From positions 1-64,000 of the forward strand of contig JARLGV010000034.1 in assembly GCA_031292555.1 (NCBI GenBank): DNA of 64,000 nucleotides. The letters run 5' to 3'. Positions 1 through 64,000 of the stretch are shown here, piece after piece. The first letter of the stretch is position 1. Every line of letters begins with the position of its first letter. The translations under genes were made by a program, and so were the position numbers. The DNA is from Fimbriimonas sp. (GTDB lineage Bacteria > Armatimonadota > Fimbriimonadia > Fimbriimonadales > Fimbriimonadaceae). The notes beneath the pieces are model-generated. The model searched no databases. It had not been told where the DNA came from and saw nothing but the letters and a program-made list of their open reading frames with translations.

Positions 1-96
1 TGCGCTATTCCAACGAATTCGGCCACCTATTCCAATTTAATCCGGCCACCCGTTCCAAAGTTATCCGGCCACCTATTCCGAAGGAATTCGGCCACC
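1..96. repeat. IS21 left end: terminal repeat plus four 23-bp spaced units
   Basis: The core CGGCCACC starts at 20, 43, 66 and 89, a perfect 23-bp period, each copy with a similar TTCC or AATTC flank. IS21 ends carry multiple transposase-binding repeats, so these are probably IstA binding sites. The array is mirrored at the right end. Confidence 0.85.
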
Positions 97-469
97 TTCT
101 GGGTTTGCGATTCGGGTTTGCGTGGTTCCGTTCGTCGTCTTTGCGATGATACCGATTGGTCAGCCGTTTTGTAGCTCCTCGATGGCCAGAATTACAGCCT
201 CGACTAGTTCGATTCTTTCTTCGAACGCCAGCCCTTTGTCTGCCTCATGCCAGGCTTCGGAGCGATTGTCGTAGTAGCTCTGCATTTCGTCTTGGACTGA
301 CTGCAAGCATGTTCGCGCCTGCGTAATCAGCGCCGACCACCTTGCCGTGCTTGGCATGGACGCTATGGAAGAAGCGGTCGGCGAGGACTCCACGCCGGTT
401 GCCCGGCTGCTTCGAAGTCTGGCCCTATATGCTCGCTGCCTCTGGGCTGCTCCTGTGTGCATGCGGGGC

Positions 470-1234
470 CTAGCCATGTTCTGCCTCCTCGTTTCGTAAC
501 GCGTTACGATTGAGGCCTTTGGCTTTGCGCATGGACTCTCCGTCCAAGGGGAGTTTGTAGGCGTTGTGAACAAGCCGGTCGAGGATCGCGTCCGCAAGTG
601 TTGGATCTCCGATGGCCGCGTGCCAGTTTTCGACGGGGAGTTGGGTGCAAATGATAACGGAGCGTTTGTCGTAGCGATCGTCGAGTAGTTCGAGCACGTC
701 TCTTCGTTCGGCGAGTTCGAGCGGGGCGAGTAGCCAGTCGTCCAGAATGAGCAGATCCACGCGGGCGAGGGCTGCGAATTTTGTCGTGATGGTTCCTTGG
801 CCCCTGGCAAGACGAAGCTCGGCAAGCAGCCTGGGCAAGCGGTAGTGCCTTGCCGAGTACTGATGCTCGCAAGCCTTCCTTGCAAGCGCGCAAGCCAGGA
901 ACGTTTTGCCGATGCCGCACGGCCCGGTGAGGATGAGGTTGCGCTTTTCCTTGAGCCACCGGCATGAGGCCATCGTGGCAAGAAGAGATCTATCGAGGGT
1001 GCGAGAAGCGCGCACATCGAGTTCTTCAAGCCTTGCGTTTTGCCTAAGGCCGGCGGCTTTGAGTCTCCATTCGAGGCTGCGTTCCTTGCGGTGAAACTCT
1101 TCGGCATCCAGTAGCAGGAGCAGTCTGTCTTCAAAGGGCATCGCTTCCATTGCTGGAGCGGTTTGTTCCTCAAGTGCCTTTTGCATGCCCTTGAGCGAGA
1201 GTTCGGCCAACTTATCGAGAGTCAGTTGGCGCAT
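470..1234 (-). CDS. istB: IS21-family helper ATPase IstB
   Basis: This 254-residue AAA+ ATPase assists the IstA transposase in target choice and strand transfer. A Walker A motif (GPCGIGKT, about residues 104-111) and a Walker B motif (LLILDD) are visible, after an N-terminal helical region rich in Leu and Glu. Length is normal for IstB. Its start lies inside the end of istA with a 13-nt overlap, suggesting coupled translation. A long ORF on the opposite strand is a shadow of it. The product is confident; I see no truncation. Confidence 0.93.
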   Translation of the reverse strand: MRQLTLDKLAELSLKGMQKALEEQTAPAMEAMPFEDRLLLLLDAEEFHRKERSLEWRLKAAGLRQNARLEELDVRASRTLDRSLLATMASCRWLKEKRNLILTGPCGIGKTFLACALARKACEHQYSARHYRLPRLLAELRLARGQGTITTKFAALARVDLLILDDWLLAPLELAERRDVLELLDDRYDKRSVIICTQLPVENWHAAIGDPTLADAILDRLVHNAYKLPLDGESMRKAKGLNRNALRNEEAEHG

Positions 1235-2763
1235 GTCCGGCCTCCTGCGTAGTAGAGCGCCCCACGCACGTTGGAGTGCGTGGGGATCTCGATGAGTACG
1301 GGCTGGTTAGCGACTTCTTCTTTGTCGAGCCCCTTTTCCAGAATGGTCTTTATGTTCCGGTATGTAGTCGCTCTGTAGTGAAGCGCTCTGGCGCATGCAG
1401 CCTCCAGACGCTCGGGAGTGTAGCTCTTGGCGAGCTTGATGACGCCCATACAGGAACGAAATGCTTGCTGTGGGTGACGTTTGCCGCCCATCATTCGTCC
1501 GACGAACTCCTTTGTTGAAGGTCCGGTCTGAGCGGCCCAATTCTGGATCCTTTCGGGCGTCCATGCTGCCAATTCGCCATGGGCGGCGGGCATGTGGATA
1601 TCCAGCCTGGTCACTCCCCATCGCACCAGAGATCTGGGATGCCCACATACGCGGATGCCGTCGACAAAGACCTCGACGAGTTTGGAACTCACTCTGATGT
1701 CGGCTGGCCTACCGTATAGAGTGTATGGCACGCTGTAGCGGTGGCCTTCGAACTCGACGCAATAGTCGGGGGCGACCTTGGCCCGTTTCCACGTGGCGAA
1801 CTGATAGCGGGGCATGTTGAGCGGACGCATCGCCGGCAGGTCGATCTGCTCGAAGAACTCGCGTCTGCTTAGGTTCGGGCCCTTCATGAGGCGGGTATCG
1901 AGCCACTCGATTCCTGCCGCGATCTCCCGGTTGAGTTCTTCCAGACTAAAGAAGGTGCGGTCTCTTAGAGGAGCCAGGACCCAGCGCTCCACCTGCAAGA
2001 CGGCGTTTTCAACTTTGGCTTTGTCCCTGGGCTTCTTTGGCCTTGCCGGTATAACGGCAAGACCGTAGTGGCGCGCGAACTCGGCAAAGGACTCATTGAG
2101 CCCCGGCTCGTAACGGTCGGGGCTGGTCACACAAGGCTTCGGGTTGTCGGGAACGAGTATCTCGGCAAGAGCGCCGTAGAATTCAAAGGCGTCAGCGTTC
2201 CCTTCCAGCCAGCTCTCAACTGTCTGAGAAGCATAGGCTTTGGCAAAGATGCGCTGGCTGGCGCCCATCGCCGAGGCGAACACCGAGACCACGCGAACCT
2301 CACCGGTAGACGGATCCGTGATGGGCATCTTCAGACCGACGAAATCTACGAAGAGCTTCTCTCCGGCTTTGTGATGCTGCCGCATCCGAAGGTCGGTCTT
2401 TTCAAGCCACTCACGGTACAAAGACGCATAGCGGCTGTAGCCGTAGCCGTTCGGATGCACCTTCGCGTACTCGTGCCAGAGCAGAAGCAGCGTCACTCCC
2501 TTGCGCGAGAGATCTGTTTGAACCTTAGCCCAATCCGGTAACGGACGAGGAGATTCTTCCTGAGTCGGAGAAGGCGGGAACAGTAATCGCTCCAGATCTT
2601 CGTCAGAGAGATTTACCGGCAATGGCCAGCGCAGCTCAGCAGCTTCAGACCGATACAGATACTCGGCAACCGTCGAGCGAGCGATGCCGACGGCAAGCGC
2701 GATCTCACGCCGGCTTGCGTTCACAACGTTATGAAGGCGTAACACTTCACGAATCTTTCTCAT
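1222..2763 (-). CDS. istA: IS21-family transposase IstA
   Basis: The protein (about 513 residues) is the DDE transposase of the element. The N-terminus (MRKIREVLRLHN) leads into a helix-turn-helix of the type that binds the terminal repeats. The central integrase core shows the acidic triad as LFVDFVG, then LVPDN, then DKAKVENAV. I chose the ATG at 2763 because AAGGAG lies 11 nt upstream and the family begins this way. The reading frame stays open further upstream, to about 2847, but that extension runs towards the right-end repeats and looks non-coding. Confidence 0.92.
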   Translation of the reverse strand: MRKIREVLRLHNVVNASRREIALAVGIARSTVAEYLYRSEAAELRWPLPVNLSDEDLERLLFPPSPTQEESPRPLPDWAKVQTDLSRKGVTLLLLWHEYAKVHPNGYGYSRYASLYREWLEKTDLRMRQHHKAGEKLFVDFVGLKMPITDPSTGEVRVVSVFASAMGASQRIFAKAYASQTVESWLEGNADAFEFYGALAEILVPDNPKPCVTSPDRYEPGLNESFAEFARHYGLAVIPARPKKPRDKAKVENAVLQVERWVLAPLRDRTFFSLEELNREIAAGIEWLDTRLMKGPNLSRREFFEQIDLPAMRPLNMPRYQFATWKRAKVAPDYCVEFEGHRYSVPYTLYGRPADIRVSSKLVEVFVDGIRVCGHPRSLVRWGVTRLDIHMPAAHGELAAWTPERIQNWAAQTGPSTKEFVGRMMGGKRHPQQAFRSCMGVIKLAKSYTPERLEAACARALHYRATTYRNIKTILEKGLDKEEVANQPVLIEIPTHSNVRGALYYAGGRTCAN

Positions 2764-2860
2764 GTCTATGGGTCTCCTTGACAACTTGCCGCTCCCTGGC
2801 CGAGCTTGGCCAAGGAGCGGACGGGAGACACACAAAACTAGCCGCAAACAAACCGGAGGG

Positions 2861-2956
2861 GGTGGCCGAATTCCGTCGGAATGGGTGGCCGAATTAAATC
2901 GGAATCAGTGGCCGAATTGTTTTGGAATGGGTGGCCGAATTCCGTCGGAACGCGCA
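2861..2956. repeat. IS21 right end: four 23-bp spaced units plus terminal repeat
   Basis: The complementary core (G/A)GTGGCCG starts at 2861, 2884, 2907 and 2930, again exactly 23 bp apart and inverted relative to the left array. The last unit ends 19 bp from the inferred tip at 2956, as on the left side. The istA promoter must lie in or beside this array, so transposase binding could also repress istA; that is inference. Confidence 0.85.
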
Positions 2957-3020
2957 TTTTGCGCCAAATCGCGAATTTGGGAGGTTCTGGTGGTATTGGC
3001 AACTACCTAATGACAACTAA

Positions 3021-3535
3021 CAACCGGACCCATTCGAATTCATCGTGAATGCGCCTTACGATGCCCTTTGGATGAAAGCAGCAGCAGTGGATCTTTCAGG
3101 TTGGCTATTGCTGAGCCCTAACCCAGAGGCCCGGAAAAGGTTCATTCGTGTTAAGAAAACGCTGTTCCCAATCCTTGATCACTACCGGTCGATGTCACCG
3201 ACGTCAAGGACGTTCTTGCACTAGTCGAAAACTCAAAGGACCTGCAATCAAAACCGTTGGATCAGGCAATCGACACCGCATTTCGCAAAGCTCTAGCAGT
3301 GCCGTTTCTTGGTTATGCAGATAACGACGTTCTGGACGACCTGGCAATCGCGTGCACTGAACGATTGGTGACAAGGGGATATTTCCAGCCTTATCAGAAG
3401 TATCCGCACAAGAGGGCAAACCAGATGGTTCCCCAGTATGGATATTCAACCGTGCCCAAACGGAGAGACGACCTTCGACATTGGGTCAAGATCCTGGATT
3501 ACTCTTCGGAGTTTGGCCGATCGCCGCACCACTAA
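3021..3535 (+). pseudogene. Frameshifted remnant of an unknown protein beside the IS
   Basis: Frame one is open from 3021 (possible GTG at 3045, VNAPYDALWMKAAAVD) to a TAG at about 3222. Coding-like sequence then continues in a second frame from about 3184 (LPVDVTDVKDVLALVEN) to the stop at 3535 (ending LDYSSEFGRSPHH). Joining the two frames gives one protein of about 165 residues, so a single-base change near 3185-3220 probably broke the gene. I do not recognise the family. The IS ends only 65 bp upstream and may have removed the promoter or the true start. The 3' end overlaps the convergent PIN gene by 4 nt. Confidence 0.45.
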
Positions 3536-3990
3536 AGCACGAGGAACGGATTCACGAAGGTGATTCCACCAAGTTCGCGACCGTGCTGAAAGCCTTCCGA
3601 ATAGACCTTCGAACATCCACATTGTTGGGCGGCCTCCCAGATCAAGGCATCCCAGAAGGAGATGTTGTGTTGGCGGACTACTTCCAACGCCGACAAGGTG
3701 GTCGAAGGTGTCAGCGAAACGATGGTTGACATCTCTACGAATTCGGAGACAATCTTCGCGGCCTGTTCGTGAGCAAGCCGAAAAGGTCGGGACGGCCTGG
3801 TTACAACTGAATAGAATTCGTGAAGTACCTGGACACTGAGGCACAGTCGATCTTCCCGGATCAAGTGGATTGTTAGGGCGTTCGCAGTTGCGTGCTTTTC
3901 GGGATCCGCGGTGTCGAACGCGTAGACAAGGATGTTCGTATCGACGAACGCAGGACTACTTTGGGCGTCCGGTTTCGCCATAGAACTCAT
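3532..3990 (-). CDS. vapC: PIN-domain toxin, VapC-like
   Basis: The 152-residue protein has the PIN ribonuclease fold: the first acidic motif is FVDTNILVYAFD, followed by a mid-domain Glu (LHEFYSVV) and the third acidic motif SFWDALIWEAA. The usual fourth Asp region reads YSEGF. VapC toxins cleave tRNA or rRNA when freed from their antitoxin. The gene overlaps the upstream small gene by 35 nt, the layout of a toxin-antitoxin pair. The start may be the ATG at 3990 or the one three codons later. Confidence 0.8.
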   Translation of the reverse strand: MSSMAKPDAQSSPAFVDTNILVYAFDTADPEKHATANALTIHLIREDRLCLSVQVLHEFYSVVTRPSRPFRLAHEQAAKIVSEFVEMSTIVSLTPSTTLSALEVVRQHNISFWDALIWEAAQQCGCSKVYSEGFQHGRELGGITFVNPFLVL

Positions 3991-4198
3991 CGCGGTTCAA
4001 GTATGGTCCGCCGCCAAGATAAAACCCTTCGCGTAGGCTTGCCAGGAGGGTGCTTCCCGAGGCCCCAAGGTTTGACTTTTCCAACTCCGCGGGCATGACT
4101 ACATCAACGATTGTGCCATCTGGAATAAAGTCGATCGCCTCTAGTTCAATCTTGCCGGCTCTGGCTACGCCTTTTACACGTCGTTCACGAATGGCCAT
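3956..4198 (-). CDS. Putative VapB-type antitoxin
   Basis: This 80-residue protein precedes and overlaps the PIN toxin gene. Its N-terminus (IELEAIDFIPDGTIVDVV) resembles the short beta-rich, DNA-binding half of small antitoxins, and its C-terminus is polar and probably wraps the toxin (REGFYLGGGPYLNRDEFYG). Assignment as antitoxin is mainly from position, size and overlap; the sequence alone does not place it in a named family. It would both neutralise the toxin and repress the pair. Confidence 0.6.
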   Translation of the reverse strand: MAIRERRVKGVARAGKIELEAIDFIPDGTIVDVVMPAELEKSNLGASGSTLLASLREGFYLGGGPYLNRDEFYGETGRPK

Positions 4199-4617
4199 GA
4201 TGTCAGTTTAGGCGATTGAATCCAATTCCCCGTTTGATTAACGACGTGTTGAACTCAGAAATGGTCCACAAAGTACAGTAGGAGGTCTTGCTTAAGTCTC
4301 TCTTACACCACGCACGGTCTGGTACGATCACGTACGGCAGTGAACTGAGAGGAAGGTATTTGAACCTGCTTTCTTTTCGCTTCTAAGCAGTGGGGCATCC
4401 CGATGAATCGGGACCGGGGGTGCCGTCTTTTGAACTCAAATCGTTGGACAGGCCCGACAATCGTCGGACGGGCCACGTGGGCCAGCACGTTTGCTTCGGC
4501 CTGGGTCATGAGAACAGAGACTTGGCAAAGCTCGGTGATAGGGACGAGGTTACTTACTGACAATGCTTGTGGGCTTTCACGCTTATCGGTTGGCCATGGA
4601 TTGGGGCTACCGGCTTC
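4199..4617. other. Gene-poor intergenic stretch with short hairpins
   Basis: No convincing gene is seen. A minus-strand ORF (4303-4563, 86 codons) has no recognisable domain. Two near copies of one motif lie side by side (accacgcacggtctg at about 4307 and atcacgtacggcagt at about 4328), with a small hairpin GTACG-ATCA-CGTAC between them. Another imperfect hairpin, around GGCCCGAC/GTCGG, lies near 4450. On the minus strand the words CCGTACGTGA and ACCGTGCGTGG faintly recall the ends of bacterial group II introns, but no domain V can be folded from them. Confidence 0.4.
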
Positions 4618-4962
4618 CTAATGATTGCCTCGAGCCGCATTGTGTAGATCTTCGAGCACATTCCAGTCAACGTCGAAGTCTATCTCCTCAAGGAGCATCG
4701 TGATCTGCTGCTCGTTGCCTGCGTCGTAGCCAAACTTGGCATCGTAAGCGACGGCGTAACGGTTGAACCAGTAATAGCGATTGTAGAGAAGATCGTCGGG
4801 TGCGAGGTCTTCGCCGATCTGGCCATTGGAAAGAGCCAAATACACGCGCAGAGCCGGCCCGCAGGCTTCGTCGTGAAAATGTTCGCTGACCATGTCAGCC
4901 GGTGGCATAGCAACGCGATCGAGAGCGAGTTGCACTTCCTCGGTGGTCAACATTCTAGGCAT
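4618..4962 (-). CDS. Hypothetical acidic 114-residue protein
   Basis: A soluble, acidic protein (MPRMLTTEEVQLALDRV start) with no signal peptide or membrane segment. The middle is rich in Tyr, Trp and Asn (LLYNRYYWFNRYAVAYD) and the C-terminus carries an acidic patch (LLEEIDFDVDWNVLEDL). I recognise no family. Coding character is supported by the consistent composition and by the intact start. It is followed downstream by the intergenic stretch and preceded by another hypothetical gene on the same strand. Confidence 0.55.
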   Translation of the reverse strand: MPRMLTTEEVQLALDRVAMPPADMVSEHFHDEACGPALRVYLALSNGQIGEDLAPDDLLYNRYYWFNRYAVAYDAKFGYDAGNEQQITMLLEEIDFDVDWNVLEDLHNAARGNH

Positions 4963-5066
4963 GGCTCAATATACGGTCATCCCGATCTGTCGTGCTAGGA
5001 CCATCCGTTGATCGCTTTGACTGGCGCGCCCAAGCGCTAATAGACTCGGTCCGCCAGCCTTGCCAC

Positions 5067-6089
5067 TCATCGCGACCGTCGTCGGAAGGGCTGCACTTTT
5101 TTGGGGTCGACTTCTTTTCCGTTCTTGAAGAAGATCCTGGCGGTCGATCCAGGTGCTTGTCCGGCAAGGTAAGGACCGAAGGGCTCGAGCGTGGGGTAGA
5201 TACCCGGAATCGCATGAAAGGCTCCGTCCGGCACGCGAATGGACAGGAACTTCCAACACATAGTGTTGCCTATTACGCGTGGAGCGTAGCTGAATAGCAC
5301 ATAGGGACCAAATAATGAGTCTAGTCGATAAGGCTGATTGCTTTCTATGGGGTACGACGAATTCGCTGGACTGAACAGCACCCGGTATTCCCCGGTTGAA
5401 AGGTCGGTCGCTTCGAGCGTTCGGTTGGTGACATCTGTGGATTCGGAAATCACCCATCGATCTCCAGCGAGGCCCAGAGGAAGCGATTCGATGCTCCAGG
5501 CGCAGATCTTCTTGATCGCGATTCCAGATGAATCGACCCGACTAATCTGATTCGAATCGTTTAGGTAAAGACGTTTCCTGAATCGGTACAGCCGGCGGGC
5601 CGGCCCCAAGCTCTGGCCATCGCCCATCGAACTGAGGCGACGAATCCATTTGATTCTTAAGGGCGATGCGCTGAGGGTTACGAGTACCTGAGCGCGAGGC
5701 TGCGCCATCCTGGCGGACTCGTCGAGAGATAGGATGGCGAGGGCTTTCCCAGGCCCGACCGGCGCGAAATCGCTGATATAGGTGTCAAAGCCTTCACCTT
5801 GGCCAAAGGCGATATGTCGAAGCCGGGTGCATTCTTCATGACCGCCCCACCGGGCATCGTCTTCGAACCAGGCCTTTTCTATGGCGCGCAGATCGATCTT
5901 CTCCCGTCGGCCCCCGTTCTCCAGGACAAGCTCTCTGCCCGTGCCAGTCAACGAACCGCCATCGAAATCGTAGCCGTTTGTGGAGACGAACGTCTTCCCT
6001 CGAACCACAAGCTCGGTTGAGCCAAGCCGAAGCATCGCCAGCGACGGGCCAAGCAAATAGGCGCCGAGAATTGCCGCTACGAAGGACAT
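5067..6089 (-). CDS. Hypothetical exported or membrane-anchored protein, propeller-like
   Basis: The 340-residue protein begins with one hydrophobic segment (MSFVAAILGAYLLGPSLAML), a signal peptide or anchor. The rest is beta-rich, with repeated stretches of the kind LSLDESARM, KRLYLNDSNQISRVDSSG and LAGDRWVISESTD, which look like blades of a WD40/TolB-like propeller with poor conservation. The C-terminus is basic (KKVQPFRRRSR). No catalytic motif is visible and no family can be named with confidence. It lies alone between two other minus-strand genes. Confidence 0.55.
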   Translation of the reverse strand: MSFVAAILGAYLLGPSLAMLRLGSTELVVRGKTFVSTNGYDFDGGSLTGTGRELVLENGGRREKIDLRAIEKAWFEDDARWGGHEECTRLRHIAFGQGEGFDTYISDFAPVGPGKALAILSLDESARMAQPRAQVLVTLSASPLRIKWIRRLSSMGDGQSLGPARRLYRFRKRLYLNDSNQISRVDSSGIAIKKICAWSIESLPLGLAGDRWVISESTDVTNRTLEATDLSTGEYRVLFSPANSSYPIESNQPYRLDSLFGPYVLFSYAPRVIGNTMCWKFLSIRVPDGAFHAIPGIYPTLEPFGPYLAGQAPGSTARIFFKNGKEVDPKKVQPFRRRSR

Positions 6090-6257
6090 CGCATATCAGA
6101 CGGCCCATGCAGTTCGAAGAATCGTTCCTGCCAGAAGAATATATGGTGGGAGCCTAACTCCGATCACCGGAACTTCCACAATGGAAATTGCGATTTCAAC
6201 CCGTATCGCCAGGGCTTTGGAGATGCTTCGCTGGGCGCGTGCGAGCGAAGAAATGGT

Positions 6258-6992
6258 CTACTGAAGTTGCGTCGTCGAGTCTGGAGGCCAGACTTCTCCG
6301 GGGAAGAAGTATACGAACGGATAGTCGTTCACCTTGCCTGGATCAACGGTCAAGGTCCAGGTACCTCCTACCAAATACATGTGTTGGACCTTGCTGCTGC
6401 TCAATCGGAAGACAGAGCCGTCTGCACGAAGAGCTGTCCAATAGGTTGCCGGGTCCGTGAGGTTATTGTTGATCACGTGGTTCCAGTCCCAAGCTAGCAC
6501 GTTGCTTGGGCGTGGGATGTACGAGTACTTTCCAGCTTTCGGCGAGCGTTCCGTCAAGTCGATGGTGAACTTGGACATGTAATCGATTCTCGACGGACCC
6601 AACCTAGCCTCATATCCGGACGGGACCCGCGGGCAATGGCCCACGTCCAGGTTCAGTCCATAGTTGCGCAGTGGATGCGGCACGGGCCGGCTTATGCCTG
6701 TCGATGGGTCAGTCGAGAACTGGACATCAAAGAAATTCACGGGCGGCAGGTAACCGTCCGTGTCGCTTTGGTACAACTCGATGCTGTGCCCCGTGGAGTG
6801 CAAATGACTGATGCACAGTGCAACGTTCCCACGTTCTTTCGCTTGAGCCAAAACCGGAAACAGAATGGCAGCCAGTATTCCGATGATTGCCATAACCGCC
6901 AATAGCTGGACGAGCGTGAATCCTGCCGCATACCTCCGTCGAACTGATGCAATCGATCGATTTCGGGTGTCCCAATTATTGAGGAAGGCCAT
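6258..6992 (-). CDS. Prepilin-type pseudopilin with Gln at mature position 5
   Basis: The N-terminus has a basic leader of 24 residues ending in Gly (RRRYAAG) and then FTLVQLLAVMAIIGILAA, a type IV pilin/pseudopilin signal for prepilin peptidase with N-methylation of Phe. Family members carry Glu at +5; here it is Gln (Q29). The hydrophobic helix leads into VLAQAKERGNVALCISHL, then a C-terminal globular domain with a DUF1559-style end (RADGSVFRLSSSKVQHMY). GGAGAG sits 6 nt before the ATG. It is probably a minor surface pseudopilin. The loss of Glu5 may alter assembly. Confidence 0.8.
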   Translation of the reverse strand: MAFLNNWDTRNRSIASVRRRYAAGFTLVQLLAVMAIIGILAAILFPVLAQAKERGNVALCISHLHSTGHSIELYQSDTDGYLPPVNFFDVQFSTDPSTGISRPVPHPLRNYGLNLDVGHCPRVPSGYEARLGPSRIDYMSKFTIDLTERSPKAGKYSYIPRPSNVLAWDWNHVINNNLTDPATYWTALRADGSVFRLSSSKVQHMYLVGGTWTLTVDPGKVNDYPFVYFFPGEVWPPDSTTQLQ

Positions 6993-7400
6993 GATTACTC
7001 TCCAGATATGGACGAAAGAATCCTGGCCTCTCTGTCCGCATCCCGCCTACATAGATATCCTCCGATGCCATGGCTGGTTGCGGAGTTTCTCTGGCCGAGC
7101 ACTCCGAACGTTATCGGGCCGAGGCTGCCTCCTGGCTCCGTTTTCCAAGGCTGAACTGAGCTCTGGCCTAAATGGGTCCTCATGGTCTTGGATGTGTGTG
7201 CTCTCCTGACCGAGAGAGCGATCCGATCCATGGCCCCGGTTTGGCATGCGTCCTGGGAGCCGGCGCTAACAGAGCCCTTTCTTCGCCATCCGGGCAGCGG
7301 ACATCCCGGGGCCCCTTTCCGGGTGGAAGACTGGGAATCATAGCACAGAGATCGGACCCTTTTGAATCTTTATTGCACCCGGCATGATCACATGCTGCAG
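6993..7400. other. Intergenic leader region between prepilin and NERD gene
   Basis: No protein-coding gene is supported in these 408 bases; several overlapping short ORFs exist in most frames because the DNA is GC-rich. On the minus strand, upstream of the prepilin, a hairpin can form between 7060-7064 and 7081-7085 (CTCCG/CGGAG, with GCCATGGC inside). It hides a GGAGG that precedes an ATG immediately followed by TAG (7052-7047). A second GC-rich inverted stretch lies near 7300-7325 (CCCGG/CCGGG). I could not match a known riboswitch. Confidence 0.35.
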
Positions 7401-8168
7401 TCAACTCATGGACAACTCGCCGATCCGAAACCAATCGATAGGCGGAACGGATTTGCACGGAGTCAGCTGTTGGATGAAGGGTAGGAGACTTGCCCAGTCT
7501 AGGATTTCAACGGTCGCCCCTTCGAGCTTCGGTTTCGACTTGGGAGGCAGTACCAAAACACCTCGGACCGGCCCCGTCCAGCCCAGTGGCTGCAGATACG
7601 CTTCAATCGCCCGGACGTTTCGCTTCAACTGACGCGATGGACTTTTGATTCGCTTTCGAAAGCCGTTGTCCTTGACGTTCACCCAGTCGTCGCCGGAGCA
7701 TTCGTACTTCGACGAGTAGTTCTTGACCTCGATAACTAGAACACCATGAGGCCCGATCAATACCAAGTCGACGTCGCCCTGTTCCGTCCCTGGAATCACC
7801 CAGTTACTGATCGCCGTGTAGACGTCTGGTAGGTCACCTAATGCCCGAATGACTTGGGCCTCGCCGGCTGCCCCGTCCGTCCACGAAACTGCTTTCTTGA
7901 CGAAGGCGCCAGCCGCCGATAGCGACATCAGGGACCCGGCAACCAAGAGCATCCCAATCGGATCCCCAACGGCTTTAGCGGATAGTCCGAATGCCAAGGC
8001 GAGAACGAAACTGATGCCAGCGGCCCGCAACCAAGTCCGGCTCATTGACCTTGGCATAGACCTATGGGCGATAACCTGCACATCGAGACGATATCTCGGA
8101 AACCCGACGTTTCTCAACCGAGAAACAGGCAGGACATCGAACTTGCAGCCCGTTAGGCAGAAAAGCAC
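7401..8168 (-). CDS. NERD-domain membrane protein
   Basis: After two adjacent hydrophobic segments (WLRAAGISFVLALAFGLSA and GMLLVAGSLMSLSAAGAFV) comes a NERD domain, a nuclease-related fold. The core is seen as GDVDLVLIGPHGVLVIEVKN, with the Asp and Glu-x-Lys of the PD-(D/E)xK type, then the expected basic stretch (RKRIKSPSRQLKRNVRAIEAYL) and VRGVLVLPPKSKP. NERD proteins are thought to act on nucleic acids, but cellular roles are poorly known. The translation start is uncertain: an internal ATG (MPRSMSRTW, at about 8057) would place the membrane segments at the N-terminus and seems likelier. Confidence 0.75.
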   Translation of the reverse strand: MLFCLTGCKFDVLPVSRLRNVGFPRYRLDVQVIAHRSMPRSMSRTWLRAAGISFVLALAFGLSAKAVGDPIGMLLVAGSLMSLSAAGAFVKKAVSWTDGAAGEAQVIRALGDLPDVYTAISNWVIPGTEQGDVDLVLIGPHGVLVIEVKNYSSKYECSGDDWVNVKDNGFRKRIKSPSRQLKRNVRAIEAYLQPLGWTGPVRGVLVLPPKSKPKLEGATVEILDWASLLPFIQQLTPCKSVPPIDWFRIGELSMS

Positions 8169-8236
8169 CAGTTAGGAAGAAGTGCCCAAATCGCACGCTT
8201 ATCACGGGTCTATGTCAGTAAACTCACCTCAACCCA

Positions 8237-10159
8237 ATGAACGCGTTCATTATTGCGCTTGCCGGAGCTATCAGCCTCGGAGTGGCTTCCGCCCAATCGA
8301 CCACGCCGATCAATCTCGGAGGGAACCTGGAGGGAGTGACCGACTGGTCCTATTCGAACGTGTTCGCCGACATGGTCAAGCAGTCTCGCGGGTTTGGCCC
8401 GCCGACGACGCCTTGGTCAGGCACGGTGGCAGTCGACGCCAAGGGATGGCCGACCGTCGATTTTGGGGTCATTCTGGCTACGTGGCCGGGAATGAACGGG
8501 ATCGCGGGAACTTACAAGATCAGTTGCGTTTGCGCTACCACTCCGACGATCGGCTTGGTCGCCAGCCCAGGGCAGATCGCAAATGAGGTACGGAACCCAA
8601 AGACCGGTGTCGTTACGGCCGATCTCGTCTATCCGGCCGGCGGTTCCCAGTTGATGCTCAACTTCACCAAGACGAACGGAGGCGTCCGGAACCTCCAGGT
8701 GATGCGCCCCGGCTACAAGACCACCGACGTGTTCACAACGCCGTTCACCACTCACTGCAGCCGCCTGGCCGCCCTCCGATTCATGGATTTCCAGGCGACG
8801 AACGGGAGTTCCATTCAGCATTGGTCGGACCGCACGCCGGCCGGAGCGCCCAGCTATTCGTCGGCGGCGAATGCCCAGGTGCCGTGGGAAGTCTGCATTG
8901 CCCCATGCAACAAGCTGAACAAGGATGCCTGGATCAATATCCCGGCCAAAGCCGACGACTCCTATGTTGAGGATCTAGCTCAGCTGTTTCATCGAACGCT
9001 CAACCCGAACCTTCACGTTTACTTGGAATATAGCAACGAGGTTTGGAACTGGGGGTTCTCCCAGGCAACCTGGAATCAGACGCAGGCCGCTGCCGACGTC
9101 GCTTCGGGTGACCCAGACCTCAACTACGACAAGGTCAACGACAAGAACGTTTGGTGCGCCAGACGCATCGCAAAGCGGATCAAGACGATCTCCGACATCT
9201 TTCGAAGGGTCTATGGAAACGGCGGCTGGGCAACATCCGTTCGGCCTGTGCTGGCAACTCAGATCGCCTGGCCAGGCTACTGGCTTGTCGACGGGCTAAC
9301 CTTCGCGAACGATCGATTCGGCGCTCCCAACAAGTATCTGTTCGCTTGCGCCGGCGCGCCCTACTTCAATCTGGGAACCGCCGACCAAGCCACCAACTTG
9401 AGCAAGCAACAAGTCCTCCAGGCCCTCGCCGCCAGCGTCGAGGCCCAGAAGACTGACCTGAGCATGGATGCCTGTGCGACCTTGTCTCGCTTCTACAACC
9501 TGAAGTTCCTTGGCTACGAGGGTGGGCCGGATACATTCGGGCCGAACAACATTGCCGCGAAGAAAGCGGCATCCCTCGATTCCGGAATCCAGCCCATCTG
9601 CGCGAACTACCTGAACGTGTGGTTTGGCTACGGCTTCGACTTGCTCAACTGGTTTGTTGCAGGCGCAACGAGCTACGACTCTCAGTACGGAACGTGGGGG
9701 CTGACAAACGACATGACCAACCCGTCCGCACCCAAGATCAAAGCGTTCGACCAGGTCAAAGCCCAAGGTAAAGCGGTACTTACCGAAGGAATCTCCGTCC
9801 CCGGCAAGGTCGACCCTCGGCAATTCTGCCTTCGTGACGCAAACTGGCAAACAGGGGGAGGGCTAACCCTCAACCCCACCGACTGGCGTGGCCCATACCG
9901 CGACTACCTGCTACGCGTTCAAACGGCAGGATCGCATCCGATCACCCTCAGCGTCGGCACGGACCAGGCAGGAGTCAAGGTACAGGTTTGGCTGAACAAC
10001 GTCCAAGTGGGAACAGTAGCGCTGCCCTCTACGGGAAGTCTATCGACCTTCAAGACGACGGTCCCGCTCGCGGTCAAGATGAATGCCGGAATGAACGTCA
10101 TCCGTGTGAAGTTCGTCGCCGGAGATCAAGCGAGCGTAAGCCAGATCACGGTCGGGTAA
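8237..10159 (+). CDS. Secreted glycoside-hydrolase-like protein with C-terminal beta-sandwich
   Basis: A signal peptide (MNAFIIALAGAISLGVASAQ) precedes a 640-residue protein. The middle looks like a clan GH-A (beta/alpha)8 barrel: the Asn-Glu pair of strand 4 is in YLEYSNEVWNWG (N267, E268), and a candidate nucleophile is in FLGYEGGPD (E428). Related secreted proteins in planctomycetes and armatimonads are usually annotated as cellulose-binding or hypothetical. The last 100 residues (LLRVQTAGSHPITLSVGTD then VKVQVWLNNVQVGTV) resemble a carbohydrate-binding beta-sandwich. Substrate is unknown. It is divergent from the NERD gene. Confidence 0.7.
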   Translation: MNAFIIALAGAISLGVASAQSTTPINLGGNLEGVTDWSYSNVFADMVKQSRGFGPPTTPWSGTVAVDAKGWPTVDFGVILATWPGMNGIAGTYKISCVCATTPTIGLVASPGQIANEVRNPKTGVVTADLVYPAGGSQLMLNFTKTNGGVRNLQVMRPGYKTTDVFTTPFTTHCSRLAALRFMDFQATNGSSIQHWSDRTPAGAPSYSSAANAQVPWEVCIAPCNKLNKDAWINIPAKADDSYVEDLAQLFHRTLNPNLHVYLEYSNEVWNWGFSQATWNQTQAAADVASGDPDLNYDKVNDKNVWCARRIAKRIKTISDIFRRVYGNGGWATSVRPVLATQIAWPGYWLVDGLTFANDRFGAPNKYLFACAGAPYFNLGTADQATNLSKQQVLQALAASVEAQKTDLSMDACATLSRFYNLKFLGYEGGPDTFGPNNIAAKKAASLDSGIQPICANYLNVWFGYGFDLLNWFVAGATSYDSQYGTWGLTNDMTNPSAPKIKAFDQVKAQGKAVLTEGISVPGKVDPRQFCLRDANWQTGGGLTLNPTDWRGPYRDYLLRVQTAGSHPITLSVGTDQAGVKVQVWLNNVQVGTVALPSTGSLSTFKTTVPLAVKMNAGMNVIRVKFVAGDQASVSQITVG

Positions 10160-10231
10160 GTGCCGGAGGGGGTTGCGTCTAGCTCCTCGCCGGTGGCCGC
10201 CTCCTGTGAAATGTGCGATCGATGTCGTCTG

Positions 10232-11401
10232 CTACAAGCGATGCGGGGATTCGTCATGACCTGGCATGGTGGGATCGACGAGTCGCGACATAACTTCGAA
10301 GGCGGCGGTCACCCTTGCAGGAATCGGAAAACTCTTGTTTGCCAGCATCACGATTCCAATCTGCCTGCTGGGGATGAATGCGACGTAGGCGCCGAAGCCG
10401 TTCGTAGATCCGGTTTTGTCGATAAGCACGTCTGTCTGAGGAGGCAGCGGTTTGCCAAGTGCAGTCGCGGAATTTGACTCGAGGATCATCTGGACTGAGT
10501 TGCCCGCGAGCAGACGTTTCAACTGCACCGGGTAGGGATACTGCTCCCAGATCAAGTCTTGCACAAGGGCGCCGGAAGTGAAATAGCCCGTGTGGGTTAG
10601 AGATATCGCGCGTTCCATCGGGCCTCTACCGGACGCTGACTGCAGATTGGCCAGGACAAATCGCAACAAATCGGCCGAGCTTGACTTCACGCCATACGCT
10701 TCGGAAGCAAGCACGCCGACGCTCATCCGGATGGGCCCACCCTCTTTCGTGTAGCCCTGCGCGTACCGAGCCATTTGGTCTGCCGGTACGTGAAGGTAGC
10801 TCTCGTCCATCCCCAGCCTGGGGAACAACGTTCGTTCCATCAACTGGTCGAACGGCTGGCGCAAGCTCTTGGCTGCAATGGCGCCGAGCAGTCCAATGCT
10901 TATGTTGGAATAGGTCCTGGATGTGCCCGGTGGAGTCGCGGGCTTCCATCGACGAAGATAGCCCATCAGTTGTTCGAAATTCTTGACCTCAACTGGAACC
11001 TGCAGCGGCAAGCCGCCGGTTGTATGGGTCGCAAAGTTGATCAGTCGCACACGACCGAAGCTGCTGCCCCGCAGACCAGGCAGGTACTTGCTCACTGGAT
11101 CTGCCCACGAGAGCCTTCCGGTGACTTGGGCATACGACGCCAAGGTGGCAGTGAACGTTTTGCTGATGGACCCAATCTCAAATAGCGTCCTGCTATCGAC
11201 GGGCCGATGGCTCTTCTTGGATGCGACGCCGTAATTGAAGAAGTACTTCTTCCCGTGGATGGTTACGCCTACCGCCAATCCGGGTAGCTCTTGCTCTCGA
11301 ACGAGAGGCGCCATAACGCTGTCAACCAGAGCTCGGACTTTAGCCTGATCGACACTCATGCCAGTTGAGGCTGCGAAAACACAAGCCGGGAGAAGGATCA
11401 T
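10232..11401 (-). CDS. Class C beta-lactamase-type serine hydrolase (AmpC-like)
   Basis: The protein keeps all three active-site elements of the family: Ser-x-x-Lys as SISK (S78, K81), Tyr-x-Asn as YSN (Y164, N166) and the KTG box as DKTGSTNGFGAYVAF (K329-G331). An N-terminal hydrophobic stretch ending AASTG serves as export signal. The general look (GLAVGVTIHGKKYFFNYGVAS) is very close to true chromosomal AmpC enzymes rather than to distant esterases. It may hydrolyse cephalosporins or act on peptidoglycan peptides. No ampR-like regulator is adjacent. Confidence 0.87.
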   Translation of the reverse strand: MILLPACVFAASTGMSVDQAKVRALVDSVMAPLVREQELPGLAVGVTIHGKKYFFNYGVASKKSHRPVDSRTLFEIGSISKTFTATLASYAQVTGRLSWADPVSKYLPGLRGSSFGRVRLINFATHTTGGLPLQVPVEVKNFEQLMGYLRRWKPATPPGTSRTYSNISIGLLGAIAAKSLRQPFDQLMERTLFPRLGMDESYLHVPADQMARYAQGYTKEGGPIRMSVGVLASEAYGVKSSSADLLRFVLANLQSASGRGPMERAISLTHTGYFTSGALVQDLIWEQYPYPVQLKRLLAGNSVQMILESNSATALGKPLPPQTDVLIDKTGSTNGFGAYVAFIPSRQIGIVMLANKSFPIPARVTAAFEVMSRLVDPTMPGHDESPHRL

Positions 11402-11616
11402 AGGATTGAATAGTATCGACGTTTGGTCACCGTAGGGTGTCTCGCCGACGGCCAGGTTATTTGGTCACGGATGCCGAATCCATCAGCTCCACGTTCCCGG
11501 ACAGCCCCTATTCGCTGGCAGTTCAACCCTGAGCCTTCAAGCCAGACTTCCCATTCGTCGAAGGCTTAGCCCATCGCTGAACCAGGCGTGACTCGGTACC
11601 TCGAGCGAATTCTCCG

Positions 11617-12114
11617 ATGATCCCATGCCCCCCGAGCGAACAGGCCATCGTGGTGATTGTAGATGCGATCCAGATGAAAATCGACGCTGCGAAGGACCAC
11701 TCTCAAGACGGGTTCTTCCGTGAGCATGGTCAAGCGGATTTTGCCTATGCGGTTCGACGCATAGGCGATCCATCTGCAGCAGAGGACATCACCTCCGAAG
11801 TGTTCCTTGAGGCCATACGAAACTCAAAACGACGGTACCGCGCCGATCCGTTGCCCTGGTTATATGGGATTGCGCGTCGCAAGGTGGCAAACTACTTGCG
11901 AATTGGCGCTCGCCACAAAATCGAACCGCTTTCCGACCTGATGCAGACTGGCATGCAAAATCCGTATGGCGCCCTTGAGGCGGCAGAAGGCGCGCTGGAG
12001 TTCAGGCGGGTTAGCCCTTCCCGCGCCCCGCTACTTGCCCTGATCCAGTTTCCGATAATTCATACCGGCGGCATCCAGGCGTTGGAGGTCGACTTGCAGA
12101 CGGGGGATGAATGA
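11617..12114 (+). pseudogene. Truncated ECF sigma factor (region 2 only)
   Basis: Residues from about 35 on read FFREHGQADFAYAVRRIGDPS and AAEDITSEVFLEAIRN, then PLPWLYGIARRKVANYLR: sigma region 2.1-2.4 of the ECF group. Region 4, which binds the -35 element, is absent. After EAAEGALEFRRVSPSRAP the frame runs into the antisense of the convergent hexosaminidase gene and soon stops. The gene has probably lost its 3' half by deletion. The first 20 or so codons before the region 2 match are also of doubtful coding value. A protein made from it would lack promoter -35 recognition. Confidence 0.6.
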
Positions 12115-13602
12115 CGAGAAGCTTCGATCCGACTTCTGCGACCACGCAATTTCGGCGAGTGCGCAACCGCGGGGCCAGGCCATGTACTCCATGTGGGACG
12201 GCGTCGCAATGTACTCGCACCAAATGTTGCCCTGCACTCCCAGTATGTGGGTCGCCTCGTCGGCGGTCAAAGCTTCGGGAACCGGCTCGTACGAATAGAC
12301 ACTTTCAAGCGGCACGAACCCGCCGATCCCGCGCGGCTCTCCCTGTCTGGCCTGAAGGTAGTCGAAGTACATATGGCTGGTTGGGCTCATCACCGCGTCA
12401 TGGCCAGCGCGCGCGGCGGCGATCCCGCCGTTGATGCCGCGCCAACTCATGACAGTTGCTCCCTTTGCCAAACCGCCCTCCAGAATCTCATCCCAACCAA
12501 TCAGCCGTCTCCCGTGGGCAGTCAGGTAATGGTCGATCTGCTGAATGAACCAGCTTTGCAGTTCCTCCTCGTTCTTTAGGCCTCGCTGATTGATGAGTTC
12601 CTGAGTGCGCGCATTCTTCTTCCATGGTCCCTTGTCGACCTCGTCTCCCCCGACATGAATCCACGAACTCGGGAAGAGCTTCATCACTTCGTCCATTACG
12701 TTCTCGTAGAACTTGACCGTCGACTCCTCGGCGATCAGGTTCGACGAATCGAATGCCCACGGGTCTGGCGTTCGCAGCTGGTTCCAAACTCCCAATTCGG
12801 GGTAGCTCGCGATTGCCGCGCCGGAATGGCCCGGCATCTCAATTTCTGGGACGATCGTGATGTGAAGATCTTTGGCGTGTGCGACGACCTCTCGAATATC
12901 GCTTTGAGTATAGAAACCGCCGTGGTTCTGTCCGTCCTTTGGCTTGCGGAACGTGTCGTAATTCTCAGTCGAACCGATCTTCGTCAGGTTTGGATAGCGT
13001 TTGATTTCGATGCGCCAACCGGGATCGTCGGTCAGATGCCAGTGAAACCGGTTGAACTTATGGGCCGCCATCATATCGAGCATCTTGAGGATCTCGCCCT
13101 TGACATAGAAGTGGCGGCTGACGTCCAGCATCATTCCTCGCCAGGCGAAGCGCGGGCGATCCTGGATCGCCACGTTTGGCACATCCAAGTTCGTGCCGGA
13201 CAGCGCTACCGTGCCATAGGAAGCAGCCGGCAGTAGTTGGCGTAGAGTTTGAACACCGTAGAACAGTCCCGCCGACGTGGACGCCTCGATCTTCACGCCC
13301 TCGGCGGCCACGTCAAGTCGATATCCCTCGTCGCCAAGATCCGGAGTCGGTTTCACGACTTGCAGCACAATGAAGTCTTTGTTCGCGTTGCCGGCGGCCT
13401 TAAGCGGCAAGCCCGTCGATTTCAGCGATTGTCGAAGGAATTCGGCGTTCTCACGCGCTTCCCTGCCCTTTACAACGATCACAGTGGCATCGTCAAGGTG
13501 GAAGGAGCCCGCGTGAGCCTCGACGTGGGAGGGCCAGGGCACAAGGGGAAGTGGCTGCGACATTTCTTGTCGGAGCAGGGCGGTAGCGGCGAGAATGAGC
13601 AT
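12031..13602 (-). CDS. GH20 beta-N-acetylhexosaminidase
   Basis: The 523-residue enzyme has an N-terminal export signal, a GH20b domain (about 20-150) and the GH20 barrel starting at PRFAWRGMMLDVSRHF. Family signatures follow: HWHLTDDPGWRIEIK, VPEIEMPGHS and the catalytic pair in IHVGGDEVDKGPW (D320, E321), where Asp orients the substrate acetamido group and Glu is the acid. It removes terminal GlcNAc or GalNAc from glycans or chitin fragments (EC 3.2.1.52). The 3' end overlaps the sigma remnant on the other strand. A GH109-type enzyme lies 12 kb away, hinting at amino-sugar scavenging. Confidence 0.92.
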   Translation of the reverse strand: MLILAATALLRQEMSQPLPLVPWPSHVEAHAGSFHLDDATVIVVKGREARENAEFLRQSLKSTGLPLKAAGNANKDFIVLQVVKPTPDLGDEGYRLDVAAEGVKIEASTSAGLFYGVQTLRQLLPAASYGTVALSGTNLDVPNVAIQDRPRFAWRGMMLDVSRHFYVKGEILKMLDMMAAHKFNRFHWHLTDDPGWRIEIKRYPNLTKIGSTENYDTFRKPKDGQNHGGFYTQSDIREVVAHAKDLHITIVPEIEMPGHSGAAIASYPELGVWNQLRTPDPWAFDSSNLIAEESTVKFYENVMDEVMKLFPSSWIHVGGDEVDKGPWKKNARTQELINQRGLKNEEELQSWFIQQIDHYLTAHGRRLIGWDEILEGGLAKGATVMSWRGINGGIAAARAGHDAVMSPTSHMYFDYLQARQGEPRGIGGFVPLESVYSYEPVPEALTADEATHILGVQGNIWCEYIATPSHMEYMAWPRGCALAEIAWSQKSDRSFSSFIPRLQVDLQRLDAAGMNYRKLDQGK

Positions 13603-13700
13603 GGACGTTCACAGCATTCCCGAGCCTGACGAACTGTGTCAACTCGCAGGCGCAGAGTCGAAGGGCCAATCGTCTCGTCAGATACGCCAAAATCGCCATC

Positions 13701-13720
13701 TCACATGTCTAGGTATGTGA
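13701..13720. promoter_or_regulatory. Inverted repeat upstream of the DUF1800 operon
   Basis: TCACAT-GTCTAGGT-ATGTGA is a perfect 6-bp inverted repeat with an 8-bp spacer, 56 bp before the chosen start of the DUF1800 gene and about 100 bp upstream of the divergent GH20 start. Its symmetry and position fit an operator for a dimeric regulator acting on one or both genes. The regulator is not known. Confidence 0.35.
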
Positions 13721-13775
13721 TTTCTCAGGCCCAAGGTCTCCCCACATGTCGGCAAAGTGCCCTACACTAGTCTGC

Positions 13776-15131
13776 ATGATTACCGGGGAATCGGCCCGAA
13801 TCAAGCACCTCCTGCGTCGGGCAGCGTTTGGATACCGCTCTAGCGACTGGGCGAGGTACGCCTCTCTTGGCGAGGCCGGCGTCCTCAAGACGCTCGTCGA
13901 CTACGACTCGATCCCGATGAAGATCACGGATCTGCCGCTCGACGATATGGGCGGACTGGTAGCGCCAAACGATGTCGATTCACTCAAACGTTACTGGCTG
14001 TTCCGATTCTGCCAGAGTTCGAGGCCACTCGAAGAGGTGATGACGATGTTCTGGCACCATCACTTCGCCACGTCCGACTACAAAGTCCAAAACCCCAGCA
14101 TCGAATATCGGCAGAATCAGCTTCTTCGAAAGCACGCGATGGGCAGCTTTCGAGATCTCCTCGGCGTCATCGCGATCGACCCCGCGATGCTGATCTGGCT
14201 TGATGGAAACAACAGCACGAAGAAGGCGCCGAATGAGAACTTCAGCCGCGAGCTCCTCGAGCTGTTTACGATGGGCATCGACGGAGGCTACACGGAGCAT
14301 GACGTCAAGGAGGGCGCCAAGTCGTTCACCGGTTGGTCTTACGATTCCGACCGTTTCCAGGTGAAGTTCAACGACAAGAACTTCAACGACACTCCCAAGG
14401 AGTATCTGGGCCAAAAGGGAGACTTCAACCTCGGAACGACCCTCGACATCGTGGCGCGCCACCCCTCCACACCGAGATTCGTTACCAAGAAGCTGTTCGA
14501 GTTCTTCGTTCACGACAACCCGCCGCCCGAGGAGATCGATCGGCTCTGCAAGGTCTATTACGACACCCGCTACAGCATCCGGGAGTTGGTTCGAGCCATC
14601 CTGACGTCCCCCCACTTCTATTCCGATGAAGCGCTTTACTCGCAGATTAAGTGGCCGGTGCAGTACACGGTGATGCTGGTGAAGACGCTCGACGTGCCAT
14701 ACACATGGATTCAGGACATGCAGAGCTATGCCGACAACATGGGTCAGCAGCTCTACAATCCGCCGAACGTAAAAGGTTGGAAGACGGGCCGAAACTGGAT
14801 CAACACCAACACGATGACTGCCCGGTTGAACTTCGCCAAGCACGCCGTCGATCAGCTTCGCTACCGCCAACTGGTGAAGCAACGCGTGACCGACGGACTC
14901 GCAATGGCACACCTCAAGGCGGATGCGTCGTTCAGAACGGCTGAAACGGCGATCGAGGACGTGTGGGAATGGCTGTTGCCTTCCATGCCCCTCACACCAG
15001 ACACACGACAGATGCTCAAGGACTACATGCACACGGGCGCGCCGAAGAAGCCGACCGAGAGCTACTACTGGGATCGGGCGCACGGGCTGGTCGAGTTGAT
15101 CTTGACTTGCCCGGAATATCAACTTGCCTAG
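13776..15131 (+). CDS. DUF1800 family protein
   Basis: The conserved start is MITGESARIKHLLRRAAFGY; I chose this ATG over one ten codons upstream because DUF1800 proteins begin with the HLLRRAAFG block. Further blocks are MTMFWHHHFATSD, RQNQLLRKHAMGSFRDLL, NENFSRELLELFTMGI and PPNVKGWKTGRNWINT, all typical. Function is not established; the family almost always pairs with DUF1501, as here, and is common in planctomycetes and armatimonads, where a role in surface or exported-protein processing has been suggested. No signal peptide is seen. Confidence 0.9.
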   Translation: MITGESARIKHLLRRAAFGYRSSDWARYASLGEAGVLKTLVDYDSIPMKITDLPLDDMGGLVAPNDVDSLKRYWLFRFCQSSRPLEEVMTMFWHHHFATSDYKVQNPSIEYRQNQLLRKHAMGSFRDLLGVIAIDPAMLIWLDGNNSTKKAPNENFSRELLELFTMGIDGGYTEHDVKEGAKSFTGWSYDSDRFQVKFNDKNFNDTPKEYLGQKGDFNLGTTLDIVARHPSTPRFVTKKLFEFFVHDNPPPEEIDRLCKVYYDTRYSIRELVRAILTSPHFYSDEALYSQIKWPVQYTVMLVKTLDVPYTWIQDMQSYADNMGQQLYNPPNVKGWKTGRNWINTNTMTARLNFAKHAVDQLRYRQLVKQRVTDGLAMAHLKADASFRTAETAIEDVWEWLLPSMPLTPDTRQMLKDYMHTGAPKKPTESYYWDRAHGLVELILTCPEYQLA

Positions 15132-15147
15132 CGCACTGAGGAGATAG

Positions 15148-16419
15148 ATGAGCGACCAAACAAGAAGAGAATTCCTACATAACGGGATGACGTTTGTGGC
15201 GATGGGCATCGGCATGCCCGCGCTGTTCATGGAGGCGGCCCAAGCCCGAACAAGCAATGTCCTCAGCGCAATCAACCATCCTGCCGTCGGCTCGGACAAG
15301 ATCCTCGTGCTCGTCGAATTTGCGGGTGGAAACGATGGGCTCAACACCGTCATCCCCCATATGGACCCCGCCTATCAGAAGCTGCGCCCCCGGATCGGCA
15401 TCCGCAAGTCGGACGTCGTGCAGATCGACAACAAACTCGGCCTGCACCCGAGACTGAAACCGCTGATGGAGCTTTATGAGAAGGGCCATATGTCGGTGGT
15501 GACCGGCGTGGGCTACCCGAACCCGAACTACAGTCACTTCGAGTCGATGGACATCTGGCAGTTAGCCGACCCCGCTCATCAGCTCAAGGAGCGGGTCGGA
15601 TGGATCGCTCGGTACTTCAACGAGGACGGCCATCTCAAGACGAATCCGTTGTCTGGACTTACCCTTAGCGGAAACATGCCTCTTGCATTTGCCAGCGAGG
15701 ATATTGCGGCATCGGTCTACACGCAAGGCCAAGAGGACCCTTTCACCAGCACGAACAAAGATCGGGAATATCAGGCGCGGCTTGCGGCCCGGCGTGCGCT
15801 CTACACCAAGGGCACTGTTGCAAACAGCCATCTCGACTTCATCCGCAAAGTGGGGCAGCACGCCTACACCAACACGGCCGAAATCAGGACCGCCCTCGCT
15901 AACTACGATCGAATGGCGAACAAGGCCGCCCGGTACCCACAGTACAACGAATTCGCCAGTTCGATGGAATCGGTGGCCAAGCTTATCTTAGGCGGGCTAT
16001 CGACCCGGGTCTATTACGTCTCGGTAGGCGGCTTCGACACCCATGCCAACCAGCCGTATCAACACGGCGCGCTACTTGGCGTCATCGCGGAATCGATCGT
16101 CGCGTTCTTCCGAGACCTCGAATCGCAGGGCCGGGATAAAGACGTGGTGCTCATGTCATTCTCCGAGTTCGGCCGCCGCGCCGAAGAGAACGACTCGGCG
16201 GGAACCGACCATGGAACCGCGAGCGTGATGTTCGTAATGGGTGGCGCGGTTAAGGGCGGCGTCCACGGGCTCTACCCGAGTCTGACCGACCTCAAGGACG
16301 GGGATCTCAAGTTCACTACCGACTTTCGGCGGGTGTATGCGAACGTACTTGACGGCTGGCTTGGGGCGAACTCAGAGAAAGTCCTTGGCGGCAAGTACGA
16401 ACCCGTCGGCCTAGTCTAG
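15148..16419 (+). CDS. DUF1501 family Tat-exported protein
   Basis: The N-terminus MSDQTRREFLHNG followed by a hydrophobic stretch is a twin-arginine export signal. The body has DUF1501 (alkaline-phosphatase-superfamily-like) blocks: LVLVEFAGGNDGLNTVIPH, the GIRKSDVVQIDNKLGLHP region, VSVGGFDTHANQ and MSFSEFGRRAEENDSAGTDH. Asp, His and Glu residues in these blocks could bind metal. The gene follows DUF1800 by 16 nt with GAGGAG as ribosome site, so the two form an operon. Enzymatic activity is unknown. Confidence 0.92.
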   Translation: MSDQTRREFLHNGMTFVAMGIGMPALFMEAAQARTSNVLSAINHPAVGSDKILVLVEFAGGNDGLNTVIPHMDPAYQKLRPRIGIRKSDVVQIDNKLGLHPRLKPLMELYEKGHMSVVTGVGYPNPNYSHFESMDIWQLADPAHQLKERVGWIARYFNEDGHLKTNPLSGLTLSGNMPLAFASEDIAASVYTQGQEDPFTSTNKDREYQARLAARRALYTKGTVANSHLDFIRKVGQHAYTNTAEIRTALANYDRMANKAARYPQYNEFASSMESVAKLILGGLSTRVYYVSVGGFDTHANQPYQHGALLGVIAESIVAFFRDLESQGRDKDVVLMSFSEFGRRAEENDSAGTDHGTASVMFVMGGAVKGGVHGLYPSLTDLKDGDLKFTTDFRRVYANVLDGWLGANSEKVLGGKYEPVGLV

Positions 16420-16448
16420 CAAACTCGCCCGAGCAGGCGAAAAGCGTG

Positions 16449-17111
16449 CTAACGCCTACGGGCGTCGAAATCCGGAATTCCTCGCGAGACTACGTAGTTG
16501 GGATGGTCGGCGAGCCATTCGGCATCCTTCTGAGCCACGAACCCGATCCAGTGGTAGGTGGCTGAGCACCCACCGTTCCCGCCTCCGACGATCATCCGGA
16601 TCTGCATGCTGTAGGTCGCCGGCAACAACTCCTTCGCCAGTTCGCACTGCAGCACCCCGGCAGGGACCTGGAACCGATCGGAATTGGCGCCTTCCATTCC
16701 TGGCATTGAGGACCGCTTGACCGCCGTAACGTTTACAGTGTTTGACCGTATCGTCTTGACCGCCTTTCCATCGGCGTCAAGAACGTCGACGTCAAGGTGG
16801 GCATAGCCGCGAACCGGCCCGACAAATGCCATCAGGACAGGAAAGCGGGCGACATCGGCCGTGACGTTTCGCTTTAGCCCGCTCCATTGAAACCCGTATG
16901 GCCAACCTTCGGGAACATGCCCGAGCGAGAGCCGAACATTTCCGGCCGCAATGATCTCGCATTTCGCCTTGTTATCCATGTCGAGTGGCCGCCAGCGGTT
17001 GACGTTGCGCAACTCGTCATGCCAACCCAGTTGAATTGGAGGGCGGCTCGGTCGTCCGTCCATGTCCTGCCGAATGATTGCGGCAAAGCAGAAACACAAG
17101 GTCAAGATCAT
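16449..17111 (-). CDS. Hypothetical exported protein
   Basis: A short hydrophobic start (MILTLCFCFAAIIRQDMDG) suggests export. The mature part is beta-rich, with sequences such as GYAHLDVDVLDADGKAV and YSMQIRMIVGGGNGGCSATY, and two Cys in the mature domain. It could be an immunoglobulin-like or jelly-roll domain, but I recognise no family. GGAGA lies just upstream of the ATG. It converges on the DUF1501 gene, and a weak hairpin TCGCC-CGAGCA-GGCGA lies between them at about 16427. Confidence 0.6.
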   Translation of the reverse strand: MILTLCFCFAAIIRQDMDGRPSRPPIQLGWHDELRNVNRWRPLDMDNKAKCEIIAAGNVRLSLGHVPEGWPYGFQWSGLKRNVTADVARFPVLMAFVGPVRGYAHLDVDVLDADGKAVKTIRSNTVNVTAVKRSSMPGMEGANSDRFQVPAGVLQCELAKELLPATYSMQIRMIVGGGNGGCSATYHWIGFVAQKDAEWLADHPNYVVSRGIPDFDARRR

Positions 17112-17324
17112 TTTCAGTCTCCTAGATCAGTCGCACGACTGCGTCACAAGTTTCGGCAGGAAGGCCTCGTGACCTTACGATCACCAATCTCTGAGTGAAC
17201 GATCTGCGCAATAGAGTTCACGCAGGTTCCTAGAATCGGCTCGCCATGTCGGCCGTCGATCGCAACAAGTCATGGCACGCCGATTCTACAAGTATTCAAG
17301 CGACTCGATAACGTGTACATGCAG

Positions 17325-17565
17325 TGGACAATCCGACAGGCAATTAGCACAGATGAACAACACGAATACACAGTTGCGAGGACAATCTCATGTATCGTCC
17401 GATACTTGTCCACAAAATGGACGAATTTATTCGCATTGCGTGAATATCCGCGATATAATGGACGCGTTGATGAACACTAGCCTTCAAATTAATCCGTATA
17501 TTGTCCACTAATTGTCTGTTATCGGATCTGAATACAAGTCATCTTGATTGATCGTCCATCTCGTT
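17325..17565 (+). promoter_or_regulatory. Operator-rich promoter of the GntR/LacI-type regulator
   Basis: Within this stretch the word TGGACAAT or its complement recurs: TGGACAAT at 17325, GGACAAT at 17380, TTGTCCA at 17406, TGGACGAA at 17418, TGGACGCG at 17459, ATTGTCCA at 17500 and CGTCCA at 17553. Two sit as a palindrome, GTCCA-CAAAA-TGGAC (17408-17422). A second palindrome, GTATCG-TC-CGATAC, is at 17392-17405, and TATTC/GAATA arms flank 17428-17446. A TATAAT at 17454-17459 may be the -10 box. The most economical reading is autoregulation by the gene downstream. The rest of 17112-17324 holds nothing recognisable. Confidence 0.55.
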
Positions 17566-18816
17566 ATGGAAATAGCAACCACACCAACCGTCCAGTCTGC
17601 GATCGAGAGCGTCCGGCAGGGCATCCGGAACGGTGACTATCGCGCCGGGGGAGTCCTGCCAGCCGAATCGGACCTTGCCATCACATTCGGCGTCAGCCGA
17701 GGCACGGTTCGCAGAGCGATCGAGGCGATGGTAGAGACAGGCGAACTCGTTCGTCGGCCCCATTCCCGTACGATTGTTAATGGATATACAAGGACGCGTA
17801 CGGCCGAGGCTGCAGACGAAGTCCAAGTCTGGATAAGCCACCCGATATCTGACGAGCCGACGCTTCAGTTCCTCAAAGGCATCTCGTTGGGCCTGGCTGG
17901 CTCGCTATACCGAATGGTCGTTCGCGAACCGAGCCGATTCGTCAAGGATGTCGTCCACGCCGACGAACGCCGGTTCTTCACCGACATGATGTCGAACGAA
18001 CGAATCGCAGGCGCGATCATCCAAAGAGATGTCTTTGCCAACGACGCCGACCTCATCGAACAGCTGGTACAAGCCGGACACGCGCTTGTGTTCGTCGATT
18101 CGCCGGCTCCCAACGGAATTGCCGCCGACCATGTCGGCACCGCTAACGTTGCGGCAACCCGCCGGTGCATCGAACACCTGCTGGAACTGGGCCACACGAG
18201 AATCGCCTGTCTCGCTGATACCGACATCCCATTCGCGGTTGTTGAGCGAATCCGTGGCTACCGGCGGGCCATGAGCCAGTCCAGAAACGAGGAGTTCAGC
18301 CGGGTAATCATCGCAGAGCAAGTATCGCCCGCGGATCCGACTCGCATGCCGCTGTCCGGGCAATTTGCGCAGTCGCTGGTACGAAACCCATACTTCGTTG
18401 ATAAAGGTTCCCGCTTGGCGTCGGCAGTGCTCGCAATGGACCCCCTTCCTTCGGCACTCTTCATCTGCTACGACATTCTCGCGTATTGGACATGTGCCTT
18501 TCTTGAAGGCGCGGGAATTCGCATCCCGGAGCAAATGTCAGTCGTCGGCTTCGATTGGATAGCCGGACGCGAACGGGGCCTCGCCGACGAACTCACCACC
18601 GCAAATCAGGATTTTGCCGGATTCGGACGGCATGCCGCCGATCTCCTCATCGATAGAATTACCGGCCAACTACCGCCTGCACCCAGGCATGTCCAGTTGG
18701 ATGCACCGCTTGTCATTCGGTCATCGACCCTTCCCTACCTATCCATGCCGGGGATACCTCCGGCCAATCGATCCCCGGGCAAAGATGCCCCCGAGTTAGT
18801 CTATGAAACATCCTAA
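17566..18816 (+). CDS. GntR-type HTH / LacI-type sensor hybrid regulator (AraR-like architecture)
   Basis: Residues 5-75 form a GntR winged helix ([50 protein letters not shown]). The rest is a periplasmic-binding-like sensor of the LacI/GalR type: [59 protein letters not shown] and [13 protein letters not shown]. This architecture is that of AraR of Bacillus subtilis, a sugar-responsive repressor. I chose the ATG at 17566; an upstream TTG at 17548 is possible. The stop lies inside the next gene (14-nt overlap), so regulator and prepilin are coupled. Confidence 0.85.
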
Positions 18817-19756
18817 TCGTTCCGCGTTCACGCTCATTGAGCTTCTTGTCGTCATTGCGATTATCGCGATCCTTGCTTCCATCCTCTTCCCCGTCTTTGC
18901 GCAGGCCAAACAGGCTGCCAAGAAGACGGCCTCCCTGTCAAACGTCAAACAGCTTGGTTTGGCGGCCACCATGTACGCCAGCGACTACGACGATACGTTC
19001 ATGGACTCTGCGTTCGGCTATGTCGGCGCCAACTACTACACCAGTAAATACATCAACGGCGCCATGAGCGGCTACAACGGCGGGCCTGGCTTCCCTGCCC
19101 AGACAAACTGGGTTGCGGGCAGTTTCCCATACGTTAAGAGTCTTCCGCTTTACGGTCCAGACGCTAACGCGGTCGATGAAGACGGTTCGGGCAGCGGAAA
19201 CGACGGCTGGGGCTGCTACTATCCCAACACGTCAGCTGTGACGGCGGCAGGGCTAATCCCGAACGGCCCCACCTCGTATTGCTCCAACTACGGAATGAAT
19301 GCGGTGCTCAACGCCAAGTCGATCACGGTGGACCCCGAGCCCGCAGATACCGTGTTGTTCGACCAGATCGACGGCAAGCAGCAAATCGCCATCGAGCAAC
19401 CCCAAGAGGCACGCTATGGCGCGGGTTCCCAAGGACCGGCTGGACTCTATCTCGACGGAACCGACGGCCCAACGCTCTACCACCTTTGGGGCAATGGCGC
19501 GAACTTCGCCTTCGCAGACGGCCACGCCAAGTTCCGAATCAAGTCCAGCATGCTTTTCTCCGAGTTTGGTGAGGCCGGCACGTGCAATTGGCTCGGCAGC
19601 GGCCCCATCCCGCCGAACATCCCGAACGGTTCCGGCCAAGCGAACCAGCTTCACTTGCTGGATGCGAGCCTCGAACCCGCTCAGAATCGGTCGTTGTATG
19701 GCAATGGCGGATGGGAATACGCCCTCTGGAATATCGTTTGCCCGGCCGCATTCTAG
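18803..19756 (+). CDS. DUF1559-type prepilin (H-X9-DG-like)
   Basis: The leader MKHPNRSA is followed by [18 protein letters not shown], the class III prepilin signal with Ala at -1 and the canonical Glu at +5. The next part ([38 protein letters not shown]) is typical of the very numerous DUF1559 pseudopilins of planctomycetes and armatimonads. The C-terminal domain has the expected [16 protein letters not shown] ending block. The mature protein is anchored in the inner membrane and perhaps built into a pseudopilus. Expression is tied to the overlapping upstream regulator. Confidence 0.9.
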
Positions 19757-19792
19757 GCCTGGAAATCTATCCCGTTTGACGAGGATGCTGAG

Positions 19793-19822
19793 GGAGTCGT
19801 CGCTCGGTTGGGCGACGACTCC
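19793..19822 (+). other. Perfect 11-bp intercistronic hairpin
   Basis: GGAGTCGTCGC and GCGACGACTCC pair perfectly around an 8-base loop (TCGGTTGG). It lies 37 nt after the prepilin stop and 17 nt before the lipoprotein start. No run of T follows, so it is more likely an mRNA stabiliser or a partial terminator that lowers expression of the downstream genes relative to the pilin. Confidence 0.6.
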
Positions 19823-19839
19823 AGCGGCAGTGAGGAGAA

Positions 19840-20076
19840 ATGATCAGGCTATTTAACAACCTCAGAATTCCGCTGGCGATCGCCGTTGTCGCCTTCGGCA
19901 CGGCAATCTACGGATGCGGCAGCGGTTCCGGAGTCCAGCAAACCGACGGAACACCGGCCCATGCTCCGGCCGCCACTGAAGCCGAGGCGCTTCAGCGGTG
20001 CGCCAAAATGAGACCCGAACGTCAAAAGGAGTGCATCGATTTCGTCAAGAATCGGTTCCACGACACGTCAAACTAG
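19840..20076 (+). CDS. Small lipoprotein
   Basis: A 78-residue product with signal peptide and lipobox (FGTAIYGC, Cys at about 26) followed by a Gly/Ser linker, then a Pro/Ala-rich spacer. The last 30 residues (LQRCAKMRPERQKECIDFV) carry a pair of Cys that could form a disulfide. GAGGAG is placed just before the ATG. Function unknown; it stands 26 nt before a TPR-sulfotransferase gene and is probably cotranscribed with it. Confidence 0.7.
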   Translation: MIRLFNNLRIPLAIAVVAFGTAIYGCGSGSGVQQTDGTPAHAPAATEAEALQRCAKMRPERQKECIDFVKNRFHDTSN

Positions 20077-20102
20077 TCGTTAGCGATCGTGGAGCCTCAA
20101 CC

Positions 20103-21974
20103 TTGACACCTATCGAAGTCGCCCGCCAGTTCTTTTACCGTGGTGCGTTTCATCAGGCGGTCGACGCAATTTCTGCAATTCCCGAGGACCAGCGATCCCA
20201 GCCGGACATCCAGCTTCTCCTCGGGGTCAGCTTGGCTCGACTTCGCCGCGTCGACGATGCGTGCGTGGCCTTAAGCCGAGTATTGGAAGCCGATCCATCC
20301 AGTTTCGAGGCAATAACATGGATGGCGGTTCTCAAGAAGAACCGCTGGGAGATCGATGAGGCGTTCCGGTACGCCCAACTGGCGATCGACCTTCAGCCGG
20401 AAAACCCGGTGGGGTACGGGGCACTTGGCGCCTGTCATCTTTACATTCGCGAGCCGTTACAAGCGATCGAAGCGTTCGCGACGGCCCTGAGCCGTGCGCC
20501 TGCGAGTGCTGAGAATCACCACAATATCGCCCTCGCCTATCAGATGCTCCATCGCCATGCGGAGGCGATTTCCCATTTGCAGCAGGCCATTCGGCTGGCC
20601 CCACGCAACATTCAGAGCTACCTGGTCCTTTCAGGCGAGTTCTTGAAGTACGGAGACGCAGGCAGAGCTCTTGACTGTCTGGCTGAGGGCCTGAAACACA
20701 ACTCTAGCTCAGCGGCCCTCAACTCGGCGATCGCCGCCGCATTCACCCTACTTCGCAACGATCAATCCGCCGAAGCGCATCACGTAAGGGCCATGAGTAT
20801 TTCCCCTGCCGAAGCCAAGGCGCCCTACGCTGCCTGGCTGCTCAATCAGGGGCGGTTCGAAGAAGCCGGGGACTTGTATGGGAGCATGCTGCATGAAGAG
20901 GCTACCGCCGGACTGGGTTTCTATGGCATCACCCAATGCAGGAAGCTGACCGACCTCGACGAAGATCTAGTTGGAGCGATGGAGCAGTTCAGAAACAAAG
21001 GGCGAATGAGCCCGATGAGCGAACTCCACCTTCGCTACGGGCTGGGCAAGGTAAACGAGACCAGGGGCCGCTATGGGGAGGCGATCGCCGACTACGATGT
21101 GGCTAACCGCCTCGCGTATCAGATCCATAACTCGGGAGCCGGTGTCCAGGGCTCACCCTGGCGAGATGAGCAAGAACGTGTTCGCGCGCTTTTCGAACGG
21201 TTCGATAACCAACCGGGATGTGGGCACCCGGGCCAATCTCCGATTTTCATTATCGGAATGATCCGGTCGGGGACCACGCTGCTCGACCAGATCCTCGCAA
21301 GCCATCCGTCGGTGAAGCCCGCCGGAGAGATTCAGTTCTGGACCGAAGAGACAGTTGGGCTCGCCTCCCTTAGCGACCCGGTCGACCCTCAAAAGTTGCG
21401 TGCATTGGCCACTGAGTACCTATCCTACATCGAACTCGTAACGGGATCATCGGAACGCATCACCGACAAGATGCCACTTAACTTCGCCTATGCCGGCATC
21501 ATCCATCGAGCCCTGCCCAATGCGCGCTTCCTGCACATCCGCCGAAATCCGGTCGACACATGCCTGTCGATCTACACAACTTACTTCGGGTATGGCCCTC
21601 AATTCGCCTACGACCGCTCCAACATCGTCGATTTCTATCGTGCTTACCTGTTCGCCATGGAGTATTGGCGGAATCACATTCCCGCCGACCGACTCCTCGA
21701 GATCGACTATGAAGATCTGATCGCCCGTCCTGGGTCGGTGATTCCAGAAGTGATTAGCTTCTGCGGTCTGCCGTGGGACAGCGCGTGCCTTCACCACGAC
21801 AAGAATGCGAGCGCGATCAACACTCCGAGCCGCTGGCAAGCACGACAACCGATCTATCGAACGTCGGTTGCCCGGTGGCGTCACTATGAACCATGGCTTG
21901 GCCAATTCGCCGAACTACTTGCCGAGTGCGAGCCCGTGTCCGTCCAGGGTGTGAGTGCTCCGGTACGAAGCTAA
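20103..21974 (+). CDS. TPR-repeat sulfotransferase
   Basis: The N-terminal half is a chain of tetratricopeptide repeats (for example NPVGYGALGACHLYIREPLQ and AENHHNIALAYQMLHRHAEA). The C-terminal half is a PAPS-dependent sulfotransferase: the 5'-phosphosulfate loop is IFIIGMIRSGTTLLDQILAS, the 3'-phosphate element FLHIRRNPVDTCLSIY, with later blocks LLEIDYEDLIARPG and SRWQARQPIYRTSVARW. Likely substrates are carbohydrates or peptides at the envelope. I chose the TTG at 20103 because GTGGAG lies upstream; an ATG at 19998 would overlap the lipoprotein gene. Confidence 0.85.
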   Translation: MTPIEVARQFFYRGAFHQAVDAISAIPEDQRSQPDIQLLLGVSLARLRRVDDACVALSRVLEADPSSFEAITWMAVLKKNRWEIDEAFRYAQLAIDLQPENPVGYGALGACHLYIREPLQAIEAFATALSRAPASAENHHNIALAYQMLHRHAEAISHLQQAIRLAPRNIQSYLVLSGEFLKYGDAGRALDCLAEGLKHNSSSAALNSAIAAAFTLLRNDQSAEAHHVRAMSISPAEAKAPYAAWLLNQGRFEEAGDLYGSMLHEEATAGLGFYGITQCRKLTDLDEDLVGAMEQFRNKGRMSPMSELHLRYGLGKVNETRGRYGEAIADYDVANRLAYQIHNSGAGVQGSPWRDEQERVRALFERFDNQPGCGHPGQSPIFIIGMIRSGTTLLDQILASHPSVKPAGEIQFWTEETVGLASLSDPVDPQKLRALATEYLSYIELVTGSSERITDKMPLNFAYAGIIHRALPNARFLHIRRNPVDTCLSIYTTYFGYGPQFAYDRSNIVDFYRAYLFAMEYWRNHIPADRLLEIDYEDLIARPGSVIPEVISFCGLPWDSACLHHDKNASAINTPSRWQARQPIYRTSVARWRHYEPWLGQFAELLAECEPVSVQGVSAPVRS

Positions 21975-22015
21975 GACGTGATACGAATCATCGCCACGGG
22001 TAACTTCTCGTGTGA

Positions 22016-22969
22016 GTGATAACCTACAAGCCGTTTGCATTGTGTCCAGGCGACACTATCCGTGTCGTCTCCCCGGCCTCTCCGATTGAGCCAAACGAAA
22101 CGGAGGCGGGTATCGCCCTGCTGGAGCAGGCAGGTTTCCGGGTCGAAGTCGGCGATCACGCATTCGACCGAACCGGTTATTTCGCCGGCGCCGACGCCGA
22201 TCGAGCGGACGACCTGATGCGCGCATTCCTTGATCCGAAAGTCAACGCCGTGATCTGCTCAAGAGGCGGATACGGATGCCCTCGGCTGATACCGCGCCTG
22301 GATTTGCATGCGATGGCTAGGTCCGGCAAGATGTTCCTCGGATTCAGCGACATCACGACCATTCACGTCGCCCTGAACAAGGCAGGACTTGCCACCCTTT
22401 ACTCGCCAATGGTTGGTTCGTTCTCCACTCCGCGCGCCGATTGGGTGAAACAGTCGTTCCTAAATGCGCTGGCCGGCGCAGATCCCTTCGATGTGGACTA
22501 CCCTCCCGGTACATGTCTTGTGCCTGGGGTGGCAGAGGGCCTATCGGCAGGCGGTTGCCTGGTCCCCTTCATGGACTCCTTGGCAACTCCCCACGAGATC
22601 GAAACGGATGGATGCGTACTGATCATTGAGGATGTGGGCGAGAAGCCGCATCGAGTGGACGCTCTGTTCACCCACTTGATTCGGTCCGGCAAGATTCAAC
22701 GATGCGCCGGAATCGTCATTGGCGAAATGACGGGCACCGACGACATGATTCCGCGAAACGAGGCGGGCGAGCCGATCGAGGGCTATCGAAACGTCACGTG
22801 GAGAACGATTGTGACCGAGCGGATTCGGCCCCTCGGAATTCCCACCGTGATCGACTTCCCAGTCGGCCATATACCGAACATGCTCACGGTGCCGCTTGGA
22901 GTCAGGGTTCGAATCGATGCAGAGGCAGGCACCATGAACCTGCGAGAACCGATCTGCCAAGAGCAATGA
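22016..22969 (+). CDS. LD-carboxypeptidase, peptidase family S66
   Basis: Cytoplasmic enzyme that removes the terminal D-Ala from murein tetrapeptides during recycling; some relatives (MccF) instead cleave microcin C-like toxins. S66 signatures are present: GDTIRVVSPASP, AVICSRGGYGCPRLIPRLD, the nucleophile elbow FLGFSDIT (S111), the catalytic Glu in LIIEDVGEKPHRVDALF and the His in IDFPVGHIPN. Start is GTG at 22016, with no strong ribosome site. At 317 residues it has normal length. It follows the TPR-sulfotransferase by 41 nt, perhaps in the same transcript. Confidence 0.9.
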   Translation: MITYKPFALCPGDTIRVVSPASPIEPNETEAGIALLEQAGFRVEVGDHAFDRTGYFAGADADRADDLMRAFLDPKVNAVICSRGGYGCPRLIPRLDLHAMARSGKMFLGFSDITTIHVALNKAGLATLYSPMVGSFSTPRADWVKQSFLNALAGADPFDVDYPPGTCLVPGVAEGLSAGGCLVPFMDSLATPHEIETDGCVLIIEDVGEKPHRVDALFTHLIRSGKIQRCAGIVIGEMTGTDDMIPRNEAGEPIEGYRNVTWRTIVTERIRPLGIPTVIDFPVGHIPNMLTVPLGVRVRIDAEAGTMNLREPICQEQ

Positions 22970-23048
22970 CTTCTCCCATTATCTCAAATGGGCCATTCGG
23001 CCCTTACCAGTAGCAATGGTCCGCTCGAACATGCCTTGATGCATCATA

Positions 23049-25310
23049 ATGTCGTTTCCTGCATACCTCTCAACGACGAGAAGGCTCGTTCAACTGGTTA
23101 CCGCCGCGTTACTTTTTTCGTGCGGTCCGTCCGCACTCGCTCAGTCGCCCACATCGTGGAAGAGCGTGGGCATCGGAGGAGGGGGCGCTTTCTTTGCACC
23201 GACATTCAACCCGGCAAACTCCAAGGAAATGTGGCTCGCTTGCGATATGAGCGGCCAATATCATTCGACCAATGCCGGCGCAAGCTGGAACCTGACCCCG
23301 TTTACAACAATCCAAACAGGTCCGTTCACGCCTCAGGTCCAGTTCACCAGCGACAGCAAGACCTATTACGAGATAGACGCGACCGGGGGGAATCTGACTC
23401 CCGTCCGGACCACTGACGCAGGAAACACCTGGCACCCGCTTGCCACCGATCCGACGGGCCAGGGCGCCTTTTACATAGTCTCCGATCCTACAACTGCTAC
23501 GCGCCTCTTCGTTTCGAGTTACTCCACGCTGTACTTCTCAAGGGATGGCGGACAGGCCTGGAGCACGGTCGTTGCCGGAGACAATAACTCCGGAGTCGTT
23601 GTCTCGGGCGCCCTCTTCTCCGGCAAAAGCATCTTCATCGGTACAAGCCTTGGCGTCTTCGCATCTATGAACGGAGGGGCATCATTCGCGAAAGTGACTA
23701 TGGCCGGCATTCCAGCGGCCGAGCAGATCGAGAGTTTTGCCATCGCGAAGAGCGGTTCGACCATCCGGTTTCTCGCGGTGACGCTTGCTGCCGGAAGCGT
23801 CTACGGTGGGATGGGCGGCGATAATTACAGCGGCTTCAAGAGCGTGTATACGCACGATTACGGTTCTCCCCACGCATGGAGCAAACGAGTCGGCGGGATT
23901 GCCTCGGGCACCTATCCGTTTTTTGCCGGTATGGCCTCGAACAATGTCAACACGATGTATCTGGCGGGCAGTTGTGACGCCGGAGTCCCCGTAATCTATA
24001 AGTCGACGAACGCCGGGCAGTCATGGACGCCAACGCTCCTAACCGCCGGCAACAAGAACGTCATCACCGGCTGGCAGGGCTCGGGCGGAGACCACGGCTG
24101 GACCTATGACCAACTCGTGTTCGGATTCACAGTTTGTCCCAGCGACGCGAATCGGGTGGCATTCACGGGGTACGGCTTCTGTCACATGACGGCCAACGGC
24201 GGAGCAACGTGGCAGCAAACATACGTCTTGCCTTCCAGCCAGAATCCTGCCGGATCGCCGACTCCAAGAGGCAAAGCCTATACGGGTGTCGGTCTGGAGA
24301 ACACGTCCTGTTGGTGGCTAGCTTGGTCGGACGCCTCAAACCTCTGGGCAACGTTCTCAGACATCAAAGGCATCCGTAGCACCGACGGAGGCACAACCTG
24401 GAGCTTCAACTACTCGGGTCAGAACCAAAACTCGTCCTACCAGGTTGCCATCGGGACAACCGGCACAATGTACATGGCGACCTCTTCCATTCACGATATG
24501 TATGAGAGCACGCACCTCACTGACGCGTCGATCGACTCCGGGACTGGCGATGTGCTGACATCGTCCGACAAAGGCAAGACTTGGTCCAAACTCGGATCTA
24601 TCGGTCATGTAGTCTTGGGAGTGGCACTCGATCCGACCAACGCAAAGAGGATGTATGCCACGGTCGCTCACAGTTCGCTGGGGGGCGTGTACGTTTGCTC
24701 CGACATCACGGCTGGCACAAGCGCACCTTGGAAGCTCCTCTCGGCCCCTCCCCGAACCCACGGCCATGCGTTCAATATATCGGTGCTCAACGACGGCACA
24801 CTGGTCGCTACGTATTCGGGCCGAATGGCGCCGAGTTTCACCGATTCGTCCGGCGTCTTTGTGAGTACAAATGGCGGAACAAACTGGATCGACCGCTCGG
24901 CGCAGAACATGCACTGGTGGACCACAGACCTCACGGTTGATCCGACAGATTTGAGCCAGAACACGTGGTACGTCGGTGTTTATAGCGGATGGGGAGGCGC
25001 TGCGAACAACCGTGGCGGGCTCTACAAATCGACCGATCGCGGACAGACGTGGACCGAGATCTTGATCTCGGATCGCGTTGGTTCCTGTACAGTCGACCCC
25101 AAGAATTCCAAGACCGTCTACGCAACGACGGAGACGGATGGTCTATGGGTTTCATTCAACGCCACATCGGCGAGTCCGACCTTCGGGCTCGTGCCGACCT
25201 ACCCTTTCTGCCATCCCTCGCGGGTCTTTTTCAATCCAAACGTTCCCGGCCAAATCTGGGTGACCAGTTTTGGAAACGGTATCAGAGTTGGGCAGCAGGG
25301 CTCGCCATAG
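23049..25310 (+). CDS. Secreted BNR/sialidase-like double propeller protein (GH74-like fold)
   Basis: Signal peptide (ending PSALAQ) followed by about 720 residues packed with BNR/Asp-box repeats such as STNAGASWNL, STNAGQSWTP, STDGGTTWSF, SSDKGKTWSK, STNGGTNWID and STDRGQTWTE. The repeats fit two seven-bladed beta-propellers, as in GH74 xyloglucanases and sortilin-like proteins. Whether the GH74 catalytic Asp pair exists is unclear. Cleft-binding of polysaccharide is a plausible role; sialidase activity is unlikely because no Arg triad is evident. A small inverted repeat (GGGCC-ATTC-GGCCC, about 22990) lies upstream. Confidence 0.8.
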   Translation: MSFPAYLSTTRRLVQLVTAALLFSCGPSALAQSPTSWKSVGIGGGGAFFAPTFNPANSKEMWLACDMSGQYHSTNAGASWNLTPFTTIQTGPFTPQVQFTSDSKTYYEIDATGGNLTPVRTTDAGNTWHPLATDPTGQGAFYIVSDPTTATRLFVSSYSTLYFSRDGGQAWSTVVAGDNNSGVVVSGALFSGKSIFIGTSLGVFASMNGGASFAKVTMAGIPAAEQIESFAIAKSGSTIRFLAVTLAAGSVYGGMGGDNYSGFKSVYTHDYGSPHAWSKRVGGIASGTYPFFAGMASNNVNTMYLAGSCDAGVPVIYKSTNAGQSWTPTLLTAGNKNVITGWQGSGGDHGWTYDQLVFGFTVCPSDANRVAFTGYGFCHMTANGGATWQQTYVLPSSQNPAGSPTPRGKAYTGVGLENTSCWWLAWSDASNLWATFSDIKGIRSTDGGTTWSFNYSGQNQNSSYQVAIGTTGTMYMATSSIHDMYESTHLTDASIDSGTGDVLTSSDKGKTWSKLGSIGHVVLGVALDPTNAKRMYATVAHSSLGGVYVCSDITAGTSAPWKLLSAPPRTHGHAFNISVLNDGTLVATYSGRMAPSFTDSSGVFVSTNGGTNWIDRSAQNMHWWTTDLTVDPTDLSQNTWYVGVYSGWGGAANNRGGLYKSTDRGQTWTEILISDRVGSCTVDPKNSKTVYATTETDGLWVSFNATSASPTFGLVPTYPFCHPSRVFFNPNVPGQIWVTSFGNGIRVGQQGSP

Positions 25311-25445
25311 CCCTCAAGGTATCAGGCAATCGGGGCACCCCCTTAGGGATCGTTCGAGTCAACCGTGAATTCGGCTGTCTCCATAATCCGGTTTGTCCCC
25401 CATTTTCGACACGGCTTGCTTCGTGACCGGGCAAAATAGGGTGCC

Positions 25446-26822
25446 ATGAGTGAATCGAAAGTAAGTCGCCGAACCTTGATCAAGACCGCGAGCCTTGCCG
25501 GAGCGGCGGCCGGACTTGGGGGGTTGCCGAAGATGATATTGGGTGAAGACGGTCGATGGGAGATTCCTGCCCCCACCGCCGCGGACAAGACGATGGTCGG
25601 CGTGCCGTTCGAGCGGCACGAGACAGTCCGGCTTGGAATCATCGGTGTGGGCGGACGAGGGACCGGCGTATGTAGCGACTTCCTCCATGTACCGGGACTC
25701 GAGGTGCGGGCGGTATGCGACATCGTGCCGGCGAAGACCGAACACGCAGCTTCGATGGTCGAGCGCGCGGGTCATCCTCGGCCCACCGAATATCACAACG
25801 GGGACCACGACTACGAGAATCTCTGCAAGCGGGACGATCTGGACCTCATCTATATCGCCACCCCATGGATTTGGCATGTGCGCATGGCCTTGAGTTCGCT
25901 TTCGAACGGCCATCATACGGCCGTGGAGGTGCCGGCAGCTCGGACTCTGATGGAATGCTGGGAGTTGGTAAACGCCTCTGAGAAATACCGGAGGCACTGC
26001 ATGATGCTCGAGAACTGCTGCTACGGCGAGACCGAGCTAATGGTACTGCGTATGGTCCGAGCGGGCTTACTGGGCGAACTGACCCATGGTGTTGGAGCCT
26101 ATGACCACGACCTTCGTGCGGAGCTCTTCGGAAACGGGGGCGAGGGCCTTTGGAGACGATTTGAGCACCTGGACCGCAACGGCAACCTCTACCCGACTCA
26201 CGGCCTTGGGCCGGTGGCGAACTATCTCGAGTGCAATCGGGGCGACCGATTCGACTATATGGTCTCAATGAGCAGCCAGTCTGTGGGCCTGCAAGCCTGG
26301 CGTGCCGCAAACCTCAAGTCTGACGATCCCCGGATGAAGGAGATCTACCATTGCGGAGACCAGAACAACACGCTGATCAAGACGGCAAAGGGTCGAATGA
26401 TAACCGTCGAGCATAACGTGAGCGAGCCGCACCCCTATGACCGGATTAACCTGATCGCAGGCACGAAGGGCATGTTCCGCGACTATCCGCCTCGCCTATA
26501 TATCGATGGGCAGAAAGAGGGAGAGCAATTCGTGGGTCTCGACACATACAAGGCCGACTTCGAACACGAACTGTGGTCGCAGGAAGGCGAGTTGGCCAAG
26601 AAGAGCGGAGGACACGGCGGGATGGACTACATCATGTGCTGGAGATTGGTTCAGTGCCTGAAGGAGGGCCTTGCGCCCGACTTTGACGTCTATGACGCCG
26701 CTGCCTGGAGCGCTCCCGGACCACTGAGCGAGATCTCGGTCGCCAAGGGTAGCGCCCCGGTCAAGTTCCCGGACTTTACGCGAGGTCATTGGCAAGGGTC
26801 GAGAAAGTTTGCCGGCGTCTAG
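25446..26822 (+). CDS. GH109-type NAD-dependent glycosidase (Gfo/Idh/MocA fold), Tat-exported
   Basis: A twin-arginine signal (VSRRTLIKTASLAGAAAG) precedes a Rossmann domain (RLGIIGVGGRGTGVC) and the GH109 blocks YEVL-like NLCKRDDLDLIYIATPW, EVPAARTLMECWEL, LENCCYGETELMVLRMV and GELTHGVGAYDHDLR. GH109 enzymes use bound NAD for oxidation-elimination cleavage of alpha-N-acetylgalactosaminides (EC 3.2.1.49). Tat export fits folding with cofactor in the cytoplasm. Related oxidoreductases of the same fold act on free sugars, so the exact substrate is not certain. Its stop overlaps the convergent signalling gene by 4 nt. Confidence 0.85.
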   Translation: MSESKVSRRTLIKTASLAGAAAGLGGLPKMILGEDGRWEIPAPTAADKTMVGVPFERHETVRLGIIGVGGRGTGVCSDFLHVPGLEVRAVCDIVPAKTEHAASMVERAGHPRPTEYHNGDHDYENLCKRDDLDLIYIATPWIWHVRMALSSLSNGHHTAVEVPAARTLMECWELVNASEKYRRHCMMLENCCYGETELMVLRMVRAGLLGELTHGVGAYDHDLRAELFGNGGEGLWRRFEHLDRNGNLYPTHGLGPVANYLECNRGDRFDYMVSMSSQSVGLQAWRAANLKSDDPRMKEIYHCGDQNNTLIKTAKGRMITVEHNVSEPHPYDRINLIAGTKGMFRDYPPRLYIDGQKEGEQFVGLDTYKADFEHELWSQEGELAKKSGGHGGMDYIMCWRLVQCLKEGLAPDFDVYDAAAWSAPGPLSEISVAKGSAPVKFPDFTRGHWQGSRKFAGV

Positions 26823-28030
26823 CTAGGATCCCATCTGGCGCTGTCCTGCCTCTGAAGGACCCAGCCCTCCACCGCATCGCCCGGCATTGGCCGGGCGATA
26901 AAATAGCCTTGGGCAAGATCGCAGCCGATGTCGTTCAGAAACTCGAGGGTGGCGCTATCTTCCACACCCTCAGTGACAACAGTGAGGTCAAGGCTGTGGC
27001 TAAGATCGACCGTCGACTTGATGATTGCGCGCGATTCCTCGGACCGCGTCGCGGACATCGCGAACGATTTATCCACCTTTATCTCAGAGAACGGCAACCG
27101 GGCAAGCAAGGCGAGTGAAGAGTTGCCGATTCCAAAATCGTCGATCGACACGTGGAAGCCCTTCATGCGAAGCCTGGTGAACAGGTCGAGGGCCAGTAGT
27201 TGATCGTCCATCGCCGCTGTTTCCGTAATCTCCAGTATCAAGTTGTTTGCCGACACACGAGCTTCGTGACAGGAAGACAAGAGCTTATCTACGAACCCCA
27301 TGTCTCCCATGGTCTTGGCCGATATGTTGACCGATAGCGAGAGATCTGTCGAGTTTGGGAGGCCCGAAAACCACCGAAGCCCCATTTCTACAACCTGATC
27401 CGTGATGGCGCCTATGAGCCCGTGCCGCTCAGCGAGAGGTATGAACTGATCGGGCATGACGTTTCCGCGAGTCGGGTGCTGCCATCGAACAAGTGCTTCG
27501 AATCCCATGAGGTCCTTCGTTCTGCAATCGATCTTAGGCTGATACACGAGACTTAGCTGTTGTTCGCGAATTGCCGACAACAGATCCTCCAAGGTTGTGA
27601 CCTGCGCCTTGCTGTCCATCCTTCGCCGGTCTGCCCTGCCAGACGCAACGACGTGCGAATTATGGAGAAACTCCTTTAGCTCCGATGCGGTAAAAGGCTT
27701 AGGCAGCACGCACGCGATGTCCAAACCGTGCTCTGCTGCCGATCGGTAGGCTGCGTTAAGCACGCGTCCACCGATTCCGCTCGAGATTGCAATCCGAGCC
27801 GTGCAATTCATGTCCGCCAGTCGCTGAAGGACCTGTACTCCGTCCATGCCTGGCATCACCAAATCTAGAATGATGTGGGTGGGCTTCCATTGATCGACGG
27901 CCTTCAGAAAAGCCTCCGCATTCGTCTCCGATCGTGATTCGAGCAAGAGGTGTTCGGCAAGTCGCGCGATGCTCTTACCGACTGCTTCTTCGTCGTCGAG
28001 TATGAGGACCCGTCCTCTTTCAAGATTCAT
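26819..28030 (-). CDS. Response regulator with EAL c-di-GMP phosphodiesterase output
   Basis: Residues 1-125 form a receiver (LILDDEEAV, phospho-acceptor D56 in HIILDLVMPGMDG, VLPKPF). A linker leads to a full EAL domain from about 150. The residues needed for activity appear intact: EAL in MGFEALVRWQHP (E178), Asn in LSVNISAK, Glu in LILEITET, the DD pair in VSIDDFGIGNSS, Lys in IKVDKS, and Glu/Gln in TEGVED and AQGYFIARP. It should hydrolyse cyclic di-GMP when its receiver is phosphorylated. It is the last gene of a four-gene signalling operon. Confidence 0.92.
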   Translation of the reverse strand: MNLERGRVLILDDEEAVGKSIARLAEHLLLESRSETNAEAFLKAVDQWKPTHIILDLVMPGMDGVQVLQRLADMNCTARIAISSGIGGRVLNAAYRSAAEHGLDIACVLPKPFTASELKEFLHNSHVVASGRADRRRMDSKAQVTTLEDLLSAIREQQLSLVYQPKIDCRTKDLMGFEALVRWQHPTRGNVMPDQFIPLAERHGLIGAITDQVVEMGLRWFSGLPNSTDLSLSVNISAKTMGDMGFVDKLLSSCHEARVSANNLILEITETAAMDDQLLALDLFTRLRMKGFHVSIDDFGIGNSSLALLARLPFSEIKVDKSFAMSATRSEESRAIIKSTVDLSHSLDLTVVTEGVEDSATLEFLNDIGCDLAQGYFIARPMPGDAVEGWVLQRQDSARWDPS

Positions 28031-28046
28031 TCGCTTACCTGTTTCA

Positions 28047-28094
28047 AGTGGTGCATGCGTATTCTAAAATGCGCCTATTGTATCACGCACCACT
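28047..28094 (-). other. Intercistronic hairpin before the REC-EAL gene
   Basis: On the minus-strand transcript, AGTGGTGCGTG (28094-28084) can pair with CATGCACCACT (28057-28047), 11 pairs with one G-U wobble and a loop of about 26 bases. It lies between the hybrid kinase stop and the REC-EAL start. No T run follows, so it may act as an mRNA processing or stability element rather than a terminator. Confidence 0.45.
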
Positions 28095-28107
28095 CATGTG
28101 AGAGGAC

Positions 28108-30048
28108 TTATTTCACAATAGCCGACCGTAATGCGGCAGTAAGCTTGTCCTGCGTGAACGGCTTACCGAGAAAGGTCGTCACACCCATGCTCTTGAACTC
28201 GTCTACGATCTCTTCTTCCAGGTTACCGCTCATAACGATGATTCCCACGTCAGGGCGGCGCTCTCTTAGCTTTGCGACGAAATTCCTGCCGTCCATGCCT
28301 GGCATATGAATATCGGTGATCACCACCGCAAGGTCTGAGCCGATTTCATCGACACGATCAAGTCCGCTGATGCCGTCAGATGCCAGCACCGGCCGGAAGT
28401 TTAGTGCCTCCAAGACCGATCCGGCGGCGCCCAATATTCCCGCGACGTCGTCCACTACAAGCACTGTCTCCCCATCACCTCGCAGGCTAGATTCGACGGC
28501 AATCGGATCAATCGAATCCGACTCATCCGAGACAGAGGTCGGAATATATACCGCAAACGTGGATCCGGCTCCAGGACTCGAGTAGGCATTGATGAAACCG
28601 CGGTGGCTCTTCACAATTCCGACCACAATCGAGAGTCCAAGTCCAGTTCCCTTCCCCTGTGGCTTTGTCGAGAAGAACGGCTCGAATATCCGATCGAGCA
28701 CTTGGGGTTCGATGCCGGATCCACTGTCCGACACACGAAAGACGACGTGGCGACCTCTTGATGCGTTGGGCACGATGCTGGCGTAGCTCGCATCGATATC
28801 CACACACTCAGCGGCAACCGTGAGGACGCCGCCATCGGGCATCGCATCCCGGGCGTTAAGGCACAGATTCATCAAGACCTGGTGGATCTGTGTGCTGTCG
28901 CCCATCACCCTGGGAATATCTTCGTCAACCTTAAGGCGAAGGTTGATGTTTGAAGGAAAGGACTTACTGAGAACCATCCGCAGATCCTCAATCAAGCGGG
29001 CTGGATCGACTGGCTTGGATTCGACGAAGGAGCCCTTTGAAAACACTAGCAACTGCCTAAGCATCTCGGCACCACGACGGGTCCCAGACTCAATCATCTC
29101 TACCAAATCCGAACTCTCGGGGTATTGAAGTCGAAGCAGTTCGAGACTCATAAGTACCGGTGAGAGTGCGTTGTTCAAATCGTGGGCAATGTTGCCCGCG
29201 AAACCACCGATCGTCTCCATCCGCTGAGCGCGCATCTGATTGGCTTCCAGCTTCCGGCGTTCGGTAATGTCTCTGATCATGCTAATCGTCAGCGTGCCAT
29301 CCAAGGTCTCTAGCGGGCTGAGGCTTATATCGGCTGCCATCTCACTGCCGTCCTTCCTCAGCGCAATCAACTCGAATCCGGCGCGCATCGACTTGTGAGT
29401 CGGCGCCGCGTGGTACCGATCGACATGAGCCCGATGGCTGGCACGAAAGCGTTCCGGTATGAGTACGCTTAGTGGTTTGCCTAGGAGTTCGCGACGCTCG
29501 TACCCGAAGAGGCGTTCTGCTTGCGAATTAAGGAGAGCGATCGTGCCATCGGAATCGACAATCACCATCGCATCGGGCGCAAACTCGAGTAGGGCTCGGA
29601 ACCTCTGTTCAGCTTGCTCCTTCTGCAACGCGGTCTTGGCCTGATCCATGGCCCGTGAGATGGCAGAGGGCAAGCGGGTCAAGCTCTGTTTAAGCAGGTA
29701 GTCAGATGCGCCCATGTGGAGGCACTTCACCGCTTCCTCTTCACTCAAGCTACTTGAAAGCATGATCACAGGAATGGCGGGGAAGTGCTTGCGCACGAGC
29801 TGCAATGCTGACGACCCATCGTAGCCTGGGATGTTGTAGTCGCAGAGTACGATATCCCAGGAGCCGGACGCCAATGCCGATGCGAATTCGTCTCGATTCA
29901 TGGTTAACCGAATCGAACAGCGCATCCCATCGAGTTCGAGGCGATCCTGAATAAGTTCGGCGTCGAGGGCGTTGTCCTCTAGATGGAGGATCTGGATTAT
30001 TTGGTTCGGCTGTTGCATAGGTGGAGGTTCATGCTGGGGTTGGGACAC
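28108..30048 (-). CDS. Hybrid histidine kinase (REC-PAS-HisKA-HATPase-REC)
   Basis: Domains in order: receiver (20-135, D70 in DIVLCDYNIPG), PAS (150-265, FAPDAMVIVDSDGTIALLN), dimerisation helix with H289 in FAGNIAHDLNNALSPV, ATPase (N box LMNLCLNARDAMPDGG, G boxes DSGSGI and GKGTGLGL), and a second receiver (D579 in VVITDIHMPGMDG). No membrane segment is present, so it is a soluble sensor fed by an upstream phospho-donor. It starts 15 nt after the preceding response regulator and is followed by the REC-EAL gene, so phosphate may flow towards c-di-GMP hydrolysis. Confidence 0.92.
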   Translation of the reverse strand: MSQPQHEPPPMQQPNQIIQILHLEDNALDAELIQDRLELDGMRCSIRLTMNRDEFASALASGSWDIVLCDYNIPGYDGSSALQLVRKHFPAIPVIMLSSSLSEEEAVKCLHMGASDYLLKQSLTRLPSAISRAMDQAKTALQKEQAEQRFRALLEFAPDAMVIVDSDGTIALLNSQAERLFGYERRELLGKPLSVLIPERFRASHRAHVDRYHAAPTHKSMRAGFELIALRKDGSEMAADISLSPLETLDGTLTISMIRDITERRKLEANQMRAQRMETIGGFAGNIAHDLNNALSPVLMSLELLRLQYPESSDLVEMIESGTRRGAEMLRQLLVFSKGSFVESKPVDPARLIEDLRMVLSKSFPSNINLRLKVDEDIPRVMGDSTQIHQVLMNLCLNARDAMPDGGVLTVAAECVDIDASYASIVPNASRGRHVVFRVSDSGSGIEPQVLDRIFEPFFSTKPQGKGTGLGLSIVVGIVKSHRGFINAYSSPGAGSTFAVYIPTSVSDESDSIDPIAVESSLRGDGETVLVVDDVAGILGAAGSVLEALNFRPVLASDGISGLDRVDEIGSDLAVVITDIHMPGMDGRNFVAKLRERRPDVGIIVMSGNLEEEIVDEFKSMGVTTFLGKPFTQDKLTAALRSAIVK

Positions 30049-30063
30049 GGCCGGGAACTCGGC

Positions 30064-30531
30064 CTATAGTCCTGCCGATTCAGAATCACGGATGCTTCCC
30101 GGAGGAGGATCGTTGAGTAGAGCCCAAAAGGCCCCAATCTGGCGGACCGCCTCAAGAAACTCCGCAAATCTGACTGGCTTCACGACATAAGCATTCACTC
30201 CGAGTTGGTAACACTGGGATAGGTCGCTTTCCTCACGCGAAGAAGTCATGACGACAACTGGGATTACCTTCAGCTTCGCATCAGTTTTGATCGCCTGCAA
30301 CACTTCGATCCCATTCACCTTCGGCATCTTCAGGTCAAGCAATATTACTACAGGTTCCCCTTCCTCGCGATCAGCATAAGCTCCGCGGCGGAAAAGGTAA
30401 TCCAGCGCATCCGATCCGTCCCTAAGAACAGTGACTTCATTCGCAAGATTGTATTCACTCAGGGCCTCGAGCGCCAATTCGGTGTCTCGTTCGCTATCGT
30501 CTACAAACAGGATTCGATTCAACTTGTCCAT
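30064..30531 (-). CDS. Single-domain response regulator (Rcp1-like)
   Basis: A 155-residue receiver of the type that partners PAS or phytochrome kinases: acidic pocket ILFVDDSERD, phospho-acceptor D66 in VVILLDLKMPKVNGIEVL, switch Thr/Ser in VVVMTSSREESD and Lys in VVKPVRF. There is no output domain. It sits 24 nt after the kinase gene upstream and 15 nt before the hybrid kinase, so it is probably the shuttle between them. Confidence 0.93.
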   Translation of the reverse strand: MDKLNRILFVDDSERDTELALEALSEYNLANEVTVLRDGSDALDYLFRRGAYADREEGEPVVILLDLKMPKVNGIEVLQAIKTDAKLKVIPVVVMTSSREESDLSQCYQLGVNAYVVKPVRFAEFLEAVRQIGAFWALLNDPPPGSIRDSESAGL

Positions 30532-30555
30532 GAGCCCCTGGATCCCTCGCTACTG

Positions 30556-32688
30556 TCAGTTGGCCGGATTCAATGCCACGAAAAATGTGGCGCCGTGGTC
30601 GATCTCTCCCTCTGCCCAGACGCTTCCACCGTGACGGTCGACGATCCGCTTTACCAGCGCCAAACCGATCCCGGTACCCTCAAACTCATCGGCACGATGA
30701 AGCCGCTGAAACACTCCAAACAGCTTGTGAACATACTGCATGTCAAATCCTGCTCCGTTATCGTTCACTGTTATCACGACCCTCCGTTGGAGGTCGACAC
30801 CCTCACTTTTGATCTCAATTCGTGGAATGTCTCGGTTCCTTGAGTATTTTACGGCATTCCCTATTAAATTGCCGAAGACAAGTTTCAGCATGGCTGGGTC
30901 GCCGATAACGAAGGGCAGTTCTCCAATGTGCCAGTCGATATGCCGCCCGGCCCCGCCAGAATCGATGGCTCGCACTGCTTGCCCCACTAGGTCCGAAAGG
31001 GATACTGTAGCATTGGCAAACTCGAGGCGGCCCATCCGAGAGAAGGCGAGCAGGTCATCGATCAGTTGCGACATCTCGAGGCTGGCAGCCGAGATGATAC
31101 TGAGGTATCGCAGCGCCTTGTCCGACAGTTGTCCCTTAGTGGCTCGCCCCAGCATCTCGACGTAACCGTGAATATGACGGAGCGGCGCTCGAAGGTCGTG
31201 TGAAACCGAATAGGAGAACGACTCTAGTTCCTTGTTGGCTGCCTCCAACTGGGCAGTGCGCATTTGTACCTTCAGATCGAGAGACTCGTTTAGCAGCTGC
31301 ATTGCCTGCTCGCCGTGTTTCCGGTCCGTGATATCGAGCGCTAGAATGAACAACCCCTCTGGCACCGGTTGAATGCTGAACGTAAACCAAGCCGTCTCAC
31401 CTTCCGGATAGATGAACTCGAAATCTCGAATGACCGACTTGCGCTCGGACATGCACTCAGCCAATGACCGGAACATTTCGCTACGCTCTATGCCGGGAAA
31501 TCGCTCCATCACCGTCTTACCGAGCATCTCCTCCTTGACTTGTTTCCCATTCCTGGCCGCTGCATCGTTCAGATAGAGATATCTCCACTCAAATGAGAGG
31601 ATTTGCGCAGACTCAAGCATGTTGTCCAACAACTCGTGGTATCGAGCCTGAGTCGCATGCATCGCTTCCTCAGCGTGCTGAACCACCGTCATGTCCCTAG
31701 CTGAATAGATTTCAACGCGCCCGCGTTCGGTGTCAAGCGCACTGATCGCAACATGAACCGGGAACTGAGAACCGTCCTTGTGCCTTGCTAGTGGCCACCG
31801 ACCTGTAATCCGGTCCCGCCGTGACGCTCTCGGATCAGGAGGCTGGCCCAGCAGTCGGTCGACCGTCAAGTCTGGACCTGGGATCAACTCTGAGATGGCC
31901 ATACCTATCAACTCGGCGCACGAATAGCCGAAAAGCGACTCGGCTTGTCGGTTCGCGAGGGCCACCGTCCCCGACTCGATCGCGACGAACACGCCATCCG
32001 GCATTGCTTCGACGAGGGCCTCCAGCCGACGCGAGGCTTTCTGCTGCTCCTCAATCTCGCGATTTGCGGCCACAATCTCCTCGGCTCGCTTGACGAGTTC
32101 GAGTTCCATGTGATTGCTTCGATCCTGCAGATCGCGCATGAACGCCTCTCGTTCGCCTTCTGCCTGTTTGGTCGCCACGTAATCGGTGACATCTTCGACG
32201 CGATGCACAATGAATTCGACTTCTCCCCGATCGTCGATGATGGGCGTGTTGATCGGGCTCCAGAAACGGACTTCGAACTGCCCGTGGTGGTCGGGACTAC
32301 GAATATCGTAACGCTGAAGTGCCATCGTGTGAGCTTTCTTGGTATTCAGCACGGTTTCCAAAGATCGCCGCAAATTACCAACGCCGGTCGCCTGTGGGTC
32401 GTTGGGGTTGTCGGGAAACACATCGAACAGCCCCAATCCAACAATGGCATCTCTCTTCGTCATCGTTGCCTGGAGGTAGGCATCGGTAACCGCGACGATT
32501 TGGAGATGAGGCGTGAGAACAAGATAGAGCCCCGGGGACCGCTCGAACAGCTTTCGATAGGTTCGATCGCTAAAGGCGTCCCCATGAGTGATCGAACGGC
32601 CACTGTTGTCGTCGGTGGCCCCTTCTGCGACCATCGATGCCGTTATCCCGACCTGTGAGGAATCTGAAGTTTTATCGACTGGGCACAT
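30556..32688 (-). CDS. Multi-PAS soluble histidine kinase
   Basis: Three PAS-like domains (about 40-170, 220-340, 345-460) with a coiled-coil linker (MRDLQDRSNHMELELVKRAE) precede HisKA (H497 in SYSVSHDLRAPLRHIHGY) and HATPase (GNLIGNAVKYS, NDNGAGFD, EGTGIGLALVKRIV). The C-terminal half resembles bacteriophytochrome-type kinases. No heme or flavin ligand motif (such as NCRFLQ) is evident, so the stimulus is unknown. It is the first gene of the signalling operon, transcribed away from a lone receiver gene. Confidence 0.92.
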   Translation of the reverse strand: MCPVDKTSDSSQVGITASMVAEGATDDNSGRSITHGDAFSDRTYRKLFERSPGLYLVLTPHLQIVAVTDAYLQATMTKRDAIVGLGLFDVFPDNPNDPQATGVGNLRRSLETVLNTKKAHTMALQRYDIRSPDHHGQFEVRFWSPINTPIIDDRGEVEFIVHRVEDVTDYVATKQAEGEREAFMRDLQDRSNHMELELVKRAEEIVAANREIEEQQKASRRLEALVEAMPDGVFVAIESGTVALANRQAESLFGYSCAELIGMAISELIPGPDLTVDRLLGQPPDPRASRRDRITGRWPLARHKDGSQFPVHVAISALDTERGRVEIYSARDMTVVQHAEEAMHATQARYHELLDNMLESAQILSFEWRYLYLNDAAARNGKQVKEEMLGKTVMERFPGIERSEMFRSLAECMSERKSVIRDFEFIYPEGETAWFTFSIQPVPEGLFILALDITDRKHGEQAMQLLNESLDLKVQMRTAQLEAANKELESFSYSVSHDLRAPLRHIHGYVEMLGRATKGQLSDKALRYLSIISAASLEMSQLIDDLLAFSRMGRLEFANATVSLSDLVGQAVRAIDSGGAGRHIDWHIGELPFVIGDPAMLKLVFGNLIGNAVKYSRNRDIPRIEIKSEGVDLQRRVVITVNDNGAGFDMQYVHKLFGVFQRLHRADEFEGTGIGLALVKRIVDRHGGSVWAEGEIDHGATFFVALNPAN

Positions 32689-32983
32689 GGGCCAATTCCC
32701 GACGGTGTTGCCTTAATTTTACATGCATATAAACCGGTACTTCCGCCGCTTCGCGCAACTCTGCCGGAATGTTGCGTTGCTTTGGTTAAAAACCTATAAC
32801 TTAAAGCAGCCGGAGATCTTGCCTGCTAACCCATATGTCGGTAAAATTACATCAACAGCCCAATTGGCAAATCGGGATCGTGGATAAACATCGCTGGAAT
32901 CCGATGGGCAGATTCCTCCCTTTTTCCCAAAGGGGGGCTGAGGTACTCGTAGCGGTTGGCAATCGACAATTGGCAGGAGCTAG
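32689..32983. promoter_or_regulatory. AT-richer divergent promoter region
   Basis: The region separates the kinase operon from the lone receiver gene. It has a perfect inverted repeat TAATTTTAC (32714-32722) and GTAAAATTA (32842-32850), and -10-like words (CATATAAAC, CCTATAACTT). Just upstream of the receiver gene, CCTCCCTTT and AAAGGGGGG (about 32917-32939) pair in the leader. No consensus promoter is clear enough to name. Confidence 0.4.
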
Positions 32984-33355
32984 ATGGCACGGATATTACT
33001 TGTAGACGACGAAGTCGAGTTCAGAACGCTGCTACGCAGTCTTTTGGTTGCAGAGGGACATGAGGTCGAGTGCGCCTCTAACGGGGTCGAGGCGCTTGAG
33101 ACGCTTCATTGTTCGATTTTCGATCTCGTCATCACAGACCTCATCATGCCCGAAAAGGAAGGCATCGAAATGATGATGGAACTCAGGAAGGAGAGCCCCA
33201 AGCTCAAGATCATCGCGATGACGGGAGGCGGATTCGGCAGTGCGAACGACTACTTGTCGTTTGCCAAGGCGCTGGGCGCCGTGAAGACCTTGGCAAAGCC
33301 GTTTACCCGCGACGAGATTCTCGCTGCAGTGTCTGGATCGTTCGAGAACGGCTAG
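32984..33355 (+). CDS. Stand-alone receiver domain (CheY-like)
   Basis: The 123-residue protein is a complete receiver: LLVDDEVEF, phospho-acceptor D52 in FDLVITDLIMPEKEG, Thr in IIAMTGGGF and Lys in TLAKPFTRDE. GGCAGGAG lies ahead of the ATG. Without an output domain it probably acts by protein contact, perhaps on the neighbouring EAL protein, whose gene converges on it with a 4-nt overlap. Confidence 0.92.
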   Translation: MARILLVDDEVEFRTLLRSLLVAEGHEVECASNGVEALETLHCSIFDLVITDLIMPEKEGIEMMMELRKESPKLKIIAMTGGGFGSANDYLSFAKALGAVKTLAKPFTRDEILAAVSGSFENG

Positions 33356-34131
33356 AGGAGCCGCCGCATTCTCGCCTCGTCGCGACCGTACATCCAGTCG
33401 GTGACGAGATCGCCTGACATCGGACAGGCGATGTAGTAGCCTTGCGCGATATCGCATCCGATCTTCTTGAGGAATTCAAGAGTCTCGCGGTCTTCGACGC
33501 CCTCTGTTACGACGCTCAGGCCAAGACGGTGTCCCAGGTCCACCTTGGATTTGATATATTCCTGCGATTCGAACGATCTGCTATCTGCCAACGCTATCGA
33601 CTTGTCGATTTTGATTTCGGAGAACGGCAACCGAGCCAAAAGCGGTGTCGAAGTTTCACGAAGCCCGAAGTGATCGATGGACACGCGAAATCCGAGCATC
33701 CTTAGCCCGGCAAACATATCGAGAGTCAAGAGTTGGTCGTCCATGGCGGACTGCTCAGCGATCTCAAGAATCACGCAGCCTTCGGAGATTCCCGCTTCCG
33801 CGCATTTGGCTTTGAGGCGGTCGGCCAACTCCATGTTTCCAAGCGACTTCTCGCTCAGGTTGATCGAGAGCGTCAAGCCTTGGACTGCAGGGGTATCCCC
33901 ATACCACCGAAGCGCCTGTCCCGCGACTTGGTCGGTGATCGCGTCAATCAGGCCACTCTGCTCGGCCAGAGGGATAAAGAGGTCGGGCATCACCAAACCC
34001 AGTTCCGGATGATCCCATCTCGCAAGCGCCTCAAACCCGGTTAGGGCCCCCGTGGCACACTCGATTTTGGGCTGGTAGACCAGCCGTATCTGCTTCTCCG
34101 AAATTGCGACCTCAAGGTCTTGCTTCGTCAT
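33352..34131 (-). CDS. EAL-domain protein, probably catalytically inactive
   Basis: A stand-alone EAL domain of about 259 residues, start at MTKQDLEVAISEKQ. It is a close paralogue of the REC-EAL protein nearby (shared LARLPFSEIK and TEGVED blocks). The EAL, Asn, first Glu, Lys and Gln positions remain (GFEALARWDHP, SINLSEKS, VILEIAEQ, EIKIDKS, IAQGYYIACP). The metal-binding DDFG motif is changed to IDHFGLRETSTP: the second Asp is His and loop 6 is rewritten. By analogy with degenerate EAL proteins it more likely binds c-di-GMP or a partner than hydrolyses it. Confidence 0.88.
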   Translation of the reverse strand: MTKQDLEVAISEKQIRLVYQPKIECATGALTGFEALARWDHPELGLVMPDLFIPLAEQSGLIDAITDQVAGQALRWYGDTPAVQGLTLSINLSEKSLGNMELADRLKAKCAEAGISEGCVILEIAEQSAMDDQLLTLDMFAGLRMLGFRVSIDHFGLRETSTPLLARLPFSEIKIDKSIALADSRSFESQEYIKSKVDLGHRLGLSVVTEGVEDRETLEFLKKIGCDIAQGYYIACPMSGDLVTDWMYGRDEARMRRLL

Positions 34132-34648
34132 GTGATCGTCCCACCCAGGCGTTCCTGCTCGGCGATATCGAGCCGAATCCAATAATGAATACGACGACGA
34201 TACCCGCAACTATGCGAACCAAAGCTGGTAATGACCGGACCGATCATCAATGACTCCACGAAGCGTTAACGTTCGCCTGAGAACCGGAACCCATCTTCCG
34301 TTTGCATCGTCATGCAGAGTATGTGGACCGCATCGCGGCCGCTTCCCCCAAGAGGAAACTATGTACAAGACGTTTTGCTACGTTACGCTTGGCGGTCGAC
34401 GAATGTTGGATTCTTCAACCCTCTCCCGAACCTTCGTTGAGGCTGATCGAGTCGGTACCCGCCATGTGGAAAATATGCACCGATCGTCCGCGGTGATCTT
34501 GGATTTGGATTCCGGGCTCGAATGGTGCATCGATCGAACCAGCACTCAACCGGCAGTCGTAGGAGAGCCACTGGACATCCCGGCGGTTACCTGTCCGTTT
34601 CGGCTGTTGTGACCGGCTTGGGAGGCTCCGCCGGGCTAAACTGCATCC
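34132..34648. other. Intergenic region without a clear gene
   Basis: This half-kilobase has open frames on both strands but none with a recognisable domain. The minus-strand frame across it runs into the antisense of the esterase gene and is a shadow. One small plus-strand ORF with a good ribosome site is listed separately. Confidence 0.4.
34361..34612 (+). CDS. Possible small protein of unknown function
   Basis: An ATG preceded by AAGAGGAAACT opens an 83-codon frame (MYKTFCYVTLGGRRMLDSS, ending AVTCPFRLL). The ribosome site and spacing are good, but composition is unremarkable and no family is recognised. It ends 36 nt before the esterase gene. It may be a real small gene or chance. Confidence 0.25.
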   Translation: MYKTFCYVTLGGRRMLDSSTLSRTFVEADRVGTRHVENMHRSSAVILDLDSGLEWCIDRTSTQPAVVGEPLDIPAVTCPFRLL

Positions 34649-35767
34649 ATGACAATGATGTACATGATCCTGGGCGCCCTGTTGCCCGCGATCGCCGGCA
34701 TGATAGCCGCACAGGCTCCGATCCTTTCGCCGGAAGTCCATCCAGACCGGTCGGTCACTTTCCGGTTTCGAGATTTGGGCGCAAAGAAGGTCGAACTTAG
34801 CCTTGAGGGGCAAGACGCTCAGGCTATGTCCAAAGGAGCGGACGGCGTGTGGACCTACCAAACGCCACCGCTCGCGCCCGATATCTACGGCTATAACTTC
34901 ACCGCCGATGGCGAGACCCGTTTGGATATCCATAACCCGGCGTTCAAGCCGAACCTGATCTGGCTCTCGAATATGGTGCTCGTACCCGGAAGCCCGCCCG
35001 AGGCATGGGAGGTTCAGCCGGTTCCCCATGGAGAACTGCATCATGTCTTCTACCGATCCGGCGTAATCGGCGATGAGCGGGACTACTTTGTATATACGCC
35101 GCCAGGATATAAGTCGAACAGCGGCCAACGCCTCCCCGTCCTTTATCTTTTGCATGGATATAGCGACACGGCAAACGGATGGTCAGAGGTCGGCAAAGCC
35201 CACGTGATCATGGACAACTTGATTGCGCAAGGCAAGGCCAAGCCCATGGTGGTTGTGATGACGCTGGGCTATGGCGTGCCAGACTTTGCGAGCCCTGTCC
35301 GCTCCGGCTTCCGCGACCCTGGAATCGTGTCGAGAAACTACTTGTTGTACAAGGAAGCGCTTCTCACCGAAGTCATCCCGTCGGTCGATCGCGACTTTCG
35401 CGTTTCAAAGAATCGAAACGATCGCGCAATAGCCGGTCTCTCTATGGGCGGAGCCGAGAGCCTCTTTGTAGGCTTAAACTCCGTGGATACCTTCGCCTAC
35501 GTTGGAGCATTTAGTTCAGGAGGACTGTCCGACAACTTCGAGAAGGACTTCCCAAAGATCGGCAGGCCGGAGGTTTGGAAGAAACTGAACCTCCTATGGA
35601 TTTCGTGCGGAGTAGACGATGGGCTTATCACATTCAATCGGTCGCTCGTGCAATGGCTTCAGGGCAAAGGTGTGCCTTTGGAAGTCCACGAAACGCCTGG
35701 CCGGCACGCCTGGATGGTCTGGAGAAGAAACTTGATCGGCTTCACCCAGTTGCTGTTCAGGAAATAA
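34649..35767 (+). CDS. Secreted CE1-like esterase with N-terminal E-set domain
   Basis: A signal peptide (MILGALLPAIAGMIAAQA) leads to a beta-sandwich of the CBM48/E-set type (25-105; RSVTFRFRDLGAKKVELSLE), then an alpha/beta hydrolase of the esterase D/feruloyl esterase group. Catalytic residues visible are S265 in AIAGLSMGGAES, an Asp in CGVDDG (about 322-324) and H353 in GRHAWMVWRR. The LYLLHGYSDTANGWSE block is typical of xylan-acting acetyl or feruloyl esterases (CE1). It probably deesterifies plant-type polysaccharides outside the cytoplasm. Confidence 0.87.
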   Translation: MTMMYMILGALLPAIAGMIAAQAPILSPEVHPDRSVTFRFRDLGAKKVELSLEGQDAQAMSKGADGVWTYQTPPLAPDIYGYNFTADGETRLDIHNPAFKPNLIWLSNMVLVPGSPPEAWEVQPVPHGELHHVFYRSGVIGDERDYFVYTPPGYKSNSGQRLPVLYLLHGYSDTANGWSEVGKAHVIMDNLIAQGKAKPMVVVMTLGYGVPDFASPVRSGFRDPGIVSRNYLLYKEALLTEVIPSVDRDFRVSKNRNDRAIAGLSMGGAESLFVGLNSVDTFAYVGAFSSGGLSDNFEKDFPKIGRPEVWKKLNLLWISCGVDDGLITFNRSLVQWLQGKGVPLEVHETPGRHAWMVWRRNLIGFTQLLFRK

Positions 35768-35782
35768 GCCCTTCGTGAACTA

Positions 35783-35815
35783 GGAGTTCAAATCTTCCAC
35801 TGAAGTTTGAACTCC
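35783..35815. other. Long hairpin across the end of the minus-strand gene
   Basis: GGAGTTCAAA (35783-35792) and TTTGAACTCC (35806-35815) pair perfectly, and the inside continues as CTTC-CACT-GAAG after one bulged T: 14 pairs in total. It spans the stop codon of the minus-strand gene at 35788 and lies 16 nt after the esterase stop. It could terminate both convergent transcripts, though no T run follows. Confidence 0.5.
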
Positions 35816-36273
35816 GGCACAACGTCTTTCGAATCGACGGAGCTGATTACCCGTCCCCAGGACAGCTCCCAGGTTAACTCCTTGGCGCCCTTGGGCCACT
35901 CCATGCGCACGATGCGAAACAAAGTGCGCGCAATCTCCGACGACACGACGAACCGCTCATTCGTTGGCGGTCCCAGCAGCTTATTGAGCATCGCGTCCAT
36001 CTTGGCCTTTGTGTCGATCTCGTTTGACTTGTAATCGATCTTTGGCTGAGCACGCATCGCCATCAGCACTTCTCCGCTGAACACGAGAGTAAGGTTAAAG
36101 TCTCCCACGAGCGTCTTAACCGGAATGTGCGAGAACCACCGGGTAACGCGGTCGGTGCCCGATAGGCGATTGCCGATTAGGTTTGCCAGATGCTCGACTG
36201 ACAGTCCAGGAGTCAGCGTCCACTGCTTGTCCAGGTGAACACTTCCAGTGTTCCTGTCAATTAAAGGGTCCAT
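35788..36273 (-). CDS. Hypothetical protein, tandem paralogue A (161 aa)
   Basis: The start MDPLIDRNTGSVHL and ending (WPKGAKELTWELSWGRVIS, then a Val/Phe-rich strand) match the next gene upstream, and both proteins are exactly 161 residues. Conserved features are a PLIDR-TG opening, LTPGL, a central beta-rich segment, an LLGPPTNER block and the TWELSWG block. There is no signal peptide or membrane segment, so the protein is probably cytoplasmic. I know no family for it. It lies downstream of its paralogue with 78 nt between. Confidence 0.65.
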   Translation of the reverse strand: MDPLIDRNTGSVHLDKQWTLTPGLSVEHLANLIGNRLSGTDRVTRWFSHIPVKTLVGDFNLTLVFSGEVLMAMRAQPKIDYKSNEIDTKAKMDAMLNKLLGPPTNERFVVSSEIARTLFRIVRMEWPKGAKELTWELSWGRVISSVDSKDVVPEFKLQWKI

Positions 36274-36351
36274 ATGGCGCGATTATAAACCCATCTAGAC
36301 AATTTGGGAACCTGCGTTACCGCACTATCCGGCTAGCGTCAAGAAGCGTCC

Positions 36352-36837
36352 TTAGCGGTTCCACTCTACGCAAAAATCTGCCAGGCCTTCCCTTAGCTCG
36401 ACCGTGGAAACAACGGCTCCCCATCGCAACTGCCATGTCAGCTCCTTGGTATTCATCGGCCAATTCTGACCAAGTGCCTTTACGAAGATTCGACCCGCCA
36501 AAGTTCGAACCGCCGGCCGTTCGGAGGTCGGCCGTCCGAGAAGTTCGGTCAGAAATCCGTCGTGACGCCCCTTGATTAAGGCCTGTTGCGGCCCGAATTC
36601 AGAGTCAATCCGAAGCTTGGCCTGCCGCAAGGCTCCTTTACGGAAGAACAAACGGACGTCCAGTGTCCCGTACACCGTGGCAACCGATATCGGGGCGAGC
36701 CATGTCGTCTTTCGTGCGCTCGCTAGCTCGCCAGGCTGTATATACGACGCGACTCTTTCCGGCGCCAGTCCAGGAGTGAGAACGAGATCATTGCTGAGAC
36801 TAACCGCTCCGGTAGCTCGATCAATAAGCGGGCCCAT
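36352..36837 (-). CDS. Hypothetical protein, tandem paralogue B (161 aa)
   Basis: Similar in layout to the neighbouring gene: MGPLIDRATGAVSL, LTPGL, LLGRPTSERPAV and WPMNTKELTWQLRWGAVVS. The start was chosen at 36837 rather than 18 nt upstream because this aligns with the paralogue and gives equal length. Identity between the two looks roughly one third by eye, so the duplication is old. Function unknown; an immunity-like or structural role cannot be told from sequence. Confidence 0.65.
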   Translation of the reverse strand: MGPLIDRATGAVSLSNDLVLTPGLAPERVASYIQPGELASARKTTWLAPISVATVYGTLDVRLFFRKGALRQAKLRIDSEFGPQQALIKGRHDGFLTELLGRPTSERPAVRTLAGRIFVKALGQNWPMNTKELTWQLRWGAVVSTVELREGLADFCVEWNR

Positions 36838-37114
36838 CGCACCTATTATAGGCATTGCCGCTCAAGGGCACATGTAGCGCAAAACAATCGTCCATCATGC
36901 TCTCGTACATATACCAGTAGTCTCTCTATAGGAGAGCGCCACTTCCTGGAAAAAGCATCTCGACTGGGCCGTTAACGATCGAGCCCTATTCTGTCTAGCC
37001 GAACACACTGGTGCCGTGTGCATGAAAGAAGCCCGCTGGAATTCTAGGTTGAATGCTCATGAGCGAGATGGGCCAGTCGATGGAAAGCGCTCTGAAAGCG
37101 TAGACTTATGTGAA

Positions 37115-38320
37115 ATGAGCTTTACAGATATCCTCGATGCGGTCGAGGAACTCAAGGCGGGACGGATGATCATCGTCGTGGACGACCCCGATCGCGAGAA
37201 CGAAGGGGACTTGGTCATGCCTGCCGAGACCTGCACGCCTGAGGCGATGAACTTTATGATCCGGTATGGTCGTGGCGTTCCGTTTATCCCCACGACGCGA
37301 GAACGTCTTTCGCAGCTTCGGATTCCGATGATGACCAAGCAAAATACTGCCCGTCACGGAACGGCGATGGCTGAGACGGTGGATGCCCTGCACGGAGCGA
37401 CCACTGGAGTTTCCGCATATGATCGAGCTCGCACCGTATCCGTATTCGTCGACGATGACGCGACTCCTGAAGACTTGGCGCGTCCAGGACACATCATCCC
37501 ACTCCGGGCCGAGGAGGGCGGTGTTCTCAAACGTGCCGGGCACACCGAGGCCATCGTCGATTTTTGCCGACTCGCCGGATTCAAGCCGGTAGGAGTTGGG
37601 TGCGAAATCCTCAACGAAGACGGCACGATGATGAGATTGAACGGACTTGTGCCTTTCGCCGAGGAGCACGGGCTAAAGATCGTTACCATCGCCGACCTGA
37701 TCGCGTACCGGCGGCTACATGAGAAGCTGGTCTCTCGGTCAGCTGGACCGATCGACTTCCCGACCAAACACGGTCACTTCTCACTGCACGTCTACGAAAC
37801 CTCGGTTGAGCCCCATCCATATCTGGCAATTGTAAAGGGAGACGTTTGCACCGACGAGCCCGTCCTCGTCCGGATCCACTCCAGTTGTCTGACCGGCGAT
37901 CTGTTGGGTTCGTTGCGCTGCGATTGCGGAGACCAACTGACGATGGCCCTGGAAATGATCGAAGCGGCTGGGCGGGGAGTTGTGCTCTACATCGCCCAGG
38001 AGGGACGCGGCATCGGCCTGGTGAACAAGCTCAAGGCGTACGAGTTACAGGATCAGGGCCTGGACACCGTCGAAGCCAACGTTGCGCTTGGTTTCAAGCC
38101 CGATCTGCGCGACTACGGCCTAGGCGCCCAAGTACTAGCCGACCTCGGTTTGAGCCGGCTCCGTCTCATGACCAACAATCCGAAGAAGGTTATGGGCATC
38201 AAGGGATACGGACTTGAGATCGTCGAGCATGTACCCCTTATCGCTTCCCATCACTCAGAACGCGAAAAGTATATTGAAACCAAACGAGAGAAGATGGGCC
38301 ATATGATTCCGAGGGACTAG
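37115..38320 (+). CDS. ribBA: Bifunctional riboflavin enzyme RibBA
   Basis: Residues 1-200 are 3,4-dihydroxy-2-butanone 4-phosphate synthase (VVDDPDRENEGDLVMPAE, and RPGHIIPLRAEEGGVLKRAGHTEA split by the usual Gly/His residues). Residues 205-401 are GTP cyclohydrolase II, with zinc ligands in CLTGDLLGSLRCDCG and later blocks YIAQEGRGIGLVNK and LMTNNPKK. The pair makes the two precursors of lumazine. Start is the ATG at 37115, which matches the family; the frame stays open to a GTG at 37016. I looked for an FMN riboswitch upstream and do not see one. Confidence 0.95.
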   Translation: MSFTDILDAVEELKAGRMIIVVDDPDRENEGDLVMPAETCTPEAMNFMIRYGRGVPFIPTTRERLSQLRIPMMTKQNTARHGTAMAETVDALHGATTGVSAYDRARTVSVFVDDDATPEDLARPGHIIPLRAEEGGVLKRAGHTEAIVDFCRLAGFKPVGVGCEILNEDGTMMRLNGLVPFAEEHGLKIVTIADLIAYRRLHEKLVSRSAGPIDFPTKHGHFSLHVYETSVEPHPYLAIVKGDVCTDEPVLVRIHSSCLTGDLLGSLRCDCGDQLTMALEMIEAAGRGVVLYIAQEGRGIGLVNKLKAYELQDQGLDTVEANVALGFKPDLRDYGLGAQVLADLGLSRLRLMTNNPKKVMGIKGYGLEIVEHVPLIASHHSEREKYIETKREKMGHMIPRD

Positions 38321-38362
38321 CCGTCGAGAGCGACCTGGCCCGATCCCGCTACGAGCGTCGTC

Positions 38363-38725
38363 ATGAAGAAGCTGAGCGCGGTTGATTATGCGTTTATGAT
38401 TGGGGGCCCCCTCGTGTTCCTCCTACTCGCGGTCATACTGATCCGCTCGCTACTTGGCGGCACAGGTCCGGAGAATCCCGTAACAATGCTCCGGGAAGGC
38501 GCCGTCAAAACCGGTATGTCCGAAATGCAAGTCGAGAACATTGTCGGTCCGCCAAAATCAACGACTGAAAACCCGAACGGTGGCACCACATTCCGATATC
38601 AGCACGGAGCATGGGACTCGGACCGTCGAACGTTTTTAGAGGAGGATGCCTACGTCGACTTTGATGCCTCGGATCAGGTTTCTGGCATCAGCTTTGAATC
38701 TCGGACACCCCCTCTGCCCAAGTGA
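38363..38725 (+). CDS. Small membrane-anchored BamE/SmpA-like protein
   Basis: One N-terminal transmembrane helix (YAFMIGGPLVFLLLAVILI) is followed by a short periplasmic domain with the pattern of SmpA/OmlA proteins: VKTGMSEMQVENIVGPP, then two beta strands (TTFRYQHGA and AYVDFDASDQVSGISF). These small domains bind partners at the envelope. It lies 42 nt after ribBA and 21 nt before rnhC on the same strand. Confidence in the fold is moderate. Confidence 0.65.
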   Translation: MKKLSAVDYAFMIGGPLVFLLLAVILIRSLLGGTGPENPVTMLREGAVKTGMSEMQVENIVGPPKSTTENPNGGTTFRYQHGAWDSDRRTFLEEDAYVDFDASDQVSGISFESRTPPLPK

Positions 38726-38746
38726 CGCCGGTACACTTCGTGGCTG

Positions 38747-39373
38747 ATGGACGAAGGGCATATTGGGGTTGATGAGAGTGGTAAGGGCGACTTCTTCGGT
38801 CCTCTGGTCATAGCGGCATGCTATGTCGGCCCAGAACACCTCGCAGAGTTGGAGGGGGTACGCGACTCCAAGAAGTTGTCCGACGCGATGTCCCACCGCT
38901 TGGCTGTAAAAATCAAGGCTGTTTGTCCGCACTCGATCATTGCAGTCGGCCCGGCGAAATACAACGAGCTATATGCGAAGTTCAAGAACCTGAACACCCT
39001 CCTTGCATGGGGCCATGCCCGTTGCATAGAGAACGTATTGGAACTGCAACCGGCCAATCTCGTCATCTCAGACCAGTTCTCCGCCGGAGGCGCAGCAGTC
39101 AAGCGGCAGCTTTACGAGAAAGGAAGGAAGGTTGAGTTCCGCTCCATGGTCCGCGCCGAAGCGGATATTGCCGTCGCGGCAGCGTCGATTCTGGCACGAT
39201 CGGAATTCGTAAGGCGGCTCGAAAGACTCGGCCAGGAATACGACATCGAGTTGCCAAAGGGAGCGACTAACGTAATTCCCACTGGAAAGCGCTTCGTTGC
39301 CAAGCACGGCCAAGATGCCCTCGTCAATGTGGCAAAAATGCACTTCAAGACCTCTGCCCAGGTGCTCGGCTAA
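38747..39373 (+). CDS. rnhC: Ribonuclease HIII without the usual N-terminal domain
   Basis: The catalytic domain carries the type 2 RNase H signature in its HIII form, IGVDESGKGDFFGPLVIA (D9, E10), then VRDSKKL (third acid) and the region with MVRAEADIAVAAASILAR (fourth acid). It degrades RNA in RNA-DNA hybrids. Typical HIII proteins are about 300 residues with an N-terminal TBP-like substrate-binding domain; this one is 208 and starts directly at the catalytic domain. Either HIII is short in this lineage or it is a specialised variant. Confidence 0.88.
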   Translation: MDEGHIGVDESGKGDFFGPLVIAACYVGPEHLAELEGVRDSKKLSDAMSHRLAVKIKAVCPHSIIAVGPAKYNELYAKFKNLNTLLAWGHARCIENVLELQPANLVISDQFSAGGAAVKRQLYEKGRKVEFRSMVRAEADIAVAAASILARSEFVRRLERLGQEYDIELPKGATNVIPTGKRFVAKHGQDALVNVAKMHFKTSAQVLG

Positions 39374-39411
39374 GGTTCACTGCGCTACATGCAGCGGCCT
39401 ATAATGCGAGC

Positions 39412-40569
39412 ATGGTCTTGGCAACGATGCTTGCGATTAGCCTCAACTCTACAGGGAGGCAGTACCCGTTTTCCCACGGCCTTCCCTCTCTGCCGTCGTA
39501 CTTCCCCATTGCGGTATGGCTCCAAGATCCGTCGAATGCAAGCCGATACAAGGCGGCAGGTTTCAATCTGTACATTGGTTTGTGGCAAGGCCCGACCGAT
39601 GCCCAACTAGCCCGCCTCAAGGCGGAAAAAATGCCCGTGATCTGCGAGCAAAACGCAGTCGGATTGTCACATCGCGACGACCGCACGATCGTTGCCTGGA
39701 TGCACGGCGACGAGCCGGACAACGCTCAAGCCGTGAAGGACCCCGTGACGGGCAAGGAGGGTTACGGGCCATGTGTTCCGCCAACCAAGATCGTTGACGA
39801 ATACCGGGCAATGCGTGCAAAAGATCCCACAAGGCCGATCATCCTGAACTTAGGACAAGGCGTTGCAAATGACGAGTGGATCGGCCGAGGTTCGGGCGCC
39901 CGGCTTCAAGATTACAAAACGTATGTCAAGGGCGCCGACATCGTCTCATTTGACGTTTACCCGGTCGCAGGCTTGCCAAAGCCACGCCCGGAGGACTACC
40001 TTTGGTACGTGCCCAAGGGTCTTGACCGGCTCGCAAGCTGGATGGGGCCGGCCGGCACTCGATGGAACTGCATCGAATGCACCCGCATTGACGGCGATCA
40101 TAAGGCGACGCCGGCTCAGGTTCGTTCTGAAGTTTGGATGTCGATCGTTCACGGGTCAAAGGGCCTTATCTACTTCGTTCACCAGTTCAAGCCGACGTTC
40201 GATGAGCACGCCTTGCTCGACGATCCCGAAATGCTCGCATCCGTAACCGCACTGAACCGGCAGATCGAGGATCTGGCACCGATCATCAATTCGCCTACGT
40301 TGGCTGGGGTGGTTGCCGCCGCGTCACCAACCGACAGACCCGTCGACATCGTCGCCAAACGTCATGGAAACGACATCTTCGTTTTCGCGGTTGGCATGAG
40401 GAATGCCGAGAGCAACGCGACGTTCTCGGGATTGGGAATCCCGGCGACCGGGACCGCTCAAGTTATAGGGGAAGATCGGACGATCTCTATCGGGGATGGC
40501 CGGTTCTCAGACCGATTTTCGCCTTACGAGCCTCATATTTATCGTATAAGAAGGACGAGCCAAAAGTAG
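39412..40569 (+). CDS. Secreted glycoside-hydrolase-like barrel protein
   Basis: The protein looks like a (beta/alpha)8 barrel: AAGFNLYIGLWQGP, TIVAWMHGDEPDN (D100, E101), ADIVSFDVYPVAG and TRWNCIECTRIDG (E222), with acidic residues at strand ends like clan GH-A, followed by a small C-terminal beta domain (VDIVAKRHGNDIFVFAVG). A weak hydrophobic N-terminus (MVLATMLAISL) may be a signal peptide. No CAZy family can be assigned by eye. Neighbouring secreted hydrolases suggest a polysaccharide role. Confidence 0.6.
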   Translation: MVLATMLAISLNSTGRQYPFSHGLPSLPSYFPIAVWLQDPSNASRYKAAGFNLYIGLWQGPTDAQLARLKAEKMPVICEQNAVGLSHRDDRTIVAWMHGDEPDNAQAVKDPVTGKEGYGPCVPPTKIVDEYRAMRAKDPTRPIILNLGQGVANDEWIGRGSGARLQDYKTYVKGADIVSFDVYPVAGLPKPRPEDYLWYVPKGLDRLASWMGPAGTRWNCIECTRIDGDHKATPAQVRSEVWMSIVHGSKGLIYFVHQFKPTFDEHALLDDPEMLASVTALNRQIEDLAPIINSPTLAGVVAAASPTDRPVDIVAKRHGNDIFVFAVGMRNAESNATFSGLGIPATGTAQVIGEDRTISIGDGRFSDRFSPYEPHIYRIRRTSQK

Positions 40570-40635
40570 ATCCGGCCCTGATCGGTCATTCTTAGGATTG
40601 CAAACCGCCCCGGATCAACAAACAAGAGACAGCCC

Positions 40636-42117
40636 ATGAACCACGCCCTCATCGCCATGATAGCAATTGCCGGCTCCTACCAGGATGCAACGACGCTGCC
40701 GGACACGGTAGCGGGACACCGATTCACGGAGTTCATGACCGCATTCAACTCGACAGATAGCCGACAGGTGAGTGACATGGTCGGGCGGAGTTTCGCCAAA
40801 TCGGCCTTAAGGATACTTTCGCAGGAAGAGTGGACCAATCGCATCTCGGGAACCTTCAACGTGGCTCCCATTTCCGTCGACTCGGTACTCAAGTCTTCCG
40901 ACAACATGATTGTCGTGCGCATCAAGTCGCGCTCAGCCACTCCGCTCGCCATCCGCCTGGATCTTGAATCCGAAGTCCCCCACGGCATCGTCGGCGCAAA
41001 GATGGGTCCGCCATCCGACGTTCTGGAATCGACCGCTCCTCGGAAGTACGCGAACTGGAAGGCGCTCGACGATCTTGCCGAACTGGTTCGCAACGACAAC
41101 CGGCTGCCCGCGATGTGCATCGGTTACGAGCAGCTTGGACAGAAGCCGGTCACTGCATTCGCTGGAGTGAAGTCGACGATGGACAGGGAGACGATCGAAA
41201 GCGACGACCGCCTACTGGTTGGCGCAATCGGCAAGACGATGACGGCCACCTTGGTCGCAAGACTGGTTGACCTCAAAAAACTTTCGTGGACGACGACTTT
41301 GGGCCAAGCGCTCCCTGGAATCACGATGCAGGACGCCTACAAGGATCTAACGATCGACCAGGTCCTCCATCATCTCGGCACGTACCCCCAGCATCCAAGT
41401 CTGACTCAAGATCAGATGATGCAGCTTGTTGCCAAGGGCGAATCGCCAACTGAGATCCGCAAAGCGTATGTGACGAGCATCCTGGCCATGGAACCTGAAG
41501 CGGAGGCGAGTTCTAGTAACTCCTTGGACGATGCCGACTTTGTAATCGCTGGCTATATCGTGGAGCACCAAATCGGGAAGAGCTTTGAGTACCTGATGCA
41601 GCGGTATGTGTTCGATCCGATGAAGATGGGAACGGCCATGATCGCTCCGCTATGCACAGCCGGACAAGTGGGCAGCCCTGGCAACGTATTTGGCCACATG
41701 CCAGGCGACCGCGGTTACGTGCCCTATCAAATACCGGGCACGAGTGCCGAACTCGCACTGGCGCCGGCAGGAGCCGGCATATCGTGCAGCCTTCCAGATC
41801 TCCTTAAGTTTGCGGACTACCACCTAAGAGGTCTCGGGGGAGATGCGCACGTGTTGACCGTCGACTCCTACAAGCACATTCACGGCCAGTTGAACGGAGC
41901 CGGATCGGCGTGCGGATGGACCCTCAATGCCGCGTTCGCGGGAGAAGCTTGCCATTCGATTTCGACGACGAACGGCTCGTTCTACACCGACCTGACCCTA
42001 TGGCCGGACAAAGGCCTCGTTATCGTGGCAACGACCAATGCAGGCATCTATCGTCAGCTTTCGCCGACCCTACAGGCGGTGCTTGCGGTCCGCGACCGTC
42101 TCGAAAAGCGGGGCTGA
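40636..42117 (+). CDS. Beta-lactamase-fold protein with lost catalytic motifs
   Basis: The N-terminal 140 residues are a signal peptide and a DUF3887-like domain (HRFTEFMTAFNSTDSRQVSD). From about 145 the fold of serine beta-lactamase/esterase proteins follows, but the nucleophile motif Ser-x-x-Lys reads AIGK (A197, K200), Tyr-x-Asn reads LDD (297-299) and the KTG/HxG region reads STTNGSFYTDL. The surrounding framework (MTATLVARLVDLKKLSWTT, GAGISCSLPDLLKFADYHL) is preserved. It is probably a non-enzymatic binder. The start has GAGACAG in front and the length (493) is normal for this architecture. Confidence 0.8.
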   Translation: MNHALIAMIAIAGSYQDATTLPDTVAGHRFTEFMTAFNSTDSRQVSDMVGRSFAKSALRILSQEEWTNRISGTFNVAPISVDSVLKSSDNMIVVRIKSRSATPLAIRLDLESEVPHGIVGAKMGPPSDVLESTAPRKYANWKALDDLAELVRNDNRLPAMCIGYEQLGQKPVTAFAGVKSTMDRETIESDDRLLVGAIGKTMTATLVARLVDLKKLSWTTTLGQALPGITMQDAYKDLTIDQVLHHLGTYPQHPSLTQDQMMQLVAKGESPTEIRKAYVTSILAMEPEAEASSSNSLDDADFVIAGYIVEHQIGKSFEYLMQRYVFDPMKMGTAMIAPLCTAGQVGSPGNVFGHMPGDRGYVPYQIPGTSAELALAPAGAGISCSLPDLLKFADYHLRGLGGDAHVLTVDSYKHIHGQLNGAGSACGWTLNAAFAGEACHSISTTNGSFYTDLTLWPDKGLVIVATTNAGIYRQLSPTLQAVLAVRDRLEKRG

Positions 42118-42194
42118 ATGAATGGCGGGAGTCATACAAAATCACTCCACAGAAAGAGCAGGTGGTAGCCGGCATGGCGGCGAATTAGGTCAGT

Positions 42195-44225
42195 GTGATC
42201 ACCTTGCTGGCTGCGATCTGCATGTCGGGCGGCACGGCTCCCGTCGCCGACTTCGTCGTTTCTCCCACCGGTAACGACGCGGGAAGAGGAACCCATCGGA
42301 GTCCCTTTAAAACGGTCGAGCGAGCTAGAGATGCGGTTCGGAGCTTCCGAAAGCTACATCCCCGGCTCGACCGACCGGTTGTCGTCTGGCTCCAGAAAGG
42401 GCGATATGAACTAGACCGCCCGCTCCGGTTGACTTCCGAGGATTCGGGCACTGAGGCGTCGCCAACCGTATTTACGGGAGACCACGCCGTGTTGAGCGGT
42501 GGACGCGAGATCCGAGATTGGCATGTCGACGAGAAGGGGTGGTGGAAGACCGAGCTACCCGAAGTCCGAGATGCAGGCTGGCGTTTCGTCCAACTATTCG
42601 TCGACGGCAAACGTCGTTTCCGGCCTCGCTTGCCGAAGCAGGGCTACTACACGATATCCGAACAGGTACCCCCGACAGAAGCCTCCAAGGGGCACGGATC
42701 GGATCGTTTCGGTTTCCGGCCCGGAGATGTCGACCCTTCGTGGCACGCCCTGTCCGATGTCGAGGTTCTGTGCTTCCACATCTGGGATATGTCGCGCATG
42801 CGAATCGGATCGATCGACACGAGCAGTCACATTCTTACGACGACGGGCCCTACCGGATACGATGCCGGATGGGCGGATTTTACCAAGGGCAACCGATACT
42901 TGGTGGAGAACGTCAAGGAAGCGTTGGGCGACCCGGGCCAGTGGTATCTCGACACACGTTCCGGCGAATTGACCTACATCCCGCTTCCCGGAGAGAAACT
43001 GCACAGCTGTAGCATTATCGCGCCGCGAATCAATCGGCTCGTCGAAATCGAGGGAGACCCTGTAAATCGGCACTTCGTCGATCACGTCGTGTTCCGCGAC
43101 CTCACATTTGCCGAAACGAACTGGACACTCGATCCCAAGGGCCGGTTCTATCCTCAGGCCGAAGTCGACCTGGGCGCGACGATTCACGCGAACGGATGGA
43201 GAGACGGCGGCCTCTACGAGTGCGAGATCTGCCGAACTGGCGAATATGGGATCGAGTTCCAGAGCGGTTGCCGAAACGTTACGGTCGATCGATGCAAGCT
43301 ACTCGACTTGGGCGCTGGCGGAGTCAAGATTGGTGAGACGAAGCTCTACGACGACGACCAGCTTCCTGCACAAGGGATCACGGTAAGCAACTCCGAGATC
43401 GGGCATGGCGGTCGCCTACATCCTGCCGCCATCGGGGTCTGGATCGGCCAATCCTCCTCTAACAAGATCGTTAACAACCATATCTTCGACCTCTACTACA
43501 CCGGCGTGTCGATTGGATGGACTTGGGGGTACGGGAAGAGCCAAGCTCATGACAACATCATCGCCAACAACGAGATCAACGACATCGGTCAAGGCGTGTT
43601 GAGCGATATGGGCGGCATTTACACGCTTGGCATCCAGCCAGGTACCAAGCTGACTGGCAACCGTATTCACGACATCGATAGCTTCAGCTACGGCGGTTGG
43701 GGCATCTATCCCGACGAGGGCAGTTCCCACGAGTTGATCGAAAACAACCTCGTCTACCGAACCAAGAGCGGAGGATTCCACCAGCACTACGGAGAGGCGA
43801 ATACCGTGCGCAACAACATCTTCGCCTTCGCCCGGGAGGCAGAGATCATTCGCACCCGCGCCGAGGACCATCTGTCCTTCACCTTCGAGCACAATATCGT
43901 CTACTGGAAGGATGCTCCGCTGCTCGGTAGCAACTGGTCCGGAAACAACTTCCGGCTCGACAACAACCTATATTGGCGTACCGACGGCAAGCCGATCGAC
44001 TTCGCCGGCATGACGCTGGCCGCGTGGCAAGCGAAAGGCAACGACGTCCACTCAGTTATCGCAGATCCGCTCTTCGTGGCGCCCGAACGTGGCGATTTCC
44101 ACCTCCGCCTCCACTCGCCAGCCGAGTTGATCGCGTTCAAATCCCTGACCGTGCCCGCCGCAAGCGAAAGGAGCAAGCGGGCGGATTGGCCGCCACCTGC
44201 CTTTCCCACGAGTCATTTCTTCTAG
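42195..44225 (+). CDS. Secreted right-handed beta-helix protein (GH141/pectate-lyase-like)
   Basis: Begins with a short signal region (GTG start, ITLLAAICMSGGTAPVA), then the usual opening of beta-helix enzymes: DFVVSPTGNDAGRGTHRSP and VERARDAVRSF. The middle shows stacked NxIxxN-type coils (NNHIFDLYYTGVSIGW, NIIANNEINDIGQGVLSD, GNRIHDIDSFSYGG, NNLVYRTKSGGFHQHYG). Proteins with this layout include GH141 and related families acting on xylan, fucosylated pectin and similar glycans. Active-site residues cannot be assigned. It converges on a sortilin-like gene 16 nt away. Confidence 0.8.
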   Translation: MITLLAAICMSGGTAPVADFVVSPTGNDAGRGTHRSPFKTVERARDAVRSFRKLHPRLDRPVVVWLQKGRYELDRPLRLTSEDSGTEASPTVFTGDHAVLSGGREIRDWHVDEKGWWKTELPEVRDAGWRFVQLFVDGKRRFRPRLPKQGYYTISEQVPPTEASKGHGSDRFGFRPGDVDPSWHALSDVEVLCFHIWDMSRMRIGSIDTSSHILTTTGPTGYDAGWADFTKGNRYLVENVKEALGDPGQWYLDTRSGELTYIPLPGEKLHSCSIIAPRINRLVEIEGDPVNRHFVDHVVFRDLTFAETNWTLDPKGRFYPQAEVDLGATIHANGWRDGGLYECEICRTGEYGIEFQSGCRNVTVDRCKLLDLGAGGVKIGETKLYDDDQLPAQGITVSNSEIGHGGRLHPAAIGVWIGQSSSNKIVNNHIFDLYYTGVSIGWTWGYGKSQAHDNIIANNEINDIGQGVLSDMGGIYTLGIQPGTKLTGNRIHDIDSFSYGGWGIYPDEGSSHELIENNLVYRTKSGGFHQHYGEANTVRNNIFAFAREAEIIRTRAEDHLSFTFEHNIVYWKDAPLLGSNWSGNNFRLDNNLYWRTDGKPIDFAGMTLAAWQAKGNDVHSVIADPLFVAPERGDFHLRLHSPAELIAFKSLTVPAASERSKRADWPPPAFPTSHFF

Positions 44226-44240
44226 CCGAGTCGGTTCCGC

Positions 44241-47200
44241 TTAGTCCTCGTCGTTGTCGTCGCCGTATCCGGTGGGGACGATCGACTTGGACGATCTTTT
44301 GGGGAGTTCCGGAAGCCCGGCCTTCTTCAGCCGGGCATTCAGAGGCTCGAGTTTTGTCTTTAGGATCAAATCCCACTCGCTTAGCAGCGAGGTTGCCACT
44401 TTATCCGCCCCTGCGTAGGCCTCCACCGCTTGCGAGGTGGGTCCCATGTCCGATTCCTCAACCAGTGCCATTACACCGCTTAAACCGCCGATAGGAGATG
44501 CCAGTTGCGTCGAGACCTTGCCGAGCGCCGCTCGCAGCGCTTCGCCCTCGGTATGTAGGTCGGCGGGAAGTGCCGTCAGCTTCGGCCCAATCTCTTCAAT
44601 CAAATTGGCGGCATCGCGAAGGCGGGTAACGGACAGGTAAGCGCCATAGGCGATCCTAAACTGCTCGGCGAGCGCGGAGGGCGCCGTCTTGACTCTAGGA
44701 TCTATGCGCACGCGAAGGGTCTGAGTCAGCACGCGACCGTCCGACTTTAGCCTCACTTGGAAGGATCCGGGGGAAACCCAAGGACTGCTAGGGGACGGCG
44801 CTGTATCGCGATAGATGGCTGCGATCGGATAGTAGGACCTACCGCCGAGCGGTGTGTATCGCAAATCCCATACGAATCGATGGAAGCCAGGTTCCGACGA
44901 AAGAGGCTGAAGTGGCCGAATCCAATACATCGGAACTTGCAGATCACGTTCCCTGACCTGGACCAATTTGTCGTCGCTCGAATATTTGCGCACGAGGTTG
45001 CCGTGCATGTCCAAGATCTCCAGCTTCACTGGTCCGTGGTGGTCACTGGACAAATAGTAGTCGACGATTGCTCCATCAGGAGGGTTCTTGCCGGCCGGCT
45101 CTTCCGGAGGTAACGGTGTGTCGGTGTTGTTGTTCCAATGCACGCGAGTTGCCAACTCAGGCTGGAAGAGCTTCGTCGAGGCATCGGTGGCCGACAGTTG
45201 GCGCAAAGGGGTGATGTCGTCGAGAATCCAGAACGAGCGACCGTGCGTGCCGACTACGAGGTCTTCGTCATGAACTACCAAATCTCGTATCGCCGTTGCC
45301 GGCATGTTCAGCCGCAACGGATTCCAGTGATCGCCGTCGTCGATCGAGAAGTAGACCGCATTCTCGGTACCGGCAAAGAGCAGTCCCTTCCTTACCGGGT
45401 CCTCCCGCACCGTATCCACCGGAGCGTTATCGGGCAGACCGGCGACTACTTCTTGCCAGGACGCTCCGCCGTCGTGAGTCCGGTAAATATGGGGCCGCAG
45501 GTCGTCGAGTTTGAAACGGCTTACCGACGCATATGCGGTATTCAGGTCAAAGTGGCCGGCATCGAGCTGGGTGACCTTGCTCCAGGCAGTCAACCCGTTC
45601 GGCGTGACGTTTTTCCACGATTTCCCTCCGTCTCTCGTGACATGGATGAACCCATCGTCGGTCCCCGCCCAGATTACGTTGACGTCCTTGTAGGACGGCC
45701 CGAGGGCATACACGACTCCGCGTCGCGTGGGGCGATCAAAGACGCTTCCTGCCGGAGGATCGGCAACCTCTCGGGTCAGGTCAGGACTGATCGCCGTCCA
45801 GTGAATCCCACCGTCCGAAGTCTTGAACACCACGTTACCGGCGAGATAGAGAATATGGGGATCGACAGTCGAGAACATCAGCGGAGCCGTTCGGAGGAAC
45901 CGGACCTTTCCGCCAAACCGGCCGATCTGCGGTGATACGTTCTGGTTCTGACCAGTAATCATGTCGTAGCGGCTGACCTTCCCGCCGTAAATCAGGTTGG
46001 GGTGAAGGGGGTCGGGCGCCACGTAGCCGTACTCTTCTGCTCCGACCGGATGCCATTCCCTGAACGTGATTTGCCCGTCGTTGCCGCGACTCGCAACGCC
46101 GGCAGATCCACTTTCCTGCTGGCCGCCGTAGACCCAATAAGGGAATTGGTTGTCGGTCGAGACGTGGTAGAACTGCGCGGTCGGCTGGTTGTACCAGGAC
46201 GACCAAGTCTCGCCCCCGTTGACGGTAATCGTCGCTCCTTGATCGAGGGCAAGGAGAATGACCTTCGGATCGTTCGGATCGATCCAGATAGAGTGGTAGT
46301 CGTCCCCTCCGGGCGCTCCCTTCCACGCGACGAAGCTCTTGCCTCCGTCCGTCGATTTGTACGTCGACGTGTTTGCAACATACACGACGTCGGGGTTCTT
46401 TGGGTCGACCTTTACCTCGGCAAAGTCGCTTCCCCGTCCCCAAATCCGCCCCTCGTTGTCAGACAAGCGCCACGATTCCCCACCGTCATCCGAGCGATAT
46501 AGTCCACCGCCTTCGGAGGCATCTGCCAAAGCGTAGAGCCTGTCCGGCTCGCTGGGAGCCACTGTCATTCCAATGCGTCCAAGACCTTGAGCGATCGTAG
46601 GAAGTCCTTTTCCGATCTGGCGCCAGTTCGTCCCACCGTCAGTCGATTTATAGAGCCCGCTGTCCTTGCCTTGCCATTCGCCGTTTTCCCAAGGACCTTG
46701 TCTCGCAGCCCAGAGCACCGCATAGACGGTGTTCGCATCGCGAGGATCGAAAGCCAGTTCGATCGCTCCTGTATCCGGGTTCTTGTAAAGCACCTTCGTA
46801 AAGGTTTCCCCACCGTCTTCCGAGCGAAAGACTCCCCTCTCCGTGTTAGGGCCGTAAGGGTGACCCAGCACAGCAACGAAAATCCGCTTCGCGTTTAAGG
46901 GATCTACGATGATCGATCCGAACTGCTGCCCATCGCGGAGGCCCAGGTGCTTCCACGACTCGCCTCCGTCAGTCGAGCGGTAGAACCCGTCTCCAACCGA
47001 TAAGTCGGGACGCTGGAGCCCCTCTCCGCTGCCCACATAGACCGTGTTTGGATCGGACGGAGCAACCGCCAAGGCGCCGATCGAACCGGTAGGCTGATCG
47101 TCGAATTTCGGCATCCAGGTTCGGCCGAAGTTGTTCGTCTTCCATACTCCGCCATTGTTCACCCCCATGTAGAAGGTTCCTGGCTGCGAAGAGACTCCGG

Positions 47201-47417
47201 CAGCCCCAACTGTTCGGCCCCCTCTAAACGGACCAATCATGCGCCATTGCATGCCGCTATAGAGGTCGGACGGGACCGACTGGGACATTGAAACACACGC
47301 AACGGCACAGCTAAGGCAGGCGAGCATTGGACGAAGCATCGGCATAAGATGCATCATAGCCAAAATCAGGGGAACATGGGACGCACCTAGAGGAGCTCGT
47401 CCACAAACGAAGCCCAT
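44241..47417 (-). CDS. Large secreted sortilin/VPS10-like BNR propeller protein
   Basis: 1058 residues with signal peptide (cleavage likely after ACVSMSQS) and at least ten Asp-box repeats, for example STDGGESWKH, SEDGGETFTK, STDGGTNWRQ, SDDGGESWRL, TRDGGKSWKN and THDGGASWQE. The opening SGMQWRMIGPFRGGRTVGAA is the hallmark of a widespread group of bacterial secreted proteins annotated as glycosyl hydrolases; none has a proven activity that I know of. The C-terminal third is a helical domain without repeats. GGAG stands before the ATG, 12 nt after mntH, so the two genes are probably cotranscribed. Confidence 0.85.
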   Translation of the reverse strand: MGFVCGRAPLGASHVPLILAMMHLMPMLRPMLACLSCAVACVSMSQSVPSDLYSGMQWRMIGPFRGGRTVGAAGVSSQPGTFYMGVNNGGVWKTNNFGRTWMPKFDDQPTGSIGALAVAPSDPNTVYVGSGEGLQRPDLSVGDGFYRSTDGGESWKHLGLRDGQQFGSIIVDPLNAKRIFVAVLGHPYGPNTERGVFRSEDGGETFTKVLYKNPDTGAIELAFDPRDANTVYAVLWAARQGPWENGEWQGKDSGLYKSTDGGTNWRQIGKGLPTIAQGLGRIGMTVAPSEPDRLYALADASEGGGLYRSDDGGESWRLSDNEGRIWGRGSDFAEVKVDPKNPDVVYVANTSTYKSTDGGKSFVAWKGAPGGDDYHSIWIDPNDPKVILLALDQGATITVNGGETWSSWYNQPTAQFYHVSTDNQFPYWVYGGQQESGSAGVASRGNDGQITFREWHPVGAEEYGYVAPDPLHPNLIYGGKVSRYDMITGQNQNVSPQIGRFGGKVRFLRTAPLMFSTVDPHILYLAGNVVFKTSDGGIHWTAISPDLTREVADPPAGSVFDRPTRRGVVYALGPSYKDVNVIWAGTDDGFIHVTRDGGKSWKNVTPNGLTAWSKVTQLDAGHFDLNTAYASVSRFKLDDLRPHIYRTHDGGASWQEVVAGLPDNAPVDTVREDPVRKGLLFAGTENAVYFSIDDGDHWNPLRLNMPATAIRDLVVHDEDLVVGTHGRSFWILDDITPLRQLSATDASTKLFQPELATRVHWNNNTDTPLPPEEPAGKNPPDGAIVDYYLSSDHHGPVKLEILDMHGNLVRKYSSDDKLVQVRERDLQVPMYWIRPLQPLSSEPGFHRFVWDLRYTPLGGRSYYPIAAIYRDTAPSPSSPWVSPGSFQVRLKSDGRVLTQTLRVRIDPRVKTAPSALAEQFRIAYGAYLSVTRLRDAANLIEEIGPKLTALPADLHTEGEALRAALGKVSTQLASPIGGLSGVMALVEESDMGPTSQAVEAYAGADKVATSLLSEWDLILKTKLEPLNARLKKAGLPELPKRSSKSIVPTGYGDDNDED

Positions 47418-47429
47418 TCTGCTCCGGTC

Positions 47430-48818
47430 CTAGCTGCCTGAGAAACTCGTAGTCAGGATCAAATAGAGGTTAAGACCCGCAATGCAAAGCGCCATGCCCC
47501 AGCCGATCGCCTGGGTCAGGCGTCCGTTCACGAATTTGCCCATCTTGGACTTGTCGGAGGTGAATTGAATAAGGGGGACCACCGCAAACGAGAGTTGAGC
47601 GGATAGCACGACTTGACTGAGAATCATCAGACGCCCTAGTCCTTCATGACCGGCGATCGCAACGGCAAACACTGCCGGTACGATGGCCAGGGATCGCGAG
47701 ATTAACCGCCTCAGCCACGGTTTGATCTTCACGTGGAGGAATCCTTCGAGAACGATTTGGCCGGCAAGGGTACCGGTGAGGGTGGAGTTCTGTCCCGATG
47801 CGAGCAACGCGATCGCGAAAAGCGGCGTTGCGACCGACGCTCCGACGAGAGGCGTCAGCAATTTGTACGCCTGGTTGATCTCCGCAACCTCGTGATGACC
47901 AGACCGATAGAAAACCGCTGCCGCGAGCACCAGAATCGCCGCGTTCACAAAGAACGCCAAGGTCAATGCAATCGTTGAGTCCGCGTAGGCCATCCGAACC
48001 GCATCCTTTAGTTCCCCGGCCTTCTTGCCGAACGCTCGGGTCTGAACGATCGAGGAATGTAAGTAGAGGTTGTGCGGCATGACCGTTGCTCCCAATATCC
48101 CCAGAGAGATATAGAGCATTTCGTGGTTACGAGCGATTCCCGCGACCGGCAGGAAGCCAATTGCCACCCCATTCCAGTCCGGCCTGGATAGAAAGACCTC
48201 GAATCCAAAGATTCCCATCATCGTCGCGATCAGAGCGATCACGAACGTCTCGATCCATCGGAACCCTCGGCTCTGAAGGGCGAGCACAAGCAGGACGTCG
48301 GCGGCGGTTATGATCACGCCCGCGACGAGGTTCAGCCCAAAGAGCAGGTTCAGCGCGATGGCCGCGCCAATCACTTCGGAGATGTCGCACGCGACAATCG
48401 CGATTTCGGCCGAAATCCAGAGCAGGATGGTCGCCTTCCGCGAGTATGAGTCACGACATGCTTGAGCTAGGTCTCGCCCCGATACGATGCCCAACTTTGC
48501 GCTTAGTGCCTGTAGGAACATCGCCATCAGGCTGGAAATCAAGACGATGGAAAGCAGTTTGTAGTTAAATGCTGCTCCGCCCGCAATGTCTGTTGCCCAG
48601 TTGCCGGGATCCATGTAGCCGACCGCTACCAAATACCCTGGCCCGACAAAGGCAAACAGGCGTCGCCAGACAGGCCCCCCCCGTGGAACAGGGATGGATC
48701 GAAAAACCTCGGGCAGGCTGGGCGTGGGGGTAGGGGTCCGCCAGGCAGCGTCAGGAGGAGCCGCTATGTTTGCGGCATCGTCTTGCTCAGGCGCAATCAT
48801 CCCCTCCGTCGTTATCAC
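47430..48818 (-). CDS. mntH: Nramp-family divalent metal transporter MntH
   Basis: A 462-residue polytopic membrane protein with the family's metal site: DPGN (70-73) in helix 1 (VGYMDPGNWATDIAG) and MPH (247-249) in helix 6 (ATVMPHNLYLHSS). It imports Mn2+ or Fe2+ with protons. The N-terminus has a Pro-rich cytoplasmic tail (PTPTPSLPEVFRS). The first codon is GTG at 48818; an ATG six codons later (48800) is preceded by GGAGG and is an alternative. I saw no MntR box or manganese riboswitch upstream. Confidence 0.93.
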   Translation of the reverse strand: MITTEGMIAPEQDDAANIAAPPDAAWRTPTPTPSLPEVFRSIPVPRGGPVWRRLFAFVGPGYLVAVGYMDPGNWATDIAGGAAFNYKLLSIVLISSLMAMFLQALSAKLGIVSGRDLAQACRDSYSRKATILLWISAEIAIVACDISEVIGAAIALNLLFGLNLVAGVIITAADVLLVLALQSRGFRWIETFVIALIATMMGIFGFEVFLSRPDWNGVAIGFLPVAGIARNHEMLYISLGILGATVMPHNLYLHSSIVQTRAFGKKAGELKDAVRMAYADSTIALTLAFFVNAAILVLAAAVFYRSGHHEVAEINQAYKLLTPLVGASVATPLFAIALLASGQNSTLTGTLAGQIVLEGFLHVKIKPWLRRLISRSLAIVPAVFAVAIAGHEGLGRLMILSQVVLSAQLSFAVVPLIQFTSDKSKMGKFVNGRLTQAIGWGMALCIAGLNLYLILTTSFSGS

Positions 48819-48901
48819 TGTCGTACATCATATCACGAAATGTAACCGATACTACAAATATTAGGCCCAGCAAAAACTCAATCGTTTGCTATGCTTCTCC
48901 T

Positions 48902-49579
48902 GTGATCGCGCTTCTGACCACCCTTTTCGTTGCTCACCAGGCGTTCAGCCAGCCTCCAACCAGTAAATACACTAACCTTGACTTTTCTGGATTCACTATC
49001 TTGGTCAGCCCAAGCGCTGAGTCCGCGAAGGATACGCTCAAGCCCGCCCTCGATCTCTTGGCCTATCGATTGCGTCAAGTAAAACAGGAAGTGCCGCCAG
49101 CCGCATTCAAGGAACTTGTGAAGGTTCGGTTCTGGGTGGAATTGAACGATCCTAAAACGACTGCCGCCTACCATCCGGATGCCCAGTGGCTGCGCAGCAA
49201 CGGCTACAACCCGGATATGGCACACGGAATCGAGATCGGCAACCTACACAATTTCCTTGCCTGGCAGCACATACAGCCTTCCATGGTGCTGCACGAACTG
49301 GCTCACTCGTACCACTTCCTTCACATCGGTGAGAACGACCCAACCATCTCCGCCGCCTACGACCACGCGGTGAGCGGAGGGAAATACGATTCGGTGCCGT
49401 TTGTGACTGGTGGTCTTCGCAAAGCATATGCATTGACGAACCGCTTCGAATACTTTGCCGAGTGCAGCGAGGCGTATTTTGGCCGAAACGACTTCTATCC
49501 GTTTATCCGGTCAGACCTGAAGAAATTCGATCCGGAAGGCTACTCGGCCGTCGAACGAGCATGGGGCATCAACCGCTGA
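48902..49579 (+). CDS. Secreted zinc metallopeptidase-like protein (HELAH)
   Basis: After a short signal (GTG start, IALLTTLFVAHQAFSQ) the 225-residue protein has a single HExxH motif in MVLHELAHSYHFLHIGEND and a downstream Glu-rich helix (RFEYFAECSEAYFGRNDF) that could supply the third zinc ligand. This fits a gluzincin-type metallopeptidase, though the family is not one I can name. The GTG at 48902 was chosen because the frame upstream overlaps the divergent mntH gene. Its end overlaps the convergent esterase gene by 11 nt. Confidence 0.65.
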   Translation: MIALLTTLFVAHQAFSQPPTSKYTNLDFSGFTILVSPSAESAKDTLKPALDLLAYRLRQVKQEVPPAAFKELVKVRFWVELNDPKTTAAYHPDAQWLRSNGYNPDMAHGIEIGNLHNFLAWQHIQPSMVLHELAHSYHFLHIGENDPTISAAYDHAVSGGKYDSVPFVTGGLRKAYALTNRFEYFAECSEAYFGRNDFYPFIRSDLKKFDPEGYSAVERAWGINR

Positions 49580-50645
49580 ACGAGGTCCAACCCAACTCGT
49601 GGCGGATCGCTTCGACCAGAATCTGGGCCATCCGACTATGGGTGGTCAAACTCGGATGAGAGTCGGCCCCCATTCCGTCGATCGCCTCATCGTGTGTACC
49701 CAATTCGAGAATTCGCAAATTATCGTCTCCCGCCCGAGCCCGAATGCCGACAACGTCGGTTAGGTAGCGCTGGAGTTTCGAGAGCGCCTCGACGCCGGGG
49801 GGCCAGCGGTTCGAGACCATCGGGCCGATCGCCAGGTAGATCCGAGCCTTTGGCGCACGGTCACGCAACCGCTGTATGAACTCGGCATAGGCCGCGGTCC
49901 ACTTGGATTCGTCGGGCGCTACCCATCCAAAGTCGTTCGTGCCGAGATTGATAACGATCACGTTCGGAATCTGCGTGCCGAAATCAAACGTACTGGACCT
50001 GTCCGACGGAATGGCGAGGCCATAGACCTCGGGAATCGTGTTGTCCGGCCACATCTTCCTACCCGACCAAGATATGTCCACGAAGTCGGCATCCAATTGA
50101 CGTGCGGCTTGAGCCCCGTAGGTCATGTAGGCGTCTTCGGTGTCGATGCTGAAGTGCTCGACTCTCGATTTTGCTTCCAGACCGTATCCGCAACTAATCG
50201 AATCCCCAATCACTTCAATCGACCGGCGTGGCCGCGAAGGGGCGAGCACCGTTCCGTCTACCTCGAATCCGACAAACTGCGTTGTGCCCACGAAGGCCTC
50301 CGTCCGTTTCACCAGTCGAACGTCGTGACGGCCGTCGTTCAATCCGTCCACGGCAATATACGTGGCGTTGCCAGGCGTGAGCTTCAGCACCTGGGAGGCC
50401 GTTCCATCGACGACTACCTGGAGTTCATCCTCACCCGACTCATTGATGCGGACACGCATCTCGGTTCCTCGGAACGCCACCTCTACTGCGCTGGCGGGCC
50501 AAGCGCACTTGGGGCCGCCGGGGTCTCCCCGATCGAAACGCCCGATGTAACGCACCTTGGGGTCCTTCGGAGTTACCCGCGTCAAGGTTCTGTGATTCGG
50601 CGCCATAAGCCCGAGCAACAGATACGCGATGGGAATCCGGAACAC
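49569..50645 (-). CDS. Secreted SGNH esterase, carbohydrate esterase family 2-like
   Basis: A signal segment, then a beta-sandwich (about 30-135; VRYIGRFDRGD, VEVAFRGTEMRVRI) and an SGNH hydrolase: block I IEVIGDSISCGYGLEA (S149), block III VINLGTNDFGW and the Asp/His end block MGADSHPSLTTHSRMAQ. A beta-sandwich before an SGNH domain is the layout of CE2 acetyl-xylan esterases. It probably removes acetyl groups from xylan or mannan outside the cell. The nearby CE1-like esterase and beta-helix protein would fit joint attack on plant-type glycans. Confidence 0.85.
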   Translation of the reverse strand: MFRIPIAYLLLGLMAPNHRTLTRVTPKDPKVRYIGRFDRGDPGGPKCAWPASAVEVAFRGTEMRVRINESGEDELQVVVDGTASQVLKLTPGNATYIAVDGLNDGRHDVRLVKRTEAFVGTTQFVGFEVDGTVLAPSRPRRSIEVIGDSISCGYGLEAKSRVEHFSIDTEDAYMTYGAQAARQLDADFVDISWSGRKMWPDNTIPEVYGLAIPSDRSSTFDFGTQIPNVIVINLGTNDFGWVAPDESKWTAAYAEFIQRLRDRAPKARIYLAIGPMVSNRWPPGVEALSKLQRYLTDVVGIRARAGDDNLRILELGTHDEAIDGMGADSHPSLTTHSRMAQILVEAIRHELGWTSFSG

Positions 50646-50683
50646 GATAGTTCAAGACGACTTAGCCCAGACGAAAGGCTTAA

Positions 50684-51943
50684 CTACTCAGGCAACGCCT
50701 TCCCTTTCGTTTCGGGACCAAACGGCACGGCAACCAATCCCACCAGATAGATGGTGCTGGCGATCAGCACGCCGGCCGCCGCGCTTCCGCCAAACGCACC
50801 CATTACCGCTCCGATTATCCACGGCACCGGGGCCGAGATTATCCTCCCCACGTTATAGGCCAGCCCAGCCCCCGTGGCGCGAAGCCGAGACGGGAAGATC
50901 TCGGGAAAGTAGAGGACAAATCCCGCGCTGACACCGATCGAGAAAAAGGAGGCAAGCGGCATCAACCAAAGCAACCGCTGGTAGTTCGCTCCTCCTACTA
51001 GAGCAAGCGCAGTCACAACAGGGCTACATGCAAAGAAGGCCAGGAATGCCGGCTTCCTGCCGAAGCGTTCAGCAATCGCGGGAAACGCCATCACGCCGGC
51101 CAAAGTGCCGATATGGAGCACCATTGTCGCTTGGCTCGTTCGTGCCCGAACCAATGCTTCGGCGAGCCCGATGCTGGACTCGTGGACCAGATTCGGAATC
51201 CAAAAGGGAGCAATTCCCGCACCGGTGACGCCGACAATGCCCATCAACATCGCGACGATGGTCGTTCTCCTCTGCTCGCGACGGCCGAACAACTCACCCA
51301 ACATTGCCAACGGACTTGGTTTATGTTCGGAGCCAATCCGGCGGTCCGGTTCCTGAACGCGTGACCGAATGACGACGCAGATCAACGCGGGAAACACTCC
51401 GACGACAAACAATGCCCTCCACGAGTTATGGGCTAATCCGAGATTCGCAAGTGCTGCGAAGACGGGGCCGAAGGCAGCTGCGCTCTGCAGGAAGGCAGCC
51501 GCCCCTGCCCGCAAGTCATCAGGCAAAGACTCGGCAACCAGAGCGGCGCCTGCCGCCCACTCTCCGCCGATTCCGAGCGCAGTCAGGAAGCGGGCCACCA
51601 TGACCTGCTCCGGCGTGCGGCATAGGGCAGTCAAACCGGTAAGCAGGCAGTACGACAGGATCGTGACGATCAACGTCCTCGTCCTGCCCCAACGGTCAGC
51701 CATTAGGCCGAAAAATAGGCCGCCTATCGACCAGCCGATTAGGAACCAAGTTTGAATCTGCCCCTCAATCCTGGGTCCGATCTGCCGGTAGCGCTCGGCT
51801 CCTAACATCTCGGTCATCATGGGAACCTTTGCGAAATTGAAAATCGCGGTGTCCATGATGTCGAACACCCATCCCATCCAAGCAATCAGCAGAATCGTCC
51901 ATTGAAGGCGGTTTAGTCGGCGATACCAGACGGTTGAAGACAT
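50684..51943 (-). CDS. MFS transporter
   Basis: Twelve hydrophobic segments are expected over about 419 residues. The MFS signature between helices 2 and 3 is GLMADRWGRTRTLI, with its weaker repeat in the second half (AERFGRKPAFLAFF). The helix 4-5 region GIGGEWAAGAALVAE is typical of the aromatic-acid/sialic-acid proton symporter group, so organic acids are likely substrates. The ATG at 51943 was preferred over a TTG at 51964 that would overlap the divergent plsC gene. Confidence 0.88.
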   Translation of the reverse strand: MSSTVWYRRLNRLQWTILLIAWMGWVFDIMDTAIFNFAKVPMMTEMLGAERYRQIGPRIEGQIQTWFLIGWSIGGLFFGLMADRWGRTRTLIVTILSYCLLTGLTALCRTPEQVMVARFLTALGIGGEWAAGAALVAESLPDDLRAGAAAFLQSAAAFGPVFAALANLGLAHNSWRALFVVGVFPALICVVIRSRVQEPDRRIGSEHKPSPLAMLGELFGRREQRRTTIVAMLMGIVGVTGAGIAPFWIPNLVHESSIGLAEALVRARTSQATMVLHIGTLAGVMAFPAIAERFGRKPAFLAFFACSPVVTALALVGGANYQRLLWLMPLASFFSIGVSAGFVLYFPEIFPSRLRATGAGLAYNVGRIISAPVPWIIGAVMGAFGGSAAAGVLIASTIYLVGLVAVPFGPETKGKALPE

Positions 51944-51953
51944 AATCGATTCG

Positions 51954-52622
51954 ATGAGTGGCAAGCACCCGACATGGTACGCGTTTATCCGCTGGTTGGT
52001 GAAGACGGCTTACTTCAAAACCCATGGTGGCATACGCTCGGTCGGGGCGGAGAACATGCCGTCTCAAGGGGGAGTCATCGTCGCCCCCCTTCACATAAGC
52101 CACCTCGATCCTCCCGCCGTTGCATGCGGGACCAGGAGACGCCTGCGGTTCATGGCAAAAGAAGAGCTGTTCCACCACAAGCTGTTCGGCGCCCTGATCA
52201 CATCGTTGGGCTCCTTCCCTGTACGAAGGGGAGAGACCGACACCGAGTCGATCCGCAGGGCAATCGCGTTGTTGGAAGAAGGCGAGGCCGTGTTGATTTT
52301 CCCAGAAGGCACGCGAGGCGACGGCGAGACGATTCAAGAACTGAACCGTGGCGTGGCGATGCTAGCTAAGCGAACAAATGTGCCGGTCGTTCCCGTCGGC
52401 ATTATCGGTACCAACGTCGTCATGCCTCGGGGCAAGACAAAACGTGGGCGGCACTTGGTCACCCTGGCGTACGGCCGTCCGTTCACCTATGCTCAACTGG
52501 CAGTTGGCAAGTCCGAGCGGGAAAACCGTGACATCTTTGCCGCCGAGCTTCAGAAACGCATTGTGGACCTTTGCGCCGAGAACGGGCTTAAGCTTAGAAT
52601 CGCGAACTCAGGCTTAGACTGA
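51954..52622 (+). CDS. plsC: 1-acyl-sn-glycerol-3-phosphate acyltransferase
   Basis: PlsC-type acyltransferase that makes phosphatidic acid at the inner membrane. The acyltransferase boxes are clear: the His-x4-Asp box is APLHISHLDPP (H47, D52), block II FPVRRGETDTESIRRA, and block III IFPEGTRGDGETI (E118). Length (222) is normal. The start lies 10 nt from that of the divergent MFS gene. The 3' end overlaps the convergent hypothetical gene by 29 nt. Confidence 0.93.
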   Translation: MSGKHPTWYAFIRWLVKTAYFKTHGGIRSVGAENMPSQGGVIVAPLHISHLDPPAVACGTRRRLRFMAKEELFHHKLFGALITSLGSFPVRRGETDTESIRRAIALLEEGEAVLIFPEGTRGDGETIQELNRGVAMLAKRTNVPVVPVGIIGTNVVMPRGKTKRGRHLVTLAYGRPFTYAQLAVGKSERENRDIFAAELQKRIVDLCAENGLKLRIANSGLD

Positions 52623-53202
52623 TCACGGGCTGGGTACCTCGTTCCACGTAGCGAAAGATCACATTCTGAGCCGGGCGAAGTTCTATGCCTGCGCTAATCC
52701 GGTAGCCGCTATGTTCGGCAACCAGGAAGACTTCGCGGCTGAATGGGAGTTCAAAACCGACGAACGGCGAGGCGAGGCGGCCGAACTGAATGCCCACGGT
52801 AATATCGGACTTGACGCTCTCATTGATCGCCTGCAAGGGCTCCCGAAAGGTCGTTACCGCGTAGAATCTCCTGCCTTCGTCGGTCCGATCTTGTGCGTCC
52901 TGAACACCAAAGCTGATGCCGGGCGAAACGCCGGGGATAGCGGCGATGAAGTCGTAAGCGAAATCAAATGTGCCGATCTGCCGCTCTCCTTGCTCCTGAA
53001 CTCCCCGCAAATCCAATTCAAAGGACTTGCCGACGCCGATCCCAAGATATTGCTCGAATGCGCCCTTCGAATAGGGCTCCGCACGAAACTCGTATCGGTA
53101 GTCGTCGTAGGCGATTTTACGGGCGGTGGGAATGTCGATCAAACGGTCGGCACAAGCTAAAGAGCCCAGTGCCGTAAAGAGAACCACTACAGGTGCGCGC
53201 AC
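52594..53202 (-). CDS. Putative outer-membrane beta-barrel protein
   Basis: A signal peptide (VVVLFTALGSLACA) precedes about 180 residues of alternating beta-strand pattern (FELDLRGVQEQ, VGIQFGRLASPFVGFELPF, SGYRISAGIELRP), ending in Phe (SLSLSSRF), the usual C-terminal signal of outer-membrane barrels. It may be an eight-stranded barrel. It follows the RtcA-like gene by 61 nt and may be the last gene of that operon. Start is GTG. Confidence 0.65.
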   Translation of the reverse strand: MRAPVVVLFTALGSLACADRLIDIPTARKIAYDDYRYEFRAEPYSKGAFEQYLGIGVGKSFELDLRGVQEQGERQIGTFDFAYDFIAAIPGVSPGISFGVQDAQDRTDEGRRFYAVTTFREPLQAINESVKSDITVGIQFGRLASPFVGFELPFSREVFLVAEHSGYRISAGIELRPAQNVIFRYVERGTQPVISLSLSSRF

Positions 53203-53263
53203 CGGATCAAGTTACCCGGTTGGCAGACTGATTGGACATTTACAGATCATCCGTCGGAGCATT

Positions 53264-54328
53264 CTAGCTCCGTTCGATCCTAACGGTTCCGGGACCGTTT
53301 TCCGTGCCGCGCACGGTTAGGTGGATTGGAGTGAATTGCTTGATAACCCACACGATTGTGAGGAACCGCTGGGTGAGCCTGGATACGGTGAACGTCGAGG
53401 GCGATTCTGCCAATACCAGTGGCAGGAGGACCTGATCGGCAAGGTACGGATCAGTTGTTGCGGCTCCCGACATCCAGTCAAAAAGCTCTTCGAAGGCAAG
53501 CTGAGCCAAAGTTTCTCCGCGGATGCCTCGGGCGCCCATTGCAGTGCCTCCGCCGATTCCGCGCTGGTACTGTGCCCATGTCGTCACGAATGCCCCCGGC
53601 CCACGAGCCTCCACTTCGACATGGCGGGCTACCATGGGCAAGCCGGTGTTTTGAGCGAGAGTCCGTAGGTGAGCGACGATGCGTTCACCTACGCTACTCG
53701 GTATGGAACTGGTGGCGACCACTGCGCTTACCGACTCCAAGGATCCTCGATCCGTCCATTCGATACCTTTCAGGGCGCTTGGCTCAACATCGATTGACAG
53801 TAAGCCGCGAGATTCCCGTCCAAATCCGGCTGTCACCATTCGAGGAAATGCGTACAGTCCGATCTTTCTGAATGCTGCCAGGGTCACATTAGTGAAGTAG
53901 TCGTAACTGATTGCGTTGTTCCCATAGGTCTCGCCATCGACGTTAAGGCTTGAGTAAACGCCGCTACGAGCCAAAGGAGGCAACAGGGAGCCGAGAACGA
54001 CGAGGGCGTTGGCTCCCCGATTCATTTCGTTACGAAGGGAAAGGATGTCGCCTTGATAGCCGGATGGCCGTGCCGTAGGGAGGAATGTCAAGACATCGGA
54101 TCCGACTTCGGCGCCAACGGTCTCCGCCCGGCACACAACTGCAAGGGCCCTCAGAAGGGTTAGGTCTTCGACATCCAGTCCAGGAAACTTCGATGCCCCG
54201 CGAACATTCTGAATTCGAACACCCTGTTGGGTCAGAGTCGACATGACAAGGCACGTGCGCACCAACGCCCCTGCGCCTTCTCCGTGGTTTCCATCGATTA
54301 CGAGAACTGCCTGAGATTCGCCCCGCAT
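53264..54328 (-). CDS. rtcA: RNA 3'-terminal phosphate cyclase homologue lacking the catalytic histidine
   Basis: A full-length RtcA/Rcl1 fold protein (354 residues). Family blocks are visible: IDGNHGEGAGALVRT near the N-terminus, GSDVLTFLP, YGNNAISYDYFTN, TAGFGRESRG and YLADQVLLPLVL. In RtcA a His near the C-terminus (CHLLTN in the E. coli enzyme, recalled, not aligned by software) takes the AMP. Here the same place reads TFTVSRLTQRFLT, with Arg (R321) instead. It may act as a non-catalytic RNA-binding protein like eukaryotic Rcl1. Its start overlaps the preceding stop as TAATG, so translation is coupled. Confidence 0.85.
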   Translation of the reverse strand: MRGESQAVLVIDGNHGEGAGALVRTCLVMSTLTQQGVRIQNVRGASKFPGLDVEDLTLLRALAVVCRAETVGAEVGSDVLTFLPTARPSGYQGDILSLRNEMNRGANALVVLGSLLPPLARSGVYSSLNVDGETYGNNAISYDYFTNVTLAAFRKIGLYAFPRMVTAGFGRESRGLLSIDVEPSALKGIEWTDRGSLESVSAVVATSSIPSSVGERIVAHLRTLAQNTGLPMVARHVEVEARGPGAFVTTWAQYQRGIGGGTAMGARGIRGETLAQLAFEELFDWMSGAATTDPYLADQVLLPLVLAESPSTFTVSRLTQRFLTIVWVIKQFTPIHLTVRGTENGPGTVRIERS

Positions 54329-55386
54329 TAGATCTTGATCTTGAAGCAGGCGAACTCAATGACCTTCATCGCGTATGTCAGGCCGATAACCATAAAGACG
54401 CCCAGCATCGACTCAACGAAGAACTCCGGTGGTTTGAAGTTCCCGGAATGTCCCAATGTCGCACCGTGTACGACGACGTTGATCTTCTCGCACAATGCGG
54501 TGACCGCCTCCACCAACGGACCATGGAGTCCCACCCAAACTCCGACGAAGGTGAGCACCGTGGCCGGCATCATAATCTTGTACTTATGCTTCTGATGCTC
54601 ATTGTAAATGATACAGCTGTAGCATCTCTCTTTCTTTTGAGCCTCAGTGAGCTTGTGATTGTGCGGTATGTAGTTCGCCGCCAAAAGTTCGTCCTTGGGG
54701 ATCGGCTTGTTTTCCATGGCCCCACGGATTACTTGCTCCTCGCACATGCAGCCGACGAGTTCCTTCCAACACGTCCGCCTGGACAGATAGATCGGGCACC
54801 GTTCGCGAACGAATTTCCTGCAGAAAGGCAATTGCCAGCACTTGCCAAGCAAAACGTTTTGCCGTTCGGCTTCTTCCTTGATTCCCTTCCCGTACTTGAG
54901 TTGATCCGCTTTGGCGCCGGTCTTCATCCGTTGCTGGATACGAATCGCCACGTCGGCGATGACCACCAAGAGTCCAATGACGCCGATCGTCGTGCCACCC
55001 AACTGTAGTGCGCTATACGCTTCTTTTGTGGCATCCGTTTGTTTGTCGCCAATGATGGATGGGAGGTAAAGGGGGGCGAAATAGAGAGCGGCGGCTCCCA
55101 TGATCTGGATCGCGCCAAGCAGTTCCGCTCCCCAGAATAGATAGCTCGATCCAATTCCGACGCCGACCAAGCCCACAACCAGCATCTTTTGGAAAATGCC
55201 GACGTTTCGGACAGCGTCTGCCATTTGACCGACGTTTGAGGTGTCGCTACCTATTGCGACGCACGTGTAGACGAGAAGACCCGTCGAGATGAGGACGACA
55301 AGTGCCCCCAAGTAGAAGATGGCTCTCGCACATAGGCCCAAGAACTCTTCTAGCGTCTCTGACAGGTCTCTGCCGCCTAAACTCAT
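54328..55386 (-). CDS. Multi-spanning membrane protein with an eight-cysteine domain
   Basis: About five to six transmembrane segments: 20-44, 63-85, 86-108, 128-150, 270-290 and 325-347. Between the fourth and fifth lies a soluble loop with eight Cys: C183, C189, C197, C206, C213, C215 and C255, C258 (GKCWQLPFCRKF, ERCPIY, RRTCWKEL, VGCMCEEQ, ERCYSCIIY). The spacing suggests two metal sites, either iron-sulfur or zinc. No known family comes to mind. The gene starts 4 nt after efp and overlaps the RtcA-like gene by 1 nt, so the three are tightly co-expressed. Confidence 0.75.
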   Translation of the reverse strand: MSLGGRDLSETLEEFLGLCARAIFYLGALVVLISTGLLVYTCVAIGSDTSNVGQMADAVRNVGIFQKMLVVGLVGVGIGSSYLFWGAELLGAIQIMGAAALYFAPLYLPSIIGDKQTDATKEAYSALQLGGTTIGVIGLLVVIADVAIRIQQRMKTGAKADQLKYGKGIKEEAERQNVLLGKCWQLPFCRKFVRERCPIYLSRRTCWKELVGCMCEEQVIRGAMENKPIPKDELLAANYIPHNHKLTEAQKKERCYSCIIYNEHQKHKYKIMMPATVLTFVGVWVGLHGPLVEAVTALCEKINVVVHGATLGHSGNFKPPEFFVESMLGVFMVIGLTYAMKVIEFACFKIKI

Positions 55387-55390
55387 GGTT

Positions 55391-55960
55391 CTATTTCTTG
55401 ACGCGTTCTAGGTACGTGTCGGTGCGAGTGTCGACCTTAATGATATCGCCAACATTGAGGTGGAACGGCACATTGACGGTTGCGCCGGTTTCTAGTTTCG
55501 CCGGTTTTGTGCTTCCACCGCTTACCGTGTCCCCTTTGAAGCCAGGATCTGTCTCGGCAATCTCCAATTCTACAAAGTTCGGCAACTCGTAGCCCAGGAT
55601 CTCTCCGTTGGCCGACAAGGCGACGATCTCCATATCCTCTTTCAGATACTTGCCTTGAGGCCCAAGGGATTCCTCACCAATCGGAATCTGCTCATATGTG
55701 TCCAAATCCATCAAGACCATTTCGGCGCCCTGCCGAAACAGGTACTGCATCTTGATCTTTTCGACGAATGCGGGCTCTACACGCTCGCCCGATCGGAAGG
55801 TCTTCTCCAGCATCTGTCCGCTCTTCAGCTTTCGCAGACGAGTTCGAACGAACGCTCCGCCCTTTCCCGGCTTGACATGCTGGAACTCGACGATCGTGTA
55901 CACGTCGCCGTCCAGATAAAAGTGCATTCCGTTTTTAAAATCGCTTGTATCAACCGCCAA
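55391..55960 (-). CDS. efp: Translation elongation factor P
   Basis: EF-P enters the ribosomal E site to relieve stalling at polyproline. The three-domain protein is 189 residues here. I chose the TTG at 55960: AGGAG lies 8 nt upstream and the start MAVDTSDFKNGMHFYLDG matches the family, whereas the open frame further upstream has no match. The domain I loop is VKPGKGGAFVRT with Lys at the modified position (K33), so it belongs to the lysine type. Later blocks FVELEIAETDPGFKGDTVSG and TGATVNVPFHLNVGDII are canonical. No epmA/epmB-type modifying genes are seen nearby. Confidence 0.95.
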   Translation of the reverse strand: MAVDTSDFKNGMHFYLDGDVYTIVEFQHVKPGKGGAFVRTRLRKLKSGQMLEKTFRSGERVEPAFVEKIKMQYLFRQGAEMVLMDLDTYEQIPIGEESLGPQGKYLKEDMEIVALSANGEILGYELPNFVELEIAETDPGFKGDTVSGGSTKPAKLETGATVNVPFHLNVGDIIKVDTRTDTYLERVKK

Positions 55961-56134
55961 TATTGCTGCTCCTAGGGCCGACCGCCCATTCCGAACATTG
56001 TGACATGCCGGTGTTTCGCCACTACGACATAATGTTAACTTGATAAGCGCCCAACTTGTAACTCGCTCGACGATCTTCGCTTGGACGTAGGATTTGTCTG
56101 GCACGTTACCCGTCGCCGTTCGTAGATTAAACAC

Positions 56135-57295
56135 GTGAGTTCTCAAAACCTGCAAACGCTTGGAGGCACTCCGCCTCTGGCGCTGGTAGCTCCAGTCGGC
56201 CATCTAATGAGGCCGACGCTCACGATTGCGCCTGAAGACTCCATCGAGCGATCGCTTCAGGAACTCCAAAGAAATGGCGTGCCTTTGTTGCCGGTTGTCG
56301 AACATGGAAGATTGGTAGGCGTTATCGACGAGCAACGCCTTGTACAAGCGGCTGCCGAATCGATCGACCTACAGGCTTCTTGCCGTTCGATCCTGTCTGA
56401 AGCACAGACGATTCAGCCTTATGCGACGGGGTCGGAAGCCCTACGCCGCTTCGACGACTTTCAGAACCACACTCTTGTGGTCGTAGACGACTTGGGGCAC
56501 GTCATGGGCGTCTTGTGCCCGTCCGACCTTTTCCCCAGAAGGCGAGTGCTGCAGCGCCCCCATATGGTTGGCGGCATGGCGACGCCATTTGGGGTCTACC
56601 TGACAAATGGCAGCCTCAAAGGTGGGGTTGGGCACTGGGCGATCATGGCGACCGGCGCGCTGATGTTCTTGGTTCTAGCGGCGTGCATCGTCGTTACCCA
56701 CCCACTCGTTGGCCTGGTCGACCGGCTTCCGCTACCGGAATACTTGCGCATTGCGCTCGCTCAGATCATTCCCTATGCCGCTTTCATGGTGGGTCTTCGC
56801 CTACTCCCACTGTCCGGAACCCACGGCGCCGAGCACATGGTCGTTCATGCAATGGAACGTGGCGAGGCTCTCACTCCGGAAGTCGTTTCGCGGATGCCTC
56901 GCGTCCATCCCCGCTGCGGGACGAACATCGCGGTCGCGATGTTCATGTTCCTGTCGATCGAACTGATCCCGTGGGGGCCGTCCGAGAGCACCCGGTGGTT
57001 GGTTGCCGCCATTCTTACACTCTTCTCGTGGAGACCGCTTGGATCGCTCGTTCAGCAGTACTTGACGACAAAGAAACCCAATGCGGCCCAGCTACGTAGT
57101 GGCATCAAAGCTGGAAACGAGTTGATTCAGAAGTTCTCGACCGCCCATGCATCAACGGCAAACATTCCCGTTCGCATCTGGAATAGCGGAATGTTGCAGG
57201 TCATCGCGGGAAGTTCGTTGGCGATACTGGCCCTCAAAGGGGTCATGCTGCTCTTTCAACTCGACCTTCCCGGGCTGGACAATTTGGGCTTCTAG
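56135..57295 (+). CDS. CBS-domain/DUF1385 membrane protein fusion
   Basis: Residues 20-140 are a pair of CBS domains (HLMRPTLTIAPEDSIERSLQ, VPLLPVVEHGRLVGVID, TLVVVDDLGHVMGVLCPSD), which often bind adenine nucleotides. Residues 145-386 are DUF1385 (YqhQ-like): GGMATPFGVYLTNGSLKGGV, the signature HGAEHMVVHAME and HPRCGTNIAVAM, and several membrane helices. Start is GTG at 56135, divergent from efp. In Bacillus subtilis yqhQ is also close to efp (remembered order), so the neighbourhood may be conserved, but the CBS fusion is unusual to my knowledge. Confidence 0.82.
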   Translation: MSSQNLQTLGGTPPLALVAPVGHLMRPTLTIAPEDSIERSLQELQRNGVPLLPVVEHGRLVGVIDEQRLVQAAAESIDLQASCRSILSEAQTIQPYATGSEALRRFDDFQNHTLVVVDDLGHVMGVLCPSDLFPRRRVLQRPHMVGGMATPFGVYLTNGSLKGGVGHWAIMATGALMFLVLAACIVVTHPLVGLVDRLPLPEYLRIALAQIIPYAAFMVGLRLLPLSGTHGAEHMVVHAMERGEALTPEVVSRMPRVHPRCGTNIAVAMFMFLSIELIPWGPSESTRWLVAAILTLFSWRPLGSLVQQYLTTKKPNAAQLRSGIKAGNELIQKFSTAHASTANIPVRIWNSGMLQVIAGSSLAILALKGVMLLFQLDLPGLDNLGF

Positions 57296-57327
57296 GTATA
57301 CTAATCGATTCGAGGTCAAACGTTCAC

Positions 57328-57621
57328 GTGCAGGTTGCCTATAACATTCTCCTATTCTTGGCTCTAATGGTCGCCATCGTGTTCGGCCTTCTCGTCTTGG
57401 TGACCGGTAAAGGTGATGCAATGTCGGGAGGAGGCAGCATCCGCACGACGTTCAAAGGCAAAGCCAGCTTCGACGACTTCATGTCGCGACTGACGCTGAT
57501 CCTGGGCACCGCGTTCTTTGTCTTGATGCTATTGATCGACGGCGTTAGCAATCGAATGAACTACATCGCGAGTACGACGGCAAAGACTGCAGTCCAGCAG
57601 ACCAACACCAAGCCGAAGTAA
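57328..57621 (+). CDS. secG: Preprotein translocase subunit SecG
   Basis: A 97-residue protein with two hydrophobic helices (NILLFLALMVAIVFGLLVLV and LILGTAFFVLMLLIDGV) separated by the SecG signature GKGDAMSGGGSIRTTFKGKA. It is part of the SecYEG channel. Start is GTG at 57328, 32 nt after the DUF1385 gene, so the two are probably cotranscribed. A strong terminator follows at 57646. Confidence 0.93.
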   Translation: MQVAYNILLFLALMVAIVFGLLVLVTGKGDAMSGGGSIRTTFKGKASFDDFMSRLTLILGTAFFVLMLLIDGVSNRMNYIASTTAKTAVQQTNTKPK

Positions 57622-57645
57622 CGGCGAACATCGCCTAAAGAAAAC

Positions 57646-57682
57646 AGCCCAGCTCCTTCAGGAGCCGGGCTCTTTTCTTTTT
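57646..57682. terminator. Rho-independent terminator, bidirectional
   Basis: AGCCC-A-GCTCC, loop TTCA, GGAGC-C-GGGCT form a 10-bp stem with one A-C mismatch, followed by CTTTTCTTTTT on the plus strand. An A-rich run (aaagaaaac) precedes it, giving a U-rich tail to the minus-strand transcript as well. It separates secG (+) from the convergent YHS gene (-). Confidence 0.88.
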
Positions 57683-57691
57683 CAATGACGA

Positions 57692-57985
57692 CTATTTCTT
57701 GGTCGCGGCAGCTTTCGGAGTTGGGATGCTCGCGGACTTGGAGAACTTGGCCGGGTCCTTCTTGAACTCAGCCGGACAGCCGCCGCAGCAGAAGAAGTAG
57801 CGTCGACCTTTGTAGTCGGCAAACATGTGCTTGGCGGTGGCCTTGGCGATGTTGACTTTGTTGACGCTCATAACGGCGCAACTGATCGTTGATGGGGCTT
57901 TGGTCGTGGTCTTGGTGGTTGACTGCGCAGAAGCGAGGCCGACCACAGCTAGTGCGAGAACGGTTAGGGACATTGTCTTCTTCAT
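57692..57985 (-). CDS. Small exported YHS-domain protein
   Basis: The ATG at 57985 opens a signal peptide (KKTMSLTVLALAVVGLASA) and a Thr/Lys-rich spacer. The YHS-type domain follows: ISCAVMSVNKVNIA, then KGRRYFFCCGGCPAEFKKDPAKF, with Cys residues suited to metal binding. YHS domains bind or sense metals such as copper. The frame extends 42 codons upstream without support. Orientation is convergent with secG across the terminator. Confidence 0.8.
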   Translation of the reverse strand: MKKTMSLTVLALAVVGLASAQSTTKTTTKAPSTISCAVMSVNKVNIAKATAKHMFADYKGRRYFFCCGGCPAEFKKDPAKFSKSASIPTPKAAATKK

Positions 57986-58075
57986 GATTCGTTCCAAATA
58001 TAGCCGATAGCGCCCCATCGTTTGTGCGAGGGCGCAATAGGATATACGCCGGCAAGGTGGCACAATGACTGCAGC

Positions 58076-58783
58076 GTGCGTCTGAGAATTCTCCACACCA
58101 ACGACATGCACGGCACTCTCGACGAGGGCCGTTTCGAAACATTGTGCCGGATGCGAGCCGAATCGGATCTATATTTCGACTCCGGCGACGTGATCAAGAC
58201 TGGCAATCTCGGCATCCCCTTGAAGCCCGAAGCTGCATGGCCACTGCTGGACCGACTCCACTGTACGGCTAGCGTCCTCGGTAACCGCGAGACCCATGTC
58301 TTGGAGAAAGCATTCGAGGCAAAAATCGCTGGGGCACTGCACCCGATTCTCTGCGGCAACCTTCGAAAGAAGGACGGCACGCGTCCCTTGAACAGAAGTC
58401 TTCTGCTGGCCGTCGAGGGCGTGAAGGTCGGGGTAATCGGCGTCATGGTGCCCATGGTTACCGAACGAATGGCGACCCGCGCGGCCAGCGCTTACCTTTG
58501 GGATCCTCCGGTCCAAACCGCCATCGAACTCGCTGGAGCCTTGCGGCCGAGCGTCGATCTGTTGATCTGTCTGTCCCATATCGGAAATCGCCAGGACGTC
58601 GAATTGGCCGAGCGATGCCAATCAATCGACGTGATCCTGGGAGGCCACTCCCATACCGTACTTAACACGCCCATGAAAGTTGGCCGTACGTCGATTTGCC
58701 AAGGCGGCTCGCACAACCGGTATGCGGGCGACTACGAGTGGACCGATGTCTCAGGACTAACTGGCGGATTGAAGCCCCTATAG
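58076..58783 (+). CDS. 5'-nucleotidase-like metallophosphatase with missing catalytic dyad
   Basis: The fold is that of UshA/YchR-type calcineurin-like phosphatases. Metal ligands are present: RILHTNDMHGTL (Asp, His), LYFDSGDVI (Asp), VLGNRE (Asn), LLICLSHIGN (His) and ILGGHSHTVL (His). In active nucleotidases the Asn is followed by His and later Asp (GNHEFD); here the motif is GNRETH, so both dyad residues are replaced. The C-terminal substrate domain of UshA is absent (about 235 residues in all). Start is GTG at 58076. It may bind metal and ligand without strong catalysis. Confidence 0.75.
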   Translation: MRLRILHTNDMHGTLDEGRFETLCRMRAESDLYFDSGDVIKTGNLGIPLKPEAAWPLLDRLHCTASVLGNRETHVLEKAFEAKIAGALHPILCGNLRKKDGTRPLNRSLLLAVEGVKVGVIGVMVPMVTERMATRAASAYLWDPPVQTAIELAGALRPSVDLLICLSHIGNRQDVELAERCQSIDVILGGHSHTVLNTPMKVGRTSICQGGSHNRYAGDYEWTDVSGLTGGLKPL

Positions 58784-58788
58784 GCCCT

Positions 58789-59640
58789 TTACTCCGACAT
58801 CATCGTCCCGATGCCGGCATGAGTGAACACCTCGACAAGGAGCGCGTTGGGTAATCCTCCGTTAATCATGTGAACCGCCGAAACGCCCTGGTTGATCGCG
58901 TGAATGGCTCCCTCCAGTTTGGGGATCATCCCGCGATCGGCCTCGCCACTGTCCAACATCCGTTGGGCTTCCGCCTTGGACAGACGAGAGATCGTGGAGT
59001 CGACATCGTTCTTGTCCGCAAGCACCCCGTTCGTGTCGGTGAGGAGGATGAGTTTCGATGCGCCGACGGCGGCGGCGATCGCGGCAGCCGCGCTATCGGC
59101 ATTCACATTGAGGGCACGCTTGTCGCTGTCCGTCGCAACACTGCAGACGATTGGAATGAATCCGGCTTCGGTCGCAACCGTAAGGACCTCCGCGTTCACT
59201 TTCGTCACCGTGCCGACCCGGCCGTACTCATCGGATAGCGCTTCTGCCTCAAGTAGGTCTGCATCCCTGCCGGATAGGCCGATCGCCTTTCCTCCCGCGC
59301 GTTGCACTTCAGCGACTAGCGACTTGTTCGCCCGGCCGGCCAACGCCATCTCAACGACATCCATCGTTTCCTGATCCGTAACGCGCAATCCGTGAAGCGT
59401 CTTCTTTTCGATTCCAAGCTTGACTAGCCACGAGTCGATTTCCGGCCCTCCGCCGTGTACAAGGATCGACCGAATTCCCACGAGGTGCAGCAGCAAGACG
59501 TTTCGAATCACTCCCTGCATCAGCGACGGATCGCGCATGGCGCTTCCACCGTACTTCACGACGAATGTCTGACCTCGAAAGGCCTGGATATAGGGTAGCG
59601 CCTGGTTCAGAACGTCGGCGTGGATCTGCGCATCGGTCAT
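58789..59640 (-). CDS. argB: Acetylglutamate kinase
   Basis: Second step of arginine synthesis: ATP phosphorylates N-acetylglutamate. Signatures are FVVKYGGSAMRD, the glycine-rich ILVHGGGPEIDSWL, GKAIGLSGRDADL, NVNADSAAAAIA, LILLTDTNGVLADK and GMIPKLEGAIHAI. Length 283 is normal. I do not see the N-terminal helix extension typical of arginine-inhibited ArgB, although MTDAQIHADVLNQALPYIQ forms a short helix. No other arg genes are beside it. Confidence 0.95.
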   Translation of the reverse strand: MTDAQIHADVLNQALPYIQAFRGQTFVVKYGGSAMRDPSLMQGVIRNVLLLHLVGIRSILVHGGGPEIDSWLVKLGIEKKTLHGLRVTDQETMDVVEMALAGRANKSLVAEVQRAGGKAIGLSGRDADLLEAEALSDEYGRVGTVTKVNAEVLTVATEAGFIPIVCSVATDSDKRALNVNADSAAAAIAAAVGASKLILLTDTNGVLADKNDVDSTISRLSKAEAQRMLDSGEADRGMIPKLEGAIHAINQGVSAVHMINGGLPNALLVEVFTHAGIGTMMSE

Positions 59641-59671
59641 CGCAGCGATTTTACAAGGTTAAGGGCGCTGA

Positions 59672-60358
59672 CTACCGGTTCGTCCAGATTCGGTGCTTGC
59701 GCCAATGCTTGACGATGCGGACCGCATAGCCGAAGAAGTTGAACACGTCGCGATAGAGGTCGACCACCGCCGCCAACTCCTCGCCACGCCGGCGTCGCGC
59801 CATTAACGACGCCAGGTCATACACGACATAGAAAACGAACAGGGCGTTCGTGCCAAGGGCGAACGACGCATGCCACCGATCGAGATTCGACGCGCTGGAC
59901 ATTCCTGCCACCACCGCGCTCGATGCGATCAACGAAAGCAGACAGCACCCGACGAAGCTGAAATCCCGGCCGCTCAAGTACGTGTAGAGCACGATACTGA
60001 CGGCACCGACAACGTACTCACTCGTCGGCATGCCCTCCAGCCGAATCTCCCGGATGACCCATGCAGACAGGATCAGCGCCGGCGGGAGACACAGAACCGA
60101 CACCCTTGCCTCCGACGGTTTCCCGCGGATTGCAATCCGCAAAAGGTCGAGACCGAAAAGACAGATCGCGACCGCAACGACCGGCAAGCCGATGCCAGCA
60201 TGGGGAAAGCCGAGAAACGACAGAGCTGCGGTTCCGCAAACGCTCGCAAGGTAATAGAGCGCCACCTTTCGAACGAAGGCTATCCTTAGCGGATACTTCT
60301 CTTCGGTGATGTTCCCCGGCACTTCGACTGGCTCCGGAATGTAGTTCGGAACGTACAT
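59672..60358 (-). CDS. Hypothetical polytopic membrane protein
   Basis: About six hydrophobic helices in 228 residues (YYLASVCGTAALSFLGF, LPVVAVAICLFGLDLLRIAI, VSVLCLPPALILSAWVI, EYVVGAVSIVLYTYLSG, VGCCLLSLIASSAVVAG, GTNALFVFYVVYDLASLMA), then a basic C-terminal tail (HWRKHRIWTNR). The N-terminal stretch MYVPNYIPEPVEVPGNI lies in the cytoplasm. The layout recalls small Bax-inhibitor-like or DUF-type proteins, but no signature decides. It is placed between the M16 peptidase and argB genes on the same strand, 39 nt downstream of the former. Confidence 0.65.
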   Translation of the reverse strand: MYVPNYIPEPVEVPGNITEEKYPLRIAFVRKVALYYLASVCGTAALSFLGFPHAGIGLPVVAVAICLFGLDLLRIAIRGKPSEARVSVLCLPPALILSAWVIREIRLEGMPTSEYVVGAVSIVLYTYLSGRDFSFVGCCLLSLIASSAVVAGMSSASNLDRWHASFALGTNALFVFYVVYDLASLMARRRRGEELAAVVDLYRDVFNFFGYAVRIVKHWRKHRIWTNR

Positions 60359-60397
60359 GCTAAGCCAGAAATCGAAGCTGCGCGCAGTTGCCCTTTG

Positions 60398-63091
60398 TCA
60401 CGGCTTGACCTCGACAGGCGCCGGCAAACCAAGCCCTTCAAGTTGCCCCAAGATCTGCGACTTATCTCCCACGAGAACCAATAGTGCCTTCTCAAGTGGT
60501 ATGGACTCGTTTGCCAGCGCATTGATGTCGGTGGCCCGTATCTCCGCGATCGATGCGAGATCGGAACGAATCGACGTGAAAGGAAGATCTCGCGCATAGA
60601 GCGACATCGCCCGGCTAACGACTCCTTCGAGTCCAGTCAGCGATTGAATGATGTCGGTCCGCAGACTGCTATCGGCCTTGGATGCTTCGGCGTCGGTCAC
60701 GTCCCGGGTCCTGATCTTCGCAAACTCCTTCAGGAATTCCTTGATCGACGCGCCCGTCACATCGGCACGAACGTCGGCGGATGCCACCAAGTAGCCGATA
60801 TGGGGCTCCAACACGAACTGAGACCCGGCGCCATAGGTATAGCCCTTATCCTCTCGGAGGTTCGAGTTCAACCGGCTGGTAAAGCTGCCGCCAAGAATCA
60901 GACTGAGCGCAGAGAGCTTCAGCCGGTTGGGGTCCGAGGCGTCCGTGGATGGGAAGACGAAGCGGACCACCGTCTGGACCGCTCCCGGCTTGTCCACGAC
61001 GACTACCCTCAAGCGATCATTACTCGGCTTCGGATAGGTCGGCACTGGGCTCGCCGCCGCAACTCCTTTCCACTTTCCGAATACTTTCTCCAAGGCCATT
61101 TTCGTTTGCCCCTCGTCGAGGCTGCCTGCCACAAACAAGGCCATGTTGGACGGTTGAAAAACCCTGGCATAGTCCTTGCGCAGGTCATCGGTCGTCAGGC
61201 TCCTGATAGTAGCAGGCGTTCCAGACACCGGGCGTCCATAGGGATGATCGGCGCCAAAGAACTCACGCGCCGATACCTTGGACGCAACCGTCGATGGGTC
61301 GTCGTTTGCCTGCTCGAGCCCAGTCGCGGTTACCCGCTGCACGCGCGCCCACTCCTTCGGATCGAATTTCGGGCGCATCAGAGCATCCGAGAGCAGGTCA
61401 AGCGCCTTGTCGAAGTTGCCGGCAATAACGGATAGACGCGCAGTCGAGTTCTGGTGCCCGGCGGATACCGAAACCTGCGCTCCAAGCAAGTCGAGCGCCT
61501 TCGAATAGGATTGCGCATCCCGGCTTCCCGCACCGCCTTCGGTCAGCATGTCGGCCGCCATGCTGGCGCTTCCCGCCTTGTTGGCATCGTCCAGATCGGC
61601 TCCGCCACGGAAAAACGCCCCCACCGACATCAAGGGAAGTTCCGGCCGATGCCAGAAGAAGACCTTGATTCCGTTGGACAGAGTTGTTTCGGTCGGCGAT
61701 TGTGGATCGAACGGCGCCACACCTCCCACAGCCGGACGGGTGTTTCGCGGGTTTGAATCCTGCTTTGCGCTCTCAGAGACCACCCTCAGGATCAATCGGT
61801 TCCGTAAATCCAGGGTTCGGGCGACCACTTGCTTGACGGAGGACGGCGTCGCCGCTCGGAACATGTCAAGCACGCGCTTGAACGAGTTTGGCTCGCCCAA
61901 GTAGTACTCGAACTCGTTCAGCTTGTCTGCTTTCGAGTCAATGGACTGCAGACTCGACAGCGTCTGAAACTCGAGGGTGGCAGATTGACGTTTGAGTTCC
62001 TCGGTAGTAGGTCCGGTCTTGGCGAACCGCTCGACCTCATCGTCGATGTCATGCTCAAGCGCGTCTTGCGAGGCGCCCGGGGCCAAGGTGGCGTCGATAG
62101 TAAACAGCGATCCGAGCAGTTGATCGCCTTGATTGGCGTTCACGTCGGTCGCGAGCTTGTCCTTGACCACAAGCCGTTGGTAGAGCCGGCTCGATAGCCC
62201 ACCGCTCAAAATGGACGCAGCCAAATTCATCTCCGCATCGCCGTCTCGATAGGCGGCCGGGCTATGCCAAACCATGATCGTCTTGCTCGCCTGGACTTGA
62301 TCGACCAGCGTCATGCGCCGAATGCCCTGGGGCACGATCGCCGGAGTCGCCTTTCGAGGGACGTCGTTCCTCCTCGGCAAAGACCCAAACAGTTGAGCGA
62401 TCAGCGGTTCGATCTCGGCAGCACGGAAGTCTCCAGCTACAACGAGGCTAGCATTGTTTGGAACGTAGTAGGTTCCAAAGAACGCCTGCACGTCTTTCAC
62501 CGAGGCGTTGTCCAGATCCTCCATGCTTCCGATCACACTTGTGTGATACGGGTGAGTCGACGGGTACATCAATCCGTTGATCGTTTCGTATGCCTTGCCG
62601 TACGGCGTATTCTCCGTGTTCTGCCTGCGCTCGTTTTTGACGACGTCGCGCTGGAGATCCAACTTCTTCTGCGTCATCGTTCGCCCCAGGTCCTCCAGGC
62701 GATCGGCTTCGAGCCACAGCAGGGTTGGCAGCAGATTGGCTGGTCCGGAGTCAAAGTAGTTTGTCCGATCCTCAGCAGTCGAAGCGTTGTTTGAACCGCC
62801 TCCACCTTCCATGATTTTGTCGTACTGCCCGGTCGGCACTCGATCCGTGCCCATAAACATTAGGTGCTCGAATAGGTGCGCGAAGCCGGACCGATGTTCG
62901 GGCTCATCCTTGGAGCCGACGTAGTACCAGATATTGACGGTAGCCACCGGCAACGAGTGGTCTTCGTGGAGGATGACCTTCATGCCGTTGGGAAGGACGT
63001 ACTTCTTGATTTTCACGTCTTGGGCCAGGGCAAGGCCCGTCATCGAAAGGAGCAAGGCGCCGAGAAAAAAGCGACTGATCATGGTTGGCAA
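60398..63091 (-). CDS. Secreted M16 zinc peptidase, fused two-domain type
   Basis: Signal peptide (ISRFFLGALLLSMTGLALAQ), then an M16 domain with the inverted zinc motif HLFEH (72-76, in SGFAHLFEHLMFMGTDR) and the later Glu ligand region around ENTPYGKAYETING. A second M16 domain starts near 480 (VGAFFRGGADLDDANKAGSA) and lacks the zinc motif, as expected for the non-catalytic half of PqqL-like or processing peptidases. It is 897 residues, normal for the fused type. It probably degrades peptides outside the cytoplasm. Confidence 0.92.
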   Translation of the reverse strand: MPTMISRFFLGALLLSMTGLALAQDVKIKKYVLPNGMKVILHEDHSLPVATVNIWYYVGSKDEPEHRSGFAHLFEHLMFMGTDRVPTGQYDKIMEGGGGSNNASTAEDRTNYFDSGPANLLPTLLWLEADRLEDLGRTMTQKKLDLQRDVVKNERRQNTENTPYGKAYETINGLMYPSTHPYHTSVIGSMEDLDNASVKDVQAFFGTYYVPNNASLVVAGDFRAAEIEPLIAQLFGSLPRRNDVPRKATPAIVPQGIRRMTLVDQVQASKTIMVWHSPAAYRDGDAEMNLAASILSGGLSSRLYQRLVVKDKLATDVNANQGDQLLGSLFTIDATLAPGASQDALEHDIDDEVERFAKTGPTTEELKRQSATLEFQTLSSLQSIDSKADKLNEFEYYLGEPNSFKRVLDMFRAATPSSVKQVVARTLDLRNRLILRVVSESAKQDSNPRNTRPAVGGVAPFDPQSPTETTLSNGIKVFFWHRPELPLMSVGAFFRGGADLDDANKAGSASMAADMLTEGGAGSRDAQSYSKALDLLGAQVSVSAGHQNSTARLSVIAGNFDKALDLLSDALMRPKFDPKEWARVQRVTATGLEQANDDPSTVASKVSAREFFGADHPYGRPVSGTPATIRSLTTDDLRKDYARVFQPSNMALFVAGSLDEGQTKMALEKVFGKWKGVAAASPVPTYPKPSNDRLRVVVVDKPGAVQTVVRFVFPSTDASDPNRLKLSALSLILGGSFTSRLNSNLREDKGYTYGAGSQFVLEPHIGYLVASADVRADVTGASIKEFLKEFAKIRTRDVTDAEASKADSSLRTDIIQSLTGLEGVVSRAMSLYARDLPFTSIRSDLASIAEIRATDINALANESIPLEKALLVLVGDKSQILGQLEGLGLPAPVEVKP

Positions 63092-63192
63092 TTCAAGGAT
63101 GTTAGCTCAAACACCCGTTCCCGGATGCAGTACGACGATATGCGGCAAGGGATGCGGCAGATTCGGCGAGCACGGGCTAGACTGAGGACAAG

Positions 63193-64000
63193 ATGAACAA
63201 GAAGGCGACCCTCTCGTCTATCGCGCTTCTCACGATAGGCGCCCAATGCTGTAATGCGTCTGACTTTGCTCTCCATGGCGGAGACCGCGTGGTTTTCTAC
63301 GGAGACTCGATCACCGACAATTCCCCGTACACGACTTTCGTCGAAACGTATGTCCTGACGCGCTTCCCCGAATTGAACGTCCGGTATTTCAACGCCGGAG
63401 TGGGAGGAGACCGGGTCACCGGAGGTTGGATGGGTGGCGTCGACCAACGATTGCCGAGAGATCTGTTCTCGCGTCGGCCGACGGTGGTGACTGTCATGCT
63501 CGGTATGAACGACGGATCGTATCGTCCGTTCGACCAATCGATCTTCGACACCTACCGCACCGGATTCGAGCACATCGTGGACGAAGCGAAGAAGAAGGCG
63601 CCGAATGCCCGGCTATTCCTGATCAAGCCGTCGCCATTCGACGACGTCACCCGCGACCCATCGTTCCCTGGAGGATATAACGGAGTCTTGCGCCGATACG
63701 GCGAGTTGGTCGGCGAACTTGCCCAGAAGAACGGGTACGGCGCAATCGATTTGAACACGCCGGTCGTAGACATGCTCACCTCCGCCAAGGAGAAGGACCC
63801 GGCCACCGCTGCGAAGATCATCCCCGATCGCGTTCACCCAAGCGCCGCCGGACATTTGATCATGGCGGAAGCGATCCTCAAGTCATGGAACGCACCCTCT
63901 CTCGTATCGAGCACTGAAATCGATGCGAAAACCGGAGCCAATCACGCCGAAAACGCCTCGGTAAGCAACGTCAAGACGGGACCGGCCCTGACGTGGACGA
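63193..64000 (+). CDS. Secreted SGNH/GDSL hydrolase, 3' end beyond the window
   Basis: The ATG at 63193, preceded by GAGGACA, opens a signal peptide (KKATLSSIALLTIGAQCCN) and an SGNH domain: RVVFYGDSITDNSPY (nucleophile Ser), FNAGVGGDRVTG (Gly block), TVMLGMNDGSY (Asn block) and IIPDRVHPSAAGHLIM (Asp and His). The frame is open to the last base, 269 codons, and continues with a linker (EIDAKTGANHAENASVSN), so a second domain follows outside the window. Such enzymes remove acetyl groups from polysaccharides. Confidence 0.85.
   Translation, partial: MNKKATLSSIALLTIGAQCCNASDFALHGGDRVVFYGDSITDNSPYTTFVETYVLTRFPELNVRYFNAGVGGDRVTGGWMGGVDQRLPRDLFSRRPTVVTVMLGMNDGSYRPFDQSIFDTYRTGFEHIVDEAKKKAPNARLFLIKPSPFDDVTRDPSFPGGYNGVLRRYGELVGELAQKNGYGAIDLNTPVVDMLTSAKEKDPATAAKIIPDRVHPSAAGHLIMAEAILKSWNAPSLVSSTEIDAKTGANHAENASVSNVKTGPALTWT

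Follow-up and report, generated by a model that had tools for sequence, protein, structure and literature searches.

Armatimonadota RtcA-like proteins with arginine or threonine at the catalytic histidine site: probable pseudo-cyclases with a possible role in translation

Introduction

RtcA, the RNA 3'-terminal phosphate cyclase, performs ATP-dependent healing of RNA ends, and its gene is often linked to that of RtcB. In the E. coli enzyme, the nucleophile is His309, which becomes adenylylated. Rcl1, a eukaryotic cyclase-like factor for 18S rRNA biogenesis, is a known case, from eukaryotes, in which an RNA-end enzyme has been co-opted for ribosome building in a non-enzymatic role. To our knowledge, bacteria have no SSU processome. 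The window analyzed here, a stretch of 64,000 nucleotides of contig JARLGV010000034.1 from Fimbriimonas sp. (assembly GCA_031292555.1), contains an rtcA-like gene whose product was described in a first-pass annotation as an RtcA homologue with Arg at the position of the catalytic His, and was likened to the non-catalytic Rcl1. The question raised by this locus is whether the protein is an RNA-repair cyclase and, if not, what else it may do. No description of a bacterial RtcA without this His was found in the openly accessible literature; an earlier mention is possible.

Identity of the window protein

The features of the locus are summarized in Table 1. The rtcA-like ORF starts with an ATG at position 54328, and Pfam detected RTC (1.6e-44) and RTC_insert (5.2e-13) in its product, in the same order as in RtcA. 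An AlphaFold2 model built from the family alignment reached a pLDDT of 95.8, and its best PDB match was P. horikoshii RtcA (Z 45.5, rmsd 1.6, 339 residues), followed by Rcl1 (Z 34.8, rmsd 3.0, 334 residues). Compared with the RtcA structures 1qmh, 3kgd and 3tut (E. coli) and 4o89 (P. horikoshii), the fold was shared over the full length with Z of 39–45 and 27–29% identity. As modeled, the window protein has an RtcA fold that is intact over its full length.

Table 1. Coordinates of the rtcA-like gene, its key codons and its neighbors in the window
Feature	Position	Strand	Basis
Small downstream ORF, a neighbor kept only in part of the family	52594..53202	-	Locus comparison
RtcA-like gene (probable pseudo-cyclase), 354 aa, RTC + RTC_insert domains	53264..54328	-	Pfam, HMMER alignment, AF2
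R321 codon (CGG), aligned with the adenylylated nucleophile His309 of E. coli RtcA	53366..53368	-	Sequence and alignments
E54-D55 codons, in place of canonical Q51-H52	54164..54169	-	Family alignment
Multi-helix membrane-type protein, 352 aa, 8 invariant Cys; upstream, co-transcription inferred	54328..55386	-	Alignment, gene spacing
efp (elongation factor P) ORF	55391..56203	-	EF-P domains, residues 86-267

In a residue-by-residue HMMER alignment, R321 (SRLTQRFLT) was placed on H309 of E. coli RtcA (HPSCHLLTN) and on the corresponding His of P. horikoshii RtcA (ITNHLKTN), and MAFFT alignments put it at the same position. One deposited E. coli RtcA sequence, 3tut, has Asn there. Thus, both the homology to RtcA, through its domains and fold, and the Arg at the catalytic position were borne out. 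Moreover, no conserved His column was present anywhere in the His-less clade to which the protein belongs (the highest, at E. coli position 12, reached 64%), so that a displaced catalytic His, the finding named beforehand as speaking against this reading, is ruled out. The remark that the window holds no RtcB gene extends to the whole genome (6.46 Mb, 100% complete), in which neither RtcB nor a second RTC gene was found.

Conservation of the substituted site

The His column was occupied by Arg in each of the 77 full-length rows from Fimbriimonadaceae (these represent 76 genomes, as one contig had been entered twice) and by Thr in all eight rows of a sister family (f5, loci L041–L048), whereas the canonical RtcA copies, 54 from Armatimonadota plus those of E. 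coli and P. horikoshii, had His in 56 of 56. Arg or Thr at this site is a family trait, far beyond chance, and a sequencing or strain artefact is ruled out by the 76 genomes with Arg. The gene had relatives in every sampled Fimbriimonadaceae genome (37/37) and in the sister family, and these His-less sequences were monophyletic with a support of 100/100 in a tree of 73 rows. Outside Armatimonadota, the only source searched was a plasmid collection, where the RtcA-like matches were distant (≤31% identity). Both a His-less and a canonical His copy were carried by five genomes (G008, G017, G032, G042 and G050); therefore, the His-less gene is a true paralogue.

The substitution was accompanied by other changes in the active site. 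The clade also lacked the canonical Q18, R43, Q51, H52, Q104 and P131 (E. coli numbering), with the Q51-H52 pair, present in 98–100% of canonical RtcA, mostly replaced by E-D. Among 38 columns that are near-invariant in canonical copies, only 12 were still conserved at ≥90% in the clade, while residues such as E182, K330, P334 and G341 were gained as clade-specific conserved positions. E14, R21 and R40, which are common to RtcA, were kept invariant or nearly so, and D287 was usually kept. The NCBIfam RtcA equivalog model TIGR03399, with its cut-off of 250 bits, was applied to 11 proteins. The window protein scored 202.7 bits and four other clade members also fell below the cut-off (His-less range 186–238 bits), whereas six canonical Armatimonadota copies scored 325–404 bits and all passed, so that the cut-off parted the two groups cleanly among these 11. 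Judged from these residues and scores, the window protein should not be annotated as a catalytic RtcA, and the automatic label of RtcA and RNA repair would mislead for genomes with the His-less copy.

The loss of catalytic residues might be expected in a decaying relic of RtcA. However, the ORF was intact, 18 columns were invariant across the clade, and the gene was kept even in genomes of 1.5 Mb. Moreover, the dN/dS values of close pairs were mostly 0.016–0.165, similar to or below those of canonical copies. The His-less clade is under purifying selection, and this, together with its conservation, refutes a pseudogene and leaves a relic with next to no probability. In the reduced 1.5-Mb Fimbriimonadaceae genomes, G152 and G153, which could be host-associated, the gene was present as a copy of about 346 aa that is diverged and nested within the clade, and these copies appear to have lost E14, R21 and R40 too, the alignment being uncertain there. 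In G152, large leucine-rich-repeat-like ORFs were observed upstream of the strongly diverged gene.

The retention of E14, R21, R40 and, in most cases, D287 makes it possible that the protein binds a nucleotide or a phosphate, or catalyzes another reaction. The protein might still be an RNA-end-modifying enzyme that dispenses with the His nucleophile by direct attack on ATP or by use of another residue, for which the intact fold and the invariant or nearly invariant E14, R21 and R40 would speak. Against such an enzyme stand the lack of any conserved His in the clade, the different residue at the His site in each family (Arg or Thr), the further loss of Q18, R43, Q51, H52, Q104 and P131, and the apparent loss of E14, R21 and R40 in the G152 and G153 copies, uncertain as their alignment is. 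Moreover, we know of no case in which Arg or Thr serves as nucleotidyl carrier in an RtcA fold. A His-independent enzyme is thus improbable, and on this sequence evidence the clade protein is very probably a bacterial pseudo-cyclase that has lost cyclase chemistry.

Gene context

In Fimbriimonadaceae, the rtcA-like gene is the third in a row, after efp and the gene for the eight-Cys membrane protein. In the window, the stop codon of the Cys-rich gene overlaps the rtcA-like ATG by one base (54328), and across the family the gap between these two genes had a median of 3 nt and did not exceed 30 nt at 69 of the 72 loci. As the EF-P domains span only residues 86–267 of the efp ORF, the true efp start lies inside it. 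The small downstream ORF is probably outside the core unit. The Cys-rich protein, whose invariant Cys residues are C183, C189, C197, C206, C213, C215, C255 and C258, occurred in 272 of 291 Armatimonadota genomes. A fold search of the PDB gave no match for it at E ≤ 0.001, and no Pfam or curated family scored above its cut-off. Its gene lay beside efp in 10 of 12 sampled genomes outside the order, and the pair of efp and the Cys-rich gene predates the arrival of the rtcA-like gene. The Cys-rich protein looks like a phylum-wide core protein that is usually encoded beside efp, and it constitutes a second unstudied component.

Other members of the clade were found in different surroundings. In those sister-family loci that extend far enough, the rtcA-like gene is the last in a cluster with genes for a 7TM-HD hydrolase, ybeY, DgkA-PAP2 and corC; this ybeY operon also has lipid and transport genes. 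In G152, it adjoins trpS, located downstream, an adjacency seen in this reduced genome only. Across the clade, the gene occupies three separate translation-linked settings. Unlike canonical rtcA, it is not linked to RtcB: RtcB was present in 29 of the 37 sampled Fimbriimonadaceae genomes and missing from 8, and all 37 had the rtcA-like gene, which is independent of RtcB. Several of the Fimbriimonadaceae RtcB hits matched the Pfam model only weakly or in split segments.

The close spacing of the Cys-rich gene (≤30 nt in 69/72 loci) could also mean that the pseudo-cyclase is a nucleotide or RNA-end sensor or an adaptor for that protein, with no direct role in translation. The retention of E14, R21 and R40 and the membrane-type nature of the partner, with its 8 invariant Cys, would suit such a role. 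However, the two genes are apart from each other in the sister family, and in G152 and G153, which have the rtcA-like gene, no partner was detected; thus, a sensor or adaptor is a possible but rather unlikely explanation. Replacement of Era or YbeY by the rtcA-like gene was considered and rejected, since both are near-universal (Era in 61/61 and YbeY in 60/61 genomes). A function in defence was also rejected, as PADLOC gave no match.

Proposed function

The preferred reading, a pseudo-cyclase that acts in translation or ribosome maturation, is held at a probability of roughly 0.6. Its second part, the involvement in translation or in ribosome maturation, is drawn from gene context and by itself has about an even chance of being right. 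Without His309, the covalent enzyme-AMP should not form, and ATP-dependent cyclization of 3'-phosphates would consequently be lost. The basic pocket formed by R24, R43 and the new R321 (window-protein numbering) might then bind a phosphate or an RNA end without turnover, or alternatively be used as a docking face. Such a protein would probably bind RNA or act as a scaffold during translation or in the maturation of ribosomes, for instance of the small subunit, and in Fimbriimonadaceae it would be made together with EF-P and the phylum-wide Cys-rich membrane protein.

A non-catalytic role of the RtcA fold has precedents in E. coli, where RtcAB has been linked to the stability of rRNA and to ribosome homeostasis (PMC5175333), and in catalytic mutants of RtcA, which retain complex formation with RtcR and RtcB (PMC9650030). 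If the reading is correct, a pseudo-cyclase has been kept in two families, and some of the genomes that encode it have a canonical paralogue as well.

Relation to eukaryotic Rcl1

The comparison with Rcl1 involved the structures 4clq and 3pqv and the NCBIfam model TIGR03400. Rcl1 and the clade have in common an RtcA fold without the nucleophile and the loss of the Q51-H52 pair. Moreover, the fungal proteins (S. cerevisiae and K. lactis) carry Arg in place of the His and have Lys where the clade has K330, and this, together with the full-length structural match (Z 34.8), would fit a bacterial orthologue or sister of Rcl1. However, in human RCL1 the His is replaced by Tyr, unlike the Arg or Thr of the clade, and Rcl1 also lacks E14, which the clade keeps. 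In the tree, Rcl1 was placed among the canonical sequences, across the 100/100 branch from the His-less clade, and forcing the two together was worse by 21 log units (AU p 0.014), a rejection that carries moderate weight because the branches are long. On TIGR03400, the window protein scored 39.5 bits against a cut-off of 228. Thus, orthology is disfavored by the tree and the constraint test and is highly improbable, and the best reading of these sequences is a pseudo-cyclase of separate origin. Since Rcl1 and the clade lie apart in the tree and human RCL1 has Tyr, the His-to-Arg change in yeast Rcl1 and in the bacterial clade is best read as parallel.

The first-pass suggestion of a bacterial Rcl1-like non-catalytic protein is therefore supported in kind, as indicated by the lost nucleophile, the other active-site losses, the conservation in two families and the canonical copy alongside, but not by descent. 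It is conceivable, at slightly less than even odds, that Armatimonadota independently turned a repair cyclase into a ribosome-maturation or translation factor, as in the case of Rcl1 and with the same His-to-Arg change as fungal Rcl1. If so, the same recruitment step would have happened twice, and the bacterial protein would offer a simpler system for asking what a dead cyclase fold does.

The parallel proposed here is with a dead-cyclase fold that binds the GTPase Bms1 and is required for 18S rRNA processing (PMC4914098). Bms1 is a eukaryotic GTPase, whereas the clade gene has no linked GTPase gene. In S. cerevisiae Rcl1, the residue at the His site is R321 by its own numbering, a match in number with the window protein that is coincidental. 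It is R327 of yeast Rcl1 that was reported to bind Bms1 (PMC4914098; correction PMC5062985), and equating it with R321 of the window protein is wrong, as R327 lies six residues past the His site, in the "RDIK" stretch. The clade residue at the position of yeast R327 is W327, while K330 is common to both.
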